In this document: positions 1 through 64,000 of the stretch, piece by piece
How the letters are laid out: the number at the start of each line of letters is the position of its first letter
How positions within the stretch are numbered: the stretch's first letter is position 1
Position numbers and translations under genes: made by a program
Notes under the pieces: generated by a model
The model's input: the letters and a program-made list of their open reading frames with translations, nothing else
What the model was told of the DNA's origin: nothing
Database searches by the model: none
Source of the DNA: Lachnospiraceae bacterium
GTDB lineage: Bacteria; Bacillota; Clostridia; Lachnospirales; Lachnospiraceae
Assembly (NCBI GenBank): GCA_017624235.1
Contig: JAGANL010000002.1
Coordinates: forward strand, 124,001-188,000
Reading direction: 5' to 3'
DNA length: 64,000 nt

Positions 1-1995
1 GCAGCAAAGGAAACCTGCGGGCTTCCGGTGCTTGTCAGCATGACCTTTGAATCGGATGGCCGGAGTCTGTATGGTACGGATGCGGTAACGGCAGCGCTGA
101 CGCTGGAAAGCCTGGGCGCGGATGCGGTAGGAGCAAACTGTTCAACCGGGCCGGATCAGATGCTTGAGCTGATACGCAGCATGGTAGAAAACGTACATAT
201 TCCGGTGATTGCAAAGCCCAATGCCGGCCTGCCCACATTGGATGCACTGGGAAATACAGTCTATGATATGGATGCAGAAACCTTTGGATGTGAGATGCGG
301 GGACTGGCAGAGGTCGGCGCGGTCATGCTGGGAGGCTGCTGCGGTACGACACCGGAGCACATCGCGTGTATGGTGCGGGAAACCGCAAAAATGCTTCCTG
401 TGAGCGTGGAAAAGAAACAGGGACGTTTCCTGACCGCTGAGAGAAAGACGCTTCGCTTTGGTCTGAATGATCCCTTTCTGATTGTCGGCGAGAGAATCAA
501 TCCTACCGGAAAGAAGAAGCTGCAGGCAGAGCTGAGAGAAGGCTCCCTGGAGCTGGTCAGACAGTTTGCAGAGGAGCAGGAGGAGAGGGGCGCAGCCATT
601 CTGGATATCAATATGGGAATGAGCGGCATCGATGAAAAGGAGATGATGCTGCGTGTCCTGAATGAAGTGACCCAGATCGTGCAGCTGCCGCTTGCCGTGG
701 ATTCGAGCCATGTAGATGTGCTGGAGGCAGCGTTGAGACGTTATCCCGGAAGGGCGCTCATCAATTCCATTTCACTGGAATCTGCTAAGTTTGAGCCGCT
801 GCTTGAGATTGCCAAAAAATATGGTGCCATGTTTATTCTGCTTCCGCTGTCGGATGAAGGATTGCCGAAAAATCTGCAGGAGAAGAAGGAAATTATAGAA
901 AAAATTGTAAATCGGGCGCTGGAACTTGGATTGAAAAAAGAGGATATCGTGGTAGACGGACTGGTAGCTACGGTGGGGGCAAACCCGCTTGCAGCAATGG
1001 AAACGCTGGAAACCATCCGGTATTGCAAGGAAAGGGGACTGGCAACCATCTGCGGTCTTTCCAATATTTCATTTGGACTGCCACAGAGAAGCATGGTCAA
1101 TACGGCATTTCTGACGATGGCGATTCAGGCGGGACTGACGATGGCGATTGCTAATCCCAGTCAGGAGCTTTTGGTAAACAGTGCTTATGCAGCAGATCTG
1201 CTTTTGAACAAGGAGGGAGCAGATATCCGTTACATTGAACGGATGAATGCTTTGACGGAGAAAGCCGGGATGGCGGATGTTTACACAGGTATTGGGACAG
1301 CCGGAGGAACCAACGGAGCTTCGGACAGTGGAAAAGCCAGCGTTTCGGGAGAACTCTCCCCGGCAGAAAAGGTTCGGGAAGCAGTTTTAAAAGGCAACAG
1401 AAAACAGATTACGGAGCGGACAAAGGCTGCCATAGAAAGCGGTATGGAGGCCAGAGTGCTTCTGGACGAGTATCTTCTCCCTGCAATCAATGAGGTGGGA
1501 GAACTGTTTGACAAGGGAAAGTATTTCCTGCCGCAGTTGATCGCCAGTGCAGAAACCATGAAACTGTCCATTGAATATCTGGAGCCTCTTCTGGCAGAGA
1601 AGACAGACGGAGCCTCCATGCCGGCCGTGGTCATTGCCACCGTAGAGGGAGATATCCATGACATTGGCAAGAATCTGGTTGCACTGATGTTAAAGAATTA
1701 TGGATTTCAGGTCTTTGATCTGGGCAAGGATGTCCCAAAGGAAAAAATCATAGAAGAGGCAGTCAGACATCAGGCAAAGCTGATTTGTCTGTCGGCGCTT
1801 ATGACAACAACGATGCAGGAGATGAAGCATGTCATTGAGTATAAAAAGGAACAGGGTGTAGATGCCCTTGTTATGGTAGGCGGTGCGGTCATTACACAGG
1901 ATTATGCGGATGAGATCGGCGCAGACGGTTATTCTACGGATGCGGCAGATGCGGTCAGGGTAGCCAAAAGGCTTTTGCATCTGGAAGAGTCCTGA
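1..1995 (+). CDS. metH: Methionine synthase, B12-dependent (5' end outside window)
   Basis: Transfers a methyl group from methyltetrahydrofolate through cobalamin to homocysteine. The reading frame is open from base 1, so the N-terminus lies outside the window. Visible domains in order: the end of the homocysteine/zinc barrel, with GANCSTG near 130 and the GGCCG zinc-ligand pair near 331; a pterin-binding barrel starting at GERINPTGK (about 490); a cobalamin-binding cap and Rossmann module with the D-x-H-x-x-G signature (GDIHDIGK, cobalt-binding His codon 1657-1659). The protein stops after the B12 domain, so it has no C-terminal AdoMet-dependent reactivation domain such as E. coli MetH has. 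This shorter form is common in Clostridia, where reactivation is thought to be done by a separate protein. The ilv genes begin 66 bases downstream; co-transcription is possible but not shown. Confidence 0.93.
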   Translation, partial: AAKETCGLPVLVSMTFESDGRSLYGTDAVTAALTLESLGADAVGANCSTGPDQMLELIRSMVENVHIPVIAKPNAGLPTLDALGNTVYDMDAETFGCEMRGLAEVGAVMLGGCCGTTPEHIACMVRETAKMLPVSVEKKQGRFLTAERKTLRFGLNDPFLIVGERINPTGKKKLQAELREGSLELVRQFAEEQEERGAAILDINMGMSGIDEKEMMLRVLNEVTQIVQLPLAVDSSHVDVLEAALRRYPGRALINSISLESAKFEPLLEIAKKYGAMFILLPLSDEGLPKNLQEKKEIIEKIVNRALELGLKKEDIVVDGLVATVGANPLAAMETLETIRYCKERGLATICGLSNISFGLPQRSMVNTAFLTMAIQAGLTMAIANPSQELLVNSAYAADLLLNKEGADIRYIERMNALTEKAGMADVYTGIGTAGGTNGASDSGKASVSGELSPAEKVREAVLKGNRKQITERTKAAIESGMEARVLLDEYLLPAINEVGELFDKGKYFLPQLIASAETMKLSIEYLEPLLAEKTDGASMPAVVIATVEGDIHDIGKNLVALMLKNYGFQVFDLGKDVPKEKIIEEAVRHQAKLICLSALMTTTMQEMKHVIEYKKEQGVDALVMVGGAVITQDYADEIGADGYSTDAADAVRVAKRLLHLEES

Positions 1996-2061
1996 AAGCA
2001 GAAATGGAATGAAAAAGAAAACAGAAGAAATAGAGGATAAGGCAACAAGGAGGGAACAATT

Positions 2062-3678
2062 ATGAATGGCGCTGATGCTATGGTAAAATGTTTGGAAGAG
2101 GAAGGAGTAAAAGCTGTCTTCGGGTATCCGGGCGTGGCAATCTGTCCGTTTTATAACAGCATTCTGCAGTCAGATGTGAGGAGCATCCTCGTACGTACAG
2201 AGCAGAATGCGGCACATGCGGCAAGCGGACTTGCCAGAGTGACCGGAGAGGCAGGTGTATGTGCTGTAACCAGCGGCCCGGGTGCAACGAATCTGATTAC
2301 GGGGATTGCGACCGCTTTTGCAGACAGTATTCCACTTGTGTGTATCACCGGACAGGTCAACAGTGAACTGCTTGGCAGTGATGTGTTTCAGGAAGCGGAC
2401 ATTACCGGTGCGGTAGAATCCTTTGTAAAATACAGCTATCTGGTAAAAGATGTTAATGATATTCCGCGGGTTTTTAAGGAGGCATTTCACATTGCCAATA
2501 CAGGACGAAAGGGCCCGGTGCTCATTGATGTACCGATCGACGTGCAGAATGCGTCTATCAGTCGCTTTAAATATCCGGAAGAGGTCAATATGCGCACCTA
2601 TAAGCCGACCGTAAAGGGACATATTGTGCAGATCAAAAAGGTTATCAGGGAACTGGAGCGTGCAAAACGTCCAATCATCTGTGCAGGTGGCGGCGTTCTG
2701 TTAAGCGATGCGGAGAAAGAACTTCGGGAATTTGCGGAGCAACATAAGATTCCGGTGGTATCTACCATGATGGGAATCGGTGTCATGCCGACCAGGCATC
2801 CACTTTATTTTGGTATGGTAGGAAACAATGGAAAGCCTTATGCAAACCGGGCTATGAATGAATCCGATCTGCTGATCATGGTGGGCGCAAGAGTGGCAGA
2901 CCGTGCAGTCAGTCAGCCGGATTTGATTACGCAGAACAAGGTCCTGGTACATATCGATGTGGATCCGGCAGAAATCGGTAAGAATGCAGGGCCGACCATT
3001 CCATTGGTAGGAGATGCAAAGCATATTTTCCATGATTTTGCAAAGCAGGAATTTTCCTGCGAGCATGAGGAGTGGCTTCAGAGCCTGAACGAATACCGTC
3101 AGACTATGGAACCGAAGAGAAATCCGAATCCGGCCTATGTGGACCCGGCAGTATTTATCGGGAAGTTGTCTGAAAAGATGCAGGATGATGGAGTCTATGT
3201 AGCAGATGTCGGACAGAATCAGATATGGTCCTGCGGTTATCATGTCGTAAAGAACGGAAGGTTTTTGACCTCCGGCGGTATGGGGACAATGGGGTATTCC
3301 ATTCCTGCAGCAATGGGGGCAAAGTTGGGGGATATGACGAAACAGGTCATTGCGGTCTGTGGTGACGGTTCCTTCCAGATGTCTATGATGGAACTGGCTA
3401 CCATATGCCAGCACGATATTCCGGTCAAGGTCATTGTCATGAAAAACAATTATCTTGGCATGGTAAGGGAATACCAGCATTATACCTACAAGGATCATTA
3501 TTCTGTCGTGGATCTGTCGGGAAGTCCGGATTTATCCAAGCTGGCAGAGGCTTATGGTCTGCCGTTTATCCGGGTAGAGAATATGGAACAGGCAGATGCA
3601 GCAATCGAGAGATTCCTGGCAGAGGATGAATCCATTCTGATGGAATGTCTGATCGATCCGATGGATCTGGTAAAATAG
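2062..3678 (+). CDS. ilvB: Acetolactate synthase catalytic (large) subunit
   Basis: Thiamine-diphosphate enzyme that condenses two pyruvates to acetolactate (valine/leucine) or pyruvate plus 2-ketobutyrate (isoleucine). 538 residues, near the family length. Glu47 (in VRTEQ) is the TPP-activating glutamate. The TPP/Mg motif runs from GDGS (434-437) to the NN pair (462-463). TSGPGATN and QEAD are the other recognisable core segments. The ATG follows AAGGAGGG at a normal distance. The segment LGMVREYQ has Tyr471 where E. coli AHAS II has the Trp (W464) linked to 2-ketobutyrate preference, so substrate preference may differ (inference). A small subunit follows 13 bases after the stop, which favours true biosynthetic AHAS over a catabolic acetolactate synthase. 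Confidence 0.92.
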   Translation: MNGADAMVKCLEEEGVKAVFGYPGVAICPFYNSILQSDVRSILVRTEQNAAHAASGLARVTGEAGVCAVTSGPGATNLITGIATAFADSIPLVCITGQVNSELLGSDVFQEADITGAVESFVKYSYLVKDVNDIPRVFKEAFHIANTGRKGPVLIDVPIDVQNASISRFKYPEEVNMRTYKPTVKGHIVQIKKVIRELERAKRPIICAGGGVLLSDAEKELREFAEQHKIPVVSTMMGIGVMPTRHPLYFGMVGNNGKPYANRAMNESDLLIMVGARVADRAVSQPDLITQNKVLVHIDVDPAEIGKNAGPTIPLVGDAKHIFHDFAKQEFSCEHEEWLQSLNEYRQTMEPKRNPNPAYVDPAVFIGKLSEKMQDDGVYVADVGQNQIWSCGYHVVKNGRFLTSGGMGTMGYSIPAAMGAKLGDMTKQVIAVCGDGSFQMSMMELATICQHDIPVKVIVMKNNYLGMVREYQHYTYKDHYSVVDLSGSPDLSKLAEAYGLPFIRVENMEQADAAIERFLAEDESILMECLIDPMDLVK

Positions 3679-3691
3679 GAGGGTGAAGCAT

Positions 3692-4180
3692 ATGAAAAGA
3701 ATATATTCGGTATTGGTGGAAAACCGTTCCGGTGTACTTTGCAAGGTGGCAGGACTCTTCTCCAGAAGATGCTTTAATATTGACAGTCTTGCGGTAGGAG
3801 AGACGGACGATTCTTCCGTTTCCTGTATGACAATCGTATCCAGCGGAGATGAGCGTACCATGGAGCAGATTGAGAAGCAGCTCAACAAAAAGCTGGATGT
3901 CATCAAGGTAAAGACCTTTGAAGAGAGCGCCAGCATCAGCAGAGAGCTGATGCTGATTAAAGTAAAATATAATAAAAATAACCGCAGGGATATCATGGAA
4001 ACCTGTGCTGCCATGAAGGCGGATATCGTGGATATGTCCAAGAACCAGATGATTATCCAAATCTGTGATGTGCCGGAGAGGACCAGGCTGTTAATTGACA
4101 TGCTGCAGGGCATCAGTATCGTGGAAGTAGCCCGCACGGGAACGCTTGCGCTGGCAAAGTGTATGGAGAGCGGAGAATAG
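3692..4180 (+). CDS. ilvN: Acetolactate synthase small subunit, paralogue 1
   Basis: ACT-domain regulatory subunit that stimulates the catalytic subunit and carries valine feedback control. 162 residues: N-terminal ACT domain (about 1-75, beginning MKRIYSVLVENRSGVLCKVAG) and a C-terminal ACT-like half. The start is the ATG at 3692; an in-frame GTG at 3683 overlaps the AGGAGGG ribosome site and is rejected. The segment LFSRRCFNIDSLAVGETDD differs from the second small subunit downstream (LFSRRGYNIESITAG), which is closer to typical IlvH/IlvN. The gene sits 13 bases after ilvB and is probably translationally linked to it. It may be a divergent partner with altered valine sensitivity (inference). 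Confidence 0.88.
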   Translation: MKRIYSVLVENRSGVLCKVAGLFSRRCFNIDSLAVGETDDSSVSCMTIVSSGDERTMEQIEKQLNKKLDVIKVKTFEESASISRELMLIKVKYNKNNRRDIMETCAAMKADIVDMSKNQMIIQICDVPERTRLLIDMLQGISIVEVARTGTLALAKCMESGE

Positions 4181-4260
4181 AATTTGGATATAACGGTGAA
4201 GAAATAAAGAGGCATTTACCATAACAATGAGTTATGAGTTCCATTCCGCAGACTCATACG

Positions 4261-4289
4261 TTGACAAGGGTGTTTTTTGTTGATAAAAT
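4261..4289 (+). promoter_or_regulatory. Sigma-A promoter for second ilv small subunit and ilvC
   Basis: TTGACA (4261-4266), a 17-base spacer, TAAAAT (4284-4289). The -35 is perfect and the -10 nearly so. It lies inside the longest possible reading of the downstream gene, which therefore must start later. It would let the second small subunit and ilvC be transcribed separately from ilvB. Confidence 0.75.
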
Positions 4290-4326
4290 AGGGACTCATA
4301 AGGGAAGAATGAAAGGGATTCAGAAG

Positions 4327-4827
4327 ATGAGAAAAAAGGTTTTTCAGCTTTTAGTAGATAATACATCCGGTGTGCTTAGCCGGATTTCCGGTCTGTTCTC
4401 CAGACGAGGCTATAATATCGAAAGCATTACGGCCGGTGTAACGGCAGACCCGCGTTTTACCCGGATAACGATTGTGGCTTCGGGCGATGATGAGATTCTG
4501 GATCAGATTGAGAAGCAGGTAGCGAAGCTTGTAGATGTCCGCGACGTGAAGGAGCTTGCACCGGACGACAGCGTTTACAGAGAGCTTGCGCTGATTAAGG
4601 TGCGTGCGACGGCAGAAATGAGACAGGGTGTCATTGCAGTGGCAGATATTTTCCGTGCCAAGATTATTGATGTCGCATCCGAAAGCCTGATTATTGAGCT
4701 TACCGGCAATCAGGCCAAGATAGAAGCATTTATCGGCCTGTTAGACGGTTATGAAATTCTGGAACTTGCCAGAACAGGTATTGCAGGTCTTGGACGCGGA
4801 ACAGACAATATTACATATTTACCGTAG
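4327..4827 (+). CDS. ilvN: Acetolactate synthase small subunit, paralogue 2
   Basis: Regulatory subunit of acetolactate synthase. 166 residues, the usual length, with an N-terminal ACT domain opening MRKKVFQLLVDNTSGVLSRI and a C-terminal regulatory half. The frame is open back to 4234, but a consensus promoter at 4261-4289 lies inside that extension. The ATG at 4327 has AAAGGG nine bases upstream and gives the family-typical N-terminus; ATG 4309 is the alternative. This copy is the more canonical of the two in tandem and stands just before ilvC. Either paralogue, or both, may bind the single IlvB in the window. Confidence 0.9.
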   Translation: MRKKVFQLLVDNTSGVLSRISGLFSRRGYNIESITAGVTADPRFTRITIVASGDDEILDQIEKQVAKLVDVRDVKELAPDDSVYRELALIKVRATAEMRQGVIAVADIFRAKIIDVASESLIIELTGNQAKIEAFIGLLDGYEILELARTGIAGLGRGTDNITYLP

Positions 4828-4875
4828 TCACTGTAGAAAAAACAGTTAGCTCTGAGGGAAACCTTTCAGTTATAA

Positions 4876-5925
<1,050 letters not shown>

Positions 5926-5932
5926 GAGTAAC

Positions 5933-5976
5933 AGACCGTTTAGAGGGCACTATGGCCCTCCAGACGGTCTATATAT
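5933..5976 (+). terminator. ilvC terminator overlapping the lysR 3' end
   Basis: Two-part stem: AGACCGT (5933-5939) with ACGGTCT (5964-5970) outside, GAGGGC (5943-5948) with GCCCTC (5955-5960) inside, then an AT-rich tail. From base 5940 the palindrome is also the last codons of the convergent LysR gene. Confidence 0.7.
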
Positions 5977-6869
5977 TTGAGAAATTTTAAGAGTGCACCG
6001 TTTGGTGTCCGGTTTGGAGCATAGGAGAAGCCTATGCTTCTTTTTGGTATGGGGGAATGCAGGGGAAGCTTGATCAGGCTGCCGTCCTCCAGTTCATTTT
6101 TTACAAAATCTTCTATGACACAGGCGATACCGAGGTCAATTTTGGCAAATTCGATCAACAGATCCATAGTGGTCGCTTCAATGAGCTGCTCGGAGGAGAT
6201 GTCGATGTTCTGTGAGGAAAGATATTTGTCAATATACTGTCTGGTCACATTGCCCTTATCCAGAAGCATAAGGGTACCGGAGGAAAGATATTGCAGGGTA
6301 CCCGCACGCTTTGGCAGAGTTCCTCTCATTTTCAGATTGTTCAGATAGCTGGGAGTAGAGACAAAAATATCTTCTATTTCACGGACTGGCTGGAAGTGCA
6401 GCTTTCCGATTTTAGAGGTTTCTCCGATGAGACCGATATCGATGGTTCCCTGTTCCAGCGCTTCGATAATATGAAAGGTGGATTGACACAGGATAGATAT
6501 CTGGATGTGAGGGTTCTCATGAATGAAATTCTGCAGATAGGGGAGCAGGATATATTTGCATAAGATGGTGCTGACTCCGATGGAGAGTCTTCCGATGCCA
6601 AGTTCATTCATTTTACGGAGCTGTTCCTCTCCCTGACGGATTGAAATAAAGGCATTGTCCACCTGTCTGTACAGAAGTTCGCCTTCTTCGGTCAGCCGTA
6701 CGCCGCGTGAACTGCGGACAAAAAGCGTAGTATCCAGATTTTGTTCCAGCTTGGCAATCGCCTTGCTGATGGCAGGCTGGCTGATATAAAGCTCTTTGGC
6801 TGCACCGGAAATATTCTGGCAGCGGGCAACGGTATAAAAAATATGATATAGATTCAGATGGTTTTCCAT
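5940..6869 (-). CDS. LysR-family transcriptional regulator
   Basis: 309 residues, the standard LTTR length. An N-terminal winged helix-turn-helix (about 1-60; ISGAAKELYISQPAISKAI is the HTH core) is followed by a two-lobed effector-binding domain (about 90-300). The ATG is preceded by GAAAGGAAT. It lies between ilvC (convergent) and leuC (divergent), which suggests that it senses a branched-chain intermediate and activates leuC/leuD. A palindrome at 6947-6963 in the divergent region is a plausible binding site. The effector is unknown, and a role elsewhere cannot be excluded. Confidence 0.9.
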   Translation of the reverse strand: MENHLNLYHIFYTVARCQNISGAAKELYISQPAISKAIAKLEQNLDTTLFVRSSRGVRLTEEGELLYRQVDNAFISIRQGEEQLRKMNELGIGRLSIGVSTILCKYILLPYLQNFIHENPHIQISILCQSTFHIIEALEQGTIDIGLIGETSKIGKLHFQPVREIEDIFVSTPSYLNNLKMRGTLPKRAGTLQYLSSGTLMLLDKGNVTRQYIDKYLSSQNIDISSEQLIEATTMDLLIEFAKIDLGIACVIEDFVKNELEDGSLIKLPLHSPIPKRSIGFSYAPNRTPNGALLKFLKYIDRLEGHSAL

Positions 6870-6946
6870 AGGGATTCCTTTCTATGTTCTGGTGGTCATT
6901 CGGCCGGTATCGTGTTTAGGAATATTATAGCATTGTATAACAAAAA

Positions 6947-6963
6947 TTCATAGTAAACATGAA
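6947..6963. promoter_or_regulatory. Candidate LysR operator between lysR and leuC
   Basis: Perfect inverted repeat TTCAT-N7-ATGAA with T-N11-A geometry. On the - strand a TATAAT (complement of 6924-6929) serves lysR and its -35 position falls on this palindrome, which suits autorepression. On the + strand, TATGAT boxes at 6992-6997 and 6997-7002 lack a good -35, and the palindrome lies about 50 bases before the expected leuC start, which suits LTTR activation. Confidence 0.5.
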
Positions 6964-7040
6964 AAATATGTATTATATTTATAGAATGTGCTATGATATG
7001 ATAGATACAGAAAATTCGTTGGAAAAGGAGAGTACATAAC

Positions 7041-8306
7041 ATGGGAATGACAATGACGCAGAAGATTCTGGCGGCTCATGCAGGACTGGAAAGTGTAACC
7101 GCAGGACAGTTGATAGAGGCCGATCTGGATCTTGTGCTGGGAAATGATATTACCAGCCCGGTGGCAATCAAAGAGATGGAAAAGATGAAAGTGGACGGCG
7201 TATTTCATAAGGATAAGATAGCGCTAGTGCCGGATCATTTTGTACCAAATAAGGATATCAAATCGGCAGAGCACTGCAAATGTGTACGTGAATTTGCCAG
7301 AAGAAATGAAATTACCAACTATTTTGAAGTAGGAGAAATGGGAATCGAGCATGCACTTCTTCCGGAAAAAGGACTTACCGTGGCGGGAGATGTTATCATC
7401 GGTGCAGATTCTCATACCTGTACCTATGGAGCGCTCGGAGCATTTTCAACCGGTGTAGGCAGCACGGATATGGCAGCCGGAATGGCAACCGGAAAAGCAT
7501 GGTTCAAGGTACCGGCAGCCATCAAATTCAATCTGGTAGGGAAACCGCAGAAGTGGGTCAGCGGTAAGGATGTGATTTTGCACATCATCGGTATGATTGG
7601 AGTGGACGGGGCTCTTTATAAGTCCATGGAATTTGTCGGGGAAGGGATTCAGAATCTTTCCATGGATGACCGTTTCACCATCGCTAACATGGCAATCGAG
7701 GCAGGCGGTAAAAATGGCATTTTCCCCGTGGATGAACTGGCAGAGCAATATATGCGCGAGCATTCCAATCGGAGCTATACTGTATACGAGGCGGATGAGG
7801 ATGCTGTATATGATGAGGAGTACACGATTGATTTAAGTACCCTTCGTCCGACCATTGCTTTCCCTCATCTGCCGGAAAATACCAGAACAATTGATGAAAT
7901 CAAAGAGGATATTGCAATCGATCAGGTAGTCATCGGTTCCTGTACCAACGGACGTCTGGATGATCTTCGTGTTGCGGCAGAGGTGCTTCAGGGCAGACAT
8001 GTGGCAAAAGGAATGCGTTGTATTGTCATTCCGGCAACACAGAAGATTTATATGCAGGCCATGGAAGAGGGACTGCTCAAAACCTTTATTGAGGCCGGAG
8101 CTGTAGTCAGCACACCGACCTGTGGACCGTGTCTAGGTGGTTATATGGGTATTCTGGCAGAGGGCGAGAGATGTGTCTCCACGACCAACCGTAACTTTGT
8201 CGGACGGATGGGACACGTAAAATCAGAAATTTATCTGGCAAGCCCTGCTGTAGCGGCAGCCAGTGCAGTTACCGGAAAAATTTCCTGCCCGTGTCAGCTG
8301 GACTGA
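7041..8306 (+). CDS. leuC: 3-isopropylmalate dehydratase large subunit
   Basis: Aconitase-family subunit isomerising 2- to 3-isopropylmalate in leucine synthesis. 421 residues matches the short LeuC/homoaconitase-type clade found in Clostridia and archaea. The [4Fe-4S] ligands are visible in GSCTNGR (about 300) and CGPCLGG (about 360). [19 protein letters not shown] is the conserved substrate region. The start ATG 7041 follows AAAGGAGAG; ATG 7047 is a possible alternative. It pairs with leuD 52 bases downstream. leuA, leuB and ilvD are not in the window. Confidence 0.95.
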
Positions 8307-8358
8307 GCAGAATAGGAGAAACGGTCATAAAAATGGATGAGAAAGGAAACGAAAACAG

Positions 8359-8844
8359 ATGAAAGCAAAAGGTTCCGTTTTTAAATATGGTGACAATGTA
8401 GATACGGATGTTATTATTCCGGCAAGATACCTGAATTCTTCCGATCCGGCAGAGCTTGCCACACATTGCATGGAAGACATTGACAAGGATTTTGTAAAGA
8501 AAGTGCAGAAAGGTGATATTATGGTAGCGGATAAGAACTTCGGCTGCGGTTCCTCCAGAGAGCATGCGCCGATTGCTATCAAGGCAGCCGGTGTAAGCTG
8601 TGTCATCGCAGAGACTTTTGCACGTATTTTTTACCGTAATGCAATTAATATCGGACTTCCGATTATTGAGTGCCCGGAGGCGAGCAAAGGAATAGAAGCC
8701 GGAGACGAGGTGGAGGTGGATTTTGACAGCGGTGTGATTACAAATCTGACCAAGGGAACCTCCTTCAAGGGACAGCCGTTCCCGGAATTTATGCAGAAAA
8801 TTATCAAAGCGGAAGGCTTAGTCAACTACATCAATAATAAGTAA
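8359..8844 (+). CDS. leuD: 3-isopropylmalate dehydratase small subunit
   Basis: Swivel-domain partner of LeuC. 161 residues, the usual length for the short clade. Recognisable segments are [15 protein letters not shown] at the N-terminus and [11 protein letters not shown] (about 56-66), the conserved active-site loop of the small subunit. It follows leuC with a GAAAGGAAA ribosome site. A promoter and terminator for the next gene follow within 115 bases. Confidence 0.95.
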
Positions 8845-8876
8845 GCAGCAAATAAGCAGACAGCAGGATAAAGGAA

Positions 8877-8905
8877 TTGACATTTCCGTCAGGACGTTTT
8901 ATACT
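8877..8905 (+). promoter_or_regulatory. Promoter of helicase leader
   Basis: TTGACA (8877-8882), 17-base spacer, TATACT (8900-8905). Transcription would start near 8912, only about 15 bases before the terminator stem at 8927. Confidence 0.7.
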
Positions 8906-8926
8906 GAAACAGTTCGTGACATAAGG

Positions 8927-8959
8927 AACAACACTCGAACAGCGGGTGTTGTTTTTTTT
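8927..8959 (+). terminator. Intrinsic terminator / possible attenuator before the helicase
   Basis: AACAACAC (8927-8934) pairs with GTGTTGTT (8946-8953), followed by a run of T. It can end leuD transcription, and it also lies between the 8877 promoter and the helicase. A competing pairing of GTTCG (8912-8916) with CGAAC (8936-8940) would overlap the loop and disturb the terminator stem. Confidence 0.7.
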
Positions 8960-9004
8960 GTACAACAGGAAAGGATTTTGTGAAACAGGATAAGGAGACA
9001 GAGA

Positions 9005-10606
9005 TTGAACAGCATAATGGATAATACAGATTTTATGACGGAAGAGAGCCGGCTGCATATCGCAGAGCCGGAAACAGGGAAGCAGGGAGCGGAGGATGGT
9101 TTCCGGCAGATGGAAGAGGCCGGAATAGATTCTCGTGTGCTCCGGGCGGTAAAGGAGATGGGATTTGAGAAAATGTCACCGATACAGGAACAGGCCATTC
9201 CACATCTTCTGGCCGGAAAGGATCTGCTTGGACAGGCACAGACCGGAACCGGGAAGACGGCTGCCTTTGGCATACCTATGATACAGAATGTAGACCCGCA
9301 GAATAAGGGATTGCAGGGTATTGTATTATGCCCGACCAGAGAACTGGCGATTCAGGCCGCAGAGGAGATACGGAAGCTTGCAAAATTCATGCATGGAATC
9401 AAGGTGCTGCCGGTCTATGGGGGTCAGGATATTGTCCGTCAGATCAAAGGACTGAAGGGTGTGCAGATTGTCGTCGGCACTCCTGGCAGGGTCATGGATC
9501 ATCTTCGCCGTCATACCATGAAGACGGATCAGATTCGTATGGTTGTGCTGGATGAGGCGGATGAAATGCTGAATATGGGCTTTCGGGAGGATATGGAAAC
9601 CATTCTCGGACAGATATCACAGGAGCACCAGACAGCCCTTTTTTCTGCTACGATGCCGCAGCCGATTCTGGAGATTACGAACCGTTTTCAGGCAGAGGAT
9701 GCCGTACACATTAAGGTAGCGGCGAAGGAATTGACGATTCCGTTGGTAAAGCAGGTCTATTACCGGGTCGGAAGTGCTTATAAGATGGAGGCATGTGCAC
9801 GGATTCTGGAATATAACCAGCCGAAGCTCGCGTTGATCTTCTGTAATACGAAAAAAATGGTGGATGATCTGACGGAGAGCCTGAAAAAGAAGGGTTATCA
9901 GGCGGAAGGGTTACATGGTGATTTGTCACAGAATCAGCGTGATACGGTTATGAACCGTTTCCGCGGTGGAGCATCGACGATCCTGATAGCGACCGATGTT
10001 GCGGCAAGAGGAATCGATGTGGACGACGTGGAGGTTGTAATCAACTATGACGTGCCTCAGGATATCGAATATTATGTACACCGTATCGGGCGTACCGGAC
10101 GCGCCGGCAGGACCGGAAAGGCCTTTACGCTGATATCCGGCAGAGAGGGGTATCGCATCCGTGATATCGAGCGTGCCTGTCGAACCAAAATACCGGAGCA
10201 GAAGCTGCCGGGAGCAAAAGAGGTGATGCAGGTACGGGCAGAAAAGATATTACGGGAGGTTTGTGCGATTCAGCAAAGTCAGGAGCTCGACCGGATGGAG
10301 GAGCTCATCGAGGAGAGCCTTCAGGAAAATGAAATGGATGCCCTAGAGCTTGCAGCAGCATTTTTAAAATACTATATGGGTGAAGAAATTCGGGACATAC
10401 CAGAGGAAGAACGTCCGAAAAAGCGCAGGTTTGGAGCGTATGACGGGCGTGAAAGCCGGGACGGCTATCGAAACCGCCGGGACTACGGAAAAAGCAGTCG
10501 AAAAGGCCATAAAGCAGGCCGGGATGCGTATGGACAGATGACAGCGGCCGGAAGCTATAAGAGCCGCAGCGGCCGCAATAACAGAAGCCAGAGGAAGAAT
10601 GGGTAG
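9005..10606 (+). CDS. DEAD-box RNA helicase
   Basis: ATP-dependent RNA helicase for ribosome assembly or mRNA turnover, in the CshA/DeaD group. 533 residues. Motifs in order: Q motif (SPIQEQAIPHLL), Walker A AQTGTGKT, PTRELAIQ, DEADEMLNMGF, SATMP, and HRIGRTGRAGRTG. Two RecA domains fill about 30-400. A helical region and a basic Arg/Gly/Ser-rich tail (about 455-533) probably hold RNA. The start is TTG 9005: AGGAG at 8993-8997 is seven bases before it, while ATG 9017 is 19 bases away. The promoter-terminator leader upstream suggests attenuation control (inference). Confidence 0.92.
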   Translation: MNSIMDNTDFMTEESRLHIAEPETGKQGAEDGFRQMEEAGIDSRVLRAVKEMGFEKMSPIQEQAIPHLLAGKDLLGQAQTGTGKTAAFGIPMIQNVDPQNKGLQGIVLCPTRELAIQAAEEIRKLAKFMHGIKVLPVYGGQDIVRQIKGLKGVQIVVGTPGRVMDHLRRHTMKTDQIRMVVLDEADEMLNMGFREDMETILGQISQEHQTALFSATMPQPILEITNRFQAEDAVHIKVAAKELTIPLVKQVYYRVGSAYKMEACARILEYNQPKLALIFCNTKKMVDDLTESLKKKGYQAEGLHGDLSQNQRDTVMNRFRGGASTILIATDVAARGIDVDDVEVVINYDVPQDIEYYVHRIGRTGRAGRTGKAFTLISGREGYRIRDIERACRTKIPEQKLPGAKEVMQVRAEKILREVCAIQQSQELDRMEELIEESLQENEMDALELAAAFLKYYMGEEIRDIPEEERPKKRRFGAYDGRESRDGYRNRRDYGKSSRKGHKAGRDAYGQMTAAGSYKSRSGRNNRSQRKNG

Positions 10607-10639
10607 AAATTCCAAATAGCTTTTGGCTGTCAGAGGTTA

Positions 10640-10668
10640 TTGCGTTTACCCAAACATTTGTTTATAAT
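10640..10668 (+). promoter_or_regulatory. Promoter for ruvAB
   Basis: TTGCGT (10640-10645), 17-base spacer, consensus TATAAT (10663-10668). It lies 45 bases before ruvA. Confidence 0.65.
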
Positions 10669-10713
10669 ATGCTAAGGAAACACTCCATACCTTGAAAGGA
10701 GCAGACAGACGAA

Positions 10714-11322
10714 ATGATTGCATATTTGAAAGGAAATGTTGCAGATGTGACGGAGGACAATCTGGTCGTCGATGTGAGAGATATCGGGTATAACGTGAAA
10801 ATATCAGGTGGAACGTTTCGAAAACTTCCGGACATCGGCGAACCGGTTAAGATTTATACCTATACCTATGTAAAGGAGGATGCCTTTCAGCTTTACGGCT
10901 TTTTAAACCGGGATGAACTGGAGCTGTTTAAGAAACTGATTACGGTGAATGGAATCGGGCCGAAGGGTGCACTTGCTATTCTTTCTGTTCTGGAGGCCGA
11001 TGAACTGCGTTTTGCCATTCTTGCAGGAGACAGTAAGGCTATTTCCAAGGCACCGGGAATTGGTGCCAAGACGGCACAGAGGGTGATTCTGGATCTGAAG
11101 GATAAGATTTCCATCGAGGATACCTTTGTGAACAAAGAGGCGGTAGCATATGCGGCAGGTGTGGACAGAAGCGGACTGAACGAAGCGAAGAACGAGGCCG
11201 TGGAGGCACTGACGGCACTGGGGTACGGTGCATCGGATGCCCTGCGTGCGGTAAAACAGGTAGAGCTAACGTCAGATATGGACACAGAGTCCATCCTAAA
11301 GGCGGCTTTAAAGTTCATGTAA
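10714..11322 (+). CDS. ruvA: Holliday junction branch migration protein RuvA
   Basis: Tetrameric DNA-binding subunit of the RuvAB branch-migration complex. 202 residues, the usual length. N-terminal OB-fold (about 1-62), then paired helix-hairpin-helix motifs (LITVNGIGPKGALAIL and KAPGIGAKTAQRVILDLK), and a C-terminal RuvB-contacting domain (about 155-202) after a flexible linker. ATG follows GAAAGGAGC. ruvB follows after 24 bases, the standard operon. Confidence 0.96.
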   Translation: MIAYLKGNVADVTEDNLVVDVRDIGYNVKISGGTFRKLPDIGEPVKIYTYTYVKEDAFQLYGFLNRDELELFKKLITVNGIGPKGALAILSVLEADELRFAILAGDSKAISKAPGIGAKTAQRVILDLKDKISIEDTFVNKEAVAYAAGVDRSGLNEAKNEAVEALTALGYGASDALRAVKQVELTSDMDTESILKAALKFM

Positions 11323-11346
11323 CAGAATGGAAAAGGAACGGTTCAA

Positions 11347-12345
11347 ATGGCAAAAAGAGTGATTGAAACCAATTTGATGGAAGAGGACGTCAAGATTGAG
11401 GGAAGCCTGAGGCCACAGACCCTGGATGATTATATCGGACAGGAAAAGGCAAAGGAAAGTCTGCGCATCTATATAGAAGCGGCTAAGCAGCGGCATGACG
11501 CACTGGATCATGTGCTGTTTTATGGTCCTCCGGGACTTGGCAAGACGACGCTTGCCGGGATTATTGCCAATGAGATGGGTGTGCATATGAAGGTGACCAG
11601 CGGCCCGGCAATCGAGAAGCCGGGTGAGATGGCTGCGATTTTAAATAATTTGCAGGAAGGAGATCTTTTGTTTGTGGATGAGATCCACCGGCTGAACAGA
11701 CAGGTGGAAGAGGTGCTTTATCCGGCCATGGAGGATTATGCCATTGATATTATGATTGGTAAGGGAGCATCCGCCCGGTCGATTCGCCTGGATCTGCCGA
11801 AATTTACGCTGGTGGGTGCGACAACCAGAGCCGGTCTTTTGACGGCTCCGCTCAGGGATCGGTTCGGAGTCATTCATCGTCTGGAGTTTTATTCGGTGGA
11901 AGAGCTGAAACTGATCATCCGGCATTCGGCCAGAATATTGGATGTCAGGATTGACGAGAAGGGGGCGGAGGAGCTGGCACGGCGCAGCAGAGGAACGCCG
12001 AGACTGGCAAACCGTATCCTGAAGCGGGTACGTGATTTCGCTCAGGTAAAGTATGATGGAGAAATTACGGAGAAGGTAGCCAATATCGCTTTGGATCTTC
12101 TGGATGTGGATAAGCTTGGACTGGATCATCTGGATCGGAATATACTTCTTACGATGATGGAGAAGTTCGGGGGAGGCCCCGTAGGTCTGGATACGCTGGC
12201 TGCTTCCATAGGGGAAGACGCGGGCACCATTGAGGATGTATATGAACCGTATCTGTTAAAGAATGGACTGATTAACCGCACACCGCGGGGAAGAGTTGCA
12301 ACAGAGCTTGCCTATCACCATTTAGGGGTTGAAATTCCACATTAA
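11347..12345 (+). CDS. ruvB: Holliday junction DNA helicase RuvB
   Basis: AAA+ ring motor that drives branch migration with RuvA. 332 residues. N-terminal segment [13 protein letters not shown], Walker [12 protein letters not shown] (about 58-68), Walker [10 protein letters not shown], sensor GATTRAG, arginine finger in APLRDRFG, and a C-terminal winged helix ([13 protein letters not shown] through [11 protein letters not shown]). Co-transcribed with ruvA. No ruvC is nearby; RecU at 45315 is the likely resolvase. Confidence 0.97.
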
Positions 12346-12413
12346 GTTGGATATAATAAATCTTGTATTTACAGGCTCAGAAAATGCCACATTTTGTATA
12401 AAGGGGTAGAATC

Positions 12414-12839
12414 ATGGCAGCAAAAACAGATACCGAAGTGCTCATTGGCGGAAAGGTGTTTACCTTAAGCGGATACGAAAGTGAGGAATATCTGCAGAAG
12501 GTGGCGTCCTATATCAATAACAAGATGTCAGAATACAGTAAAATTGACGGTTTTCGCAGACAGCCCCTCGACACACAGAACGTATTGCTCCAGTTGAATA
12601 TCGCAGACGATTATTTTAAAGCGAAGAAACAGATTTCCATTCTGGAAGAGGATATTGCAGCCAAGGAAAAGGAGCTGTATGATCTGAAGCATGAACTGAT
12701 TGCGGCACAGATTAAGCTCGAAAGTACGGAAAAGACGATGAAGACCATGCAGACGGAACTCAATGAAAATGCCAAGAGCATGGTACGTATGGAAACGGAA
12801 CTGAAGGAATATCATAAAAAAGCAGAGATACGGAAGTAA
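12414..12839 (+). CDS. zapA: Cell division protein ZapA
   Basis: FtsZ-ring stabilising protein. 141 residues. The N-terminal ZapA fold (about 1-70; TEVLIGGKVFTLSGYESEEYLQKVASYI) is followed by a long C-terminal coiled coil (about 70-135), longer than in short ZapA proteins. ATG follows AAGGGG. It stands after ruvB and before the U32/SEDS/PBP genes, where ZapA is often found in Clostridia. Confidence 0.85.
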   Translation: MAAKTDTEVLIGGKVFTLSGYESEEYLQKVASYINNKMSEYSKIDGFRRQPLDTQNVLLQLNIADDYFKAKKQISILEEDIAAKEKELYDLKHELIAAQIKLESTEKTMKTMQTELNENAKSMVRMETELKEYHKKAEIRK

Positions 12840-12894
12840 ACGTGTCAAAACAGAATTTCTTGAAAAGATAGTAACAGGTATACAGGTTATAGAG

Positions 12895-12919
12895 CAGGCT
12901 GTCGTGTGGCAGCCTGTTT
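12895..12919 (+). terminator. Weak hairpin after zapA
   Basis: CAGGCTG (12895-12901) pairs with CAGCCTG (12910-12916), followed by only TTT. It may partly end the ruv-zapA transcript. Confidence 0.35.
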
Positions 12920-12947
12920 GCATATATTGGGAAAGGTATGATTTGGG

Positions 12948-15170
12948 ATGAAAAGAGTAGAGCTGCTGGCTCCGGCCGGTGATTATAAAGCCTTTGCAGG
13001 AGCCATTCATGCGGGAGCTGATGCGGTATATCTCGGAGGCCCGCGTTTTGGAGCCAGAGCTTATGCACAGAACTTTACGGAGGAAGAGGTGTGCAGGGCG
13101 GTCCGGTATGCCCATTTGTTTGGCAGGAGGGTCTATCTGACCTTAAATACGCTGATGAAGGAATCGGAGATGGAGCAGCTTTATGACTATCTTTGCCCCT
13201 TTTATGAGGCTGGTCTGGATGGAGTGATTGTACAGGATATGGGGGTGGCAGCTTATGTGCGCAGGCAGTTTCCTGAGATGGAGCTGCATATCAGTACGCA
13301 GGCTGCTGTCACGGGACGGTACGGAGCCGGCTTGCTGAAAGAGGCCGGAGCGGTGCGCATTGTACCGGCCAGAGAGCTTTCCCTACAGGAAATCCGGCAT
13401 ATGAAGGAAGATACCGGGTTGGAAATCGAGACCTTTATTCACGGAGCGGTGTGCTATTGCTATTCCGGACAGTGTCTTTTCAGCAGTATGCTGGGAGGGC
13501 GCAGCGGTAACCGGGGCAGATGTGCTCAGCCGTGCCGGCTGCCTTATAGTGGACAGGGAGCTTTCAAAAAGGAGGAACTGTATCCGCTCAGCCTGAAGGA
13601 TATGTGCACGATCGAGCATATCCCGGAGCTGATTGAGGCGGGAATCGATTCCTTTAAAATTGAAGGCCGGATGAAAAAGGCGGAATATGCAGCGGGTGTG
13701 ACTGCTATTTATCGTAATTATATTGATCGTTATTATGCAAATCCGGAAGGAACATTTGAGGTAGAGGAAAAAGATCTGGAGCATTTGAAATCCCTTTATA
13801 TCCGAAGCGGTCTGCAGGATGGCTATTACCACAGGCATAACGGAAGGGAAATGGTCACCCTGAGGCAGCCGGGATATGCGGGTAGTGATGAGGTCCTTTT
13901 ACAGGATATCCGGGAGCGGTATCTGGAAAAGGAGCTGCAGCTTCCGGTCAGGATGAAGGCCTTTTTGCGGCCGGGAGAGCCGGCAGTGCTTTCTCTGACC
14001 TGTCGTGATGTGACGGTAGAAGTCGAGGGGATGATTGTGCAGGAGGCACAGAAGCGTCCCTTGACGCGGGAAGACATAGTGAAGCAGTTTCAGAAAACCG
14101 GAGAAACTGCCTTTTGGTGTGAGGATATACAGATTCAAACAGAAGGAGAGGTGTTTCTGCCGGTCAAGGCACTCAATGAACTGCGCAGAGAGGCTTTTTT
14201 CAGGCTGGAAGAGAAGCTGTTGGCAGGAAGTATCAGAGTGCGTCCGAAACCAATCGGGCAGGAAAAGGTTATGTCTGAACAGACGGTTCAGTGCAATGAT
14301 GGGGCGAACCCGATTCGCATAGAGGTGCTCCACATTTCACAGGCTCTTGCGGCGCTGAAGGAGCCGGGCCTTGACAGGCTGTATCTGCCTGCAGAATGTT
14401 TTCAGACAAAGCATACGGAAAATGGTATCGGAATTGGCAGCGTGCTGGCACAGGTCGAGCTTTACAGACGGGAAAATCCGGGATTTTCTTTTTATATGGC
14501 ACTGCCGTATATTTTCAGGGAGCGTTCGGAACGATTTATGGAGGAGGTATGGCGCAATCTGCAGATTCCGCAGGTTGACGGTGTGCTGGTGCGCAATCTG
14601 GAGGAAATCGGCTGGCTTCGGGACAGGAACTATCAGAAAGCCATACAGACGGATGCCGGACTGTATGTGTGGAACCGGGAAGCAGAACGTTTTTTTGGCG
14701 GGCTGTCTGCAGAGGTGACTTTGCCATATGAGCTGTCCAGAAAGGAACTGAAGCTGTTGAATCTGGCCGGAAAGGAAATGATCGTCTATGGAAGGACTCC
14801 TCTGATGGTTACGGCCAACTGTGTGCGTAAGACGCTGGAACAATGTATTTTAGACAGTTCGACAGAAAAGAAAGCAGGGGAATTTTATCAGCTGACAGAT
14901 CGTTACCGTAAAAATTTTCCGGTACGCACCAACTGCGAACACTGCTATAATGTGATTTATAATTCAGTGCCGACATCGCTGCATCACTTTGCGGAAAAGA
15001 TAAAAGAGTGGAAGCAGACGGCGCTTCGGTTTGCCTTTACAACTGAGAATGCAGCAGAAACCGAAATGCTGACTCGCTTTCTGAAAGAGGTCTATCGGGA
15101 AAATATTCCGGACAGTGAGGACAGGATCGGAGAATACACGAGTGTATACTTTAAACGAGGCGTGGAATAG
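12948..15170 (+). CDS. Peptidase U32 family protein with C-terminal DUF3656-like region
   Basis: 740 residues. The N-terminal U32 barrel begins VELLAPAGDYKAFAGAIHAGADAVYLGG with the family four-cysteine set C169-x6-C176-x15-C192-x3-C196, which in characterised relatives (RlhA, TrhP, UbiU/UbiV) binds an iron-sulfur cluster and supports hydroxylation of rRNA, tRNA or ubiquinone. The length and the long C-terminal half resemble RlhA, which makes 5-hydroxycytidine in 23S rRNA. An RNA hydroxylation role is therefore more likely than proteolysis, but the substrate cannot be read from sequence. The stop codon abuts the SEDS gene start with no gap, so the two are translationally coupled. Confidence 0.85.
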   Translation: MKRVELLAPAGDYKAFAGAIHAGADAVYLGGPRFGARAYAQNFTEEEVCRAVRYAHLFGRRVYLTLNTLMKESEMEQLYDYLCPFYEAGLDGVIVQDMGVAAYVRRQFPEMELHISTQAAVTGRYGAGLLKEAGAVRIVPARELSLQEIRHMKEDTGLEIETFIHGAVCYCYSGQCLFSSMLGGRSGNRGRCAQPCRLPYSGQGAFKKEELYPLSLKDMCTIEHIPELIEAGIDSFKIEGRMKKAEYAAGVTAIYRNYIDRYYANPEGTFEVEEKDLEHLKSLYIRSGLQDGYYHRHNGREMVTLRQPGYAGSDEVLLQDIRERYLEKELQLPVRMKAFLRPGEPAVLSLTCRDVTVEVEGMIVQEAQKRPLTREDIVKQFQKTGETAFWCEDIQIQTEGEVFLPVKALNELRREAFFRLEEKLLAGSIRVRPKPIGQEKVMSEQTVQCNDGANPIRIEVLHISQALAALKEPGLDRLYLPAECFQTKHTENGIGIGSVLAQVELYRRENPGFSFYMALPYIFRERSERFMEEVWRNLQIPQVDGVLVRNLEEIGWLRDRNYQKAIQTDAGLYVWNREAERFFGGLSAEVTLPYELSRKELKLLNLAGKEMIVYGRTPLMVTANCVRKTLEQCILDSSTEKKAGEFYQLTDRYRKNFPVRTNCEHCYNVIYNSVPTSLHHFAEKIKEWKQTALRFAFTTENAAETEMLTRFLKEVYRENIPDSEDRIGEYTSVYFKRGVE

Positions 15171-16550
15171 ATGGAACAATATATTACGGAAATATCAAAA
15201 TACCTGATTGCACTTTTTATGGCGCTGTATACGTATGAGTGCTTTGCCGTATTTCGGTATGAAACGGAGGAGAGGCGCAGCGGTATTTATATCCGCCAGA
15301 ATATACTGATGTTTCTGGTACATTTTCTCTGCTATATCTCCATTATTTTGAGAAGCGGAAAAATTGAATATATCTTTTTCTTTGCGTTTCAGCAGATTGC
15401 CCTCTTTACGATGATCGTGCTGTTTCAAATGCTTTATCCGAACACGAACCGGCTTTTGATCAATAATATGTGTATGCTGCTTGCAATCGGCTTTGTGATA
15501 TTGATTCGGATATCTTATGATAAGGCGGTCAGGCAGTTTATTATTGTAATATGCTCAATGATATTGTCCATGTTTGTGCCGTATTTGATCAGTAAGCTGA
15601 AAGGGCTGGAGGACTTGACATGGCTCTATGCCGGGATAGGCATTGCGGCTCTGGCGGCGGTACTGATTCTGGGTGCGGTTACGAATGGTTCCAAGCTTTC
15701 CTTTTCCATAGCAGGAGTTACGTTTCAGCCGTCGGAGTTTGTAAAGATTATATTCGTGTTCTGTATGGCAGCGATGCTGTGGGAGGCAGAGCGTTTCAGC
15801 CAGATTCTTCTTTCGGCATTTGTGGCGGCAGCACATGTCCTGATTCTGGTAATGTCCAGGGATCTGGGCAGCGCGCTGATTTTTTTTGTAGCTTATATCG
15901 TCATGCTCTATTGTGCGACCGGACAGGTGCTTTATCCGGTGCTGGGGCTATTGTGCGGCGCTGTGGCATCGGTAGTGGCATATCATTTGTTTTCACATAT
16001 TCAGGTGCGTGTACAGGCCTGGAAGGATCCGTGGAGCGTGATTGACGGAGCGGGTTATCAGATTACGCAATCCTTGTTTGCCATCGGCTGTGGCAACTGG
16101 TTTGGACTGGGAATCTGTCAGGGTGCGCCAAAGTCCATTCCTTATGTGGAAACTGATTTTGTGTTTTCAGCGATTGCAGAGGAGCTGGGTGTCATTTTTG
16201 CAATCTGCCTGATTCTGATCTGTGTGAGCTGCTTTATGATGTTCATGAATATTGCGATGCAGCTGAAGAATCTGTTTTATAAGCTGACTGCAATCGGACT
16301 GGGAGTTGTTTATATTTTTCAGATATTCCTGACAATAGGGGGCGGCACCAAATTTATACCGCTGACAGGAGTGACGCTGCCGTTTATCAGCTATGGAGGC
16401 AGCTCGGTGCTCACTACATTTCTGATGTTTACGATTGTGGAGGGCATATATATGCTGCGTCAGGTAAAGGGGCAGGCAGCAGGGAAGAAGGCGGCCTTAA
16501 GGAGAGAGAGGCAGGCCTCGGGATGGACGGAAAGATATGATGACAGATAG
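15171..16550 (+). CDS. SEDS peptidoglycan polymerase (FtsW/RodA/SpoVE family)
   Basis: Polytopic glycosyltransferase that polymerises lipid II. 459 residues, about ten or more membrane segments. Family signatures: FQPSEFVKI (about 185), SRDLGSALIFF (about 228), and the C-terminal FISYGGSS. The first roughly 170 residues contain extra hydrophobic segments before the conserved core, giving a longer N-terminus than E. coli FtsW or RodA. It overlaps the PBP gene by 14 bases, so the two should work as a cognate SEDS-bPBP pair. Whether it serves division, elongation or sporulation is unclear. Confidence 0.9.
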   Translation: MEQYITEISKYLIALFMALYTYECFAVFRYETEERRSGIYIRQNILMFLVHFLCYISIILRSGKIEYIFFFAFQQIALFTMIVLFQMLYPNTNRLLINNMCMLLAIGFVILIRISYDKAVRQFIIVICSMILSMFVPYLISKLKGLEDLTWLYAGIGIAALAAVLILGAVTNGSKLSFSIAGVTFQPSEFVKIIFVFCMAAMLWEAERFSQILLSAFVAAAHVLILVMSRDLGSALIFFVAYIVMLYCATGQVLYPVLGLLCGAVASVVAYHLFSHIQVRVQAWKDPWSVIDGAGYQITQSLFAIGCGNWFGLGICQGAPKSIPYVETDFVFSAIAEELGVIFAICLILICVSCFMMFMNIAMQLKNLFYKLTAIGLGVVYIFQIFLTIGGGTKFIPLTGVTLPFISYGGSSVLTTFLMFTIVEGIYMLRQVKGQAAGKKAALRRERQASGWTERYDDR

Positions 16551-18060
16551 AAAACCACAAAGAACAGTAAAAAAAAGAAAGGGCGGTTCGGCAACTGTCA
16601 GGAGAAGTATCAGACAGGGTGAGCCTGAAAACCGCAAAAGGAATGGAAAGCAGCGGGAAATCATGTATGTTACGTATTTTTTTACCGCTCTTTTTCTGGT
16701 GCTTTCCGGATATATCATGGTGTATGCGGCAACGCATGAGGAGGAGCTTGTCAATAACAGCTACAATCCCAGACAGCAGATGCTTTTGACGCAGAATACC
16801 CGTGGAACGATTTATTCTGCGGACGGTGAGGCGCTGGCACAGACGGTGACAGAGGAAAACGGGGAAAGCAGAAGGGAATATCCCTTTGCCAATCTGTTTG
16901 CCCATGCAGTGGGCTATTCCTCCAACGGCAGGATGGGCGTTGAAGCTCAGATGAATTATTATCTGATCAATTCCAATGTACCATTTTCCCAGAAAGCGGA
17001 GAATGAGACAAAAGGGAAGAAAAATCCGGGAGACAATGTTTATACGACGCTTCGGGTTTCGCTTCAGAAGACAGCTTCCGATGCGCTGGGTGTCGTATAC
17101 GATGGGGCGATTGTGGCAATGAATCCGAAGACGGGAGAAATCTATGCCATGGTTTCCAAACCGGATTTTGATCCCAATGAAATCGAAAGCATATGGAATG
17201 AGGTCATTGAGGACAAGGAGAGCAGTGTTCTGTTAAACCGCGTATCCCAGGGGCTGTATCCGGCGGGTTCGACCTTTAAGATCGTTACAGCATTGGAGTA
17301 TATCCGGGAACACCCCGATTCCTATCAGAATTATCAGTATACCTGTAATGGCAGTATTACGCATGGGGAGGATAAGATTAGCTGCTATCACGGCTCCGTA
17401 CATGGCACAGTGAATCTGAAGAAATCCTTTGCCAAATCCTGCAACACCTCTTTTGCCAATATCGGACTGGGACTGGATCGCACCCAATATGCAGAAACGC
17501 TGCAAAAGCTCTATTTTAACAGAGAGCTTCCGGTGGATTTTGCGTATCATAAGAGCAGCCAGGTCGTGGAAAACGATACTTCCGATTCGGATATGATGCA
17601 GAATGCCATCGGGCAGGGAAAAACACAGATTTCACCGCTCCATCTGGCTATGATTACGGCGGCGGTGGCCAATGATGGGAAAATGATGAAGCCTTATCTT
17701 GTGTCGGAGGTAAGAAGTGCGGATGGAACCGTGGTAAAGCAATATAATCCTTCTTCAGCCGGGCAGGTCATGTCGGGAGAAGAGGCGGCAGTGCTTAGAG
17801 AATATATGGAAGAGGTCGTGGAGTCCGGAACGGGCACAAAGCTGAAGGGCCATGCCTATACGGCAGCCGGCAAGACAGGCTCTGCGGAATATAATACGGT
17901 GAAGGGAGAGAGCCATGCCTGGTTTACCGGCTATGCGCCGGCAGAGGACCCGGAAATCGTAGTGACTGTCATTATTGAAGGAGCCGGAAGCGGTGGAGAC
18001 TATGCGGTGCCGATTGCAAAAAGAGTGTTCGACGGCTATTTTCAGACAGGGAATGAGTAG
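16537..18060 (+). CDS. Class B penicillin-binding protein (transpeptidase)
   Basis: 507 residues. A basic cytoplasmic N-terminus (about 1-45), one membrane anchor (about 47-66, VTYFFTALFLVLSGYIMVY), a short linker, then a transpeptidase domain with S245-TFK, S301-C-N and K446-T-G. There is little room for the large N-terminal dimerisation module of E. coli FtsI/PBP2, so it resembles the compact PbpA type. It starts inside the 3' end of the SEDS gene, the expected partner arrangement. Confidence 0.9.
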   Translation: MMTDRKPQRTVKKRKGGSATVRRSIRQGEPENRKRNGKQREIMYVTYFFTALFLVLSGYIMVYAATHEEELVNNSYNPRQQMLLTQNTRGTIYSADGEALAQTVTEENGESRREYPFANLFAHAVGYSSNGRMGVEAQMNYYLINSNVPFSQKAENETKGKKNPGDNVYTTLRVSLQKTASDALGVVYDGAIVAMNPKTGEIYAMVSKPDFDPNEIESIWNEVIEDKESSVLLNRVSQGLYPAGSTFKIVTALEYIREHPDSYQNYQYTCNGSITHGEDKISCYHGSVHGTVNLKKSFAKSCNTSFANIGLGLDRTQYAETLQKLYFNRELPVDFAYHKSSQVVENDTSDSDMMQNAIGQGKTQISPLHLAMITAAVANDGKMMKPYLVSEVRSADGTVVKQYNPSSAGQVMSGEEAAVLREYMEEVVESGTGTKLKGHAYTAAGKTGSAEYNTVKGESHAWFTGYAPAEDPEIVVTVIIEGAGSGGDYAVPIAKRVFDGYFQTGNE

Positions 18061-18063
18061 TGC

Positions 18064-18092
18064 TTGCCTTTAAGGACAAGATGGGATATACT
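18064..18092 (+). promoter_or_regulatory. Promoter for the Nudix gene
   Basis: TTGCCT (18064-18069), 17-base spacer, TATACT (18087-18092). It lies directly after the PBP stop and inside the open N-terminal extension of the Nudix frame, supporting the later start at 18130. Confidence 0.6.
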
Positions 18093-18129
18093 ATTTTTAA
18101 TGAAACGCACACTGGCAGGAGGAATTGCA

Positions 18130-18582
18130 ATGATTGAAGCAACAAGCTGTGGCGGTGTGGTTATTTTCCGGGGCAAGATACTGCTTTTGTATAAGAATTT
18201 CAAGAATAAGTACGAGGGCTGGGTTTTGCCGAAGGGGACAGTAGAGCAGGGCGAGGAGTTTAAGGATACGGCGATTCGTGAAGTGATGGAGGAGTCCGGT
18301 GCGAAAGCGTCTATCATAAAGTATGTCGGTAAGAGTGAATATTCCTTTACCGTGCCCGAGGATACTGTTGAGAAGGAAGTGCATTGGTATTTAATGATGG
18401 CTGACAGCTATTACAGCAAACCACAACGCGAGGAATATTTTGTGGACTCCGGGTTTTATAAATACCATGAGGCGTATCACCTGTTGAAATTTTCAAACGA
18501 AAAACAGATTTTAGAGAAGGCGTATCATGAATATTTAGACTTGAAAAAAGGCAATCTGTGGGGAAACAGGAAATATTACTAA
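18130..18582 (+). CDS. Nudix hydrolase
   Basis: 150 residues. The Nudix box is complete: G-TVEQG-E-EFKDTAI-REVMEESG (about 36-58). The substrate is not predictable; the small size and the LPKG segment before the box resemble diadenosine polyphosphate or nucleotide-cleaning enzymes. The start is ATG 18130, six or seven bases after AGGAGG. The frame is open back to 18064 but a promoter lies there. It is followed by a two-way terminator shared with the HD-GYP gene. Confidence 0.88.
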   Translation: MIEATSCGGVVIFRGKILLLYKNFKNKYEGWVLPKGTVEQGEEFKDTAIREVMEESGAKASIIKYVGKSEYSFTVPEDTVEKEVHWYLMMADSYYSKPQREEYFVDSGFYKYHEAYHLLKFSNEKQILEKAYHEYLDLKKGNLWGNRKYY

Positions 18583-18598
18583 AAAGGATAGCACAAGA

Positions 18599-18645
18599 AA
18601 AGACCGGTCTGTGGAAAGGAGTTTTCCTCAGACCGGTTTTTTCTT
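18599..18645. terminator. Bidirectional terminator
   Basis: ACCGGTCTG (18603-18611) pairs with CAGACCGGT (18629-18637), with GGAAA/TTTTCC pairing further inside. A T-run follows on the + strand and an A-rich run precedes it, so it can end both the Nudix gene and the convergent HD-GYP gene. Confidence 0.85.
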
Positions 18646-18666
18646 TTTCAAAGGGTTAAAATAAAA

Positions 18667-19722
18667 CTACAAAACTGCCGTAATTTTCAGTTCCGGCTGT
18701 TTGGCAAGATCAATCAGTTCTTCTCCACATTTGACAAAGGGACGTGTCAGTGCATTGCGGTTGGTAAGCAGGACATCTGCAATGCGGTCGTCGCTTAAGC
18801 GTACCGTCATACCAAGCTGCGTGTTGGCGATGTGCTCCATGATTGTCATGACGATGCCGGCACCGTATTTCTCATAGCCGGTTCGTTCAAAGTTTTCGAT
18901 TACCTGAAACGGAATCAGGGTAGGACGGTAGCTGCGGGCTGATGTCATGGCCTCATAAGAGTCAATAATGGCCATATACAGAGCAAATATATCAATCTGT
19001 TCACCAATCAGCTTACTGGGATAGCCTGAGCCGTCGCAGCGTTCATGGTGCATCAGTGTGGCATTGAGTACATGCTCATTCAGGCCCAGATCCTTAATCA
19101 TATCGTAGCCGATAGTGGTATGTGTCTTGATCCAGTTATATTCAAAATCATTCAGCTTGCCCGGTTTCCATAAAAGCTTGTCCGGGAGCTTTAATTTTCC
19201 GATATCATAAAAGAAGCCGCTCTGGATCAGAATATCAATGTCTTCATAGGAAAGTCCCAGCCAGATGCCGAATACACCGGCAATCAATGCGGAGTTTAAG
19301 CAGTGGGCATGGGTCATTTCATCCTCGCTGGGAAGCATATTATAGAGATAATCAATGAGCTGCTCGCCGGTACTTGTGCAGCCGCGGATTTTTTCGTAAA
19401 TACCCATCAGGGCAGATATGTCCGGTGCCTTGCCGTTTTCGACAAAGTCTAACATGATCTTTTTGTAGTCGATCATACATTCGTTATAGATTTGCTCAAA
19501 GTGGATAAAGCCCTGGCTTAAACGGATACGCTCGAAATGTGTGGTAGCATAATCGGCAGAATCCTTGACGGATACACAGACAATATTGTGCCGTGCCAGT
19601 TTGTCAATCAGAGATTTCGTCAGAATAGTATCTGCCGGAATCAAAAGCTCATTCTGTGCTGTATAAACATTTTCCCCTACTTCCTGTCCGGGAGTCAGGG
19701 CCATTCGTGCAACTGTTTTCAA
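18667..19722 (-). CDS. HD-GYP domain protein with altered HD motif
   Basis: 351 residues. The N-terminal about 120 residues have no recognised domain; the HD-GYP domain covers about 130-320. H140, the HHE-x-CDGSGYP segment and the GYP motif are intact. The signature His-Asp pair, however, reads Tyr172-Asp173 (FFYDIGKLKLP; codon TAT at 19207-19209 on the - strand). Active HD-GYP enzymes hydrolyse cyclic-di-GMP with metals bound in part by that His, so catalysis may be lost or changed. It starts at TTG 19722 with a G-rich ribosome site; ATG 19704 is an alternative. A promoter (TTGACA-16-TATAGT) lies upstream. Confidence 0.85.
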   Translation of the reverse strand: MKTVARMALTPGQEVGENVYTAQNELLIPADTILTKSLIDKLARHNIVCVSVKDSADYATTHFERIRLSQGFIHFEQIYNECMIDYKKIMLDFVENGKAPDISALMGIYEKIRGCTSTGEQLIDYLYNMLPSEDEMTHAHCLNSALIAGVFGIWLGLSYEDIDILIQSGFFYDIGKLKLPDKLLWKPGKLNDFEYNWIKTHTTIGYDMIKDLGLNEHVLNATLMHHERCDGSGYPSKLIGEQIDIFALYMAIIDSYEAMTSARSYRPTLIPFQVIENFERTGYEKYGAGIVMTIMEHIANTQLGMTVRLSDDRIADVLLTNRNALTRPFVKCGEELIDLAKQPELKITAVL

Positions 19723-19767
19723 GTCAAATTTCCCCCATTTGTGTTTTTCGCCTTATATCATAATTTT

Positions 19768-19795
19768 ACTATAGAACATCAGGTGGGAATGTCAA
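19768..19795 (-). promoter_or_regulatory. Promoter for the HD-GYP gene
   Basis: Read on the - strand: TTGACA (complement of 19790-19795), 16-base spacer, TATAGT (complement of 19768-19773). Confidence 0.6.
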
Positions 19796-19821
19796 CCTTT
19801 TTTTAGAAAATAAAAATAATT

Positions 19822-19850
19822 TTGGCATGGAAATGAAAATGTGTTAAAAT
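19822..19850 (+). promoter_or_regulatory. Promoter for the 104-residue protein gene
   Basis: TTGGCA (19822-19827), 17-base spacer, TAAAAT (19845-19850), 37 bases before the start codon. Confidence 0.6.
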
Positions 19851-19887
19851 AACCTGTAAAAGTATCATAGAAAGGTCTGGGAATAGG

Positions 19888-20202
19888 ATGAAGTTCGCCA
19901 GCAAGCTTTATGTAACCGAAGGAATAAAGGACAGTAAAAGTCTTCGCTTTAAGCTGAAGCATGGTAAAAAGTGGTGCGGTCTGTATGTCATTGTGCTGTC
20001 TCCGGGCAGGGATGAACTGGAAATTTACCATTGCGGTCTGCTGAGGCAATCCTATTATCGGAACTATCCTCTCTGGGTGGTAGGTCTGGCAGGCAGCCGC
20101 GAGGAGGCATTTGAACTGGTCGGGAAGATTGTGGAGGATATTTATGCCAAAACAGGGCAATATAAGATTAAGGAATATCTGAAACAGCAATTTCACAAAT
20201 AA
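19888..20202 (+). CDS. Conserved hypothetical protein, 104 residues
   Basis: Not recognised by family. Soluble-looking, with a basic N-terminal half (KLYVTEGIKDSKSLRFKLKHGKK), a hydrophobic strand (GLYVIVLSPG), the segment WVVGLAGSREEAFELVGKIV and a basic C-terminus. No signal peptide or membrane helix. The start ATG is preceded by AAAGG, and a separate promoter lies upstream. It stands 12 bases before the DUF2953 gene and so is probably in the same operon as gerW. The function is unknown. Confidence 0.75.
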   Translation: MKFASKLYVTEGIKDSKSLRFKLKHGKKWCGLYVIVLSPGRDELEIYHCGLLRQSYYRNYPLWVVGLAGSREEAFELVGKIVEDIYAKTGQYKIKEYLKQQFHK

Positions 20203-20214
20203 AAGGAAAACGAT

Positions 20215-21186
20215 ATGCTACATATCATTTGGATCATACTCAAAATTCTTTTTCTGGTAATATTGTGTATTCTGGGTATACTGGTGATAGTGCTTGCAGC
20301 AATTCTTTTTGTGCCGATTCGTTACCGGATTCAGGCATGGAAGGAGCAGACAGCGGAGGCACATGTGCGGGTTTCCTGGCTATGGCATATTCTGTCTGTC
20401 AGGGCGGGATATCATGAGCAGGGATATGCGGTAGTCAGACTGTTTGGCATCCCCATTTATGACAGAAATCGGGAAAAGAAGAAGCCGGAAAAGAAGAAAA
20501 CAGAAAAGAAAATAACAAAAAAGAAAATAACAGAAAAGAAAAAAACGGAAAAAAGGAAGCCGGAAAAAGAGAATACAGAAAAGACGGAAGAAAGTAAGAG
20601 CGTATCGGAGGAGAAGCGGAAGGAATCTTCTGGAACAGATGCAGGGATACAGAAGAAAATCGAAACCGGAGCGGAGCGTGAGACATCGGAGCAGCAGCCG
20701 GAAAAGAAGCGGAGCATAAAAAGTTTCTTCCGGAAGCTGTACCAGAAGCTGAAAAATATACAGTACACAATAAGAGGATTCTGTGATAGAATAAAGGACA
20801 TGGCGAAACAGGTGTCTTATTACAAAGCAGTATGGGAGAGTGGAGAGACCAGACGTGCCTTTGCTTTGTGTAAAGCACAGTTGTATACCGTTTGGAAGGA
20901 TATTCGTCCGGGAAGGCTTTCCGTTCATCTGAAGGCAGGGTTTGATGATCCGTCCGTGACAGGTCAGGTTTTGGCTGTGCATGGAATGCTTTATCCATGG
21001 ATAGGACAGTATGTTATGATAGAACCGGACTTTGAACATGAGATATTAGAAGGAAGAGCGGACTGCCGGGGAAAAATTACGGTGTTTGTTTTATTGCTGG
21101 CAGCCGGAAGAATTTATTTTAATCAGGATATCAGATACTTATTAAAGGTTTTGAAGAAGGAAAGCTCTGAAGAAGGAGGACGTTAA
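20215..21186 (+). CDS. DUF2953-type membrane protein (YtfI-like)
   Basis: 323 residues. An N-terminal membrane helix (about 5-30) is followed by the short segment FVPIRYRIQAW; the DUF2953 motif region lies in the C-terminal part (about 215-310; AFALCKAQLYTVWKDIRPG, FDDPSVTGQVLAVHGMLYPW). Between them, residues about 83-180 are extremely rich in Lys and Glu with runs of KK-x-EKKKTEKK type, a charged, probably disordered linker. In Bacillus ytfI precedes ytfJ (gerW), as here, two bases apart. A sporulation or germination role is therefore likely, but its biochemistry is unknown. Confidence 0.75.
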   Translation: MLHIIWIILKILFLVILCILGILVIVLAAILFVPIRYRIQAWKEQTAEAHVRVSWLWHILSVRAGYHEQGYAVVRLFGIPIYDRNREKKKPEKKKTEKKITKKKITEKKKTEKRKPEKENTEKTEESKSVSEEKRKESSGTDAGIQKKIETGAERETSEQQPEKKRSIKSFFRKLYQKLKNIQYTIRGFCDRIKDMAKQVSYYKAVWESGETRRAFALCKAQLYTVWKDIRPGRLSVHLKAGFDDPSVTGQVLAVHGMLYPWIGQYVMIEPDFEHEILEGRADCRGKITVFVLLLAAGRIYFNQDIRYLLKVLKKESSEEGGR

Positions 21187-21188
21187 AC

Positions 21189-21584
21189 ATGGCAGAGAAC
21201 AGCTTTGGAAATGTAGTGGAATCCCTGTTAAAGGGAATGGATTCTGTATTATCAACGAAAACAGTGGTAGGAGAAGCAACCAAAATCGGTGATACGATTA
21301 TTTTGCCGTTAGTGGATGTAACATTTGGTGTAGGAGCCGGTGCAAGCTGTCAGGACAAAAAGAACGGCGGTGGCGGCGGAATGAGCGGAAAACTCACTCC
21401 TAGTGCTGTATTGGTTATTAAAAACGGACAGACCAAACTGGTCAATATCAAGAATCAGGATAGTGTAACCAAGATCCTGGATATGATTCCTGATATTGTA
21501 GATAAGTTTACAACGAAAAAGGAAGATATCCTGCCGGATGAAGAGGCAGTAGACATTGCATTCCCGGAGGAAAAAGAAAACTAA
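21189..21584 (+). CDS. gerW: GerW family sporulation protein (YtfJ)
   Basis: 131 residues. Contains the GerW/YtfJ core: NVVESLLKGMDSVLSTKTVVGE, then IILPLVDVTFGVGAG, a glycine-rich loop (NGGGGGMSGK) and PSAVLVIKNGQ. In Bacillus the family affects germination with some germinants. The ATG follows AAGGAGG at normal spacing and two bases after the DUF2953 stop. It is one of the main signs that this organism makes spores. Confidence 0.92.
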   Translation: MAENSFGNVVESLLKGMDSVLSTKTVVGEATKIGDTIILPLVDVTFGVGAGASCQDKKNGGGGGMSGKLTPSAVLVIKNGQTKLVNIKNQDSVTKILDMIPDIVDKFTTKKEDILPDEEAVDIAFPEEKEN

Positions 21585-21675
21585 ATCTTTTTGCAGCCTT
21601 TCTGCATATACTATAGAAAGTAGCACGTATTGCAGCATGAACTGTTTCATACGAGGGGAAGGGCTGGAAACGGAA

Positions 21676-21813
21676 ATGAAAAAAATATTGGGATTTGTGC
21701 TGTTTTGGATTTCTGTCGGCATGCTTCTCATGTTTTTTATGGATAACAGGCTGTTGGGTGTAATCATTGGCGCTGTATTTTTACTGGTGGGATACAATCT
21801 GTTCTGTTCCTGA
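21676..21813 (+). CDS. Small membrane protein, 45 residues
   Basis: Not recognised. 45 residues from ATG 21676, nearly all hydrophobic: one helix at about 3-21 (ILGFVLFWISVGMLLMFF), a short polar turn (MDNR), and a second helix at about 26-43. This is a two-helix hairpin. The frame is open further upstream to 21556, but that overlaps gerW and has a different character. The ribosome site is weak (GGAAACGGAA). It lies between gerW and the J-domain protein. Confidence 0.55.
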   Translation: MKKILGFVLFWISVGMLLMFFMDNRLLGVIIGAVFLLVGYNLFCS

Positions 21814-21825
21814 AGGAGGGCAGAG

Positions 21826-22326
21826 ATGGACGATACACAGGATTTTACGACATTTAAGCAGTGGATGTTTCAGGAAAATGTCCGTGTGGAAAATGAAAAA
21901 AAAGAATTGAATGAGATGTATGTCAGATTTCTGGATGAGAAGAAACAGTTTCAGGAGGAAATGAAGGTCCTGAACAATAAAATCTTATCAGAGAGAAAAC
22001 GGTTAAAGCAGGAATCCCTGTTTTTTGATAAAAAGATGGATATTTTGAAGAGCGGCTTTGAACAGCTTGATGCCGACAGGAAAAAGCTGGAACGGGAGCG
22101 GAGGGACTTTGAACAGAAAAAGAAAGACAGACAGATGACAGAGAATGCGCTGGCCTGTTCGGAGATTGCCTCTGTTTTATTCCGGGGCGTGAGAAATCCA
22201 ACAACCTTAAAAAAGCGGTACAAGGATCTGATCAAAATATTTCATCCGGACAATGTCTGTGGGGATCCTGAGACGATTCGTCTGATTAACGAGGAGTATG
22301 AGAGACTAAAGGAAGTGTTTGGTTAA
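21826..22326 (+). CDS. Coiled-coil protein with C-terminal J-domain-like segment
   Basis: 166 residues. Residues about 15-105 are a highly charged coiled coil (ENEKKELNEMYVRFLDEKKQ and on). The last about 45 residues match helices II-III of a J domain, with H140-P141-D142 between LKKRYKDLIKIF and DPETIRLINEEYERLKEVF. The usual J-domain helix I is short or missing. J domains recruit and stimulate DnaK, so it may be a Hsp70 targeting factor with a coiled-coil handle (inference). ATG follows GAAGGAGGG. It ends at a strong terminator shared with rpmB. Confidence 0.78.
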   Translation: MDDTQDFTTFKQWMFQENVRVENEKKELNEMYVRFLDEKKQFQEEMKVLNNKILSERKRLKQESLFFDKKMDILKSGFEQLDADRKKLERERRDFEQKKKDRQMTENALACSEIASVLFRGVRNPTTLKKRYKDLIKIFHPDNVCGDPETIRLINEEYERLKEVFG

Positions 22327-22353
22327 TCATTTGGATTCTCAATAGAAGAGCGA

Positions 22354-22388
22354 AAAAAAGTGACCCGAAATCATCGGATCACTTTTTA
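22354..22388. terminator. Bidirectional terminator
   Basis: AAAAAAGTGA-CCCGA stem pairing with TCGG-A-TCACTTTTT, loop AATCA. An A-run on one side and a T-run on the other let it end both the J-domain gene (+) and rpmB (-). Confidence 0.85.
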
Positions 22389-22407
22389 CGTTCATAAAGT
22401 CAAATCA

Positions 22408-22593
22408 TTAAGCTCTTTCCACTCTGCCGGATTTTAAGCAGTTTGTGCAAACGTGCATTTTCTTGGAAGCTCCGTTTACTTTACATTTTACGCTTTTCAC
22501 GTTGGAATTCCAAATATGATTGGATCTTCTATGAGAATGGCTGACGTTATTACCAAAATGTACGCCTTTACCACAAATATCACATTTTGCCAT
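22408..22593 (-). CDS. rpmB: 50S ribosomal protein L28
   Basis: 61 residues, the bacterial L28 length. It begins MAKCDICGKG and has two CxxC pairs (CDIC and CTNC), the zinc-binding form. HSHRRSNHIWNSNVKSVKCK is the conserved core. The start is ATG 22593 with GAGGAGGTG upstream. The frame is open much further 5', but that part covers the promoter and leader and has no L28 similarity. Confidence 0.96.
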   Translation of the reverse strand: MAKCDICGKGVHFGNNVSHSHRRSNHIWNSNVKSVKCKVNGASKKMHVCTNCLKSGRVERA

Positions 22594-22652
22594 ATTAGCA
22601 CCTCCTCGACATCTCAAAGTATAGTCCGTCTGCTCGGACTCGCAACATTGGT

Positions 22653-22681
22653 ATTTTATCAGATATACCAAAATAATGCAA
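22653..22681 (-). promoter_or_regulatory. Promoter for rpmB
   Basis: On the - strand: TTGCAT (complement of 22676-22681), 17-base spacer, TAAAAT (complement of 22653-22658). It leaves a 5' leader of about 50 bases before rpmB. Confidence 0.6.
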
Positions 22682-22720
22682 GTGAAATCATAAAGAAAAT
22701 GAAATATTTTCATTTTACTG

Positions 22721-22749
22721 TTTCAATTTGCAGCAAATGAGGTTATAAT
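22721..22749 (+). promoter_or_regulatory. Possible promoter for the asp23-fakA operon
   Basis: A consensus TATAAT (22744-22749) with a weak TTTCAA (22721-22726) 17 bases upstream, ahead of the Asp23-family gene. Confidence 0.45.
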
Positions 22750-22783
22750 AACAGTATATTTTGTCCAGATAAGGAGGTACAAA

Positions 22784-23158
22784 ATGAAAGGGTCTTCTAA
22801 TTTTAAAAATTCAGTCAATACGCATATGGGGAATATCCGTATTGATAATGAAGTAATCGCACAGTATGCCGGAACAGTTGCGGTAGAGTGCTTCGGCATC
22901 GTCGGTATGGCATCGGTCAATGTAAAGGACGGATTTGTGAGATTATTAAAAAGGGACAGCATCACACATGGCATCGCGGTTTCCTTCAAGGATGGAAAGC
23001 TGACGTTGGATTTTCATGTGCTTGTGGCTTACGGGGTGAGTATTCTGGCGGTTGCGGATAATTTGATCAGCAATGTAAAATATAAAGTTGAGGAATTTAC
23101 CGGATTGGAGATTGAAAAGATCAACATTCTCGTTGAGGGCGTCCGGGTAATTGATTAA
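22784..23158 (+). CDS. Asp23/Gls24 family protein (YloU-like)
   Basis: 124 residues. The Asp23 domain runs the whole length: GNIRIDNEVIAQYAGTVAVE, FGIVGM, and the C-terminal VEEFTGLEIEKINILVEGV. Members are envelope-associated or alkaline-stress proteins of poorly known function. ATG is preceded by AAGGAGG. fakA follows after 15 bases, the same order as yloU-yloV in Bacillus, so it may take part in fatty-acid kinase function. Confidence 0.9.
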   Translation: MKGSSNFKNSVNTHMGNIRIDNEVIAQYAGTVAVECFGIVGMASVNVKDGFVRLLKRDSITHGIAVSFKDGKLTLDFHVLVAYGVSILAVADNLISNVKYKVEEFTGLEIEKINILVEGVRVID

Positions 23159-23173
23159 GGAGGAATAGTAACC

Positions 23174-24826
23174 GTGAGTTTGAATACAATCGATGCGAAA
23201 ATGGCTGCAAAAATGTTTCTGGCCGGCGCAAAGAATCTGGAGAACAAAAAAGAGTGGATTAATGAGCTGAATGTATTTCCGGTACCGGATGGGGATACCG
23301 GGACCAATATGTCGATGACGATCATGTCAGCGGCAAAGGAAGTCTCTTCCTTGAAGGAGCCGGATATGGAAACTCTGTCCAAAGCGATTTCTTCCGGTTC
23401 CCTGCGTGGAGCAAGAGGAAATTCCGGGGTAATCCTATCGCAGCTGTTCCGCGGTTTTACAAAGGAAATGAAGGAACATGCCAAGGTGGATACCGATGTG
23501 CTTGCCAGGGCGATGGAGCGCGCTGTGGAAACTGCTTATAAGGCTGTCATGAAGCCGAAGGAGGGGACGATTCTGACTGTGGCCAAGGGAGCAGCCGATA
23601 AAGCGAAGGAGTTGGCGGAAAGCGGCAGGGAGGATCTGTCGGAATTTATGAATGAGGTCATCGGACATGCGGAATATGTGCTCAGCCAGACCCCGGAGAT
23701 GCTTCCGGTATTAAAGCAGGCAGGAGTGGTGGATTCCGGTGGACAGGGACTTGTGGAGGTATTGAAGGGCTGTTATGATGCCTTCCTCGGCAAAGAAATC
23801 GAGCTGGATATGAGCTCTTATCAGTCTTCCGCTCCGGCAGCAAAGCTGGATGTGCAGGAGGAGGCAGATATTAAGTTTGGTTATTGTACGGAATTTATTA
23901 TTTTGTTGAACAAAACTTTTAATATCAAGCATGAGATGGATTTTAAGGCTTATCTGGAGTCGATTGGAGATTCCATCGTGGTTGTTGCGGATGAGGACGT
24001 GGTTAAGGTTCACGTACATACGAATGATCCGGGACTTGCCATTCAGAAAGCGTTAAAGTATGGCGCACTTTCTAATATGAAGATTGATAATATGCGTCTG
24101 GAGCACCAGGAAAAGCTGTTTAAAGAGTCAGAAAAGAATCTGGAGGCGCAGGAGCTCCAGCCGAAGAAGGAATACGCTTTTATTGCTGTTTCAGTCGGAG
24201 AGGGAATCAATGAAATTTTCCGCAGTCTGGGAGTAGATTATATCATCGAAGGCGGACAGACGATGAATCCGAGCACCGAGGATATGCTCAATGCCATTGA
24301 GAAGGTGAACGCGGATACCGTTTATATTCTTCCGAATAATAAGAATATTATTCTGGCAGCCAATCAGGCACAGTCTTTGGTACAGGACAAAAAGATTATT
24401 GTGATACCGACCAAAACAGTACCGCAGGGCATTACCGCCATTATCAATTTTGTACCGGAACTGACAACGGAGGAAAACGAAGAGACCATGAACCGTGAAA
24501 TCGGCATGGTAAAGACTGGTCAGGTTACTTATGCGGTCCGTGATACCGTAATTGATGATAAAACAATCAAACAGGGTGATTACATGGGAATCGGTGATGC
24601 CGGAATCCTTTCCGTGGGAACGGAGATGGAGGAGGTTTTGCTTGCCATGATAAAAGAAATGATGGATGCGGAACAGGAGCTGATCAGCATTTATTATGGT
24701 GCCGAGGTGACCAAAGAGGCGGCAGAAGAGATGCGAAACAGAGTTGCAGCGGAATATCCTGCCTGTGATATCGAGCTTCAATATGGCGGACAGCCAATTT
24801 ATTATTATATTGTGTCAGCAGAATAA
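23174..24826 (+). CDS. fakA: Fatty acid kinase ATP-binding subunit FakA (YloV, DAK2 domain)
   Basis: 550 residues. The N-terminal DAK2/DhaL ATP-binding domain (about 8-200) shows NVFPVPDGDTGTNMSMTI (Mg/ATP Asp residues), GARGNSGVILSQ and GTILTV. A middle and C-terminal region (about 220-550) binds the FakB lipid carrier. It starts at GTG 23174 with AAGGAGG upstream. FakA phosphorylates FakB-bound fatty acids for phospholipid synthesis from exogenous lipid. A DegV/FakB protein is encoded 2.2 kb downstream, beyond recG. Confidence 0.9.
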   Translation: MSLNTIDAKMAAKMFLAGAKNLENKKEWINELNVFPVPDGDTGTNMSMTIMSAAKEVSSLKEPDMETLSKAISSGSLRGARGNSGVILSQLFRGFTKEMKEHAKVDTDVLARAMERAVETAYKAVMKPKEGTILTVAKGAADKAKELAESGREDLSEFMNEVIGHAEYVLSQTPEMLPVLKQAGVVDSGGQGLVEVLKGCYDAFLGKEIELDMSSYQSSAPAAKLDVQEEADIKFGYCTEFIILLNKTFNIKHEMDFKAYLESIGDSIVVVADEDVVKVHVHTNDPGLAIQKALKYGALSNMKIDNMRLEHQEKLFKESEKNLEAQELQPKKEYAFIAVSVGEGINEIFRSLGVDYIIEGGQTMNPSTEDMLNAIEKVNADTVYILPNNKNIILAANQAQSLVQDKKIIVIPTKTVPQGITAIINFVPELTTEENEETMNREIGMVKTGQVTYAVRDTVIDDKTIKQGDYMGIGDAGILSVGTEMEEVLLAMIKEMMDAEQELISIYYGAEVTKEAAEEMRNRVAAEYPACDIELQYGGQPIYYYIVSAE

Positions 24827-24827
24827 G

Positions 24828-24866
24828 AATCGGCAGTCTCTGTCTTTGGGATGGGGACTGCCGATT
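24828..24866 (+). terminator. Hairpin between fakA and recG
   Basis: AATCGGCAGTC (24828-24838) pairs with GACTGCCGATT (24856-24866), an 11-base stem. There is no T-run after it, so termination would be weak; it may slow polymerase or protect the fakA 3' end. Confidence 0.45.
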
Positions 24867-24892
24867 TCGGTAAATGATGACAGGAGCAGCCC

Positions 24893-26941
24893 ATGGAAAA
24901 AACAACGGATATACGAGAATTAAAGGGGATTGGAGAAAAGAGTGCAAAGCTGTTTGCAAAAGTCGGTGTCTATAATCTGGTACAGCTGGCAGAATATTTT
25001 CCACGTACTTATGAGGTGCCGGAGCAGGTAAGAGCAGTCTGTGAGTGCAGGGAAGGAGAGGCTGCAGCGGTGCGGGTGATGATGAATGGCAGCTTTACGA
25101 CAAGAAAAGTCCGCAATCTTTCTGTGTCCAATACAACAGCGGCAGATGAAAGCGGTCAGCTTTCTCTGACTTTTTTTAATATGCCTTTTTTGAAGAACAG
25201 TCTGCGCAGAGGGACTTTTTATATTCTGCGTGGCATGGTGAAGCAAAGCGGAACGCAGCTTTGCATGGAGCAGCCGAAAATCTATTCGGAGGAGGAATAT
25301 GCCCGGATTGCCGGAAAGCTCTGTCCAAGGTATGCACTGACACAGGGGTTGACGAATCAGCTTGTAACCAAAACGGTCAGGCAGGGATTGGAAAGGGGAA
25401 AGCCATGGCAAGATTTCCTGCCGGAATGGGTACGGGAAAAATACGGATTGGAAACCTATGAAAATGCTGTATGTACCATGCACTTTCCAGAAAGTGAAGA
25501 AAGACTGATTCATGCCAGAAAACGGCTGGTATTCGATGAATTTCTGACTTTTATGCTTCAGCTTCAGGCTATGAAGGAACGAATCGAGGTTCTTCCGAAT
25601 GTGCATCCGATGATAGCGACGGCTGATACGGTGAGGCTGATTGAAGCACTTCCGTATGAATTGACCGGGGCACAGAAAAGAACGTGGCAGGAAATTGAAG
25701 AGGATTTATCTGGAAGCTGTGTGATGAATCGTCTGGTGCAGGGAGATGTTGGTTCCGGCAAGACGATACTGGCATTTCTGGCACTTCTCATGTGTGCCGG
25801 GAACGGGCTGCAGGGAGCCATGATGGCGCCTACCGAGGTGCTTGCCAGACAGCATTTTGAACAGGCGGTGGAGCTGACGGAAAAGTATCATTTGCCATTT
25901 CATCCGGTGCTTCTGACCGGGTCAGTGACGGCATCGGCCAGGAAGAAGATTTATCAGGAGATTGCGGAAGGCAGGGCGAATCTGATCATCGGAACCCATG
26001 CGCTGATACAGGAAAAGGTGGAATACCGGAATCTGGGACTGGTGGTGACGGATGAACAGCACCGCTTTGGTGTGCGACAGAGAGAGGCACTTGCCGGGAA
26101 AGGAGAGGGTGTGCATGTTCTGGTAATGAGTGCGACACCGATTCCAAGGACGCTTGCCATGATTCTGTATGGGGATTTGGATATTTCACTTGTGGATGAG
26201 CGGCCGGCAGACAGGCTTCCTGTTAAGAACTGTGTAGTTACACAGAAGGATCGGGGAAAAATCTATCGTTTTCTGGAAAAAGAAGCTGCTTCCGGCAGAC
26301 AGGTGTATGTCATCTGTCCGATGGTAGAGGAGGGTGAATTGGAAAACGTGGAAAATGTGATGGATTATGCGGAAAAGCTGAGAGAGCATCTGCCGAAAAG
26401 TATGCGTATCGAATATTTACATGGGAAAATGAAGTCTTCGGAGAAAAACCGTATCATGGAAGAGTTTTCCAGAGGTCAGTTTGACGTACTGGTATCTACG
26501 ACGGTTATCGAGGTCGGAATCAATGTACCGAATGCTACGGTGATGCTGATTGAAAATGCGGAACGATTCGGGCTGGCACAGCTTCACCAGCTCAGAGGTC
26601 GTGTCGGCAGGGGAAAGTGGCAGTCTTACTGCATTTTTGTGAGTGGTTCAGATAAAAGGCAGACGATGGAACGTCTGGATATTCTGAATCATTCCAACGA
26701 TGGGTTCAAAATTGCGGAGGAAGATTTAAAACTCAGGGGCCCCGGAGATCTGTTCGGAATTCGTCAGAGCGGCCTTATGGATTTTAAGATTGGAGATGTC
26801 TTTCAGGATGCGGATATTTTAAAACAGGCCAGTGAATGCGCGGCTGAAATGCTGCAAAACCGGCATGGGGAAGAGAGTGATAGGCTGTGGGAGTATTTGC
26901 ATACAAAACAGTCTGGTATGGTTGACTTTCATTCGCTTTAA
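24893..26941 (+). CDS. recG: ATP-dependent DNA helicase RecG
   Basis: 682 residues, the usual length. The N-terminal wedge/OB domain (about 1-240) begins DIRELKGIGEKSAKLFAKVG. Helicase core: Walker A GDVGSGKTI (about 284), MAPTEVLARQH, DEQHRFGV (the DEQH box), MSATPIPRTLAMI, then motif V STTVIEVGINVPNA and motif VI QLRGRVGRG. It remodels stalled forks and Holliday junctions. ATG follows AGGAGC. It sits between fakA and a degV gene. Confidence 0.97.
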   Translation: MEKTTDIRELKGIGEKSAKLFAKVGVYNLVQLAEYFPRTYEVPEQVRAVCECREGEAAAVRVMMNGSFTTRKVRNLSVSNTTAADESGQLSLTFFNMPFLKNSLRRGTFYILRGMVKQSGTQLCMEQPKIYSEEEYARIAGKLCPRYALTQGLTNQLVTKTVRQGLERGKPWQDFLPEWVREKYGLETYENAVCTMHFPESEERLIHARKRLVFDEFLTFMLQLQAMKERIEVLPNVHPMIATADTVRLIEALPYELTGAQKRTWQEIEEDLSGSCVMNRLVQGDVGSGKTILAFLALLMCAGNGLQGAMMAPTEVLARQHFEQAVELTEKYHLPFHPVLLTGSVTASARKKIYQEIAEGRANLIIGTHALIQEKVEYRNLGLVVTDEQHRFGVRQREALAGKGEGVHVLVMSATPIPRTLAMILYGDLDISLVDERPADRLPVKNCVVTQKDRGKIYRFLEKEAASGRQVYVICPMVEEGELENVENVMDYAEKLREHLPKSMRIEYLHGKMKSSEKNRIMEEFSRGQFDVLVSTTVIEVGINVPNATVMLIENAERFGLAQLHQLRGRVGRGKWQSYCIFVSGSDKRQTMERLDILNHSNDGFKIAEEDLKLRGPGDLFGIRQSGLMDFKIGDVFQDADILKQASECAAEMLQNRHGEESDRLWEYLHTKQSGMVDFHSL

Positions 26942-26996
26942 ACGTAAAATAGAATTGATATGTGTTTGCTAAAAAGAAAACAAAGGAGCAGAAACA

Positions 26997-27866
26997 GTGG
27001 CGAAGATTGCAATTATAACAGACAGCAACAGCGGAATTACGCAGGAACAGGCAAAGGAGATGGGAATCTCTGTTCTGCCTATGCCATTTATGATAAACGG
27101 GGAGACCTTTTTTGAAGATATCACTTTGGGACGGCAGGAGTTTTTTAAACGTCTGGCAGAAGGAGCGGATATTTCGACTTCACAGCCTTCACCGGAATCG
27201 GTTACTTCTCTGTGGGACAGGCTTTTACAGGAGCATGATGAAGTGGTTCATATCCCGATGTCCAGTGGACTCAGCGGTTCCTGTCAGACGGCTATGATGC
27301 TGGCACAGGACTATGAAGGCAGAGTGCAGGTGGTCAATAATCAGCGCATTTCCGTAACACAGAGACAGTCGGTTCAGGATGCTCTGGCATTGGCGGGAGC
27401 AGGGAAAAGTGCGGCAGAAATCAAAGATATTCTGGAGGCGGACAAATTTCATTCCAGTATTTATATCATGCTGGATACTTTATACTATCTGAAAAAGGGC
27501 GGCCGTATTACTCCGGCTGCTGCGGCACTTGGCACGATTCTGCGTTTAAAGCCGGTTCTTCAGATTCAGGGGGAAAAGCTGGATGCTTTTGCAAAGGCAA
27601 GAACGGTAAGCCAGGCCAAATCCATCATGATCAATGCAATCAAAAATGATATCACAGGACGGTTTGGGTGTAGTCTGGAGAAGCCGGGAGTAAGACTTCA
27701 GGTTGCTCATACGGAGAATGAAGAGGCTGCGTCTATTTTGGAAGCGGAGTTGAAGGAAGCATTTCCGGGACATGAAATATATACGGATCATCTTTCGCTT
27801 AGTATTGCCTGTCATATTGGCCCCGGTTCTCTGGCAGTAGCATGTACTAAAATTTTGGATATCTGA
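26997..27866 (+). CDS. DegV family fatty-acid-binding protein (FakB type)
   Basis: 289 residues. DegV fold: N-terminal AIITDSNSGITQEQAKEMGI, ISTSQPSPE (the TSQPS motif contacting the fatty acid carboxylate), HIPMSSGLSGSCQTA, and the second lobe with YYLKKGGRI. It carries the fatty acid that FakA phosphorylates. It starts at GTG 26997 after AAAGGAG. It is probably the partner of the FakA encoded two genes upstream; Clostridia usually have several such proteins with different lipid preference. Confidence 0.9.
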   Translation: MAKIAIITDSNSGITQEQAKEMGISVLPMPFMINGETFFEDITLGRQEFFKRLAEGADISTSQPSPESVTSLWDRLLQEHDEVVHIPMSSGLSGSCQTAMMLAQDYEGRVQVVNNQRISVTQRQSVQDALALAGAGKSAAEIKDILEADKFHSSIYIMLDTLYYLKKGGRITPAAAALGTILRLKPVLQIQGEKLDAFAKARTVSQAKSIMINAIKNDITGRFGCSLEKPGVRLQVAHTENEEAASILEAELKEAFPGHEIYTDHLSLSIACHIGPGSLAVACTKILDI

Positions 27867-27935
27867 GTATTTCATTTTTGTGGTGGTCAGGTTCATGCCG
27901 TGAAAAGTATCTCACGATGAAAGGTATAAAGAGAT

Positions 27936-30815
27936 ATGAGAAGGTTTGGTTGGTATAAATGGGCGGCGCTTATTCTTTTGGGGACAGTGATGCTGTTTAG
28001 CAGTCGCAGGGTATTGGCAGCCGGAGATCAGGGCGCAGATGAAACGGTCATTCGGGTAGGTTATACGGAAAACGGGCAGATGATACAGGAAAAGGATGGT
28101 ACGTTTTCCGGCTATGGGGTAGAATATCTGCAGCTTCTTTCGGCCTATACCGGATGGAAATATGAATATGTGCCCGTATCGGAGAAAAATCGAAAGGAAG
28201 AACTCCGAAAAGGGAATATAGACCTCCTTTGCAATATTGCAAAGGAAGGAAAGGGCAATGAGGGGCTTTTATTGAGTAAAAAAGCTTCCGGCATGTATTA
28301 TGCCGTATTGTGTGCCAAAAAGGACAATGATTCGGTATGCTTTGATGAATATGATGCCATGAATGGAAAGCATATCGTGGTCAATACCAATCTGGATATG
28401 GAGCCTATGCTGGAGTCTTTCGCAAAAAGATACCATATTGAGTATACACCGGTCTACTGCGGTGATTTTGCAGAGATGGAACATGCGATGGAAACAGGGG
28501 AAGCAGAGCTTATGGTCGCGTCGAATCTTCGCAATTTGTCTGATTATAAGTATGTTGCCAAGATGGGAATGCAGGACCAGTATTTTGCTGTTGCAGATCA
28601 AAATGCAGAACTGATGAGACAGCTGGATGAGGCAGATGAACAGTTAAAGCTGGAGATGCCGTTTATCCAGGGAGTCCTGTATGAAAAGTATTATGGCCGT
28701 CCGTCCCAGACGATTCTGGGGATGACCAGAGAAGAGCAGAAATTTATTCAGAATGGACGTACGATACGGGTAGCCTGTGACAGGGACAGTTATCCCATCG
28801 AATATGTGGATGAAAACGGAAATTACAGCGGTGTATATGCAGATGCCATGAAGCTGATTTCTGAGAAAACCGGATTGCAGTTTGCGTTTACGCCGTTGCA
28901 GGATTATAAACAGGCATGGAGCATGCTCTCAAATGGTGAAGTAGATATGACGGCGGGGATGTATATTAGCAGTCAGGCGGCCGAAGAGTATCATATCAGT
29001 TATTCCCAGTCTTATATGAATGCCGAGTATACGCTGGTAGCAAGATCCGATGTACAGTTTCCAGAGCAGCCGGTCATTGTAGTTCCGGAAGGATATGTGG
29101 GAATACGCCATTACATCGGTGAGAATTATTCGCAGTGGACGGTCCTGCTGAAAAGAAATATTACGGAATGTCTGACGGCGGTGGAGAATAAGGAAGCGGA
29201 TGGAACAATCATCAATACCATTTTTCTGCAGACAGCATATAATTTAAACGATTTTGATAATCTGGTCATCCTGCCAATGCGGGATATGGCGATTCCAATC
29301 AGGTGCGGTATTGGCGGAAAGGATGCAAAAATCTTAAAATCCATTGTGGATAAGGCAATCATGCAAATCCCGGCGGAGGAGTTTGAGCGCTGCAGGGTAG
29401 AGAATGCAATTAATATCGCCTATGAACCGACCATGCGGGAGATGCTGCAAAGACTGCTGCCGTATGCCATCGGAATGGTGGTTCTGGTAGTGGTTATCTT
29501 TATGGTTTCCCTGAAAGCAAGGGAGAAACATTTCAAGCATCTTGCAATGACGGATGCCGTGACCGGATTGTGGAACGGTGTAAAATTCCGTAAAGAAGCG
29601 GAGGATTTACTGGAACATAATAAGCAGCGGGAATACCAGATGATTTCCCTGGATTTGGAGCATTTCAAGTATGTCAATAATGATTTCGGCGAAAAGGCGG
29701 CAGATGGAATCCTTCAGTTGATCGGAAAACGCATTCATATGCAGTTTGACAGTGATGCAATTTATGCAAGAGATATGGCGGATATGTTCCTGATTCTGAC
29801 GGAAAAGAAGGAGGATCTGGAGGAACGGCTGACTACGCTTTCGGATGAGATCGTTTTTGAAAATAACGGACGGGAACAACGCTATAAACCGGTGATTAAA
29901 TGTGGAATCTGTCCTGTTTTAGTGGAAAGGAATCAGAGTGTATCGCTGGGTGAGTACATAGACAGGGCAATTATGGCGAGAAAATCCATCAAAGGCAATG
30001 TAGCAGTTATGACGGCATGCTATAATCAGGAAATGTCTGATGAGATTATACATGAACGCAAGATTGAGAAACGGATGGAGACAGCCATAAAGCAACGGGA
30101 ATTTGTGGTCTATTTCCAGCCGAAAGTCCAGCTTAAAACAGAAACACTGATTGGGGCAGAGGCGCTGGTGCGTTGGATGGATCCGGAGGAGGGACTTGTT
30201 CCGCCAGGCTGCTTTATTCCTATTTTTGAACGAAACGGTTTTATTATCCGTCTGGATTTTTATGTGTATGAAGAGGTATTAAAATGTATGTCCAGATGGC
30301 TGCAGGAGGGCCGGCCGCCTATTGTCATATCCATGAATGTTTCCAGGGCACATATCAGCACCCCGGATTTTGTGAAGAAGCTGGTTACACTGGCAGATCA
30401 GTACGAAGTACCGCATCAGCTGATTGAGCTTGAGCTTACCGAAACGGTTCTTGGGGGAAAGAAGCAGGCTATTTTTGATTTTATAGCAGCCTGCAAGGCA
30501 GAAAAGTTCAATATTTCTATTGATGATTTTGGAAGCGGTTATTCTTCCCTGAATCTATTGAAGGAGCTTCCTGTGGATGTCCTGAAGATTGATCGGGAGT
30601 TCTTAAATGAAACGGAAGAGTCCGAAAGAAGCAGCATTATTGTGGAGCAGGTCGTTGAAATGGCAGCGAAGATACATATTCAGACGCTGTGTGAGGGTGT
30701 GGAGACAAAGAAGCAGGCCGAGTTCTTAAGACAGATCGGATGTGATATGGCACAGGGATATCTGTATTCCAGACCGGTGCCAGTAGGAGAATTTGAAAAG
30801 ATGCTGGGAGCATAA
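27936..30815 (+). CDS. Sensor phosphodiesterase: two solute-binding domains, degenerate GGDEF, EAL
   Basis: 959 residues. Signal peptide (about 1-29), first family-3 solute-binding domain (about 38-265), second one (about 275-500), membrane helix (about 505-526), GGDEF domain (about 535-690), EAL domain (about 700-957). The GGDEF signature is destroyed: residues 612-618 read R-D-M-A-D-M-F. The EAL domain looks active: EAL at 742-744, and NVSRAH, ELTET, DDFGSGYSS, LKID and EGVET are all present. It should bind an amino-acid-like ligand outside and degrade cyclic-di-GMP inside. It lies just before the topoisomerase pair with no evident functional link. Confidence 0.92.
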   Translation: MRRFGWYKWAALILLGTVMLFSSRRVLAAGDQGADETVIRVGYTENGQMIQEKDGTFSGYGVEYLQLLSAYTGWKYEYVPVSEKNRKEELRKGNIDLLCNIAKEGKGNEGLLLSKKASGMYYAVLCAKKDNDSVCFDEYDAMNGKHIVVNTNLDMEPMLESFAKRYHIEYTPVYCGDFAEMEHAMETGEAELMVASNLRNLSDYKYVAKMGMQDQYFAVADQNAELMRQLDEADEQLKLEMPFIQGVLYEKYYGRPSQTILGMTREEQKFIQNGRTIRVACDRDSYPIEYVDENGNYSGVYADAMKLISEKTGLQFAFTPLQDYKQAWSMLSNGEVDMTAGMYISSQAAEEYHISYSQSYMNAEYTLVARSDVQFPEQPVIVVPEGYVGIRHYIGENYSQWTVLLKRNITECLTAVENKEADGTIINTIFLQTAYNLNDFDNLVILPMRDMAIPIRCGIGGKDAKILKSIVDKAIMQIPAEEFERCRVENAINIAYEPTMREMLQRLLPYAIGMVVLVVVIFMVSLKAREKHFKHLAMTDAVTGLWNGVKFRKEAEDLLEHNKQREYQMISLDLEHFKYVNNDFGEKAADGILQLIGKRIHMQFDSDAIYARDMADMFLILTEKKEDLEERLTTLSDEIVFENNGREQRYKPVIKCGICPVLVERNQSVSLGEYIDRAIMARKSIKGNVAVMTACYNQEMSDEIIHERKIEKRMETAIKQREFVVYFQPKVQLKTETLIGAEALVRWMDPEEGLVPPGCFIPIFERNGFIIRLDFYVYEEVLKCMSRWLQEGRPPIVISMNVSRAHISTPDFVKKLVTLADQYEVPHQLIELELTETVLGGKKQAIFDFIAACKAEKFNISIDDFGSGYSSLNLLKELPVDVLKIDREFLNETEESERSSIIVEQVVEMAAKIHIQTLCEGVETKKQAEFLRQIGCDMAQGYLYSRPVPVGEFEKMLGA

Positions 30816-30855
30816 GCCCCAGCTCTTTTGATGAGAGATTTTGGAGGAAAATGCA

Positions 30856-32778
30856 ATGGCAAAGGCAGATAATTACAGCGCTGCAAATATTACGGTCCTG
30901 GAGGGACTGGAGGCGGTACGGAAAAGACCGGGAATGTACATCGGCAGCGTCAGCACCAAGGGCCTGAATCATTTGATTTATGAGATCGTGGATAATTCGG
31001 TGGATGAGCATCTGGCAGGAGCCTGCGACCGGATTACAGTGACCCTTGAAGCTGACGGATCTGCTACCATTTCGGACAATGGCCGGGGTATTCCGGTAGA
31101 GATGCACGAAAAGGGAATAAGTGCCGAGAGACTGGTTTTTACGACGCTACATGCAGGTGGTAAGTTTGATGATTCTGCCTATAAGACGAGCGGAGGTCTG
31201 CACGGTGTCGGCTCTTCGGTTGTCAATGCGCTGTCTGAGAGATTGACTGTAAGGGTCAAAAAGGGTGGTTTTATTTATGAGGATAAATACGAAAGAGGAA
31301 ATCCGGTTGTAGAGCTGCAAGATGGTCTTCTTCCGGTCATAGGAAAGACGAAGGAGACCGGGACGACGATTAATTTCCTGCCGGATGATACGATTTTTGA
31401 TAAGACCAGATTCCGTGAGGAAGAGGTGAAGAGCCGTCTGCACGAGACAGCTTACCTGAATCCGAATCTAACGATCCTTTTTGAGGATAAGCGTAAGGAA
31501 GAACCGGAACATATCGAATACCATGAGCCGGAAGGAATCATAGGGTTTATCAAGGATATGAACAAATCCAGGGAAACGGTTCATGAGGTTGTCTATTTAA
31601 AGGGAGAAAGTGAAGGCATATCGGTAGAAATTGCATTCCAGTATATCAATGAATTTCATGAAAATGTGCTGGGCTTCTGCAACAATATCTATAATGCGGA
31701 GGGTGGAACCCATCTGACCGGCTTTAAGGCAAACTTTACAAATATCATAAATAACTATGCCAGGGAACTGAATATTTTAAAAGAAAAGGATGCCAATTTT
31801 ACCGGAGCGGATGTACGAAACGGTATGACGGCGGTTGTTTCCATCAAGCATCCCGATCCACGTTTTGAAGGACAGACGAAGACTAAGCTGGACAATCAGG
31901 ACGCGGCAAAGGTGGTTGGCAAGGTGACAAGTGAAGAGGTGGTTCGTTTCTTTGACCGGAATCTGGAGACCTTAAAGGCGGTCATCGGCTGCGCTGAAAA
32001 AGCGGCAAAGATACGGAAGACCGAAGAAAAGGCAAAGACGAATATGCTGACGAAGCAGAAGTATTCCTTTGACTCCAACGGAAAGCTCGCAAACTGTGAA
32101 TCCAGAGATGCTTCAAAATGCGAGATTTTTATTGTCGAGGGTGATTCTGCCGGCGGAAGTGCTAAAACGGCAAGAAATCGTGAGTTTCAGGCTATTTTGC
32201 CAATCCGTGGAAAGATTTTGAATGTGGAAAAGGCAAGTATTGATAAGGTGTTAGCCAATGCTGAAATCAAGACGATGATCAATGCGTTTGGCTGTGGCTT
32301 TTCGGAGGGATATGGAAACGATTTCGATATCTCGAAGCTACGTTATGATAAGATTATTATTATGGCGGATGCTGATGTGGATGGTGCACACATTTCTACG
32401 CTGCTTTTGACTCTGTTTTACCGTTTTATGCCGGAACTGATTTTTGAAGGACATGTTTATATTGCCATGCCGCCGCTTTACAAAGCCATGCCGTCCAGGG
32501 GGAAGGAAGAATACCTGTATGATGACAAGGCATTGGAGAAATACAGAAAGAGTCATAAGGGGCCTTTTACCCTGCAACGCTATAAGGGTCTTGGCGAAAT
32601 GGATGCCGAGCAGCTTTGGGAAACGACTTTGAATCCGGAAACCAGAATACTTAAGCTGGTAGAAATCGAAGATGCCAGAATGGCTTCCGATGTAACGAGC
32701 ATGCTGATGGGAACTGAGGTGCCTCCAAGAAAGGCATTTATCTATGAAAACGCAACAGATGCGGAACTGGATGTTTAG
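30856..32778 (+). CDS. Type IIA DNA topoisomerase subunit B (GyrB/ParE)
   Basis: 640 residues from ATG 30856 (GGAGG nine bases upstream; TTG 30841 rejected). GHKL ATPase: RKRPGMYIGS, EIVDNSVDE, ISDNGRGIPV, GGLHGVGSSVVNALS. TOPRIM: EGDSAGGSA and DADVDGAHI. C-terminal QRYKGLGEM. The segment LPIRGKILNVEKA is closer to GyrB than to Gram-positive ParE, and there is no large insertion. Its partner follows 20 bases later but lacks a GyrA box, so gyrase versus topo IV cannot be settled from this window. A second, dnaA-linked gyrase probably exists elsewhere in the genome. Confidence 0.88.
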   Translation: MAKADNYSAANITVLEGLEAVRKRPGMYIGSVSTKGLNHLIYEIVDNSVDEHLAGACDRITVTLEADGSATISDNGRGIPVEMHEKGISAERLVFTTLHAGGKFDDSAYKTSGGLHGVGSSVVNALSERLTVRVKKGGFIYEDKYERGNPVVELQDGLLPVIGKTKETGTTINFLPDDTIFDKTRFREEEVKSRLHETAYLNPNLTILFEDKRKEEPEHIEYHEPEGIIGFIKDMNKSRETVHEVVYLKGESEGISVEIAFQYINEFHENVLGFCNNIYNAEGGTHLTGFKANFTNIINNYARELNILKEKDANFTGADVRNGMTAVVSIKHPDPRFEGQTKTKLDNQDAAKVVGKVTSEEVVRFFDRNLETLKAVIGCAEKAAKIRKTEEKAKTNMLTKQKYSFDSNGKLANCESRDASKCEIFIVEGDSAGGSAKTARNREFQAILPIRGKILNVEKASIDKVLANAEIKTMINAFGCGFSEGYGNDFDISKLRYDKIIIMADADVDGAHISTLLLTLFYRFMPELIFEGHVYIAMPPLYKAMPSRGKEEYLYDDKALEKYRKSHKGPFTLQRYKGLGEMDAEQLWETTLNPETRILKLVEIEDARMASDVTSMLMGTEVPPRKAFIYENATDAELDV

Positions 32779-32798
32779 GAGAGAGGTATCATAGCATA

Positions 32799-35036
32799 AT
32801 GGAAGAGAAAATTATTAAGACGGAATATTCGGAGGTCATGCAGAAGTCCTATATTGATTATGCCATGAGTGTTATTGTCGCAAGAGCGCTGCCGGATGTG
32901 AGAGACGGTCTAAAGCCGGTACAACGGAGGACTCTTTATGATATGCACGAGCTGGGTATCCGTCATGACAGACCTTATAGGAAAAGTGCACGTATTGTCG
33001 GCGATACGATGGGTAAATACCATCCGCACGGTGACAGTTCGATTTATGAGGCGCTCGTCGTTATGACGCAGGACTTTAAAAAAGGCCTGCCGCTCATTGA
33101 CGGTCACGGCAACTTTGGCAACATCGAGGGAGACGGTGCGGCTGCCATGCGTTATACGGAGGCCAGACTGGAGAAGATTACACAGGAAGCTTTTCTGGCT
33201 GATCTGGATAAGGATGTGGTGGATTTTATACCCAACTTTGATGAAACGGAAAAGGAGCCGTCGGTGCTTCCGGTAAAAATTCCGAATCTGCTAATCAATG
33301 GCTCGGAGGGAATTGCAGTCGGCATGGCAACCAGTATCCCGCCTCATAATCTGGCCGAGGTCATAGATGCCATGAAGGCCTATATGAAGGATGCAAATCT
33401 TTCGACCAGAGAGCTGATGAAATATGTCAAAGGGCCGGATTTTCCGACGGGTGGAATCGTCATCAATCAGAATGATCTGCTGGAAATCTACGAAACCGGA
33501 ACGGGTAAGGTGAAGGTACGCGGAAAGGTGGAGGTGGAAAAGGGAAAGAACGGCAGGATCAATCTGGTCATCACCGAAATTCCCTATCCGATGATTGGAG
33601 TGAATATTGCAAAGTTTTTGATGGATGTTGCCAATCTGGCGGAGACAAAAAAGACGACGGATATTGTAGATATTTCCAATCAGTCCTCGAAAGAAGGAAT
33701 CCGCATCGTAATCGAGCTGAAAAAGGATACGGATGTAGAGAATTTTAAAAATCTGCTGTATAAGAAAACCAGACTGGAGGATACCTTTGGTGTCAACATG
33801 CTGGCTATCTGTGACGGAAGACCGGAAACCATGGGGCTCAAACGGATTCTGAAAGAAAATGTGGATTTTCAGTTTGAAACAGCAACCAGAAAATACAAAA
33901 CCCTGCTTTCTAAGGAGCTGGAACGTAAGGAGATTCAGGAGGGTCTGATCAAAGCCTGCAATGTCATCGATCTGGTCATTGAGATTCTGCGCGGCAGTAA
34001 GGACCGTCCAATGGCAAAGGCCTGTCTGGTAGAGGGAAAAACGGACGGTATCAAGTTCAAGTCCAGGGAATCGAAGGTGATGGCAGGAATGCTGAGCTTT
34101 TCGGAAAAACAGGCGGACGCAATTTTGGAAATGCGTCTGTATAAGTTAATTGGTCTGGAATTGGAAGCTTTGCTGAAAGAGCATGAAACGACTATGGCCA
34201 ATATATATCTTTATGAAGATATTCTCGCAAGCCGTGATTCGATGGCGCAGGTTATTATTAGGGAATTGGATGATATCAAGAAGGAATATGGGCGAAAGCG
34301 CCGAACCACCATAGAAAATGCAAAAGAGGCCGTCTATGAGGAAAAGAAGGTCGAAGAGATGGAGGTCATGTTCCTGATGGACCGGTTTGGATATGCTAAA
34401 ACCGTAGATATGACGGTCTATGAGAGGAACAAAGAGGCGGCAGAGAGTGAACATAAATATATTTTTCCCTGTAAAAATACAGGACGTGTCTGTTTGTTTA
34501 CGAATACCGGGCAGCTGCATACGATTAAGGTGATGGATCTGCCGGCCGGAAAATTCCGTGATAAGGGGATTCCAATCGACAATGTCAGCAACTATGATTC
34601 GGCAAAAGAGGAAATCGTATGGATGGCAAGCCAGAGCGACCTGAATCTGTACCGGCTGATCTTTGCAACGAAGCTTTCTATGTTAAAGGTGGTAGACGGC
34701 GGTGAATTTGATGTGACCAAAAGGACGGTGGCTGCAACCAAGTTGTTAGAGGGTGATGAGGTCATCAGTGTGGAAATTTTGCGGGAACAGAGAAATATCG
34801 TGCTGCAGACAGCCGGTGGCTATTTTCTCCGTTTTTCTGTGGACGAAATACCGGAGAAGAAAAAGGGGGCCGTCGGTGTGCGCGGTATGAAGCTTTCGCC
34901 GGATGATGTGGTCGAAAATGTATATTATACGCAGAATACGGCAGAATGCTCCATTGAATATAAGGACAAGCTGGTGGATCTGAATAAAATGAAGCTGGGA
35001 AAGCGTGACAGTAAAGGCGTAAAAATACGTGTCTGA
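32799..35036 (+). CDS. Type IIA DNA topoisomerase subunit A (GyrA/ParC)
   Basis: 745 residues. Breakage-reunion domain with catalytic Tyr119 (AAMRYTEARL), KYHPHGDSS with Ser80 and Glu84 at the quinolone-sensitive positions (both susceptible-type residues), then a coiled coil (about 360-490). The C-terminal domain (about 500-745) is a short propeller without any Q-R/K-RGG-R/K-G GyrA box, so it is probably a decatenase-type enzyme or a weak gyrase. Numbering of Ser80/Glu84 matches ParC. ATG 32799 follows AGGAGAGAGG. Confidence 0.88.
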   Translation: MEEKIIKTEYSEVMQKSYIDYAMSVIVARALPDVRDGLKPVQRRTLYDMHELGIRHDRPYRKSARIVGDTMGKYHPHGDSSIYEALVVMTQDFKKGLPLIDGHGNFGNIEGDGAAAMRYTEARLEKITQEAFLADLDKDVVDFIPNFDETEKEPSVLPVKIPNLLINGSEGIAVGMATSIPPHNLAEVIDAMKAYMKDANLSTRELMKYVKGPDFPTGGIVINQNDLLEIYETGTGKVKVRGKVEVEKGKNGRINLVITEIPYPMIGVNIAKFLMDVANLAETKKTTDIVDISNQSSKEGIRIVIELKKDTDVENFKNLLYKKTRLEDTFGVNMLAICDGRPETMGLKRILKENVDFQFETATRKYKTLLSKELERKEIQEGLIKACNVIDLVIEILRGSKDRPMAKACLVEGKTDGIKFKSRESKVMAGMLSFSEKQADAILEMRLYKLIGLELEALLKEHETTMANIYLYEDILASRDSMAQVIIRELDDIKKEYGRKRRTTIENAKEAVYEEKKVEEMEVMFLMDRFGYAKTVDMTVYERNKEAAESEHKYIFPCKNTGRVCLFTNTGQLHTIKVMDLPAGKFRDKGIPIDNVSNYDSAKEEIVWMASQSDLNLYRLIFATKLSMLKVVDGGEFDVTKRTVAATKLLEGDEVISVEILREQRNIVLQTAGGYFLRFSVDEIPEKKKGAVGVRGMKLSPDDVVENVYYTQNTAECSIEYKDKLVDLNKMKLGKRDSKGVKIRV

Positions 35037-35077
35037 TTATAGAAGCGATGAACCCGGCAGGAAAGGAACAGGAGAAT

Positions 35078-35626
35078 ATGAGAGTTATCGCAGGACGGGC
35101 AAGAAGTCTTCCGTTAAAGACACCGGAGGGTCTTTCCACGAGACCAACGACGGACCGGATCAAGGAGACCCTATTTAATATGCTGCAGATGCAGGTTGCC
35201 GGAAGCATCTTTGTCGATTTGTTTGCCGGAAGCGGCGGAATCGGAATCGAAGCGCTCAGCCGGGGAGCACAGAAATGCTATTTTGTAGAGAATGATACGA
35301 AGGCTATGAAATGTATTCAGGAGAATGCAGCGTTTACCAGATTTACAGAGCAGAGTGTTTTCTTAAAGTCCGATGTTTTTGGTGCATTGCATCAGATTTC
35401 GGAGAAGGAAGCGGATATCATCTTTATGGATCCACCATATGGCATGGAGTATGAGAAGAGAGTGCTGGAAGTGCTTGCGGACATGCACTATGTCTCAGAG
35501 GATACGCTGGTTGTGGTAGAAGCAGATCTGGCTACGGATTTTTCCTATGCAGATATTTATGGATTCAAAATTACAAAGCAGAAACGCTATAAGACGAACC
35601 AGCATGTTTTCCTTAAGAGAAAGTAA
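35078..35626 (+). CDS. rsmD: 16S rRNA (guanine(966)-N(2))-methyltransferase RsmD
   Basis: 182 residues. N-terminal MRVIAGRARSLPLKTP, TRPTTDRIKETLFNML, SAM-binding VDLFAGSGGIGIEALSRGA and the catalytic DPPYG. It methylates G966 of 16S rRNA during 30S assembly. The start is ATG 35078, which gives the typical family N-terminus; an in-frame ATG at 35048 would add ten residues. coaD follows, the same order as ylbH-ylbI (rsmD-coaD) in Bacillus. Confidence 0.93.
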   Translation: MRVIAGRARSLPLKTPEGLSTRPTTDRIKETLFNMLQMQVAGSIFVDLFAGSGGIGIEALSRGAQKCYFVENDTKAMKCIQENAAFTRFTEQSVFLKSDVFGALHQISEKEADIIFMDPPYGMEYEKRVLEVLADMHYVSEDTLVVVEADLATDFSYADIYGFKITKQKRYKTNQHVFLKRK

Positions 35627-35680
35627 GGCGCTTTGCCAATGCCTGTACAAAAGGGAATAGGAAAGGAGCTGTTACATGTT

Positions 35681-36181
35681 ATGAAGGCAGCAATATACCC
35701 CGGAAGCTTTGATCCGGTGACGTTTGGACATCTGGATATTATCAGACGTTCCGCAGAAATTTTTGATGAATTAACGGTAAGTGTTTTGAACAATAAAACG
35801 AAGACTCCATTGTTTTCTGTGGAGGAACGTGTTAAAATACTGGAAGAAGCGACGAAAGATCTGCCGAATGTGAAAATTGATTCCTTCAGCGGACTTTTGA
35901 TTGACTATGCAAAAGAAAAGAATGTTCATGTGGCGATTCGTGGACTGCGTGCGATTACGGACTTTGAATATGAATTGCAGATAGCTCAGACGAATCATAA
36001 GCTGTCCGGTGGAAAACTGGATACCATGTTTCTGACGACTACTCTGGAATATGCTTATTTGAGTTCCTCCAGCGTAAAAGAAATCGCAAGCTTTGGCGGT
36101 GATATTTCCCAGTGTGTGCCGGAGTTCGTTGCCAAACAGATATATGAAAAATATGGCATAGGAGAGAAGAATGAGCAGTAG
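35681..36181 (+). CDS. coaD: Phosphopantetheine adenylyltransferase
   Basis: Penultimate step of coenzyme A synthesis. 166 residues. Nucleotidyltransferase motif [17 protein letters not shown] with the T/H-x-G-H signature, [19 protein letters not shown], and the C-terminal SSSSVKEIA. The start is ATG 35681 with AAAGGAG upstream; the frame is open to 35633 but that part is not family-like. The next gene overlaps by 11 bases. Confidence 0.95.
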
Positions 36182-36785
36182 AATTGAGCAGTTGATTGAT
36201 GAAATTGAAGAATATATCAACGGTTGTAAATACAAGCAGTTTTCCAGTACACAGATTATTGTGAATAAAGAGGAAATTGATGAGCTGTTACGGGAATTGC
36301 GTATGAAGACACCGGAGGAGATTAAGCGCTATCAGAAAATCATCAGCAATAAGGAAGCCATTCTGAATGATGCAAGACAGAAGGCGGAGGCGTTGATTAA
36401 TGAAGCGACGGTGCATACCAATGAGTTGATCAATGAGCATGAAATCATGCAGCAGGCTTATGCCCAGGCCAATGAGGTCGTTACTCTGGCAACGAGACAG
36501 GCGCAGGAGATACTGGATAATGCGACGATTGAAGCCAATAGTATGCGTGCGGCCGCAGTGCAGTATACGGATGATATATTGGGAAATGTAGAGAATATTA
36601 TCACGCACGCGGTAGAGACCGCTGGTGCCAGATATGAAAATCTGATCAATTCCTTGAACCAGTGTAATGATATTGTAAAAGCAAACCGGACAGAGTTAAA
36701 GCCGGTGGATGATGATCTGGACAGTGTGGATGATGCTTCTGACGGTGGAAAGTCCGGCAATGGGGTACATCTGGACATGCTCTAA
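36171..36785 (+). CDS. Coiled-coil protein following coaD
   Basis: 204 residues, mostly helical. After a short N-terminus ([19 protein letters not shown]), residues about 60-175 form a long coiled coil rich in Ala, Gln and Glu, similar in look to ATP synthase b-subunits and DivIVA tails but without a membrane anchor. The C-terminus is acidic and disordered ([18 protein letters not shown]). Family not firmly recognised. The 11-base overlap with coaD indicates co-translation. It may be a scaffold or cell-division accessory protein (weak inference). Confidence 0.75.
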
Positions 36786-36808
36786 GGCAGAACAGTGAAA
36801 TTAAGACA

Positions 36809-36840
36809 GAAACCGGATTGTATGGTCCGGTTTCTTTTCT
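36809..36840 (+). terminator. Terminator of the rsmD-coaD operon
   Basis: GAAACCGGA (36809-36817) pairs with TCCGGTTTC (36826-36834), followed by TTTTCT. Confidence 0.75.
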
Positions 36841-36882
36841 CATATGACAGGAAACTTTGCTACCTGTCGTCAGAGTGATATA

Positions 36883-37875
36883 CTATAGGATGAGCAGGTA
36901 ATAAAGTGCCGTAAGCAAAGTAAGAATACATTTGTGATAGACATATTTACCAAGAGACAAATCGGTTCCCTTTATCATGCTGTAGGTCTGTGCGATACAG
37001 GAAAAGCCTCCAAAGGGCAGAAGAACGAGAACCAAAAAAGGATAATGTCCACCGGTACGGCTGATACCGCTTGTAATCTCTAACAGACAGTTGACGGCAG
37101 CGAGCAGGACGGGGACCGGAATGTGCAGATGGGTCATAAGCGATAGAAAGCAGGTATTTTTCGATAAAAGCAGATCCGGAAGCAAATTTAAGAGGTTGAA
37201 AAGAACCATATAGCCACCCAGCTTGGCAATCCCGGAGAGGGCAGACATGATGGAGTCGTCCAGAATGTCCAGAAGAGACTGCTGGGGCTGCTGCGGAAGG
37301 ACTTCGGCCGACAATTCGGGACGCAGCCTGCGTTTACCTGGAGAGAAGGGCGCAATCAGGCGCAGAAGCGGTCTTCGCAGACGCAGCAGATAGATACCGT
37401 AAAGAAAAGGAATTCCATACATGCCGACCAGAAAAGGTGCGGGATTTTTTATTTGCAGCAGCATCAGTACAAAGCTGGTAAAATAGATGGGGCCAATGTT
37501 GTTGCAAAAAATCAGCAGGTTTTGTGCTTCGGTTTTGGACAGAAGATGTCTGCGGTATAGATCGGCAGTCACCTTGGCTCCCATGGGGAAGCCGCATAAA
37601 AATCCGATGAAGATGACATAGACTCCGTGACCGTTCAGATGAAAGAGACGGCTCAGAAGCGGCTTTAGAAAGAATACGAAGCTGTCGGTCAGATGCAGTC
37701 CAATCAAAAGATTGGAGAGAATCATAAAGGGAAGCAGGGCAGGAATCATTTTTTCATACCATAGGGTAAGGCCGGTCAGAGCATAGAAAAGCGAACGCTT
37801 CGGACATACAATCATACCGGCGGTCAGCGAAAGAAACAAAATCAGAAGAACAGCTTTTTTCACCAGATTTTTCAA
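36883..37875 (-). CDS. ylbJ: Sporulation integral membrane protein YlbJ
   Basis: 330 residues with about eight hydrophobic segments and the nucleoside-recognition (Gate) fold; LTLWYEKMIPALLPFMILSN and GFLCGFPMGAKVTADLYRR are typical of YlbJ. In Bacillus it is made in the mother cell and needed for heat-resistant spores. It starts at TTG 37875 with GGGGAT upstream; no in-frame ATG is close. In Bacillus ylbJ follows coaD in the same direction; here it follows the coaD operon but is inverted. Confidence 0.88.
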   Translation of the reverse strand: MKNLVKKAVLLILFLSLTAGMIVCPKRSLFYALTGLTLWYEKMIPALLPFMILSNLLIGLHLTDSFVFFLKPLLSRLFHLNGHGVYVIFIGFLCGFPMGAKVTADLYRRHLLSKTEAQNLLIFCNNIGPIYFTSFVLMLLQIKNPAPFLVGMYGIPFLYGIYLLRLRRPLLRLIAPFSPGKRRLRPELSAEVLPQQPQQSLLDILDDSIMSALSGIAKLGGYMVLFNLLNLLPDLLLSKNTCFLSLMTHLHIPVPVLLAAVNCLLEITSGISRTGGHYPFLVLVLLPFGGFSCIAQTYSMIKGTDLSLGKYVYHKCILTLLTALYYLLIL

Positions 37876-37944
37876 GTTATCATCCCCAAACAGGCAAAAG
37901 TATTGTATACTACAAGAGTATGAAAATGAAAAGGGAAAAAGTAC

Positions 37945-38655
37945 ATGATTCGATTGGATAAATATTTAGCGGATCTTGGCATAGGTACCCGCTCCGAGGT
38001 GAAGGAGCTGATCCGCAGAGGAAGCGTAACCGTGGATGGGAGGATGGTGCGCAGACCGGAGGAGAAAATTGAGGAGCATACCACCCGGGTATGCGTTAAC
38101 GGTACAGAGTGCATTTATCAAAAATACCGTTACTATATGCTGAATAAGCCGGCAGGGGTAGTGTCTGCAACAGAAGATGTAAAGGAAAAGACGGTGCTCT
38201 CGTTTTTACCCGCAGAGCTTCAAAAGGATATTTTTCCGGTAGGGCGTTTGGATAAGGATACGGTAGGGCTTCTGCTCCTGACGAACGATGGGGGACTGGC
38301 CCATGAGCTGCTTTCGCCCAAAAAGCATGTTCCGAAAACCTATCTGGTGCAGGCAGAGCATCCGGTGGATGAAGTGTCTTTGGAGCGGTTAAAAAGCGGA
38401 GTAGATATCGGAGAAAAGAATCTGACCCTTCCTGCGGAAGCATCGTATGGAGAGACCAGGGAATGGGTTCTTTTGACCATACGGGAGGGCAGGTACCATC
38501 AGGTAAAGCGGATGTTTCAGGCGGTGGGCAACCGGGTTGTTTCGTTAAAAAGGCTTTCCATGGGGACACTGACATTGGATGAAACGTTGCCAGAGGGAAG
38601 GTATAGAGAACTGACGGCAGAGGAAGTAAAAAAACTGACAGACAGGAAGGTGTAA
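37945..38655 (+). CDS. RsuA/RluB-family pseudouridine synthase
   Basis: 236 residues. An S4 RNA-binding domain (about 1-60; IRLDKYLADLGIGTRSEVKE) is followed by a catalytic domain with GRLDKDTVGLLLLTNDG (catalytic Asp in RLD) and YHQVKRMFQAVGN. The length is closest to RsuA (16S U516), though RluB-type activity on 23S rRNA is possible. It is divergent from ylbJ. The lipoprotein gene starts directly after its stop codon. Confidence 0.9.
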   Translation: MIRLDKYLADLGIGTRSEVKELIRRGSVTVDGRMVRRPEEKIEEHTTRVCVNGTECIYQKYRYYMLNKPAGVVSATEDVKEKTVLSFLPAELQKDIFPVGRLDKDTVGLLLLTNDGGLAHELLSPKKHVPKTYLVQAEHPVDEVSLERLKSGVDIGEKNLTLPAEASYGETREWVLLTIREGRYHQVKRMFQAVGNRVVSLKRLSMGTLTLDETLPEGRYRELTAEEVKKLTDRKV

Positions 38656-40224
38656 ATGAGAAAAAGAATATGGATTGGAATCTTTATGATTCTTCTGTTG
38701 ACCGGCTGCGGTGCGTCTAAGGGAGCGAAGGAGCAAAGCTCTCCAATGGAAAATGTTGTTTCCGGGCAGGTATCCGGTCTTTCGGCCAATATGAGAAACG
38801 GGGGACTGGCGGCAGGAGATGACGAGGGAATATATTATGTTTGGGAAGAGCAGCTTTTTTATGAAAAGGATGGTTCAGCGGCAGAATGTCTGGATCAAAA
38901 CGGCGCCAGATACTTATGTCTGACAGAGGAACAGCTGTATTATGTATCGCAGGATGAAGATGGAAAAACAGGTATTTACTGTCTGGACAAGGGAAAAGGA
39001 AAAGAGCGGAAGCTGCTTTTGCAGACCGGAGCCAGATACCTGTATGAATATGAAGGATGGCTTTATTATATCAATTATCCGGAAACACTTGATGTCTGCA
39101 GGGTCAGAACAGACGGGAGTGACGTTGAAATACTGGCAGAAGGCCGGTTCGACAGCCTGATTGTCACAGAAACGGCACTGTATTACAGAAATGTGGAAAC
39201 AGGGCAGCTTTTCAAGCAGTCCTGTTTCGAGGAAACTGGTCAAGCTGTAGACCGGCAACTGAAAGAGGCAGAGGAATGGGTTCCTTTTTCAGGGGATGCC
39301 ATGCCGATGATTGACGGAGAATGGCTTTATTATGAATTGGGGGACTCACTCTGGCATTACAAGGTAAGTACAGAGGATCGGACTTCCATGGGCAGGATTG
39401 CAAGAAACTCTGACAATATGATTCTTTGGGAAGGGCGCATGTTTGAAGATGGGTACTGTCAGGAGCTTGGCTCGGGTGAAAGGACACAATGGACTGATGA
39501 GCCGTGGACAAAGCTTTATGCAGTGGCCGGAAACAGGCTGATTTACCAGACCTTTTCTTATACGGAGGATGAACTTGTAAGGGCGGGAATGACGCCACAG
39601 ATGATTTCCCTCTGTGCCTATGACATAGAAAGCGGTGAGATACGCATCCTGCAGCAGGAGGAAGAGAACAGGACAGAATGGACACAGGAGAATGCAAGCA
39701 AAGCCTTTGACCGGCTCCTGGCCGGAGATCTTACTCTGCTTTTGGAGAGGCAAACGGCCTTTGCCAAAAACAGTCTGCCGCCGTATCAGGAATGGAAGAG
39801 TGTGGATATGGATCTGGATGGTGATGGAGTTGCAGAGCGTTTTCTGCAATACGAAAAAAGTAGCATCATTCTCCATGCAGAAAAAAACGGTGTCCGGCTG
39901 TATCTGTTTGATACGGAGGATGAGACAGAGTGGTATGAGCCTTTGACAGACGGTACGGTGTTGTACCGGCAGGAGTATGAAAATGCAGGCTATCACAATT
40001 CCATATATGATATTTATGGAATGGGAGCAGACGGGACATGGGAGCGAATCGATTCCTGGCAGCATTTTTATAATGATCTGGAGCGGATTGATTATGATGC
40101 AGAAACGGATAGTCTGATCAAACAGGAGAGCTATTTTGCCGGAGAGGAGTTTACGGATGCCGTGAAGTGGCAAAAGGGATTGGATGCCATCCTGGCAAAA
40201 CGAGTATGGGAAAAGACAGAATAA
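38656..40224 (+). CDS. Putative lipoprotein, 522 residues, repeat-rich (DUF5050-like)
   Basis: N-terminal lipobox: RIWIGIFMILLLTGC, lipidated Cys at about 17. The middle (about 40-330) has recurring segments of the pattern xLYYVxxDxxGKTGIYCLD, rich in Tyr-Tyr and charged turns, like the beta-propeller repeats of DUF5050 proteins. The C-terminal part (about 380-470) has Asp-rich DMDLDGDGVAER, a possible calcium or EF-hand-like loop. The role is unknown; it is cell-surface and anchored. Its ATG immediately follows the rsuA-type stop, so the two are coupled. Confidence 0.75.
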   Translation: MRKRIWIGIFMILLLTGCGASKGAKEQSSPMENVVSGQVSGLSANMRNGGLAAGDDEGIYYVWEEQLFYEKDGSAAECLDQNGARYLCLTEEQLYYVSQDEDGKTGIYCLDKGKGKERKLLLQTGARYLYEYEGWLYYINYPETLDVCRVRTDGSDVEILAEGRFDSLIVTETALYYRNVETGQLFKQSCFEETGQAVDRQLKEAEEWVPFSGDAMPMIDGEWLYYELGDSLWHYKVSTEDRTSMGRIARNSDNMILWEGRMFEDGYCQELGSGERTQWTDEPWTKLYAVAGNRLIYQTFSYTEDELVRAGMTPQMISLCAYDIESGEIRILQQEEENRTEWTQENASKAFDRLLAGDLTLLLERQTAFAKNSLPPYQEWKSVDMDLDGDGVAERFLQYEKSSIILHAEKNGVRLYLFDTEDETEWYEPLTDGTVLYRQEYENAGYHNSIYDIYGMGADGTWERIDSWQHFYNDLERIDYDAETDSLIKQESYFAGEEFTDAVKWQKGLDAILAKRVWEKTE

Positions 40225-40230
40225 GAAAAT

Positions 40231-40923
40231 ATGGAAAGAAATAATATGAGTCACAAAAACCAGGATATGAAAAATGAAATTTTCAAGGGGATGGAGGCCG
40301 TTATTTTCGATTTGGATGGTACGCTGGTCGATTCCATGTGGATGTGGAGACAGATTGATATTGAGTATCTCGGAAGGTTCGGAATCCCTTTGCCGGAGCA
40401 TCTTCAGGCTGATATCGAGGGAATGAGCTTTTCGGAAACCGCAGAGTATTTTAAAAAGCGATTTTCCATTCCGCATCCGGTAGAGCAGATGAAAGAGGAC
40501 TGGAACCGGATGGCATGGGATAAATATATGAATGAAGTACCCTTAAAGCCGGGTGTAAGAGAGTTTCTGAAAAAATGCAGGGAGCTTGGGCTGAAGCTTG
40601 GCATTGCCACCAGCAATTCCAGAGAGCTGGTGGAGAATATAGCAAAGGTGCATAACCTGAGAGATTATTTTTCCTGCATCCTGACAGGATGTGATGCAAA
40701 GAAAGGGAAGCCTGCTCCGGATATCTATTTACTGGTTGCAGAGCAGCTTGGTGTGAAACCGGAGTGCTGTCTTGTATTTGAGGATATCATTCCGGGTATT
40801 GCAGCCGGCAAGGCGGCTGGCATGAAGGTCTGTGCTGTGGAGGATGCCTATTCACAGGGAGTCTGGGAAGAAAAATGCCGTCTGGCGGACTTTTATGTAA
40901 AAGACTATCGGGAGCTTGTATAA
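40231..40923 (+). CDS. HAD-superfamily phosphatase, beta-phosphoglucomutase-like
   Basis: 230 residues. Motif I IFDLDGTLVDS, helical cap (about 40-100), motif II IATSNS, motif III GKPAPD, motif IV FEDIIPGI. The fold matches subfamily IA phosphatases and phosphomutases; the substrate is not predictable. ATG at 40231, 40246 and 40267 are all possible starts; GGAAAG before 40246 makes that slightly more likely. It is in the same operon as the lipoprotein and YgiQ genes. Confidence 0.85.
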   Translation: MERNNMSHKNQDMKNEIFKGMEAVIFDLDGTLVDSMWMWRQIDIEYLGRFGIPLPEHLQADIEGMSFSETAEYFKKRFSIPHPVEQMKEDWNRMAWDKYMNEVPLKPGVREFLKKCRELGLKLGIATSNSRELVENIAKVHNLRDYFSCILTGCDAKKGKPAPDIYLLVAEQLGVKPECCLVFEDIIPGIAAGKAAGMKVCAVEDAYSQGVWEEKCRLADFYVKDYRELV

Positions 40924-40924
40924 C

Positions 40925-42868
40925 GTGATTAAAGATTTTTTACCAATCAGCAAAGAGGATATGAACGAAAGAGGCATAGAACAACTCGATTTTGTCTATG
41001 TCATCGGGGATGCGTATGTAGATCATCCTTCCTTTGGTCATGCCATTATCAGCAGGGTGCTGGAGGCCAACGGTTATACGGTTGGAATCATAGCTCAGCC
41101 GGACTGGAAGGATGAGAAGAGTATCACTGTGCTGGGAAGACCCAGACTGGCTTTCCTGATTTCGGCGGGGAACATGGATTCCATGGTAAACCACTATTTT
41201 GTGTCCAAAAAGCATCGGCCTTCTGATGCTTATACACCCGGTGGAGAGCCGTTCCATCGGCCGGATCATGCAACTGTGGTATACGGCAATCTGATACGCC
41301 GTACCTATAAGGATGTGCCGATTATCATAGGTGGAATTGAAGCGAGCCTACGAAGGCTTGCACATTACGATTACTGGACAGACAGCTTTAAGAGGTCTGT
41401 CCTGTTGGACAGTCAGGCAGATTTGATTTCTTATGGTATGGGAGAAAGGTCTGTCGTGGAGATTGCCGATGCTTTGGCAAGCGGTATTGATGTACGGGAT
41501 ATTACGTTTATCAGGGGAACCGTTTATAAGACTAAGGATTTATCCGGTATTTATGATGCAAGAGAATTGCCGTCCTATGAAGAAATGAAAAAGGATAAGA
41601 GAAAATATGCGCAAAGCTTTCAGGTGCAGTATGAAAATACCGATCCCTGTACGGCAGGAACACTGATTGAGCCATATCCGAACGGGGTTTATGTAGTGCA
41701 GAATCCACCGCAGCCGGTACTCACTACGGAAGAAATGGATGCGGTCTATGATCTGCCGTATAGGAGGACCTATCACCCGTCCTATGAGGAAAAGGGCGGG
41801 GTTCCTGCCATTGCAGAAATTAAATTCTCTCTGATCAGCAATCGCGGCTGTTTCGGCGGATGCAGCTTTTGTGCGTTGACCTTCCATCAGGGGCGTACCA
41901 TTCAGGTGAGAAGCCATGAATCGATTCTCCGCGAAGCCGAAAAAATGATTCAGGACCCTGAATTTAAAGGCTATATTCATGATGTGGGAGGGCCGACTGC
42001 AAATTTCAGGCATCCTTCCTGCGAAAAGCAGCTGACAAAAGGAGTCTGTCCGTCCAAACAGTGTCTGTTTCCGAAGCCCTGTGCCAATCTGAAGGCAGAT
42101 CATACTGATTATCTGGCTCTTCTGCGGAAGCTGAGGGCATTGCCGGGAGTGAAGAAGGTCTTTGTCCGTTCCGGTATCCGTTTTGATTATCTGTTGGCAG
42201 ATCCGGACGATACCTTCTTTCGGGAACTGGTGCAGTATCACATCAGCGGACAGCTGAAGGTAGCACCGGAGCATATTTCGGATGCGGTACTGAGTAAAAT
42301 GGGAAAACCGGAAAATGCGGTTTACGAGAGATTCATCAAGAAGTATCGTAGGTTGAATGAGCAGCTTGGGCTCCAGCAGTTCGTAGTGCCTTATCTGATG
42401 TCCTCGCATCCGGGGTCGACCTTAAAGGAAGCTGTTGAACTGGCGGAATATCTGCGCGACCTTGGATATATGCCGGAGCAGGTACAGGATTTTTATCCGA
42501 CTCCGTCTACGATTTCTACCGTGATGTATTATACCGGGCTGGATCCCCGAACGATGAAGGAGGTCTACGTCTGCAGAAATCCGCACGAAAAGGCGATGCA
42601 GCGTGCCCTGATTCAATACCGGAATCCCAAAAACTACGATTTGGTGCTGGAGGCCTTGAAGGCTGCCGGAAGAGAGGATCTGATCGGCTTTGAGAAAAAG
42701 TGTCTGATTCGTCCAAGACGCATAGCGGGACAGAAAACAGGCACCACGATTCCGTCAGGAAGCAGGTCTGTTCAAAGAGGCAATGCAATGGAAAGACAGA
42801 GTTCTGCGGGCAGACCGAAAAAGGGTGGAAAGAAAAAGACAATCCGAAATGTGCATAAAAAGAAATGA
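40925..42868 (+). CDS. YgiQ family radical SAM protein
   Basis: 647 residues. B12-binding-like N-terminal region (about 1-200, DFVYVIGDAYVDHPSFGHAI), radical SAM core with CFGGCSFCAL (the CxxxCxxC cluster, about 315), then a C-terminal basic tail (about 600-647) rich in Lys and Arg. YgiQ proteins have no settled function. The start is GTG 40925 with GGAG ten bases upstream; TTG 40916 is too close to that site. It begins two bases after the HAD gene stop. Confidence 0.92.
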   Translation: MIKDFLPISKEDMNERGIEQLDFVYVIGDAYVDHPSFGHAIISRVLEANGYTVGIIAQPDWKDEKSITVLGRPRLAFLISAGNMDSMVNHYFVSKKHRPSDAYTPGGEPFHRPDHATVVYGNLIRRTYKDVPIIIGGIEASLRRLAHYDYWTDSFKRSVLLDSQADLISYGMGERSVVEIADALASGIDVRDITFIRGTVYKTKDLSGIYDARELPSYEEMKKDKRKYAQSFQVQYENTDPCTAGTLIEPYPNGVYVVQNPPQPVLTTEEMDAVYDLPYRRTYHPSYEEKGGVPAIAEIKFSLISNRGCFGGCSFCALTFHQGRTIQVRSHESILREAEKMIQDPEFKGYIHDVGGPTANFRHPSCEKQLTKGVCPSKQCLFPKPCANLKADHTDYLALLRKLRALPGVKKVFVRSGIRFDYLLADPDDTFFRELVQYHISGQLKVAPEHISDAVLSKMGKPENAVYERFIKKYRRLNEQLGLQQFVVPYLMSSHPGSTLKEAVELAEYLRDLGYMPEQVQDFYPTPSTISTVMYYTGLDPRTMKEVYVCRNPHEKAMQRALIQYRNPKNYDLVLEALKAAGREDLIGFEKKCLIRPRRIAGQKTGTTIPSGSRSVQRGNAMERQSSAGRPKKGGKKKTIRNVHKKK

Positions 42869-42908
42869 CGTATATATCAGATAAAGATACAGAAAGGACA
42901 GATAGTAT

Positions 42909-43670
42909 ATGAATATTGCAGTCATAACAGGGGCTTCTTCCGGTCTGGGAAGAGAGTTTTGCCTACAACTGGATGCTTTATTTCACAGAATGGATGAGAT
43001 TTGGCTGATTGCCAGAAGGGAAGAACGGTTAACGGAGCTGGCAGCGGCAATGCGGAATAAAACCCGGATTTTTGTGTTGGATGTGACAAATGAGAAACAG
43101 ATGGATGGATTTGTAAAAACTCTGGAGGAAGAAAAGCCGGTGGTTCGCATGCTGGTAAACTGTGCCGGATTTGGACTGATGGGTGATTTTGCAGATTTGG
43201 AATACAAAGAACAGATTGGTATGCTGGAGGTAAACTGCAAGGCATTGACCCGGATGACCTATGAGTGTATTCCGTATATGAGGAAAAACAGCCGTATCAT
43301 TCAACTGGCTTCTTCTGCGGCCTTCCTGCCACAGCCCTGTTTTGCGGTCTATGCGGCTACAAAGTCCTATGTTTTAAGCTTTTCCCGTGCACTTTCCGAG
43401 GAACTTCGTAAGAGGCAGATTTATGTAACGGCAGTCTGTCCGGGACCGGTGGAAACAGAATTTTTTGATATTGCAGAACGCTATGGAAAGACACTGGCTG
43501 TGAAGAAGCTGACGATTGTACAGCCTGAACGGGTGGTGCGGGATGCGCTGACTGATTCCAGAAAGAGAAAACCGGTATCGGTCTGCTCGGTCTGGATCAA
43601 GCTCTTTTATGTGTGTACCAGCCTGATACCACATACTGTGATTCTAAAGATGATGAGGTTTTTGAAATGA
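42909..43670 (+). CDS. Short-chain dehydrogenase/reductase
   Basis: 253 residues. N-terminal NAD(P) motif TGASSGLGREF, NCAGFG, catalytic Ser in LASSAAF, and Y-x-x-x-K (YAATKSY). VCPGPVETEFF is the conserved loop after the active site. The substrate is unknown; the C-terminal hydrophobic stretch (CSVWIKLFYVCTSLIPHTVI) suggests membrane association. ATG follows GAAAGGACAG. It overlaps the next gene by ATGA. Confidence 0.87.
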   Translation: MNIAVITGASSGLGREFCLQLDALFHRMDEIWLIARREERLTELAAAMRNKTRIFVLDVTNEKQMDGFVKTLEEEKPVVRMLVNCAGFGLMGDFADLEYKEQIGMLEVNCKALTRMTYECIPYMRKNSRIIQLASSAAFLPQPCFAVYAATKSYVLSFSRALSEELRKRQIYVTAVCPGPVETEFFDIAERYGKTLAVKKLTIVQPERVVRDALTDSRKRKPVSVCSVWIKLFYVCTSLIPHTVILKMMRFLK

Positions 43671-44245
43671 GAAAAAGAATGTATATCGTCCCGAAAGGAC
43701 AGCCGGGATATTTGAAGGCGCAGAGAAAATATACTTTAGTACGTACCATCGTATACTTTGCACTGTCTCTTTCTATTTTTGTTCTGGGTTATGTGACCAC
43801 GAAAACCAGAACCAATCTGCTGACGGTGGTAGCTGTGCTTGGCTGTCTTCCGGCCAGTAAAAGTCTGGTCAATACGATTATGTTCTTTCGAAGCATGGGC
43901 TGCAGTGAGAATGTGTGCAGAGCCGTACAGGAAAGGACGGCGGGATTCGATGTACTGTTTGACCTCATTATGACAACCTATGATCAGAATTTTCAGTTAA
44001 GTAGCCTGGTGGTTAAGGGGCATAATATTGTTGCGCTGACTGAATGGGATAAAACGGATATTGCGGCAGCGCAAAAGCATATCGAGGAGTGCCTGAAGCT
44101 GGACGGATATAAGGAGTATACCATTAAAATATTCCGTGAGCCGGAAAAATACCTGAATCGTATTGAACAGATGAAGCAGACGGAAGAAGAGGAAAACAGA
44201 GAAAAGGGAGAAGTGCTTCAGACACTTCTGTCCATTTCTCTTTAG
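43667..44245 (+). CDS. Membrane protein of unknown function, 192 residues
   Basis: Not recognised. Two membrane segments close together (about 28-44, VYFALSLSIFVLGYV, and about 50-75), then a soluble C-terminal domain (about 85-192) with FDVLFDLIMTTYDQ and a Glu/Lys-rich end. The start ATG 43667 overlaps the dehydrogenase stop (ATGA); an earlier in-frame start at 43613 would lie inside that gene. The RluA-family gene follows after seven bases. Confidence 0.78.
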   Translation: MRKRMYIVPKGQPGYLKAQRKYTLVRTIVYFALSLSIFVLGYVTTKTRTNLLTVVAVLGCLPASKSLVNTIMFFRSMGCSENVCRAVQERTAGFDVLFDLIMTTYDQNFQLSSLVVKGHNIVALTEWDKTDIAAAQKHIEECLKLDGYKEYTIKIFREPEKYLNRIEQMKQTEEEENREKGEVLQTLLSISL

Positions 44246-44252
44246 TCGGTTT

Positions 44253-45305
44253 ATGAAAGAAATTATCGTGAAAGAAAACGAAGCCGGACAGAGATTGGAT
44301 AAGCTGCTGCACAAGATTTTGCCGCAGGCATCCTCCGGCTTTTTGTATAAGATGCTCCGAAAAAAGAATATTACATGGAATGGGAAAAAGGCAGACGGCA
44401 GTGAAAAAACGGCAGTAGGTGACAAAATCTGCTTTTTTTTAGCGGAGGAAACCTTTGCGAAATTCGCCGGACAGGAGGCTGCAGCCAGTCAGGCGGCCGG
44501 CATGAAGACGGCAGAATATCGGAAAGCCTATGCTTCGTTAAAAGGTATTCGTGTCCTGTACGAAAATCCTCATGTAGTTCTTCTGCATAAGCCGTCTGGC
44601 ATACTTTCCCAAAAGGCAGAACCGGGGGATTTGTCATTAAATGAATGGCTGATTGGCTATCTGCTGGAAAAGGGAATCCTGCAGCAGGAAGAGCTTGTAA
44701 CCTTTCGTCCCTCCATATGCAACAGGCTCGACCGGAATACGAGTGGAATCGTGATTTGCGGTATTTCACTCACGGGCAGCCAGAGGATGAATACTCTGCT
44801 TAAGGAGCGTTCCGTACACAAATTTTATCGCTTGATGGTGCAGGGCCGTATGCCTGCGGAAGCATATTTGGATGGATATTTGTATAAGGACGAGGCAGTC
44901 AATAAAGTACAGATTCTTTCAAAGGAAAAATACGAGAGGCTTGCTTCGGAACAGAAAAAGCTTTATAGCAGGATAGAAACGGCATATCGTGCCATACAGG
45001 AGCTGTCGTTTGAAAAGGCCGGGACAGCTACTCTTCTGGAGGTGGAATTGATTACCGGAAAGACGCATCAGATCCGGGCGCATTTATCCTCGGTAGGACA
45101 TCCGCTGCTTGGGGATTACAAATACGGAAATCGTGCATGGAATGAACTGTTTCGGAAAGAATATGGTATTTCCAGTCAACTTCTGCATGCCTGCCGGATT
45201 GAATTTCCGCAGATGGAGGAACCGCTTGCTGCCATGAGCCATCTAATCCTGACAGATGAAATGCCCCCCGTGTATGAGCGGCTTTTAAGAGATGGAAAAC
45301 GGTGA
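44253..45305 (+). CDS. RluA-family pseudouridine synthase
   Basis: 350 residues. N-terminal S4 domain (about 1-80; IIVKENEAGQRLDKLLHKIL), then a catalytic domain with NRLDRNTSGIVICG (catalytic Asp in RLD, about 165) and TGKTHQIRAHLSSVGHPLLGD. It modifies 23S rRNA uridines (RluC/RluD type); the exact position is not predictable. This is the second pseudouridine synthase in this gene block. Confidence 0.9.
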   Translation: MKEIIVKENEAGQRLDKLLHKILPQASSGFLYKMLRKKNITWNGKKADGSEKTAVGDKICFFLAEETFAKFAGQEAAASQAAGMKTAEYRKAYASLKGIRVLYENPHVVLLHKPSGILSQKAEPGDLSLNEWLIGYLLEKGILQQEELVTFRPSICNRLDRNTSGIVICGISLTGSQRMNTLLKERSVHKFYRLMVQGRMPAEAYLDGYLYKDEAVNKVQILSKEKYERLASEQKKLYSRIETAYRAIQELSFEKAGTATLLEVELITGKTHQIRAHLSSVGHPLLGDYKYGNRAWNELFRKEYGISSQLLHACRIEFPQMEEPLAAMSHLILTDEMPPVYERLLRDGKR

Positions 45306-45314
45306 GGTGACAGG

Positions 45315-45848
45315 ATGGCAACATGGAATACCAGAGGACTCAGGGGGTCTACCTTAGAGGATTTAATCAACCGAACCAATGAAAAGTACCGGGAAAACGG
45401 GCTGGCGCTTATTCAGAAGATTCCTACACCGATTACGCCGGTGCGTATGGATAAGGAGCACAAGCAGATTACACTGGCCTATTTTGAACAGAAGAGTACG
45501 GTCGATTATATTGGAGCTGTACAGGGGATACCAGTCTGTTTTGATGCGAAGGAATGCGCAACGGATACCTTCGCTCTGCAGAATATCCATGCACATCAGG
45601 TTCAGTTCATGGAAGAGTTTGAACAGCAGGGCGGGGTTGCTTTCTTTTTGATCTATTATACGGGCAAGGATCTTTTTTATTATCTGCCCTTTGTCTTTCT
45701 AAAGCTGTTCTGGGACAGGGCACAGGGCGGGGGACGCAAAAGCTTTCGGTTTGAAGAACTGAATCCCGAGTATATCCTGCCGAAGAAGAATGGAATCCTA
45801 GTACCCTATCTGGATATGGTGCAAAAGGATTTGGAGGAACGGGATTGA
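45315..45848 (+). CDS. recU: Holliday junction resolvase RecU
   Basis: 177 residues. N-terminal NTRGLRGSTLEDLINRTNEKY, KIPTPITPVRMD, and the nuclease core FEQKSTVDYIGAVQGIPVCFDAKEC with the Asp/Glu-x-Lys metal site; HQVQFMEEFEQQGGVAFFLI follows. It cuts the junctions that RuvAB migrates; Firmicutes use RecU in place of RuvC. The stop codon overlaps the his promoter. Confidence 0.94.
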   Translation: MATWNTRGLRGSTLEDLINRTNEKYRENGLALIQKIPTPITPVRMDKEHKQITLAYFEQKSTVDYIGAVQGIPVCFDAKECATDTFALQNIHAHQVQFMEEFEQQGGVAFFLIYYTGKDLFYYLPFVFLKLFWDRAQGGGRKSFRFEELNPEYILPKKNGILVPYLDMVQKDLEERD

Positions 45849-45873
45849 CATTTTAAAAAGAGTTTAGTATACT
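45845..45873 (+). promoter_or_regulatory. Promoter of the his operon
   Basis: Perfect TTGACA (45845-45850), 17-base spacer, TATACT (45868-45873). The -35 overlaps the recU stop codon. It leaves a leader of about 105 bases before hisZ in which I see no T-box consensus and no terminator. Confidence 0.75.
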
Positions 45874-45986
45874 GACAGTTGTTTGACAAAGTAGCATGGT
45901 AGCGAATTAACACTTTAAAGCGATAAAGTAAAAAGAGCTGTATGTGAAGAGAAGCATTTCATCGATAAGAAAGGTATGATTAGGAT

Positions 45987-47099
45987 ATGAGTAAACGATT
46001 AGTACATACCCCGGAAGGTGTACGGGACATTTATGGTGAGGAATATGCCGGAAAGCTAAAGGCAGAAGAGCTTGTTCACAATAAATTTGCAGAGTACGGT
46101 TATCAGGATATTCAGACACCGACCTTTGAATTTTTTGATGTATTTTCCAAAGAGATTGGAACAACGCCGTCCAAGGAGCTGTATAAATTTTTTGATAAGG
46201 AAGGAAATACACTGGTTCTGCGGCCGGATTTTACCCCGTCCATGGCAAGATGCGCAGCCAAATATTTTATGGACGAGGATACGGAAATCCGCTTTTGCTA
46301 TCTGGGAAACACCTTTACAAATACCTCAAACCTACAGGGAAAGCTCAAGGAAGTGACTCAGATGGGCGTGGAGCTGATTGGGAATCCCAGCGTGGAAGCG
46401 GATGCGGAACTGATCAGTCTGTTAGTGGAAGCGCTGTTAAATACAGGCTTGAAGGAATTTCAGATCAGTATCGGCGAGGTAGAATATTTTAAAGGACTCT
46501 GTCAGGCGGCAGGCCTGGATGAGGAAACAGAGTCAGAACTTCGGGAATATATTTCCAATAAGAATTACTTTGGTGCGGAAAGCCTTTTGCTGGAAAAGGA
46601 AATTCCGGAGGAATACAGCAGTGTCCTTCTGAAGCTGACGGAGCTGTTTGGAGGCGTAGAGTCTTTGAAGGAGGCCGGAGCTCTTGTGAAAAACGAGCGC
46701 TCCCAGCAGGCGGTAAGGCGCCTGGAAGAGCTTTATGACGTGCTTTGCCAATACGGTGTGGAGCAGTATGTTTCCTTTGACCTTGGCATGCTAAGCAAGT
46801 ATAATTATTATACAGGTGTGATTTTTAAGGCTTATACGTATGGGGTCGGAGATGCCATTGCAAAGGGCGGACGCTATGACAGCCTGTTGTCTCATTTTGG
46901 CAAAGACGCTCCGGCTATCGGGTTTATGATTATTGTAGATGATCTGCTGTCTGCCATTTCCAGACAGGGAATCCGGCTTCCTGCCGCAGAGGAGCTTTTC
47001 GTCATGACCTATACAAAGGAAAACTTTGCAGAGGTCTTACAAAAGGCCAGAGAGCTTCGAAGGAGCGGAAGAAAAGTGGAAATGAGGTTGGAAGCATGA
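45987..47099 (+). CDS. hisZ: ATP phosphoribosyltransferase regulatory subunit HisZ
   Basis: 370 residues. Class II aminoacyl-tRNA-synthetase-like fold related to HisRS: VHTPEGVRDIYGEE, VLRPDFTPSMAR, and YYTGVIFKAYTYGVGDAIAKGGRYD. It lacks the C-terminal anticodon-binding domain of a true HisRS. With the short HisG it forms the octameric first enzyme of histidine synthesis and carries its regulation. It overlaps hisG by four bases (ATGA). Confidence 0.94.
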   Translation: MSKRLVHTPEGVRDIYGEEYAGKLKAEELVHNKFAEYGYQDIQTPTFEFFDVFSKEIGTTPSKELYKFFDKEGNTLVLRPDFTPSMARCAAKYFMDEDTEIRFCYLGNTFTNTSNLQGKLKEVTQMGVELIGNPSVEADAELISLLVEALLNTGLKEFQISIGEVEYFKGLCQAAGLDEETESELREYISNKNYFGAESLLLEKEIPEEYSSVLLKLTELFGGVESLKEAGALVKNERSQQAVRRLEELYDVLCQYGVEQYVSFDLGMLSKYNYYTGVIFKAYTYGVGDAIAKGGRYDSLLSHFGKDAPAIGFMIIVDDLLSAISRQGIRLPAAEELFVMTYTKENFAEVLQKARELRRSGRKVEMRLEA

Positions 47100-47761
47100 G
47101 TGAAGACAGAAAATACATAACATTTGCCCTCGGAAAAGGAAGGCTTGCAAAAAAGACGTTGGAGCTTTTGGAAGAAATCGGCATCACCTGTGAAGAGATG
47201 AAGGATAAGAATACCAGAAAGCTGATTTTTGTTAATGAAGAACTGAAACTGAAGTTCTTTCTGGCAAAGGGGCCGGATGTACCGACCTATGTAGAATATG
47301 GCGCTGCGGATATCGGAGTTGTGGGAAGCGATACCATTTTAGAAGAGGGACGCCGTGTCTATGAGGTACTGGATCTGGGCTTTGGCAAGTGCCGGATGTG
47401 TGTATGCGGGCCGGCAAGCGCCAGAGAGCTGCTGCAGCATCATGAGATGATTCGTGTGGCAAGCAAATATCCGAATATCGCAAAGGATTATTTCTATAAT
47501 AAGAAGCACCAGACCGTGGATATCATCAAGCTGAATGGATCGGTAGAACTGGGGCCGATCGTGGGGCTGGCCGATGTCATTGTTGATATTGTGGAGACCG
47601 GATCTACACTGCGTGAAAACGGATTGGAGGTACTGGAAGAAATCTGTCCTCTTTCCGCACGTATGATTGTCAACCAGGTCAGCATGAAGATGGAAGCAGG
47701 GCGTATCAAGGAATTGATTACCAAAATCCGCGGTAAGATGATGGAGTGCGAGACTCATTAA
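47096..47761 (+). CDS. hisG: ATP phosphoribosyltransferase catalytic subunit, short form
   Basis: First committed step of histidine synthesis: PRPP plus ATP to phosphoribosyl-ATP. 221 residues, the HisG-short length without the C-terminal regulatory domain; it therefore depends on HisZ encoded just upstream. Signatures: FALGKGRLAKKTLELLEE, GAADIGVVGSDTI, and the PRPP loop VDIVETGSTLRENGL. Confidence 0.95.
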   Translation: MSEDRKYITFALGKGRLAKKTLELLEEIGITCEEMKDKNTRKLIFVNEELKLKFFLAKGPDVPTYVEYGAADIGVVGSDTILEEGRRVYEVLDLGFGKCRMCVCGPASARELLQHHEMIRVASKYPNIAKDYFYNKKHQTVDIIKLNGSVELGPIVGLADVIVDIVETGSTLRENGLEVLEEICPLSARMIVNQVSMKMEAGRIKELITKIRGKMMECETH

Positions 47762-47813
47762 AGGGCATCCGGAACATGCTGTTTGTACGGGATAGAAAGG
47801 CAGGTAGAGCATT

Positions 47814-48005
47814 ATGGAAAACAAAGAGGTAAAGGAACAGGATCTGGAAAACGTATTGGAAATTTTGGAAAATTTTGGAAAATCAGAGACCAGCCGTCTG
47901 AAGCTGGAGGTTTCTCTGGAGCAGAATGATGGCACGGCCAAAAAGCAGTATCATTTGGGAAGATGTGATGTCGGAAGTCCATGGGCGAAGGGAACCTGCA
48001 TTTAA
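47814..48005 (+). CDS. Small protein between hisG and hisD, 63 residues
   Basis: Not recognised as a named family. 63 residues: an acidic helical N-terminus (MENKEVKEQDLENVLEILEN), a Ser/Thr/Arg segment, then a distinctive C-terminus, QYHLGRCDVGSPWAKGTCI, with two Cys. ATG is preceded by GCAGGTAGAG. It lies 52 bases after hisG and ends 29 bases before the hisD start used here. It has no run of His codons and so does not look like an attenuation leader peptide. It may be a small accessory of histidine synthesis (inference). Confidence 0.6.
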   Translation: MENKEVKEQDLENVLEILENFGKSETSRLKLEVSLEQNDGTAKKQYHLGRCDVGSPWAKGTCI

Positions 48006-48034
48006 AATCAGACAGAGCGGAAAGGAAGACGGGT

Positions 48035-49324
48035 ATGAGAACCGTAGTATTGACAGAGGAAACCAGAAAGAATTTACTGGAAGAGCTTTTGAAAAGAAGT
48101 CCGAATCAGTACGGACAGTATGAAAGCACAGTGGCTGAGATTATTGCAGCCGTGCGTGAGAAAAGGGACGAGGCCATTTTTGCCTATACGGAGCAGTTTG
48201 ATCATTGCAGGATCAGTGCAGATACCATACGTGTGACAAAAGAAGAAATCGAAGAAGCCTATACACAGGTGGATGCAGAGTTTGTAGAGGTAATGAAGCG
48301 TTCCAGAGAGAACATCCGGGTCTATCATGAGAAGCAGCTTAGAAACAGCTGGTTTGATGCCAAAGAGGACGGAACGATTCTGGGACAGAAGATTACGCCG
48401 ATTGAAAAGGTCGGAGTCTACGTTCCGGGAGGAAAAGCGGCTTACCCTTCCTCCGTTATGATGAATGTCATTCCTGCCAGGGTAGCCGGAGTAAGCAGAA
48501 TCGTCATGACCACACCGCCTGGGCGGGACGGCAGAATCAATCCGGGTACGTTGGTAGCTGCTGATATTGCAGGTGTGGATGAAATCTACAAGACCGGCGG
48601 TGCACAGGCGATTGCAGCGCTTGCTTTTGGAACTCAAAGTATTCCAAAGGTGGATAAGATTGTAGGTCCGGGAAATATTTTTGTGGCGCTGGCTAAGAAA
48701 GCGGTTTACGGACATGTCAGCATTGATTCCATAGCAGGTCCCAGTGAGATACTGGTGCTGGCGGATGAAACGGCCAATCCACGTTATGTGGCGGCAGATC
48801 TCTTATCTCAGGCGGAGCATGATGAACTGGCATCGGCCATCCTGATTACTACGAGCAGGGAGCTTGCGGAGAAAGTATCTGCGGAAATTGACGGATTTTT
48901 ACAGGAGCTGTCCAGAGCGGATATTATTCGTAAGTCTCTGGAGAATTATGGATACATATTGATTGCAGAGAATCTGGAGGAAGCCATTGAATGTGCCAAT
49001 GAAGTGGCATCTGAGCATATGGAGATTCTGACCAGAGACCCGTTTGCCGTGATGACAAAGATTAAGAATGCGGGAGCGATTTTCCTGGGAGAGTATTCCT
49101 CTGAGCCGTTGGGCGATTATTATGCCGGCCCCAATCATGTGCTGCCGACCAATGGAACGGCACGTTTCTTCTCTCCTCTGAATGTGGATGATTTCTGCAA
49201 GAAATCCAGTATCATATCCTATTCCAGAGAGGCTCTGGAGCGTGCACATGAGGATATTGAGCTGTTTGCAAAGAAGGAAGGTCTGACGGCACATGCCAAT
49301 TCCATACATGTGCGGTTTGAATAA
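48035..49324 (+). CDS. hisD: Histidinol dehydrogenase
   Basis: Zinc- and NAD-dependent, last two steps of histidine synthesis. 429 residues, the usual length. Conserved segments: EKVGVYVPGGKAAYPSSV, GPGNIFVALAKK, IAGPSEILVLADE, QAEHDELASAIL (metal/catalytic His), and PLGDYYAGPNHVLPTNGTARF. The start is ATG 48035 with AAAGGA eight bases upstream; the frame is open to 47981 but that overlaps the small ORF and has no similarity. Confidence 0.96.
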   Translation: MRTVVLTEETRKNLLEELLKRSPNQYGQYESTVAEIIAAVREKRDEAIFAYTEQFDHCRISADTIRVTKEEIEEAYTQVDAEFVEVMKRSRENIRVYHEKQLRNSWFDAKEDGTILGQKITPIEKVGVYVPGGKAAYPSSVMMNVIPARVAGVSRIVMTTPPGRDGRINPGTLVAADIAGVDEIYKTGGAQAIAALAFGTQSIPKVDKIVGPGNIFVALAKKAVYGHVSIDSIAGPSEILVLADETANPRYVAADLLSQAEHDELASAILITTSRELAEKVSAEIDGFLQELSRADIIRKSLENYGYILIAENLEEAIECANEVASEHMEILTRDPFAVMTKIKNAGAIFLGEYSSEPLGDYYAGPNHVLPTNGTARFFSPLNVDDFCKKSSIISYSREALERAHEDIELFAKKEGLTAHANSIHVRFE

Positions 49325-49348
49325 GCCGGAAAGGAAAGGATAGCAGGT

Positions 49349-49936
49349 ATGGCAAGGAGCAGAACAATCGAGCGAAAGACGAAGGAAACGGATATTCATG
49401 TCATCTTAAATCTGGATGGAACCGGAAAAAGTGAGATACAGTCCGGTATCGGTTTTTTGGATCATATGCTGGAAGGGTTTGCAAAGCACGGATTTTTTGA
49501 TCTGAAATTAAGCTGCAAGGGCGATTTGCAGGTAGACGGACATCATACGGTGGAGGACTGCGGAATCGTGCTCGGAACGGCGATTAAGGAAGCGCTGGGC
49601 GATAAGAAGGGCATTAAACGGTATGGCTATTTCATACTGCCGATGGACGATGCACTGGCGCTTTGTGCTGTAGATTTGTGCGGCAGGCCGTATTTTGATT
49701 ATCAGTGCAGCTTTGAAGCGGAAAGGATCGGAGAGCTGGATACAGAGCTGATTCGGGAATTTTTCTATGCAGTCTCTTATTCTGCAGGAATGAATCTTCA
49801 TATCCGTATGTTAGCAGGAGTCAATGCGCATCATATGGCCGAGGCAATGTTCAAGGCCTTTGCAAAGGCACTGGATCAGGCGGTTTCAAGGGATGAGAGG
49901 ATTACCGATGTATTAAGTACGAAAGGAAGTCTGTAA
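49349..49936 (+). CDS. hisB: Imidazoleglycerol-phosphate dehydratase
   Basis: 195 residues, the monofunctional form. Manganese-binding His/Glu segments: [28 protein letters not shown], and [17 protein letters not shown]. There is no fused histidinol phosphatase. ATG follows GAAAGGATAGC. It precedes the HisF-like/HisIE fusion by 16 bases. Confidence 0.96.
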
Positions 49937-49952
49937 AGGACGGAAAAGAACA

Positions 49953-51257
49953 ATGGAACAGAATTTTAAGAAGTTTATTCCCTGTATTTATCTGTATCAG
50001 GGAAATGCAGTAAAATGTTTTGAAGATCGCACGGTAGTCAGCATGAATGCACCAGAGCTGGCAAAATATTACAGTGACAACAATGCGGATGAGATTTTAG
50101 TGTTCGATCTTTCCAACGGAGATAAGGAGCATGAGGAAAATCTGGATGTGGTCAAAGCTATCTGTGCGGCAGTGGATGTTCCCGTCATTGGAGCGGGTAA
50201 TGTACATCGCATGGAGGATATCAAAAAGCTTCTGTATGCAGGCTGTAAAAAGGCGGCTTTGAATTATTCCAAGCCGGGGAATGTGGAGATTACGGAAGAG
50301 GTTTCCTTAAAATTCGGTCAGGAAAAGATCGTAGCCTGCATCACGAACCGCAGTGAGATTACGGAGAATGCGGCATTGCTGAAGCAGTATGTATCGGAGC
50401 TGATTCTGGTACAGCCCTTTGCCAACGCAGAGAATGCAAAAGCCTGTCTGGAAGCGACCAACCTTCCGGTATTGTTATGTATGAAGGACATTTCGCTGGA
50501 AAAGATACTCGGTGTCATCGGTATGGACGGTGTAAGCGGCATCAGCGGTGAAGTAGTGAATGAAAATGCGAAAGAAATTCAGGCTTTGAAAACGCTGTGT
50601 GCCGGAGCAGGCATTGCAGTCAATACCTTTGAAGCTTCGATTTCCTGGTCAGAGTTTAAGAAAAACAGCGACGGAATGGTGCCGGTAGTGGTTCAGGATT
50701 ATAAGACCGATGAGGTGCTTATGGTGGCATACATGAATGAGGAAGCCTACGAAAGTACCTTAAAGACCGGTAAGATGACCTATTACAGCAGAAGCAGACA
50801 GGAGCTTTGGTTAAAGGGTGAGACGAGCGGACATTTTCAGTATGTGCGTTCCCTGACGGCGGATTGTGATCTGGATACCATCCTTGCCAAGGTATCCCAG
50901 GTAGGAGCGGCGTGCCATACCGGAAATTACAGCTGCTTTTTTAACAAGATCATGGAAAAGGAAAGCGACCGGAGCGAGAATCCTCTGAAGGTATTTGAAG
51001 ATGTGATGGGAGTGATCAAGGACAGAAAGGTACATCCGAAGGAAGGCTCCTATACCAATTACCTGTTCGATAAAGGAATTGATAAGATTTTGAAGAAGCT
51101 CGGGGAAGAGGCAACGGAGATTGTCATTGCAGCCAAAAATCCCAATCCGAATGAGATTAAATATGAAATTTCAGATTTCCTGTACCATATGATGGTTCTG
51201 ATGGTGGAAAAGGGCGTCAGTTGGGAGGAGATTACGACAGAGCTGGCAAACCGTTAA
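49953..51257 (+). CDS. hisIE: HisF-like (pseudoenzyme) / HisI / HisE fusion protein
   Basis: 434 residues, three parts. Residues about 5-225 are a HisF/HisA-type barrel ([46 protein letters not shown]). HisI spans about 226-335, with [12 protein letters not shown] and Cys/Asp metal sites DCDLDTIL and [11 protein letters not shown]. HisE spans about 343-434, with [14 protein letters not shown] and EISDFLYH. HisI and HisE look active: phosphoribosyl-AMP cyclohydrolase and phosphoribosyl-ATP pyrophosphatase. In the barrel both catalytic Asp of HisF/HisA are gone: Tyr13 where HisF has the PCLD Asp, and Thr131 in place of the second. It is last in the operon; real hisA, hisF and hisH are not in this window. 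Confidence 0.9.
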
Positions 51258-51291
51258 AAGGATACCATTTTTTTCCTGTCATAAATTGTCT

Positions 51292-51320
51292 AAAAAGGTG
51301 GAATTTTTCCACCTTTTTTA
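51292..51320 (+). terminator. Terminator of the his operon
   Basis: AAAAAGGTGGAA (51292-51303) pairs with TTCCACCTTTTTT (51307-51319), with a minimal three-base loop. The T-run is part of the stem. Confidence 0.8.
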
Positions 51321-51369
51321 TTATAATGGAACATACATGACAGAAATATGAAGGAGAAAAGTTTAGAGA

Positions 51370-53061
51370 ATGAAGTACGGATGGATAAGAGGGATGAAGC
51401 GTATTCTGGCGGTTTCATTGGCTGTGGCGATGACCTTCGTGGCAGTACCGCCTGTGGAGACGGAGGCAATTGGTGCAGAGAGTGCGATTGCGGTGGGAAT
51501 TGATGTATCGAAGTATCAGGGAAATGTGAACTGGGGAGCCGTGGCAGCTCAGGGAATTACCTTTTCCTTTGTGAAGGTAGGAAGTGCCAAAAGCGGACTG
51601 GACCCCTATTTTGATGCCAATATGAGAGGCTCTACTGCAGCGGGGCTGCGTACGGGAGTCTACATTTATTCGTATGCGACCAGTGTAGAGGCTGCCGTTG
51701 CAGAGGCAAACTGGGTATTAAGCGTCATTGATCCTTATCCGGTGTCTTTTCCGGTGGTATTTGACATCGAGGATGCCATACATAAAAACCTTGACCCGGG
51801 AACCCTGTCTCTTATGAGCAACGCATTTTGTATGGTTATTGAAGAGGCTGGATATTATCCGATGGTATATTCCGGTCGGAATTTCTTTCGTGACCGTCTG
51901 CCGGGAGTAGTCTATGATAGATGGGTTGCACAGTATAACAGCTCTTTGGAATATGATGGAGCAAGCATCTGGCAGGCAACCTCCAAAGGCGCACTGGCAG
52001 GTATAAACGGCAATGTGGATATGAACTATCTGTTCAAGGATTATTCCGGGCTGATTATTCCTTACGGATGGCTTCCGAGAAAGGGCAGCTATTATTTTTA
52101 TGAAAACTGGAAATTGAAAAAGGGATGGATTGATTATAACGGAGCCAAATATTATTCCGATCCTTCGGGGCGCATGGTGACCGGATGGCAGAAGCTGGAT
52201 GAAGGCGGTGTCCGCTATTTCAGACCGGATGGAATCATGTCGGTAGGCTTCAATAATATTGCCGAGAAATATTATTACTTTGACCCGAATGGCTATATGC
52301 AGACCGGAATGCAGGATATCGGCGGATTTAAGTTCCTCTTTGGAGCCGATGGTGTGATGCACACCGGCTGGCATAATGACGGTGCACATATCCGCTATTT
52401 TATGGCAAATGGTGCAATGGCAACCAGCCTGCAGAAAATCGGAGACGCATACTATTATTTTGATGCAGACGGCTATATGCAGACCGGATTTACGCCTATT
52501 AACGGCTACACCTTCTATTTTGATGCAACGGGTGTATTGCAGAAGGGGTGGATTTCAGACGGAACCTACCGGTACTATTTCAATCCGGCAAACGGCGCTA
52601 TGACAACCGGTATTGCCAATATTGACGGACAGATTTATTCCTTCGACGAAAAGGGACATATGCAGACCGGATTTATTGCTGTAAACGGACAGACCTTCTA
52701 CTTCTCACCTGCGGATGGTACTCTGCAGAAGGGCTGGCTGACCGTTGGATCGAATCGCTATTACCTGACTGCAAACGGAGCAATGGCAACCAACTGGCAG
52801 TTAATTGATGGAAGCTACTATCATTTCGACCAAAAGAGCGGTGTGATGACGACTTATAACTGGGTGGATGCCGGAAACGGACAGAAGTTCTTCGTAGGTC
52901 TGGATGGACGGATGATGACAGGCTGGCAGCAAATCGGAGGAAGTGTTTATTATTTCGGTGAGAATGGATTGTTGGTGACCAATACACAGATGGTGGTAAA
53001 TGGTGTACTGTATCAGCTGGATGCAACAGGAGCGGCAACAGCGCTTGGGGCAGTACAATAA
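51370..53061 (+). CDS. Secreted GH25 lysozyme with cell-wall-binding repeats
   Basis: 563 residues. Signal peptide (about 1-36, RILAVSLAVAMTFVAV). GH25 muramidase domain (about 40-230) with catalytic D45 (GIDVSKYQG) and D132-x-E134 (VVFDIED). From about 240 to the end there are about 14 repeats of roughly 20 residues of the pattern YYFDxxGYMQTGxxxI/W (choline- or wall-carbohydrate-binding type). It cleaves peptidoglycan outside the cell. ATG 51370 has AAGGAG 13 bases upstream; ATG 51394 is an alternative start. Confidence 0.93.
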   Translation: MKYGWIRGMKRILAVSLAVAMTFVAVPPVETEAIGAESAIAVGIDVSKYQGNVNWGAVAAQGITFSFVKVGSAKSGLDPYFDANMRGSTAAGLRTGVYIYSYATSVEAAVAEANWVLSVIDPYPVSFPVVFDIEDAIHKNLDPGTLSLMSNAFCMVIEEAGYYPMVYSGRNFFRDRLPGVVYDRWVAQYNSSLEYDGASIWQATSKGALAGINGNVDMNYLFKDYSGLIIPYGWLPRKGSYYFYENWKLKKGWIDYNGAKYYSDPSGRMVTGWQKLDEGGVRYFRPDGIMSVGFNNIAEKYYYFDPNGYMQTGMQDIGGFKFLFGADGVMHTGWHNDGAHIRYFMANGAMATSLQKIGDAYYYFDADGYMQTGFTPINGYTFYFDATGVLQKGWISDGTYRYYFNPANGAMTTGIANIDGQIYSFDEKGHMQTGFIAVNGQTFYFSPADGTLQKGWLTVGSNRYYLTANGAMATNWQLIDGSYYHFDQKSGVMTTYNWVDAGNGQKFFVGLDGRMMTGWQQIGGSVYYFGENGLLVTNTQMVVNGVLYQLDATGAATALGAVQ

Positions 53062-53073
53062 ATGGGTGAGGTT

Positions 53074-53109
53074 AGACCCGGGACAGAGCAAACAGACTGT
53101 CTCGGGTCT
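53074..53109 (+). terminator. Hairpin after the lysozyme gene
   Basis: AGACCCGGGACA pairs with TGTCTCGGGTCT over 12 bases with one G-T pair. The T content after it is modest, so it is a probable but not certain terminator. Confidence 0.5.
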
Positions 53110-53209
53110 GCCTGTTTACATGGGACTTTTTCAAACGTATTTTCTGACAGGACATTTCATACAATAAAATATAAGAAGATAGAGGGATACCTTGGAGAAA
53201 GGAATCGAT

Positions 53210-53587
53210 ATGGGAACTATTCCGACCGAAAGGAAACTGGAGCTGATTCGCAGGATGCGGAATGAAAGTCAAAACAATCGTATCAAAATGAGTGGAAGAG
53301 AACGTATCCTGTATAACGGGTCAGATTATGTTGACGGGGCCTGTGACCTGCCGGGGCATGAAAAAGCAACCGACCTGCCAGACTATACGGTATCAGGAAC
53401 ATGGAAGTTCAGAGTGTTTGCAGCCGTGTTGCTGTTTGCAGCCTTTGTTGCGTGGGATAATGGCTATTATCCGATGCTGCCGGAAAATACCGGGCAACTG
53501 TACCATATCATCGGAGAGGATATGTTTTCCTCAAATTTATTTGCTTTTATGGCGGATTTCCCTTATACTTTAGAAATGAATGAATGA
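53210..53587 (+). CDS. Single-span membrane protein of unknown function
   Basis: Not recognised. 125 residues from ATG 53210 (AAAGGA six bases upstream; TTG 53192 rejected). A charged cytoplasmic N-terminus (TERKLELIRRMRNESQNN) resembles N-termini of stage-type membrane proteins. One membrane helix lies at about 71-88 (FRVFAAVLLFAAFVAWDN), followed by a short outer C-terminal segment. Its stop codon overlaps the ATG at 53584 of the next frame. The role is unknown. Confidence 0.7.
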   Translation: MGTIPTERKLELIRRMRNESQNNRIKMSGRERILYNGSDYVDGACDLPGHEKATDLPDYTVSGTWKFRVFAAVLLFAAFVAWDNGYYPMLPENTGQLYHIIGEDMFSSNLFAFMADFPYTLEMNE

Positions 53588-53607
53588 GGAACGAAAAGGA
53601 CGAGAAC

Positions 53608-55476
53608 ATGAGAAAATTAGCATTACGTGATGAAATTCTGCTTCAGGTAGATAAGCCGGCACGCTATATTGGAAATGAAGTAAACAGCGTTATGAAACAG
53701 AAGGAAGAGGTAAAAGTACGATTCTGTATGTGTTTTCCGGATGTATATGAGATTGGTATGTCCCATCTGGGTATTCAGATTTTATACGATATGCTGAATC
53801 AATGGGATGATGTGTGGTGCGAACGTGTTTATTCACCATGGACGGATCTGGATGCCATTATGCGGAAGGAAAATATTCCGCTGTTTGCGCTGGAATCACA
53901 GGAACCGGTAAAAGAGTTCGACTTTTTGGGCATTACCATACAGTATGAGATGTGCTATACCAATATTCTGCAGATTCTGGATCTGTCGAATATACCGCTT
54001 TGCGCTGCTGAGAGAACGGAGGAAGACCCAATCGTGATTGGAGGCGGCCCGTGTACCTATAATCCGGAACCGATTGCGGAGTTTTTTGATCTGTTTTATA
54101 TCGGAGAGGGCGAGACGCAGTATCGTCCGCTTCTGGATCTGTATGAAAAACACAAGGAGCTTGGGACAAGCAGGCGCGATTTCCTGATGGAAGCCGGAAA
54201 GCTGCCGGGAATTTATGCTCCGCAGTTTTATGAGCCTGTTTATAAAGAGGACGGGACGATTGCTTCTTTTTCACCCACGGTGGAAGGACTGCCGCAGACC
54301 ATTCAGAAGGAAATTGTCATGGATGTTACGGATACGTATTATCCGATGAAACCTGTGGTTCCGTTTATTAAGGTTACACAGGACAGAGTAGTACTGGAAA
54401 TTCAAAGGGGCTGTATCCGCGGCTGCCGTTTCTGCCAGGCCGGTCAGCTTTACCGTCCGGTTCGCGAGCGCGATGTAGAGGTATTGAAGAAATATGCAGT
54501 GGAAATGTTAAAGAATACGGGACATGAGGAAATTTCCTTAAGCTCCTTAAGCTCCAGTGATTATTCCGGGCTTGAGGAGCTGGTGAACTTCCTGATTGAG
54601 GAATGTAAGGAGCGTACGGTCAATATTTCTCTGCCGTCTTTACGTATTGATGCTTTTTCGTTGGATGTCATGAGTAAGGTACAGGATGTGAAGAAGAGCA
54701 GCCTGACCTTTGCACCGGAGGCGGGAAGCCAGCGTATGCGGGATGTCATCAATAAGGGTCTTACGGAGGAAGTGATTTTAAAGGGAGCCGAGGAGGCCTT
54801 TCGAGGAGGCTGGAGCAGGGTAAAGCTCTATTTTATGCTGGGTCTTCCGGGAGAAACCGAGGAGGATATCCGGGGAATCGCAGAGCTTTCCAATAAAATT
54901 GCAGCAGTTTACTATGAGACAGTGCCGAAGGAAAAACGAAACGGCAGATGTCAGATCGTGGCCAGCACCTCCTTCTTTATTCCGAAGCCCTTTACCCCGT
55001 TCCAGTGGGCAAAGCAGAATACAAAACAGGAATTTCTGGATAAGGCCTATCTGACCAAACAGTCAGTTATGGAGCAGTTGAATCAGAAGAGCATCAAGTA
55101 TAACTGGCATGAAGCGGATGCCAGTGTATTGGAGGGAGTTCTGGCACGCGGAGACAGAAGGCTTGCCATGGTATTGTTAAAGGTTTATGAAAAGGGATGT
55201 ATCTTTGATGCCTGGGGCGAATACTTCAACAATGATGCCTGGATGGAAGCTTTTGAGGAATGTCAGGTGGATATTGCATTTTATACGACAAGGGAACGTG
55301 GCCTGGACGAAATTTTTCCATGGGATTTCATCGATTGCGGCGTGACAAAGGAATTCCTGAAGCGGGAATGGCTGAAGTCACAGGAAGGAGTGGTATCTCC
55401 AAACTGCCGCATGCAGTGTCAGGGCTGTGGGGCAAATCGTTTTGGAGGCGGTGTATGTTATGAAAATAAGAATTAA
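53608..55476 (+). CDS. Radical SAM protein, TIGR03960 type, with B12-binding-like domain
   Basis: 622 residues from ATG 53608 (AAAAGGACGAG upstream; ATG 53584 is possible and would overlap the previous stop). N-terminal region VDKPARYIGNEVNSV, a cobalamin-like Rossmann module (about 40-180), and the radical SAM cluster RGCIRGCRFCQAGQ (CxxxCxxC). The C-terminus is Cys-rich (CRMQCQGCGANRF). The reaction is unknown. It overlaps a DUF2344 gene by 17 bases; the pair travels with RNase G and often with rplU in Clostridia. Confidence 0.9.
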   Translation: MRKLALRDEILLQVDKPARYIGNEVNSVMKQKEEVKVRFCMCFPDVYEIGMSHLGIQILYDMLNQWDDVWCERVYSPWTDLDAIMRKENIPLFALESQEPVKEFDFLGITIQYEMCYTNILQILDLSNIPLCAAERTEEDPIVIGGGPCTYNPEPIAEFFDLFYIGEGETQYRPLLDLYEKHKELGTSRRDFLMEAGKLPGIYAPQFYEPVYKEDGTIASFSPTVEGLPQTIQKEIVMDVTDTYYPMKPVVPFIKVTQDRVVLEIQRGCIRGCRFCQAGQLYRPVRERDVEVLKKYAVEMLKNTGHEEISLSSLSSSDYSGLEELVNFLIEECKERTVNISLPSLRIDAFSLDVMSKVQDVKKSSLTFAPEAGSQRMRDVINKGLTEEVILKGAEEAFRGGWSRVKLYFMLGLPGETEEDIRGIAELSNKIAAVYYETVPKEKRNGRCQIVASTSFFIPKPFTPFQWAKQNTKQEFLDKAYLTKQSVMEQLNQKSIKYNWHEADASVLEGVLARGDRRLAMVLLKVYEKGCIFDAWGEYFNNDAWMEAFEECQVDIAFYTTRERGLDEIFPWDFIDCGVTKEFLKREWLKSQEGVVSPNCRMQCQGCGANRFGGGVCYENKN

Positions 55477-56182
55477 GTTTCGCAAATATGGTTCTATGAA
55501 ATTCATAGGACATCTGGATATCATGCGTTATTTTCAAAAGGCCATACGGCGGGCAGAGATTTCCATTGCTTATTCCGAAGGCTTCAGTCCGCATCAGATC
55601 ATGTCCTTTGCAGCACCTCTTGGAGTTGGCCTGATGAGTAATGGTGAATACTTGGATATTGTCTGCAGGGAACCGCTCACCATGAATGGAACGCAGATGA
55701 AAGAGGCTATGAATCAGGTTATGGTGGAAGGTGTAGAGATTGTCAGCGTACGTGCACTGCCGGAAGATGCCGGAAATGCTATGGCAAGTGTAGCCGCTGC
55801 AAGATATACCGTATGCTTTCGGGAAGGGTATGAACCGGATTTTGACTGGAAAAGTCAATTAGAAAAATTTTATCAAAAGTTGACTATACCGGTCATCAAA
55901 CAGACGAAGAAGAGTACAAAGGAGCTTGATCTAAAGCCTTCCATCTATGAACTTTTTGTCAGAGAAGAGAATGGACAGGCTGCCATCGAAATGCTGGTAG
56001 ATGCGAGCAGCGCCGGAAATATCAAGCCTGGACTGGTTCTGGAGGCCTTTTATAAGGAGAACGGAGCAGACGGGCTGGAAGAGGCAGCTCTTCTGATTAC
56101 CCGAGAAGATACTTACGGGGACCGTGGGACGGGAGAAACACATGAGTTTGTGCCGTTAGAGGATTTTGGAGAAGAATTTTAA
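55460..56182 (+). CDS. DUF2344 protein (TIGR03936), partner of the radical SAM gene
   Basis: 240 residues. N-terminal core KIRIKFRKYGSMKFIGHLDIMRYFQKAIRRAEI and SEGFSPHQIMSFAAPLGVGLMSNGEYLDI are typical of DUF2344. It probably acts with the radical SAM protein, to which it is fused in some bacteria. The start is ATG 55460, 11 bases after GGAGG. It shares its last base with the RNase G start (TAATG). Predicted cytoplasmic; function not established. Confidence 0.9.
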   Translation: MKIRIKFRKYGSMKFIGHLDIMRYFQKAIRRAEISIAYSEGFSPHQIMSFAAPLGVGLMSNGEYLDIVCREPLTMNGTQMKEAMNQVMVEGVEIVSVRALPEDAGNAMASVAAARYTVCFREGYEPDFDWKSQLEKFYQKLTIPVIKQTKKSTKELDLKPSIYELFVREENGQAAIEMLVDASSAGNIKPGLVLEAFYKENGADGLEEAALLITREDTYGDRGTGETHEFVPLEDFGEEF

Positions 56183-57369
56183 TGAAGGATGAAGCAAAGC
56201 TTGTAATGACAAGATGGCAGGGAAAGTTGCTTTCGCTGCTGATACAGAAGGATAGGCTGCTTCGTGTTCGGGCAGAGAGTGAAACGGAACTGCAGGTGGG
56301 TGAAATTTACATTGGCAGGGTGCGGAATGTCGCAGAAAATATCGGAGCTGCTTTTGCAGATACGGGAGATGGAAGACTATGCTTTCTTCCTCTGGATAAG
56401 CTTAAAAATCCGATTTTGACAAATCGCAGCTATGATGGAAGGGTGATAGCCGGAGATGAAATTGTTGTGGAAATAACCAGAGAGGCACAAAAGACCAAGG
56501 AAGCCTCTGGCGATACCAATCTGTCCTTTCCCGGTCAGTATGCTGTGGTCACAACCGGAAAAAAGCAGCTTGGGTTTTCCGGTAAGCTTTCCAGGGATCA
56601 GAAACAGCAGCTTCAAAATTTTTTGAAGGAGCATTTTCAGGATTTCCCTTATGGAATGGTCATTCGTACGAATGCCGGGACACTGCAGGATTTGAGTGTT
56701 ATGGTCAGAGAAATAGAGACTCTGCAAAAAGAGGCAGACGAACTGATCATGCGCGCTCGGACAAGAACCTGTTTTACCAAGCTGAGGAGTGCGGCTCCTG
56801 CATGGCTTCATACGATCAGAGAGATGTATCTGGAAAGCTATGACCGCATCATCACGGATGAACCGGATATCTATGAACAGCTGCAGCATTATCTGGAACA
56901 GGAAATGCCAACCTTGTGCGGAAGGCTTTGTTTCTATGAGGATGACATGCTTTCCCTTTCCGCTTTGTATGGTCTGGAGAAAAAACTGAAGGAAGTGCTT
57001 GGAAAAAAGGTCTGGTTAAAATCCGGCGGATATCTGATTATCGAACCGACGGAAGCGTTGACGGTCATTGATGTCAATACCGGCAAATATTCCGGAAAAA
57101 AGGACGCGGAGGAAACCTTTTATCAGATGAACAGAGAGGCTTGTGAGGAAATTGCCAGACAGCTTATTTTACGGAATCTTTCCGGCATTATTGTGGTAGA
57201 TTTTATCAATATGGAAGCAGAGGAAAGGAGACAGGAGCTGTTTTCGTATTTGAAAGGTCTGCTCGCAAGGGATCCGGTTCAGTGCAATGCAGTGGATATG
57301 ACGGCATTGGGTCTGGTGGAAATTACGCGAAAGAAGGTTCATAAAACGCTGGCAGAGCAGTTTACATAA
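56182..57369 (+). CDS. rng: Ribonuclease G/E, short form
   Basis: Endoribonuclease for rRNA and mRNA processing. 395 residues. S1 RNA-binding domain (about 35-110; VGEIYIGRVRNVAENIGAAFAD), RNase H-like and DNase I-like subdomains with catalytic Asp297 (VIDVNTGKYSGKK) and Asp340 (VVDFINME), the same 43-residue spacing as E. coli RNase E. It ends at ITRKKVHKTLAEQF with no CPxC zinc-link and no small dimerisation domain, shorter than E. coli RNase G. It is translationally coupled to the DUF2344 gene. Confidence 0.93.
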   Translation: MKDEAKLVMTRWQGKLLSLLIQKDRLLRVRAESETELQVGEIYIGRVRNVAENIGAAFADTGDGRLCFLPLDKLKNPILTNRSYDGRVIAGDEIVVEITREAQKTKEASGDTNLSFPGQYAVVTTGKKQLGFSGKLSRDQKQQLQNFLKEHFQDFPYGMVIRTNAGTLQDLSVMVREIETLQKEADELIMRARTRTCFTKLRSAAPAWLHTIREMYLESYDRIITDEPDIYEQLQHYLEQEMPTLCGRLCFYEDDMLSLSALYGLEKKLKEVLGKKVWLKSGGYLIIEPTEALTVIDVNTGKYSGKKDAEETFYQMNREACEEIARQLILRNLSGIIVVDFINMEAEERRQELFSYLKGLLARDPVQCNAVDMTALGLVEITRKKVHKTLAEQFT

Positions 57370-57396
57370 AGGAGAATCAGAAGGGATGAGAATGGT

Positions 57397-57987
57397 ATGG
57401 AATTTCTTGGAATGCAGAAGGTAAAGGATGGAAAATACCTGAAAAATTACGAACTGACCTATCGGAATAAAGCAGGAAAGGAGAAACGCTATGAAATTGT
57501 CAGCCGCAAGGAATTGAAAACACCGGAGGACATCGGTAAAAGAGTCAGCGGAGTTTCCATTGTGGTGACTATGAACGGGAAACTGATGCTGTTAAGGGAA
57601 TTTCGGATGAGCATCAATAAGACGATTTTTAATCTCTGTGCGGGAATGCTGGAAGAGGGAGAGACGATTGAGGAATGTATAGCCAGAGAACTGTATGAAG
57701 AAACGGGACTTAAGCTGAAAAGGGTTCGTGAAATTTTACCACCATCCTATTCGGCAGTAGGGATTTCCGATACAAAAACCTATATCGCATTTGTGGAGGC
57801 AGAAGGCAGTATAGAAGATCATACCTCACAGAACGAAGAGATTACGGCATCCTTTTACAGCAAAGAAGAGGTAAAGGAGCTGCTTCAGACTGAGGAATTT
57901 TCCTCCCGTTCCCAGATTATAGCCTACTTTTTTGCCAATTCTGTCCTGGAACAGGACATGGAGGGTTTCCAATCTGTATCAGATTAG
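57397..57987 (+). CDS. Nudix hydrolase, ADP-ribose pyrophosphatase-like
   Basis: 196 residues. Nudix box G-MLEEG-E-TIEECIA-RELYEETG (about 86-108), preceded by the beta-sheet N-terminal domain typical of ADP-ribose pyrophosphatases (YELTYRNKAGKEKRYEIVSR). It probably removes ADP-ribose or similar nucleotide sugars. ATG 57397 has AAGGG about 11 bases upstream. It begins 27 bases after RNase G, where other genomes often have rplU. Confidence 0.87.
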   Translation: MEFLGMQKVKDGKYLKNYELTYRNKAGKEKRYEIVSRKELKTPEDIGKRVSGVSIVVTMNGKLMLLREFRMSINKTIFNLCAGMLEEGETIEECIARELYEETGLKLKRVREILPPSYSAVGISDTKTYIAFVEAEGSIEDHTSQNEEITASFYSKEEVKELLQTEEFSSRSQIIAYFFANSVLEQDMEGFQSVSD

Positions 57988-58013
57988 TGTGACAAAGGAG
58001 ATGTTGAGTAAGG

Positions 58014-59045
58014 ATGAAACAAGAGGATATCGAATATATTATAGAAAAAACCAAAAAGCTGCTGGCGGTGGATTCTCCCACCGGCTATACTCAAAATGCG
58101 GTAGATTTCCTGATGGCAGAATATACGGCTCTGGGCTATGAACCGGTTCGCACAAAAAAGGGTGGAGTGTTTGTGGAATTGGGTGGAAAACGTAACGATG
58201 CGGTTCTCTTAGAAGCTCATACAGATACGCTGGGAGCCATGGTATGTGAAATACTCTCCAATGGCCGGCTGCGCCTGTCTCCGCTGGGTGGCTTAAATCC
58301 GAATAATGCCGAAGCGGAAAACTGCCATGTTATTACCAGAAGCGGGAAAAGGATTGAGGGGACTTTCCAGATTCAAAATGCTTCGGTTCATGTCAATGAT
58401 GATTATGATGGTGTAAAACGGGATTTCGGACATATGGAAGTGGTTCTGGATGCTCCTGTTTTTTCCAGAGAGGAAACGGAGCAGCTTGGAATCCTGCCGG
58501 GTGATATTGTCTGTTTTGAGCCGCGCACGCGTATCACCGAAAACGGTTATATCAAGAGCCGCTTTCTGGATGATAAGCTCAGTGTCGGTATTCTGCTTGG
58601 ATATGCCAGATATTTGAAGGAAGAACAGATTGTACCGGAGCGAAAAATCTATCAGCACATTACGGTTTATGAAGAGGTCGGGCACGGCGGTTCGGCTTCC
58701 ATTCCGGCAGATGTGTCCGATATTCTCTGTGTGGATATGGGATGTGTCGGAGAGGGGCTTTCCTGCGATGAGCGGAAGGTATCTATTTGTGCCAAGGACA
58801 GCAGGGGTCCGTACAGCTATGAGATGGTGGGTGAACTGATTGAGGCTGCCAGACGCGTGAAGGCAGATTTTGCAGTCGATGTATATCCGCATTACGGTTC
58901 GGATGCAGAGGCTGGTCTTGCGGCAGGAAATGATGTCCGCCATGCCCTGATTGGAGCAGGAGTCTATGCTTCACATGGCTATGAGAGAAGCCATGTGGAT
59001 GGTGTAAGAAATACATTTCTTTTATTGCAGGGATATCTTGGATAA
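58014..59045 (+). CDS. M42 family metallopeptidase
   Basis: 343 residues. Two-metal aminopeptidase of the glutamyl/deblocking type. Metal ligands in order: EAHTDTLGAMV (His, Asp), DDKLSVG (Asp), YEEVGHGG (catalytic and bridging Glu), DMGC (Asp), and a C-terminal SHGYERSH (His). A cap domain lies at about 75-160. No signal peptide, so it is cytoplasmic. It acts on short peptides; the substrate is not predictable. Confidence 0.9.
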   Translation: MKQEDIEYIIEKTKKLLAVDSPTGYTQNAVDFLMAEYTALGYEPVRTKKGGVFVELGGKRNDAVLLEAHTDTLGAMVCEILSNGRLRLSPLGGLNPNNAEAENCHVITRSGKRIEGTFQIQNASVHVNDDYDGVKRDFGHMEVVLDAPVFSREETEQLGILPGDIVCFEPRTRITENGYIKSRFLDDKLSVGILLGYARYLKEEQIVPERKIYQHITVYEEVGHGGSASIPADVSDILCVDMGCVGEGLSCDERKVSICAKDSRGPYSYEMVGELIEAARRVKADFAVDVYPHYGSDAEAGLAAGNDVRHALIGAGVYASHGYERSHVDGVRNTFLLLQGYLG

Positions 59046-59060
59046 AAAGGGAAATACAGC

Positions 59061-60701
59061 ATGAGTCAGAATACAATGACAAAGAGGAAAAACAGCTTCC
59101 TGATGCAGGGAAGCATTCTTGCCCTGGCAGGAATTGTGACAAAATTCATCGGTTTTATTTACCGCATTCCAATGACCAATCTGTTGGGAGATCAGGGAAA
59201 CGGCATTTATTCCGTGGCCTTTGGTATTTATAATATCGCGTTGACCTTATCTTCTTATAGCCTTCCTTTGGCCGTATCCAAACTGGTTTCAGCCAGACTG
59301 GCAAAGAGGGAGTATCACAATGCCTGGCGAATTTTTCAGGATGCCCTGATTTTTGCTGTGCTGGCCGGTACAGTGGCCTGTCTTGCCCTGTTTTTCGGGG
59401 CAGATGCACTGGAAGAGCTGTATGCCAGAGAAGGCTTGGCAAAGCCTCTTCGGATTTTGGCGCCGACTACTTTTGTCGTAGCCCTTTTAGGCGTATTCCG
59501 TGGGTATTTTCAGGGAAAAGGAACGATGATGCCAACGGCATTTTCGCAAATTGCAGAACAGATCATCAATGCAGTGGTCAGTGTCGTAGCAGCATGGCAG
59601 TTCATACACATTTATAAAAATACTGCGGAAGAAGCCGCTTACGGAGCTGCCGGAGGTACGCTCGGTACACTGGCTGGAGCTTTGACGGCGCTTTTGTTTC
59701 TGGTGTTTGTGTTTATGGCTTATTTTCCCACGATCAAGAAACAGAATGCCAGAGATCATTCTGAACAGGAATCACATGCACAGCTGTATGGTGTTTTACT
59801 GTTGACGATTTTTCCAGTTATTTTGAGCCAGACAATCTATCAGATCGGATATACGATTGATGATTTCCTGTTTGGCAACCTGATGGCAGAAGGTGGAGTG
59901 GCAGATCAGGTAATCAGTTCTCAGCAGGGAGTATTTAATACGCAGTACAATCTGCTCATCAATCTGCCGGTTGCCATAGCGACTTCTATGGCTGCTTCCA
60001 CGATTCCAAGCATCGTGTCCTCCGGAGTTCAGGGAAAGCGGAAGGAACGCAATGACAAGATCCGTGTTGTTGTCAAACTCAATATGGCAATTGCATTTCC
60101 GTCTGCGGTTGGCCTTGCCCTGCTTTCGAGGCCGATTATTACACTGTTATTTCCGAGTCTGATGACGTATCGCGATGTAGCCGTAAATCTTCTTCTGACA
60201 GGCTCCAGCGCAGTTATCTTTTATGCGTTGTCTACGATTACGGGGGCTGTTTTGCAGGGAGGAAATTTTATGCGTATTCCAGTCATCCATTCCGGCATAT
60301 CCCTGACGGTTCATGTGGCATTGGTCTATAGCCTTTTAAAATACACGGAGCTTGGCGTATATGCTCTGATTATCGGCAATGTAACCTTTCCGCTTCTTGT
60401 CAGTCTGCTCAACTGCATATCAGTCCATAGAAAGATGGGATATCGCTGGGAAATGAAAAAGACCTTTTTACTGCCGCTTGCGGCATCCGGTTTGATGGGA
60501 ATCGTGATATTTTTAATGAATATGCTGATTCAGATGCTGTTTAGCATGTGGGAGGGAATGGAAAAGCTCGGAAATTTGGTCGCTCTTCTCATTGCAGGAG
60601 GACTGGGAGTATTTGTTTATGGTGCAGTATTACTTGGAACAAGATGCTTTTCCAATGAAGAAATGAAGGGCTTACCGCTATTGCGGAAGCTGGCAAAATG
60701 A
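59061..60701 (+). CDS. MurJ/SpoVB-type lipid-linked oligosaccharide flippase
   Basis: 546 residues with about 14 membrane helices. N-terminal LMQGSILALAGIVTKFIGFIYRIPM is characteristic of the polysaccharide exporter/MOP flippases of the SpoVB and YtgP (MurJ) group. It would flip lipid II or a related precursor for wall or cortex synthesis. It is not a MATE multidrug pump; the separate gene at 61338 is. ATG 59061 follows AAAAGGGAAA. Confidence 0.87.
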   Translation: MSQNTMTKRKNSFLMQGSILALAGIVTKFIGFIYRIPMTNLLGDQGNGIYSVAFGIYNIALTLSSYSLPLAVSKLVSARLAKREYHNAWRIFQDALIFAVLAGTVACLALFFGADALEELYAREGLAKPLRILAPTTFVVALLGVFRGYFQGKGTMMPTAFSQIAEQIINAVVSVVAAWQFIHIYKNTAEEAAYGAAGGTLGTLAGALTALLFLVFVFMAYFPTIKKQNARDHSEQESHAQLYGVLLLTIFPVILSQTIYQIGYTIDDFLFGNLMAEGGVADQVISSQQGVFNTQYNLLINLPVAIATSMAASTIPSIVSSGVQGKRKERNDKIRVVVKLNMAIAFPSAVGLALLSRPIITLLFPSLMTYRDVAVNLLLTGSSAVIFYALSTITGAVLQGGNFMRIPVIHSGISLTVHVALVYSLLKYTELGVYALIIGNVTFPLLVSLLNCISVHRKMGYRWEMKKTFLLPLAASGLMGIVIFLMNMLIQMLFSMWEGMEKLGNLVALLIAGGLGVFVYGAVLLGTRCFSNEEMKGLPLLRKLAK

Positions 60702-60756
60702 CGGAAGGAAAGGCTGCGGGTAAAACGAAGAAAAGAAAAGGACAGGAGGGGACAAT

Positions 60757-61245
60757 ATGGAACGAAGAGATAAGATCAATTACTATCTGGATCTTGCAGA
60801 GGTGGTGGCGCAGAGAAGCACTTGCTTAAGAAAGCATTACGGTTCGGTGATTGTCAAAAATGACGAGGTCATTTCCACCGGATATGTGGGTGCACCAAGA
60901 GGCAGGAAAAACTGCAGTGATATAGGACGCTGCATCCGGGAGGAAATGAAGATACCGAGAGGAGAGCGTTATGAACTGTGCCGCAGTGTACATGCGGAGA
61001 TGAATGCCATTATCTGTGCACCAAGAAATGAAATGCTGGGAGCGAGTCTCTATCTGGTCGGTGTGGATGCCAAGAGCGGAGAATATATTGAGCATACCAA
61101 CAGCTGCTCTATGTGTAAGCGTGTGATTATCAATTCCGGTATTGAAAAGGTTTATATACGTGATACAAAGGATACGTATCGTGTTATTGAGGTAAAATCC
61201 TGGATTGATGAGGATGAGTCGCTGGAAGGAAAATTTGGCTATTGA
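60757..61245 (+). CDS. Deoxycytidylate deaminase (ComEB-like)
   Basis: 162 residues. Zinc-dependent dCMP to dUMP deaminase. The zinc site is HAEMNAII (His and catalytic Glu, about 90) with CSMCKRVIINSGI (two Cys, about 119). N-terminal YLDLAEVVAQRSTCLRKHYGSVIVKND and CSDIGRCIREEMKIPRGERYE match dCMP/ComEB types. ATG follows AGGAGGGG. It feeds thymidylate synthesis. Confidence 0.92.
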   Translation: MERRDKINYYLDLAEVVAQRSTCLRKHYGSVIVKNDEVISTGYVGAPRGRKNCSDIGRCIREEMKIPRGERYELCRSVHAEMNAIICAPRNEMLGASLYLVGVDAKSGEYIEHTNSCSMCKRVIINSGIEKVYIRDTKDTYRVIEVKSWIDEDESLEGKFGY

Positions 61246-61337
61246 AATCCTAAATATCAATTTCAGCCTGTGCGGGCTGGTTGTTTCCATCCGAATGACA
61301 TCGGCTGATGAAATAATTAGAACAGAAGGGTAAGAAC

Positions 61338-62708
61338 GTGAATACAGAACTGAAAAGGGAAAACGGTATTACGGAAGGCGTGATTTGGCAACAGCTTTTG
61401 CTTTTCTTTTTTCCGATTCTCATAGGAACATTTTTTCAGCAGCTTTATAATACGGTGGATTCTGTTATCATAGGGCAGTTTGTCGGAAAAGAGGCATTGT
61501 CCAGTGTGGGCGGATCTTCCGCACAGATTATCAATCTGATTGTCGGATTCTTTACCGGTCTGTCTGCGGGAGCCAGCGTGATTATATCGCAGTATTTTGG
61601 AGCAAAGGATCAAAAACAGTTAGACAGAGCGTTACATACAGCATATGCCTTTTCCATTTTGGGCGGCATACTGGCCGGAATAGCCGGTATTCTGTTGACA
61701 CCGGCTATTTTCAGACTGATGAATACTCCCAAGGAGCTGATGCAGGATTCCATTTCCTATGTAAGAATCTATTTTGCGGGACTGATATTTGTTTTTATTT
61801 ATAATATGGGAGCCTCCATTTTAAGGGCAATCGGGGATTCCAAGAGACCGCTTTACTATCTGATTATCTGTTGTGTAATCAACATTCTGCTGGATCTGCT
61901 CTTTGTAGTAGGGCTGCGGCAGGGAGTAAAGGGGGTTGCAGCAGCGACACTGATTGCACAGGGGGTCAGTGCAGTGCTAGTCACTACAGCGCTGATGCTG
62001 TATACGCCCGGCCTGAAGCTCAGACTACGTGACATTCGCATCGACAGAAAAATGCTGTTTTTCTTATTAAAAATAGGACTGCCTACCGGTATTCAGTCCT
62101 GCATGTACAGTGTCTCCAATATTATTGTTCAGACGGCGCTCAATGCCTTTGGTGTCGATATAATGGCAGCCTGGGCAGCATTTGGTAAGATCGACAGCAT
62201 CTTCTGGATGATCAACAGCGCTTTTGGAATTTCCATTACGACCTTTGTCGGACAGAATTTCGGAGCAGGAAAGTGGGAGCGGATTCGAAAGGGTACCAGA
62301 GTCTGCCTGTGCATGGCTCTTAGTATTGCAATCGTGTTAAGCATTGCGTTGATGACGGCAGGTAAATTTTTATTCGGAATATTTACTGCGGATTCCGGTG
62401 TAGTAGCAATCGGCCTGCGGATGATGCAGGTGATATCGCCAACTTATTTCCTGTTTGTATTTATCGAGATTTTTTCAGGTACACTCAGAGCACAGGGGCA
62501 TGTATTCATTACGACACTTATGACGATGAGCGGCATATGTCTGCTCAGGATCGTCTGGGTTTCGCTGATCGTGCCGCATGGAACACTGGAAGAGATTATT
62601 GCATGTTATCCCATTACATGGCTTTTGTGTGCAGTTGGTATGACGGTTTATTATTTGTATAAGCAAAGAAAGATTCTCCAGAAAGATTTTCCGAAGAAAA
62701 TTTCCTGA
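61338..62708 (+). CDS. MATE family efflux transporter
   Basis: 456 residues with about 12 membrane helices in two halves. The N-terminal QLLLFFFPILIGTFFQQLYNTVDSVIIGQFVG is the MatE signature; the second half begins near LLKIGLPTGIQSCMYSVSNIIVQ. It is a drug or metabolite antiporter driven by Na or H gradients; the substrate is unknown. It starts at GTG 61338 after AAGGGTAAG. Its end is followed by the L21 promoter. Confidence 0.92.
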   Translation: MNTELKRENGITEGVIWQQLLLFFFPILIGTFFQQLYNTVDSVIIGQFVGKEALSSVGGSSAQIINLIVGFFTGLSAGASVIISQYFGAKDQKQLDRALHTAYAFSILGGILAGIAGILLTPAIFRLMNTPKELMQDSISYVRIYFAGLIFVFIYNMGASILRAIGDSKRPLYYLIICCVINILLDLLFVVGLRQGVKGVAAATLIAQGVSAVLVTTALMLYTPGLKLRLRDIRIDRKMLFFLLKIGLPTGIQSCMYSVSNIIVQTALNAFGVDIMAAWAAFGKIDSIFWMINSAFGISITTFVGQNFGAGKWERIRKGTRVCLCMALSIAIVLSIALMTAGKFLFGIFTADSGVVAIGLRMMQVISPTYFLFVFIEIFSGTLRAQGHVFITTLMTMSGICLLRIVWVSLIVPHGTLEEIIACYPITWLLCAVGMTVYYLYKQRKILQKDFPKKIS

Positions 62709-62735
62709 TTTTTTAAATAAGCGAAGAAAAAATGC

Positions 62736-62764
62736 TTGACTTTTGGGAAAACTAATGCTAAGAT
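62736..62764 (+). promoter_or_regulatory. Promoter for rplU operon
   Basis: TTGACT (62736-62741), 17-base spacer, TAAGAT (62759-62764). Transcription would begin near 62771, at the start of the L21 leader. Confidence 0.7.
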
Positions 62765-62770
62765 ATACCA

Positions 62771-62845
62771 GTATGCCGCATAGCGAGGTAAAAGTATGCA
62801 ATTGCATCACCACAGCTAGCGAGTAAAGAAAATAGGAGGTGCCCT
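62771..62845 (+). ncRNA. Ribosomal protein L21 leader (rplU 5' structured leader)
   Basis: About 75 bases between promoter and rplU. It contains GTATGCCGCATAGCGAGGT, a perfect palindrome ATGCAATTGCAT (62796-62807), and a second TAGCGAG (62817-62823) matching the first at 62781-62787. This layout agrees with the known Firmicutes L21 leader, thought to bind L21 for feedback control. Recognised by pattern only. Confidence 0.7.
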
Positions 62846-63151
62846 ATGTACGCAATTATTGCAACAGGTGGAAAACAGTACAAAGTTTCTGAAGGCGATG
62901 TCATCAAAGTAGAAAAGCTTGATGCTGAGACAGGAGCTGCTGTTACATTTGACCAGGTTCTTGCAGTAAGTGATAACGGAATGAAGGTTGGCGCTGATGT
63001 AGCCAATGCGACTGTAACTGCTACAGTTATGGATCAGGGAAGAGGCAAAAAGGTTATCGTTTACAAGTATAAGAGAAAAACCGGATACCACAAGAAAAAT
63101 GGTCATAGACAAGCATACACCCAGGTTAAGATTGACAAGATTAATGCTTAA
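62846..63151 (+). CDS. rplU: 50S ribosomal protein L21
   Basis: 101 residues, the normal length. [18 protein letters not shown] at the N-terminus and [20 protein letters not shown] near the C-terminus are diagnostic. The ATG has AGGAGGTG seven bases upstream. It is the first gene of rplU-prp-rpmA and is preceded by the L21 leader. Confidence 0.98.
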
Positions 63152-63168
63152 TATGTAAGGTTTTCGTT

Positions 63169-63498
63169 ATGATGACCATATTGGTGAGAAAAGACAGTAC
63201 CGGTGCCTATCAGGGGTTCACCTGCATGGGACATGCCGGATACGCAAAACGCGGAAAGGATATTGTCTGTGCAGCCGCTTCGATTCTGGTATTTACCACA
63301 GTGAATGCGCTGGATGAAATAGCCGGTGAGAAACTGGATGTAGTACAGAATGAAGATGCCGGATTGTTAGACTGTAGATTTCCGCAGGGTATTCATGAAA
63401 AGGGAACACTTTTGATGGATACGATGTTGCTTGGATTAAAAGATATTCAGGTGACTTATGGCAGGAAGTACATTGAACTTAAATTCGAGGAGGTGTAA
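63169..63498 (+). CDS. prp: Ribosomal-processing cysteine protease Prp
   Basis: 109 residues. GHAGYAKRGKDIVCAAASIL carries the catalytic His and Cys of the Prp family. In Firmicutes Prp cuts the N-terminal extension from L27 after assembly of the precursor. The L27 gene next to it here has that extension. The start at 63169 or 63172 cannot be separated (ATGATG). Confidence 0.93.
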   Translation: MMTILVRKDSTGAYQGFTCMGHAGYAKRGKDIVCAAASILVFTTVNALDEIAGEKLDVVQNEDAGLLDCRFPQGIHEKGTLLMDTMLLGLKDIQVTYGRKYIELKFEEV

Positions 63499-63501
63499 AC
63501 C

Positions 63502-63786
63502 ATGTTAAAATTAAACCTTCAATTTTTTGCTCATAAAAAAGGTGTTGGTTCTACCAAGAACGGTAGAGATTCCGAGTCCAAGAGATTAGGTGCGAAAAGA
63601 GCTGACGGCCAGTTCGTAAAGGCTGGAAATATCTTATACAGACAGCGCGGAACAAAGATTCATCCGGGTGTGAATGTAGGACGCGGCGGCGATGATACAT
63701 TATTCGCATTAGTTGACGGTGTGCTGAGATTCGAAAGAAAAGGAAGAGATAAGAAACAGGCTTCCGTATATCCGGTAGAGAAATAG
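63502..63786 (+). CDS. rpmA: 50S ribosomal protein L27, with cleavable N-terminal extension
   Basis: 94 residues. It begins [20 protein letters not shown]: the NLQFF segment is the Prp cleavage site, and mature L27 begins with [24 protein letters not shown] and [10 protein letters not shown] follow. The ATG has GGAGGTG upstream. A strong terminator follows within 15 bases. Confidence 0.98.
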
Positions 63787-63800
63787 TACGACTGAAAATC

Positions 63801-63836
63801 GGACTTCAAACATCTTTTGTTTGAAGTCCTTTTTTG
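63801..63836 (+). terminator. Strong terminator between rpmA and obg
   Basis: GGACTTCAAACA (63801-63812) pairs with TGTTTGAAGTCC (63818-63829), a 12-base perfect stem, then six or more T. It lies about 20 bases before the obg start. Confidence 0.9.
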
Positions 63837-63850
63837 AATGTGAAAGGTAA

Positions 63851-64000
<150 letters not shown>

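Follow-up and report, generated by a model that had tools for sequence, protein, structure and literature searches.

A HisF-derived pseudoenzyme barrel fused to HisI–HisE in Lachnospiraceae carries a conserved patch that is lost with HisE

Histidine biosynthesis already has a dead paralogue partnering another of its enzymes: HisZ is a silent histidyl-tRNA synthetase paralogue that acts in trans on HisG. Four genes downstream of hisZ, in a 64,000-nucleotide stretch of a Lachnospiraceae genome (hereafter the window), lies a fusion gene with a similar arrangement in cis, a HisF-derived barrel (psF) preceding HisI and HisE. Its closest described relatives are HisF and HisIE. Like HisF (TIGR00735; PF00977), the cyclase subunit of imidazole glycerol phosphate synthase, psF has a whole-domain profile match, a place next to hisIE and a conserved core in its N-terminal half; unlike HisF, it lacks D11, D130 and the DGT and SGGAG loops, has a short β5–β6 segment and carries a new K-K-x-x-Y motif. 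HisIE (NF002747; solved as 6j22 and 7bgm) has the same HisI and HisE domains, to which the fusion adds a 225-residue pseudo-HisF in front.

Fusions joining these same domains are on record: PMC9413887 names hisF–hisI–hisE fusions in a single sentence, and HisA/F–HisIE fusions are described for four archaeal assemblies in PMC11237513, but the passages concerned are silent on lost catalysis or a HisE-linked patch. The relevant passages of a fusion review (PMC1963479) do not treat a barrel–HisIE fusion, and a search by title and abstract opening of the full-text literature, which mostly excludes subscription journals, found no paper on a catalytically dead barrel on HisIE. New here is a patch that is near-invariant in HisE-bearing barrels and lost in HisE-less ones.

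A HisF-type domain precedes HisI and HisE in a histidine operon

The fusion and its operon have the following features:

45987..47099 (+), hisZ, regulatory subunit of ATP phosphoribosyltransferase (TIGR00443, 320.5 bits, above cut-off)
47096..47761 (+), hisG (TIGR00070, above cut-off)
47981..49324 (+), hisD (TIGR00069, above cut-off)
49349..49936 (+), hisB (NF002111, above cut-off)
49953..51257 (+), pseudo-HisF/HisI/HisE fusion gene, 434 aa (open frame and profile matches)
49953..50630 (+), HisF-derived barrel psF, residues 1–226 (PF00977, E 4e-19 on 9–134; full-length HisF profile match)
49989..49991 (+), Tyr13 codon, place of catalytic D11 (sequence and profile alignments)
50343..50345 (+), Thr131 codon, place of catalytic D130 (sequence and profile alignments)
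50721..50942 (+), HisI (PRA-CH), residues 257–330 (PF01502, E 3.8e-35; NF000768 and NF002747 above cut-offs)
50997..51254 (+), HisE (PRA-PH), residues 349–434 (PF01503, E 1.1e-20; TIGR03188 above cut-off)

The HisIE (NF002747), HisI (NF000768) and HisE (TIGR03188) profiles all match the fusion protein above their curated cut-offs; by these domain cut-offs its HisI–HisE part is HisIE, with predicted PR-ATP hydrolase and PR-AMP cyclohydrolase activities. The complete hisZ–hisG–hisD–hisB set lies upstream of the fusion in 56 of 80 loci, as judged from a simple gene list, and most other loci show part of it. The next gene downstream (51370–53061, +) encodes a glycosyl hydrolase family 25 protein with choline-binding-type repeats and is unrelated to histidine. 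A plasmid search with the fusion returned 56 records, every one below 60% identity and none covering more than 80% of the query.

A first-pass annotation, made from the window's sequence alone, had read the N-terminal residues as a HisF/HisA-type barrel fused to HisI–HisE, with both catalytic aspartates replaced. Profile searches agree that residues 1–226 are a HisF-type domain. PF00977 scores 69.4 bits against a gathering cut-off of 23.6, its best stretch covering residues 9–134. The Pfam match ending at 134 had suggested loss of the C-terminal part, a reading dropped in the light of a full-length profile match: a profile–profile alignment with HisF covers the barrel from end to end (224 columns; global mode, probability 99.96), with gaps of 21 residues between β5 and β6 and 7 after β6 in our reading of the strands. 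Since the HisF profile is matched over the full barrel, this is a whole HisF-type domain and not an N-terminal half alone. The barrel by itself reaches 66.0 bits against TIGR00735 (HisF), below the cut-off of 294.55.

Catalytic residues and phosphate loops are missing from the barrel

Alignment with HisFs from the PDB and from the same genome places Tyr13 at D11 and Thr131 at D130, as first proposed, with no conserved aspartate appearing elsewhere in the barrel. The HisF residues D11, K19, F23 and D130 are each present in 34/34 HisFs gathered from these genomes. The accompanying claim that other phosphate-binding and core segments remain stands in part. The window barrel retains G82, K19 (as Lys21) and N103 (as Asn104); F23 has become Asp25 and S/T104 Tyr105, and the C-terminal half has a deletion at the DGT loop and CMKDI in place of SGGAG (in HisF, the two phosphate loops are DGT 176–178 and SGG 201–203). 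The barrel seems unable to perform the old HisF chemistry, as far as its residues can tell. The suggestion that it binds ProFAR or PRFAR is argued against, both phosphate sites being damaged and loop-1 contacts altered; without the DGT and SGGAG loops, the barrel is unlikely to bind ProFAR in the ancestral way.

Loss of both aspartates is usual but not universal, with both aligned in 4 of 233 barrels. Three of these four (L232, L248 and L294, from genomes G327, G303 and G391) read CLDL … AIDL, have no β1–α1 loop and already carry the new motif (EDAKKILYAG in L294); with both aspartates still there, they look like possible transitional forms. Among 81 close relatives, Tyr13 occurs in 78, and position 131 is variable.

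Canonical HisF, HisH and HisA lie elsewhere in the genome

The window contains no hisA, hisF or hisH, as had been remarked, and the genome's matches to them all lie outside it. In this draft genome (80% completeness), the contig of the fusion also carries, some 160 kb away, a HisH–HisF pair in which both proteins score above NCBIfam cut-offs, and a HisA of TIGR02129 (hisA_euk) type is found on another contig (L002:1441-2247, 338 bits); the partners are thus outside the window, not absent. A PF00977 match with a TIGR02129-like pattern is seen in 41 of 54 genomes, named by the model itself in the window's own genome only. Across 44 genomes with psF–HisIE, a full-length HisF match is present in 42 and a HisA-like match in 43, where we told HisF from HisA by the location of each PF00977 match and how it scores. 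The misses fall in incomplete drafts: HisF is missing from G007 (67%) and G017 (87%) and HisA from G024 (60%).

The fusion is common across Lachnospiraceae

Scanning 84,980 species genomes yielded at least 580 confirmed relatives, in which the barrel is not necessarily always present; the best 80 of them are all full fusions (80/80). When 196 genomes of the order were sampled, the matches listed showed a long barrel–HisIE frame in 21 of the 22 Lachnospiraceae that have a HisIE match, and a second family had one such genome (G039). A third family contributes a third kind of barrel–HisI fusion, a 536-aa open frame in G083 (L176:1665-3272) that joins a HisA-type barrel (PF00977) to HisI and HisE.

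A second sample took 150 genera of Lachnospiraceae; apart from the draft that contains the window, completeness was 95% or higher. HisI is found in 144 genera (143 above the cut-off, the 144th being G298), with HisE beside it in 121. The long N-terminal extension is present in 117 of these 121, judged by frame length (348–502 aa), and the barrel was found in 93/93 of the extensions read. The remaining four have plain HisIE (G006, G258) or separate genes (G029, G285). The barrel is neither a decay product nor an oddity, being common across the sampled Lachnospiraceae; the proposed genome search for the same fusion and a coexisting hisF thus gives 117/121 genera and 42/44 genomes, respectively. 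In G156, a further HisF-like match (C2:10859-11245) falls within a 478-aa open frame apart from that genome's HisIE.

The barrel derives from the HisF side and is under selection

Outgroup families retain hisB–hisH–hisA–hisF–hisIE, whole or in part, with hisF directly before hisIE; in one locus (L035) the two are in frame and only a lone TAG separates hisF from hisIE. In Lachnospiraceae, the barrel–HisIE gene occupies the former place of hisF, several operons reading B–A–psF–IE. The hisF of psF genomes sits elsewhere beside hisH, both genes being labelled in 16 of 19 stretches (one or both labels are missing from a simple ORF list in the other 3). A quick tree of 82 barrels, from which 3 very divergent rows had been removed beforehand, splits HisA from HisF (SH-aLRT 94); on the HisF side, 28/28 psF rows form a single clade (100) and all 18 stand-alone HisFs another (98). 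A eukaryote-like HisA row also landed with the HisF group, and the exact root of the psF clade is uncertain owing to long branches. Judged by these comparisons, the barrel is shown to descend from the HisF rather than the HisA side.

Median dN/dS over 15 close pairs (dS <1; 78 of 81 rows usable) is 0.05 for residues 6–135, 0.06 for residues 136–225, 0.02 for HisI and 0.01 for HisE. By this measure the barrel is under purifying selection and is not decaying. It is also the fastest-changing part of the protein, with 25–60% identity to the window protein between genera versus 62–82% for HisI; such quick change outside the patch described below is what weak constraint on those regions would give. 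Having lost its catalytic residues while being kept by selection, the domain is a pseudoenzyme. The first-pass notion of a non-catalytic barrel with a role in HisIE thus gains support from residue loss, purifying selection and a canonical HisF elsewhere, all read from sequence; decay in close relatives, named at the outset as evidence against it, is not seen.

A conserved patch lies on the former HisH side

Two segments of the barrel form a patch made of R86, K91, K92 and Y95 on α3, together with F121 and K125 in the α4–β5 turn:

50208..50243 (+), α3 motif R86-M-E88-D89-I-K91-K92-L-L94-Y95-A-G97, tied to HisE (alignments of barrels)
50313..50327 (+), F121-G122-Q-E-K125, α4–β5 turn, second part of the patch (alignments of barrels)

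Among 50 diverse psF barrels, of which the lowest rows share 25% identity with the window and three are without much of the C-terminal half, E88, K91, Y95, G97 and F121 occur in all 50 and D89, K92 and G122 in 49. The equivalents in 34 HisFs are variable: position 91 is K in 16 and R in 12, position 92 is A in 7, R in 7, K in 5 and L in 5, and position 95 is R in 22 and S in 4; the equivalent of position 125 is Cys in 33/34. Even in rows whose identity to the window falls to 17% outside the patch, 9–11 of 11 patch residues are kept; the minimum among HisE-bearing rows is 7 (L220). Shortened barrels missing much of the second half (L027 in G014, L030 in G039, L171 in G137, L192, L193 and L194) still have ED-x-K-K-x-L-Y-x-G or a close form (EEIKYTLYTG in L030) and the FG turn. 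In true HisF, the end of α3, α4, F120 and D98 form the side that meets HisH, according to the relevant part of PMC8115485; the place of D98 is Asp in 6 and Lys in 108 of 227 HisE-bearing barrels.

The patch is kept with HisE and lost without it

We gathered 236 distinct barrel–HisI proteins and set aside three cut by contig ends (the motif is visible in L155 and L159; L268 ends before it), leaving 227 with HisE and 6 without. The HisE-bearing rows are related rather than independent, 76 of 227 having been fetched for similarity to the window. Counted with and without HisE, R86 occurs in 204 and 0, K91 in 226 and 1, K92 in 222 and 0, Y95 in 227 and 0, F121 in 227 and 1, and K125 in 190 and 0; five HisE-bearing rows deviate at K91 or K92. 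One row counted as HisE-bearing (L196, G318) has its HisE broken by an apparent frameshift and still keeps the patch; the frameshift may be recent or a sequencing error.

Of the 144 genera with HisI, 23 have no PF01503 match at E 0.001 (17 listed directly and 6 inferred from the tally, the match table omitting 7 genomes, of which one has no HisI). These 23 comprise 18 with a short HisI frame (113–173 aa), 3 with HisA–HisI and 2 with barrel–HisI (G237 and G334), and the motif is broken in both of the latter. A wider search added four fusions whose chain has no HisE (G522, G457, G515 and G460); G460 retains K91 and F121. Searched genome-wide at E 0.01, PF01503 has no match in G237, G334, G522, G457 or G515, five of the six.

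The damage is local. The first five HisE-less proteins keep 3–6 of 13 conserved sites in residues 84–126, against 8–12 of 13 elsewhere in the barrel and 42–45 of 45 in HisI; in 81 HisE-bearing rows the averages are 96% for 84–126 and 91% for the other barrel sites, and the lowest values 7 of 13 and 6 of 13, respectively. Close relatives show the same switch: G334 (no HisE) reads EDVADLFTAG where G396 (HisE) reads EDVKKILYAG, the two being 67% identical over 332 aa. G334 and G515, both without HisE, group with G396, G458 and G571, which have HisE, an intact motif and 57–67% identity to G334, and G522 (no HisE) shares a genus code with G005 (HisE and motif). The reverse case is G298 (L191:713-1972), whose HisI is degraded (20 of 45 conserved sites, PF01502 below cut-off, conserved Cys and His lost) and which keeps HisE and 10 of 11 patch residues. 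A candidate reading in which the patch docks HisI was dropped, because HisE-less proteins keep HisI without the patch and G298 is the opposite case.

A quick tree from an alignment stripped of the patch columns places at least four HisE losses on starred branches, and the best tree has five. Y95 is lost in 4 of 4 independent pairs (sign test p 0.125, a test that cannot reach 0.05 with four pairs). A coupling analysis of 227 sequences, comparing links from barrel residues 84–127 to HisE with links from the barrel to HisI, did not confirm a contact: the HisE links were not significantly in excess among the top 30–200 pairs (Fisher p 0.14–0.43), with p 0.011 for the top 400. Comparison of HisI and HisE positions between fused and unfused proteins found only lineage-like differences, the unfused set including the contig-cut fusion L155; among 60 matched PDB sequences, none covers barrel and HisIE together in its best stretch.

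The chemistry as such does not require the barrel: HisI is found without one in 21 of the 23 HisE-less genera, and other families have plain HisIE that lacks it. Where relatives have lost the barrel, HisE is mostly missing too. Treating the barrel losses in seven HisI-only genomes as separate events was abandoned: the best tree has three losses, and a single clade is not rejected (p-AU 0.136). HisH is present in 6 of the 7 HisE-less genomes that have no barrel.

A pseudo-HisF that may serve HisE

On balance we favour a role for pseudo-HisF in serving HisE in cis, through a contact that we infer from the shared losses of patch and HisE; the earlier suggestion that the barrel regulates or supports HisIE is supported in this sharper form, narrowed to the HisE part. 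The patch would touch or complete HisE, either holding it next to HisI or lending Lys and Tyr side chains for PR-ATP handling, and the barrel's former HisH-binding side would be re-used for HisE. Both ends of a TIM barrel lie on its α–β-turn side, so HisI–HisE would emerge where HisH sat, with the old docking face well placed. The dead barrel could then be a cis scaffold for step 2 of histidine synthesis and the hand-over to step 3. A bolder version is tentative: that the dead HisF barrel, formerly a glutaminase partner, is now a built-in part of the PR-ATP pyrophosphohydrolase, its HisH face supplying Lys, Lys, Tyr and Phe to HisE, which would make step 2 in most Lachnospiraceae dependent on a pseudoenzyme domain of the same polypeptide.

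The dependence of the patch on HisE would also fit a dock for a protein of step 1 or 2 (HisG/HisZ) that passes PR-ATP from HisG to HisE, a patch that would be useless without HisE and decay. The genes for HisG and HisZ precede the fusion within hisZ–hisG–hisD–hisB in those 56 of 80 loci, and HisZ is itself named a regulatory subunit; docking in trans needs no fusion, however, and we regard this reading as doubtful. Basic and aromatic residues of near-absolute invariance (R86, K91, K92, Y95 and K125) could equally make a small-molecule site, a basic cluster sensing AMP, PR-ATP, ProFAR or a signal nucleotide and setting HisE activity. This is unlikely: the classical substrate pocket, on the opposite face, is degraded, no ligand is known, and E88 and D89 sit within the same motif. 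Docking of HisH, raised in the first-pass annotation as a possible function and here taken as tying the glutaminase of IGP synthase to HisIE, is right about the location, the patch lying on α3/α4 and F120, which meet HisH in true HisF (in the part of PMC8115485 concerned). It is nevertheless very improbable as a present function, with the patch going with HisE and the D98 place rarely Asp.

Two remaining explanations deny the barrel any new role. If it were a passive relic of a fused hisF, kept for folding or since in-frame deletion is rare, one could expect the fastest-changing part of the protein, the C-terminal half largely lost in several lineages (L027, L030, L171 and L192–L194) and the barrel wholly lost in some, all of which are observed; a dN/dS of 0.05–0.06, a patch invariant in domains otherwise 17% identical and its HisE-linked loss at least four times leave a relic improbable, largely refuted by the patch. 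A barrel still enzymatic, with a HisA or HisF side activity, is scarcely credible: both aspartates align in those 4 of 233 rows, but the window protein is without them and without the DGT and SGGAG loops, and separate HisF-like and HisA-like matches exist in 42 and 43 of 44 genomes.

With pseudo-HisF serving HisE as the preferred reading, losses that occurred in nature indicate, at the level of single residues, which partner a dead enzyme domain serves, in a textbook pathway of abundant gut bacteria. The fusion, with possible transitional forms that have both aspartates, offers a system for asking how a protein-docking face gets re-used once catalysis is lost.

Histidine operons with no recognisable HisE

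The finding also points to bacteria with histidine operons yet no recognisable HisE. HisI without PF01503 above cut-off is seen in G003, G009, G011, G015, G018, G027, G088 and more genera, at completeness of 93–99%. Such genomes must either carry out step 2 with another enzyme or not be prototrophs. HisE stands in brackets in the relevant passage of a gut-genome reconstruction (PMC9026213), which we take to mean that HisE-less histidine producers had been noticed before. Three loci without HisE encode HisA–HisI fusions (L136 in G018, L137 in G009 and L189 in G329); in L189, HisA and HisI both score above their family cut-offs, placing two consecutive steps in one chain.
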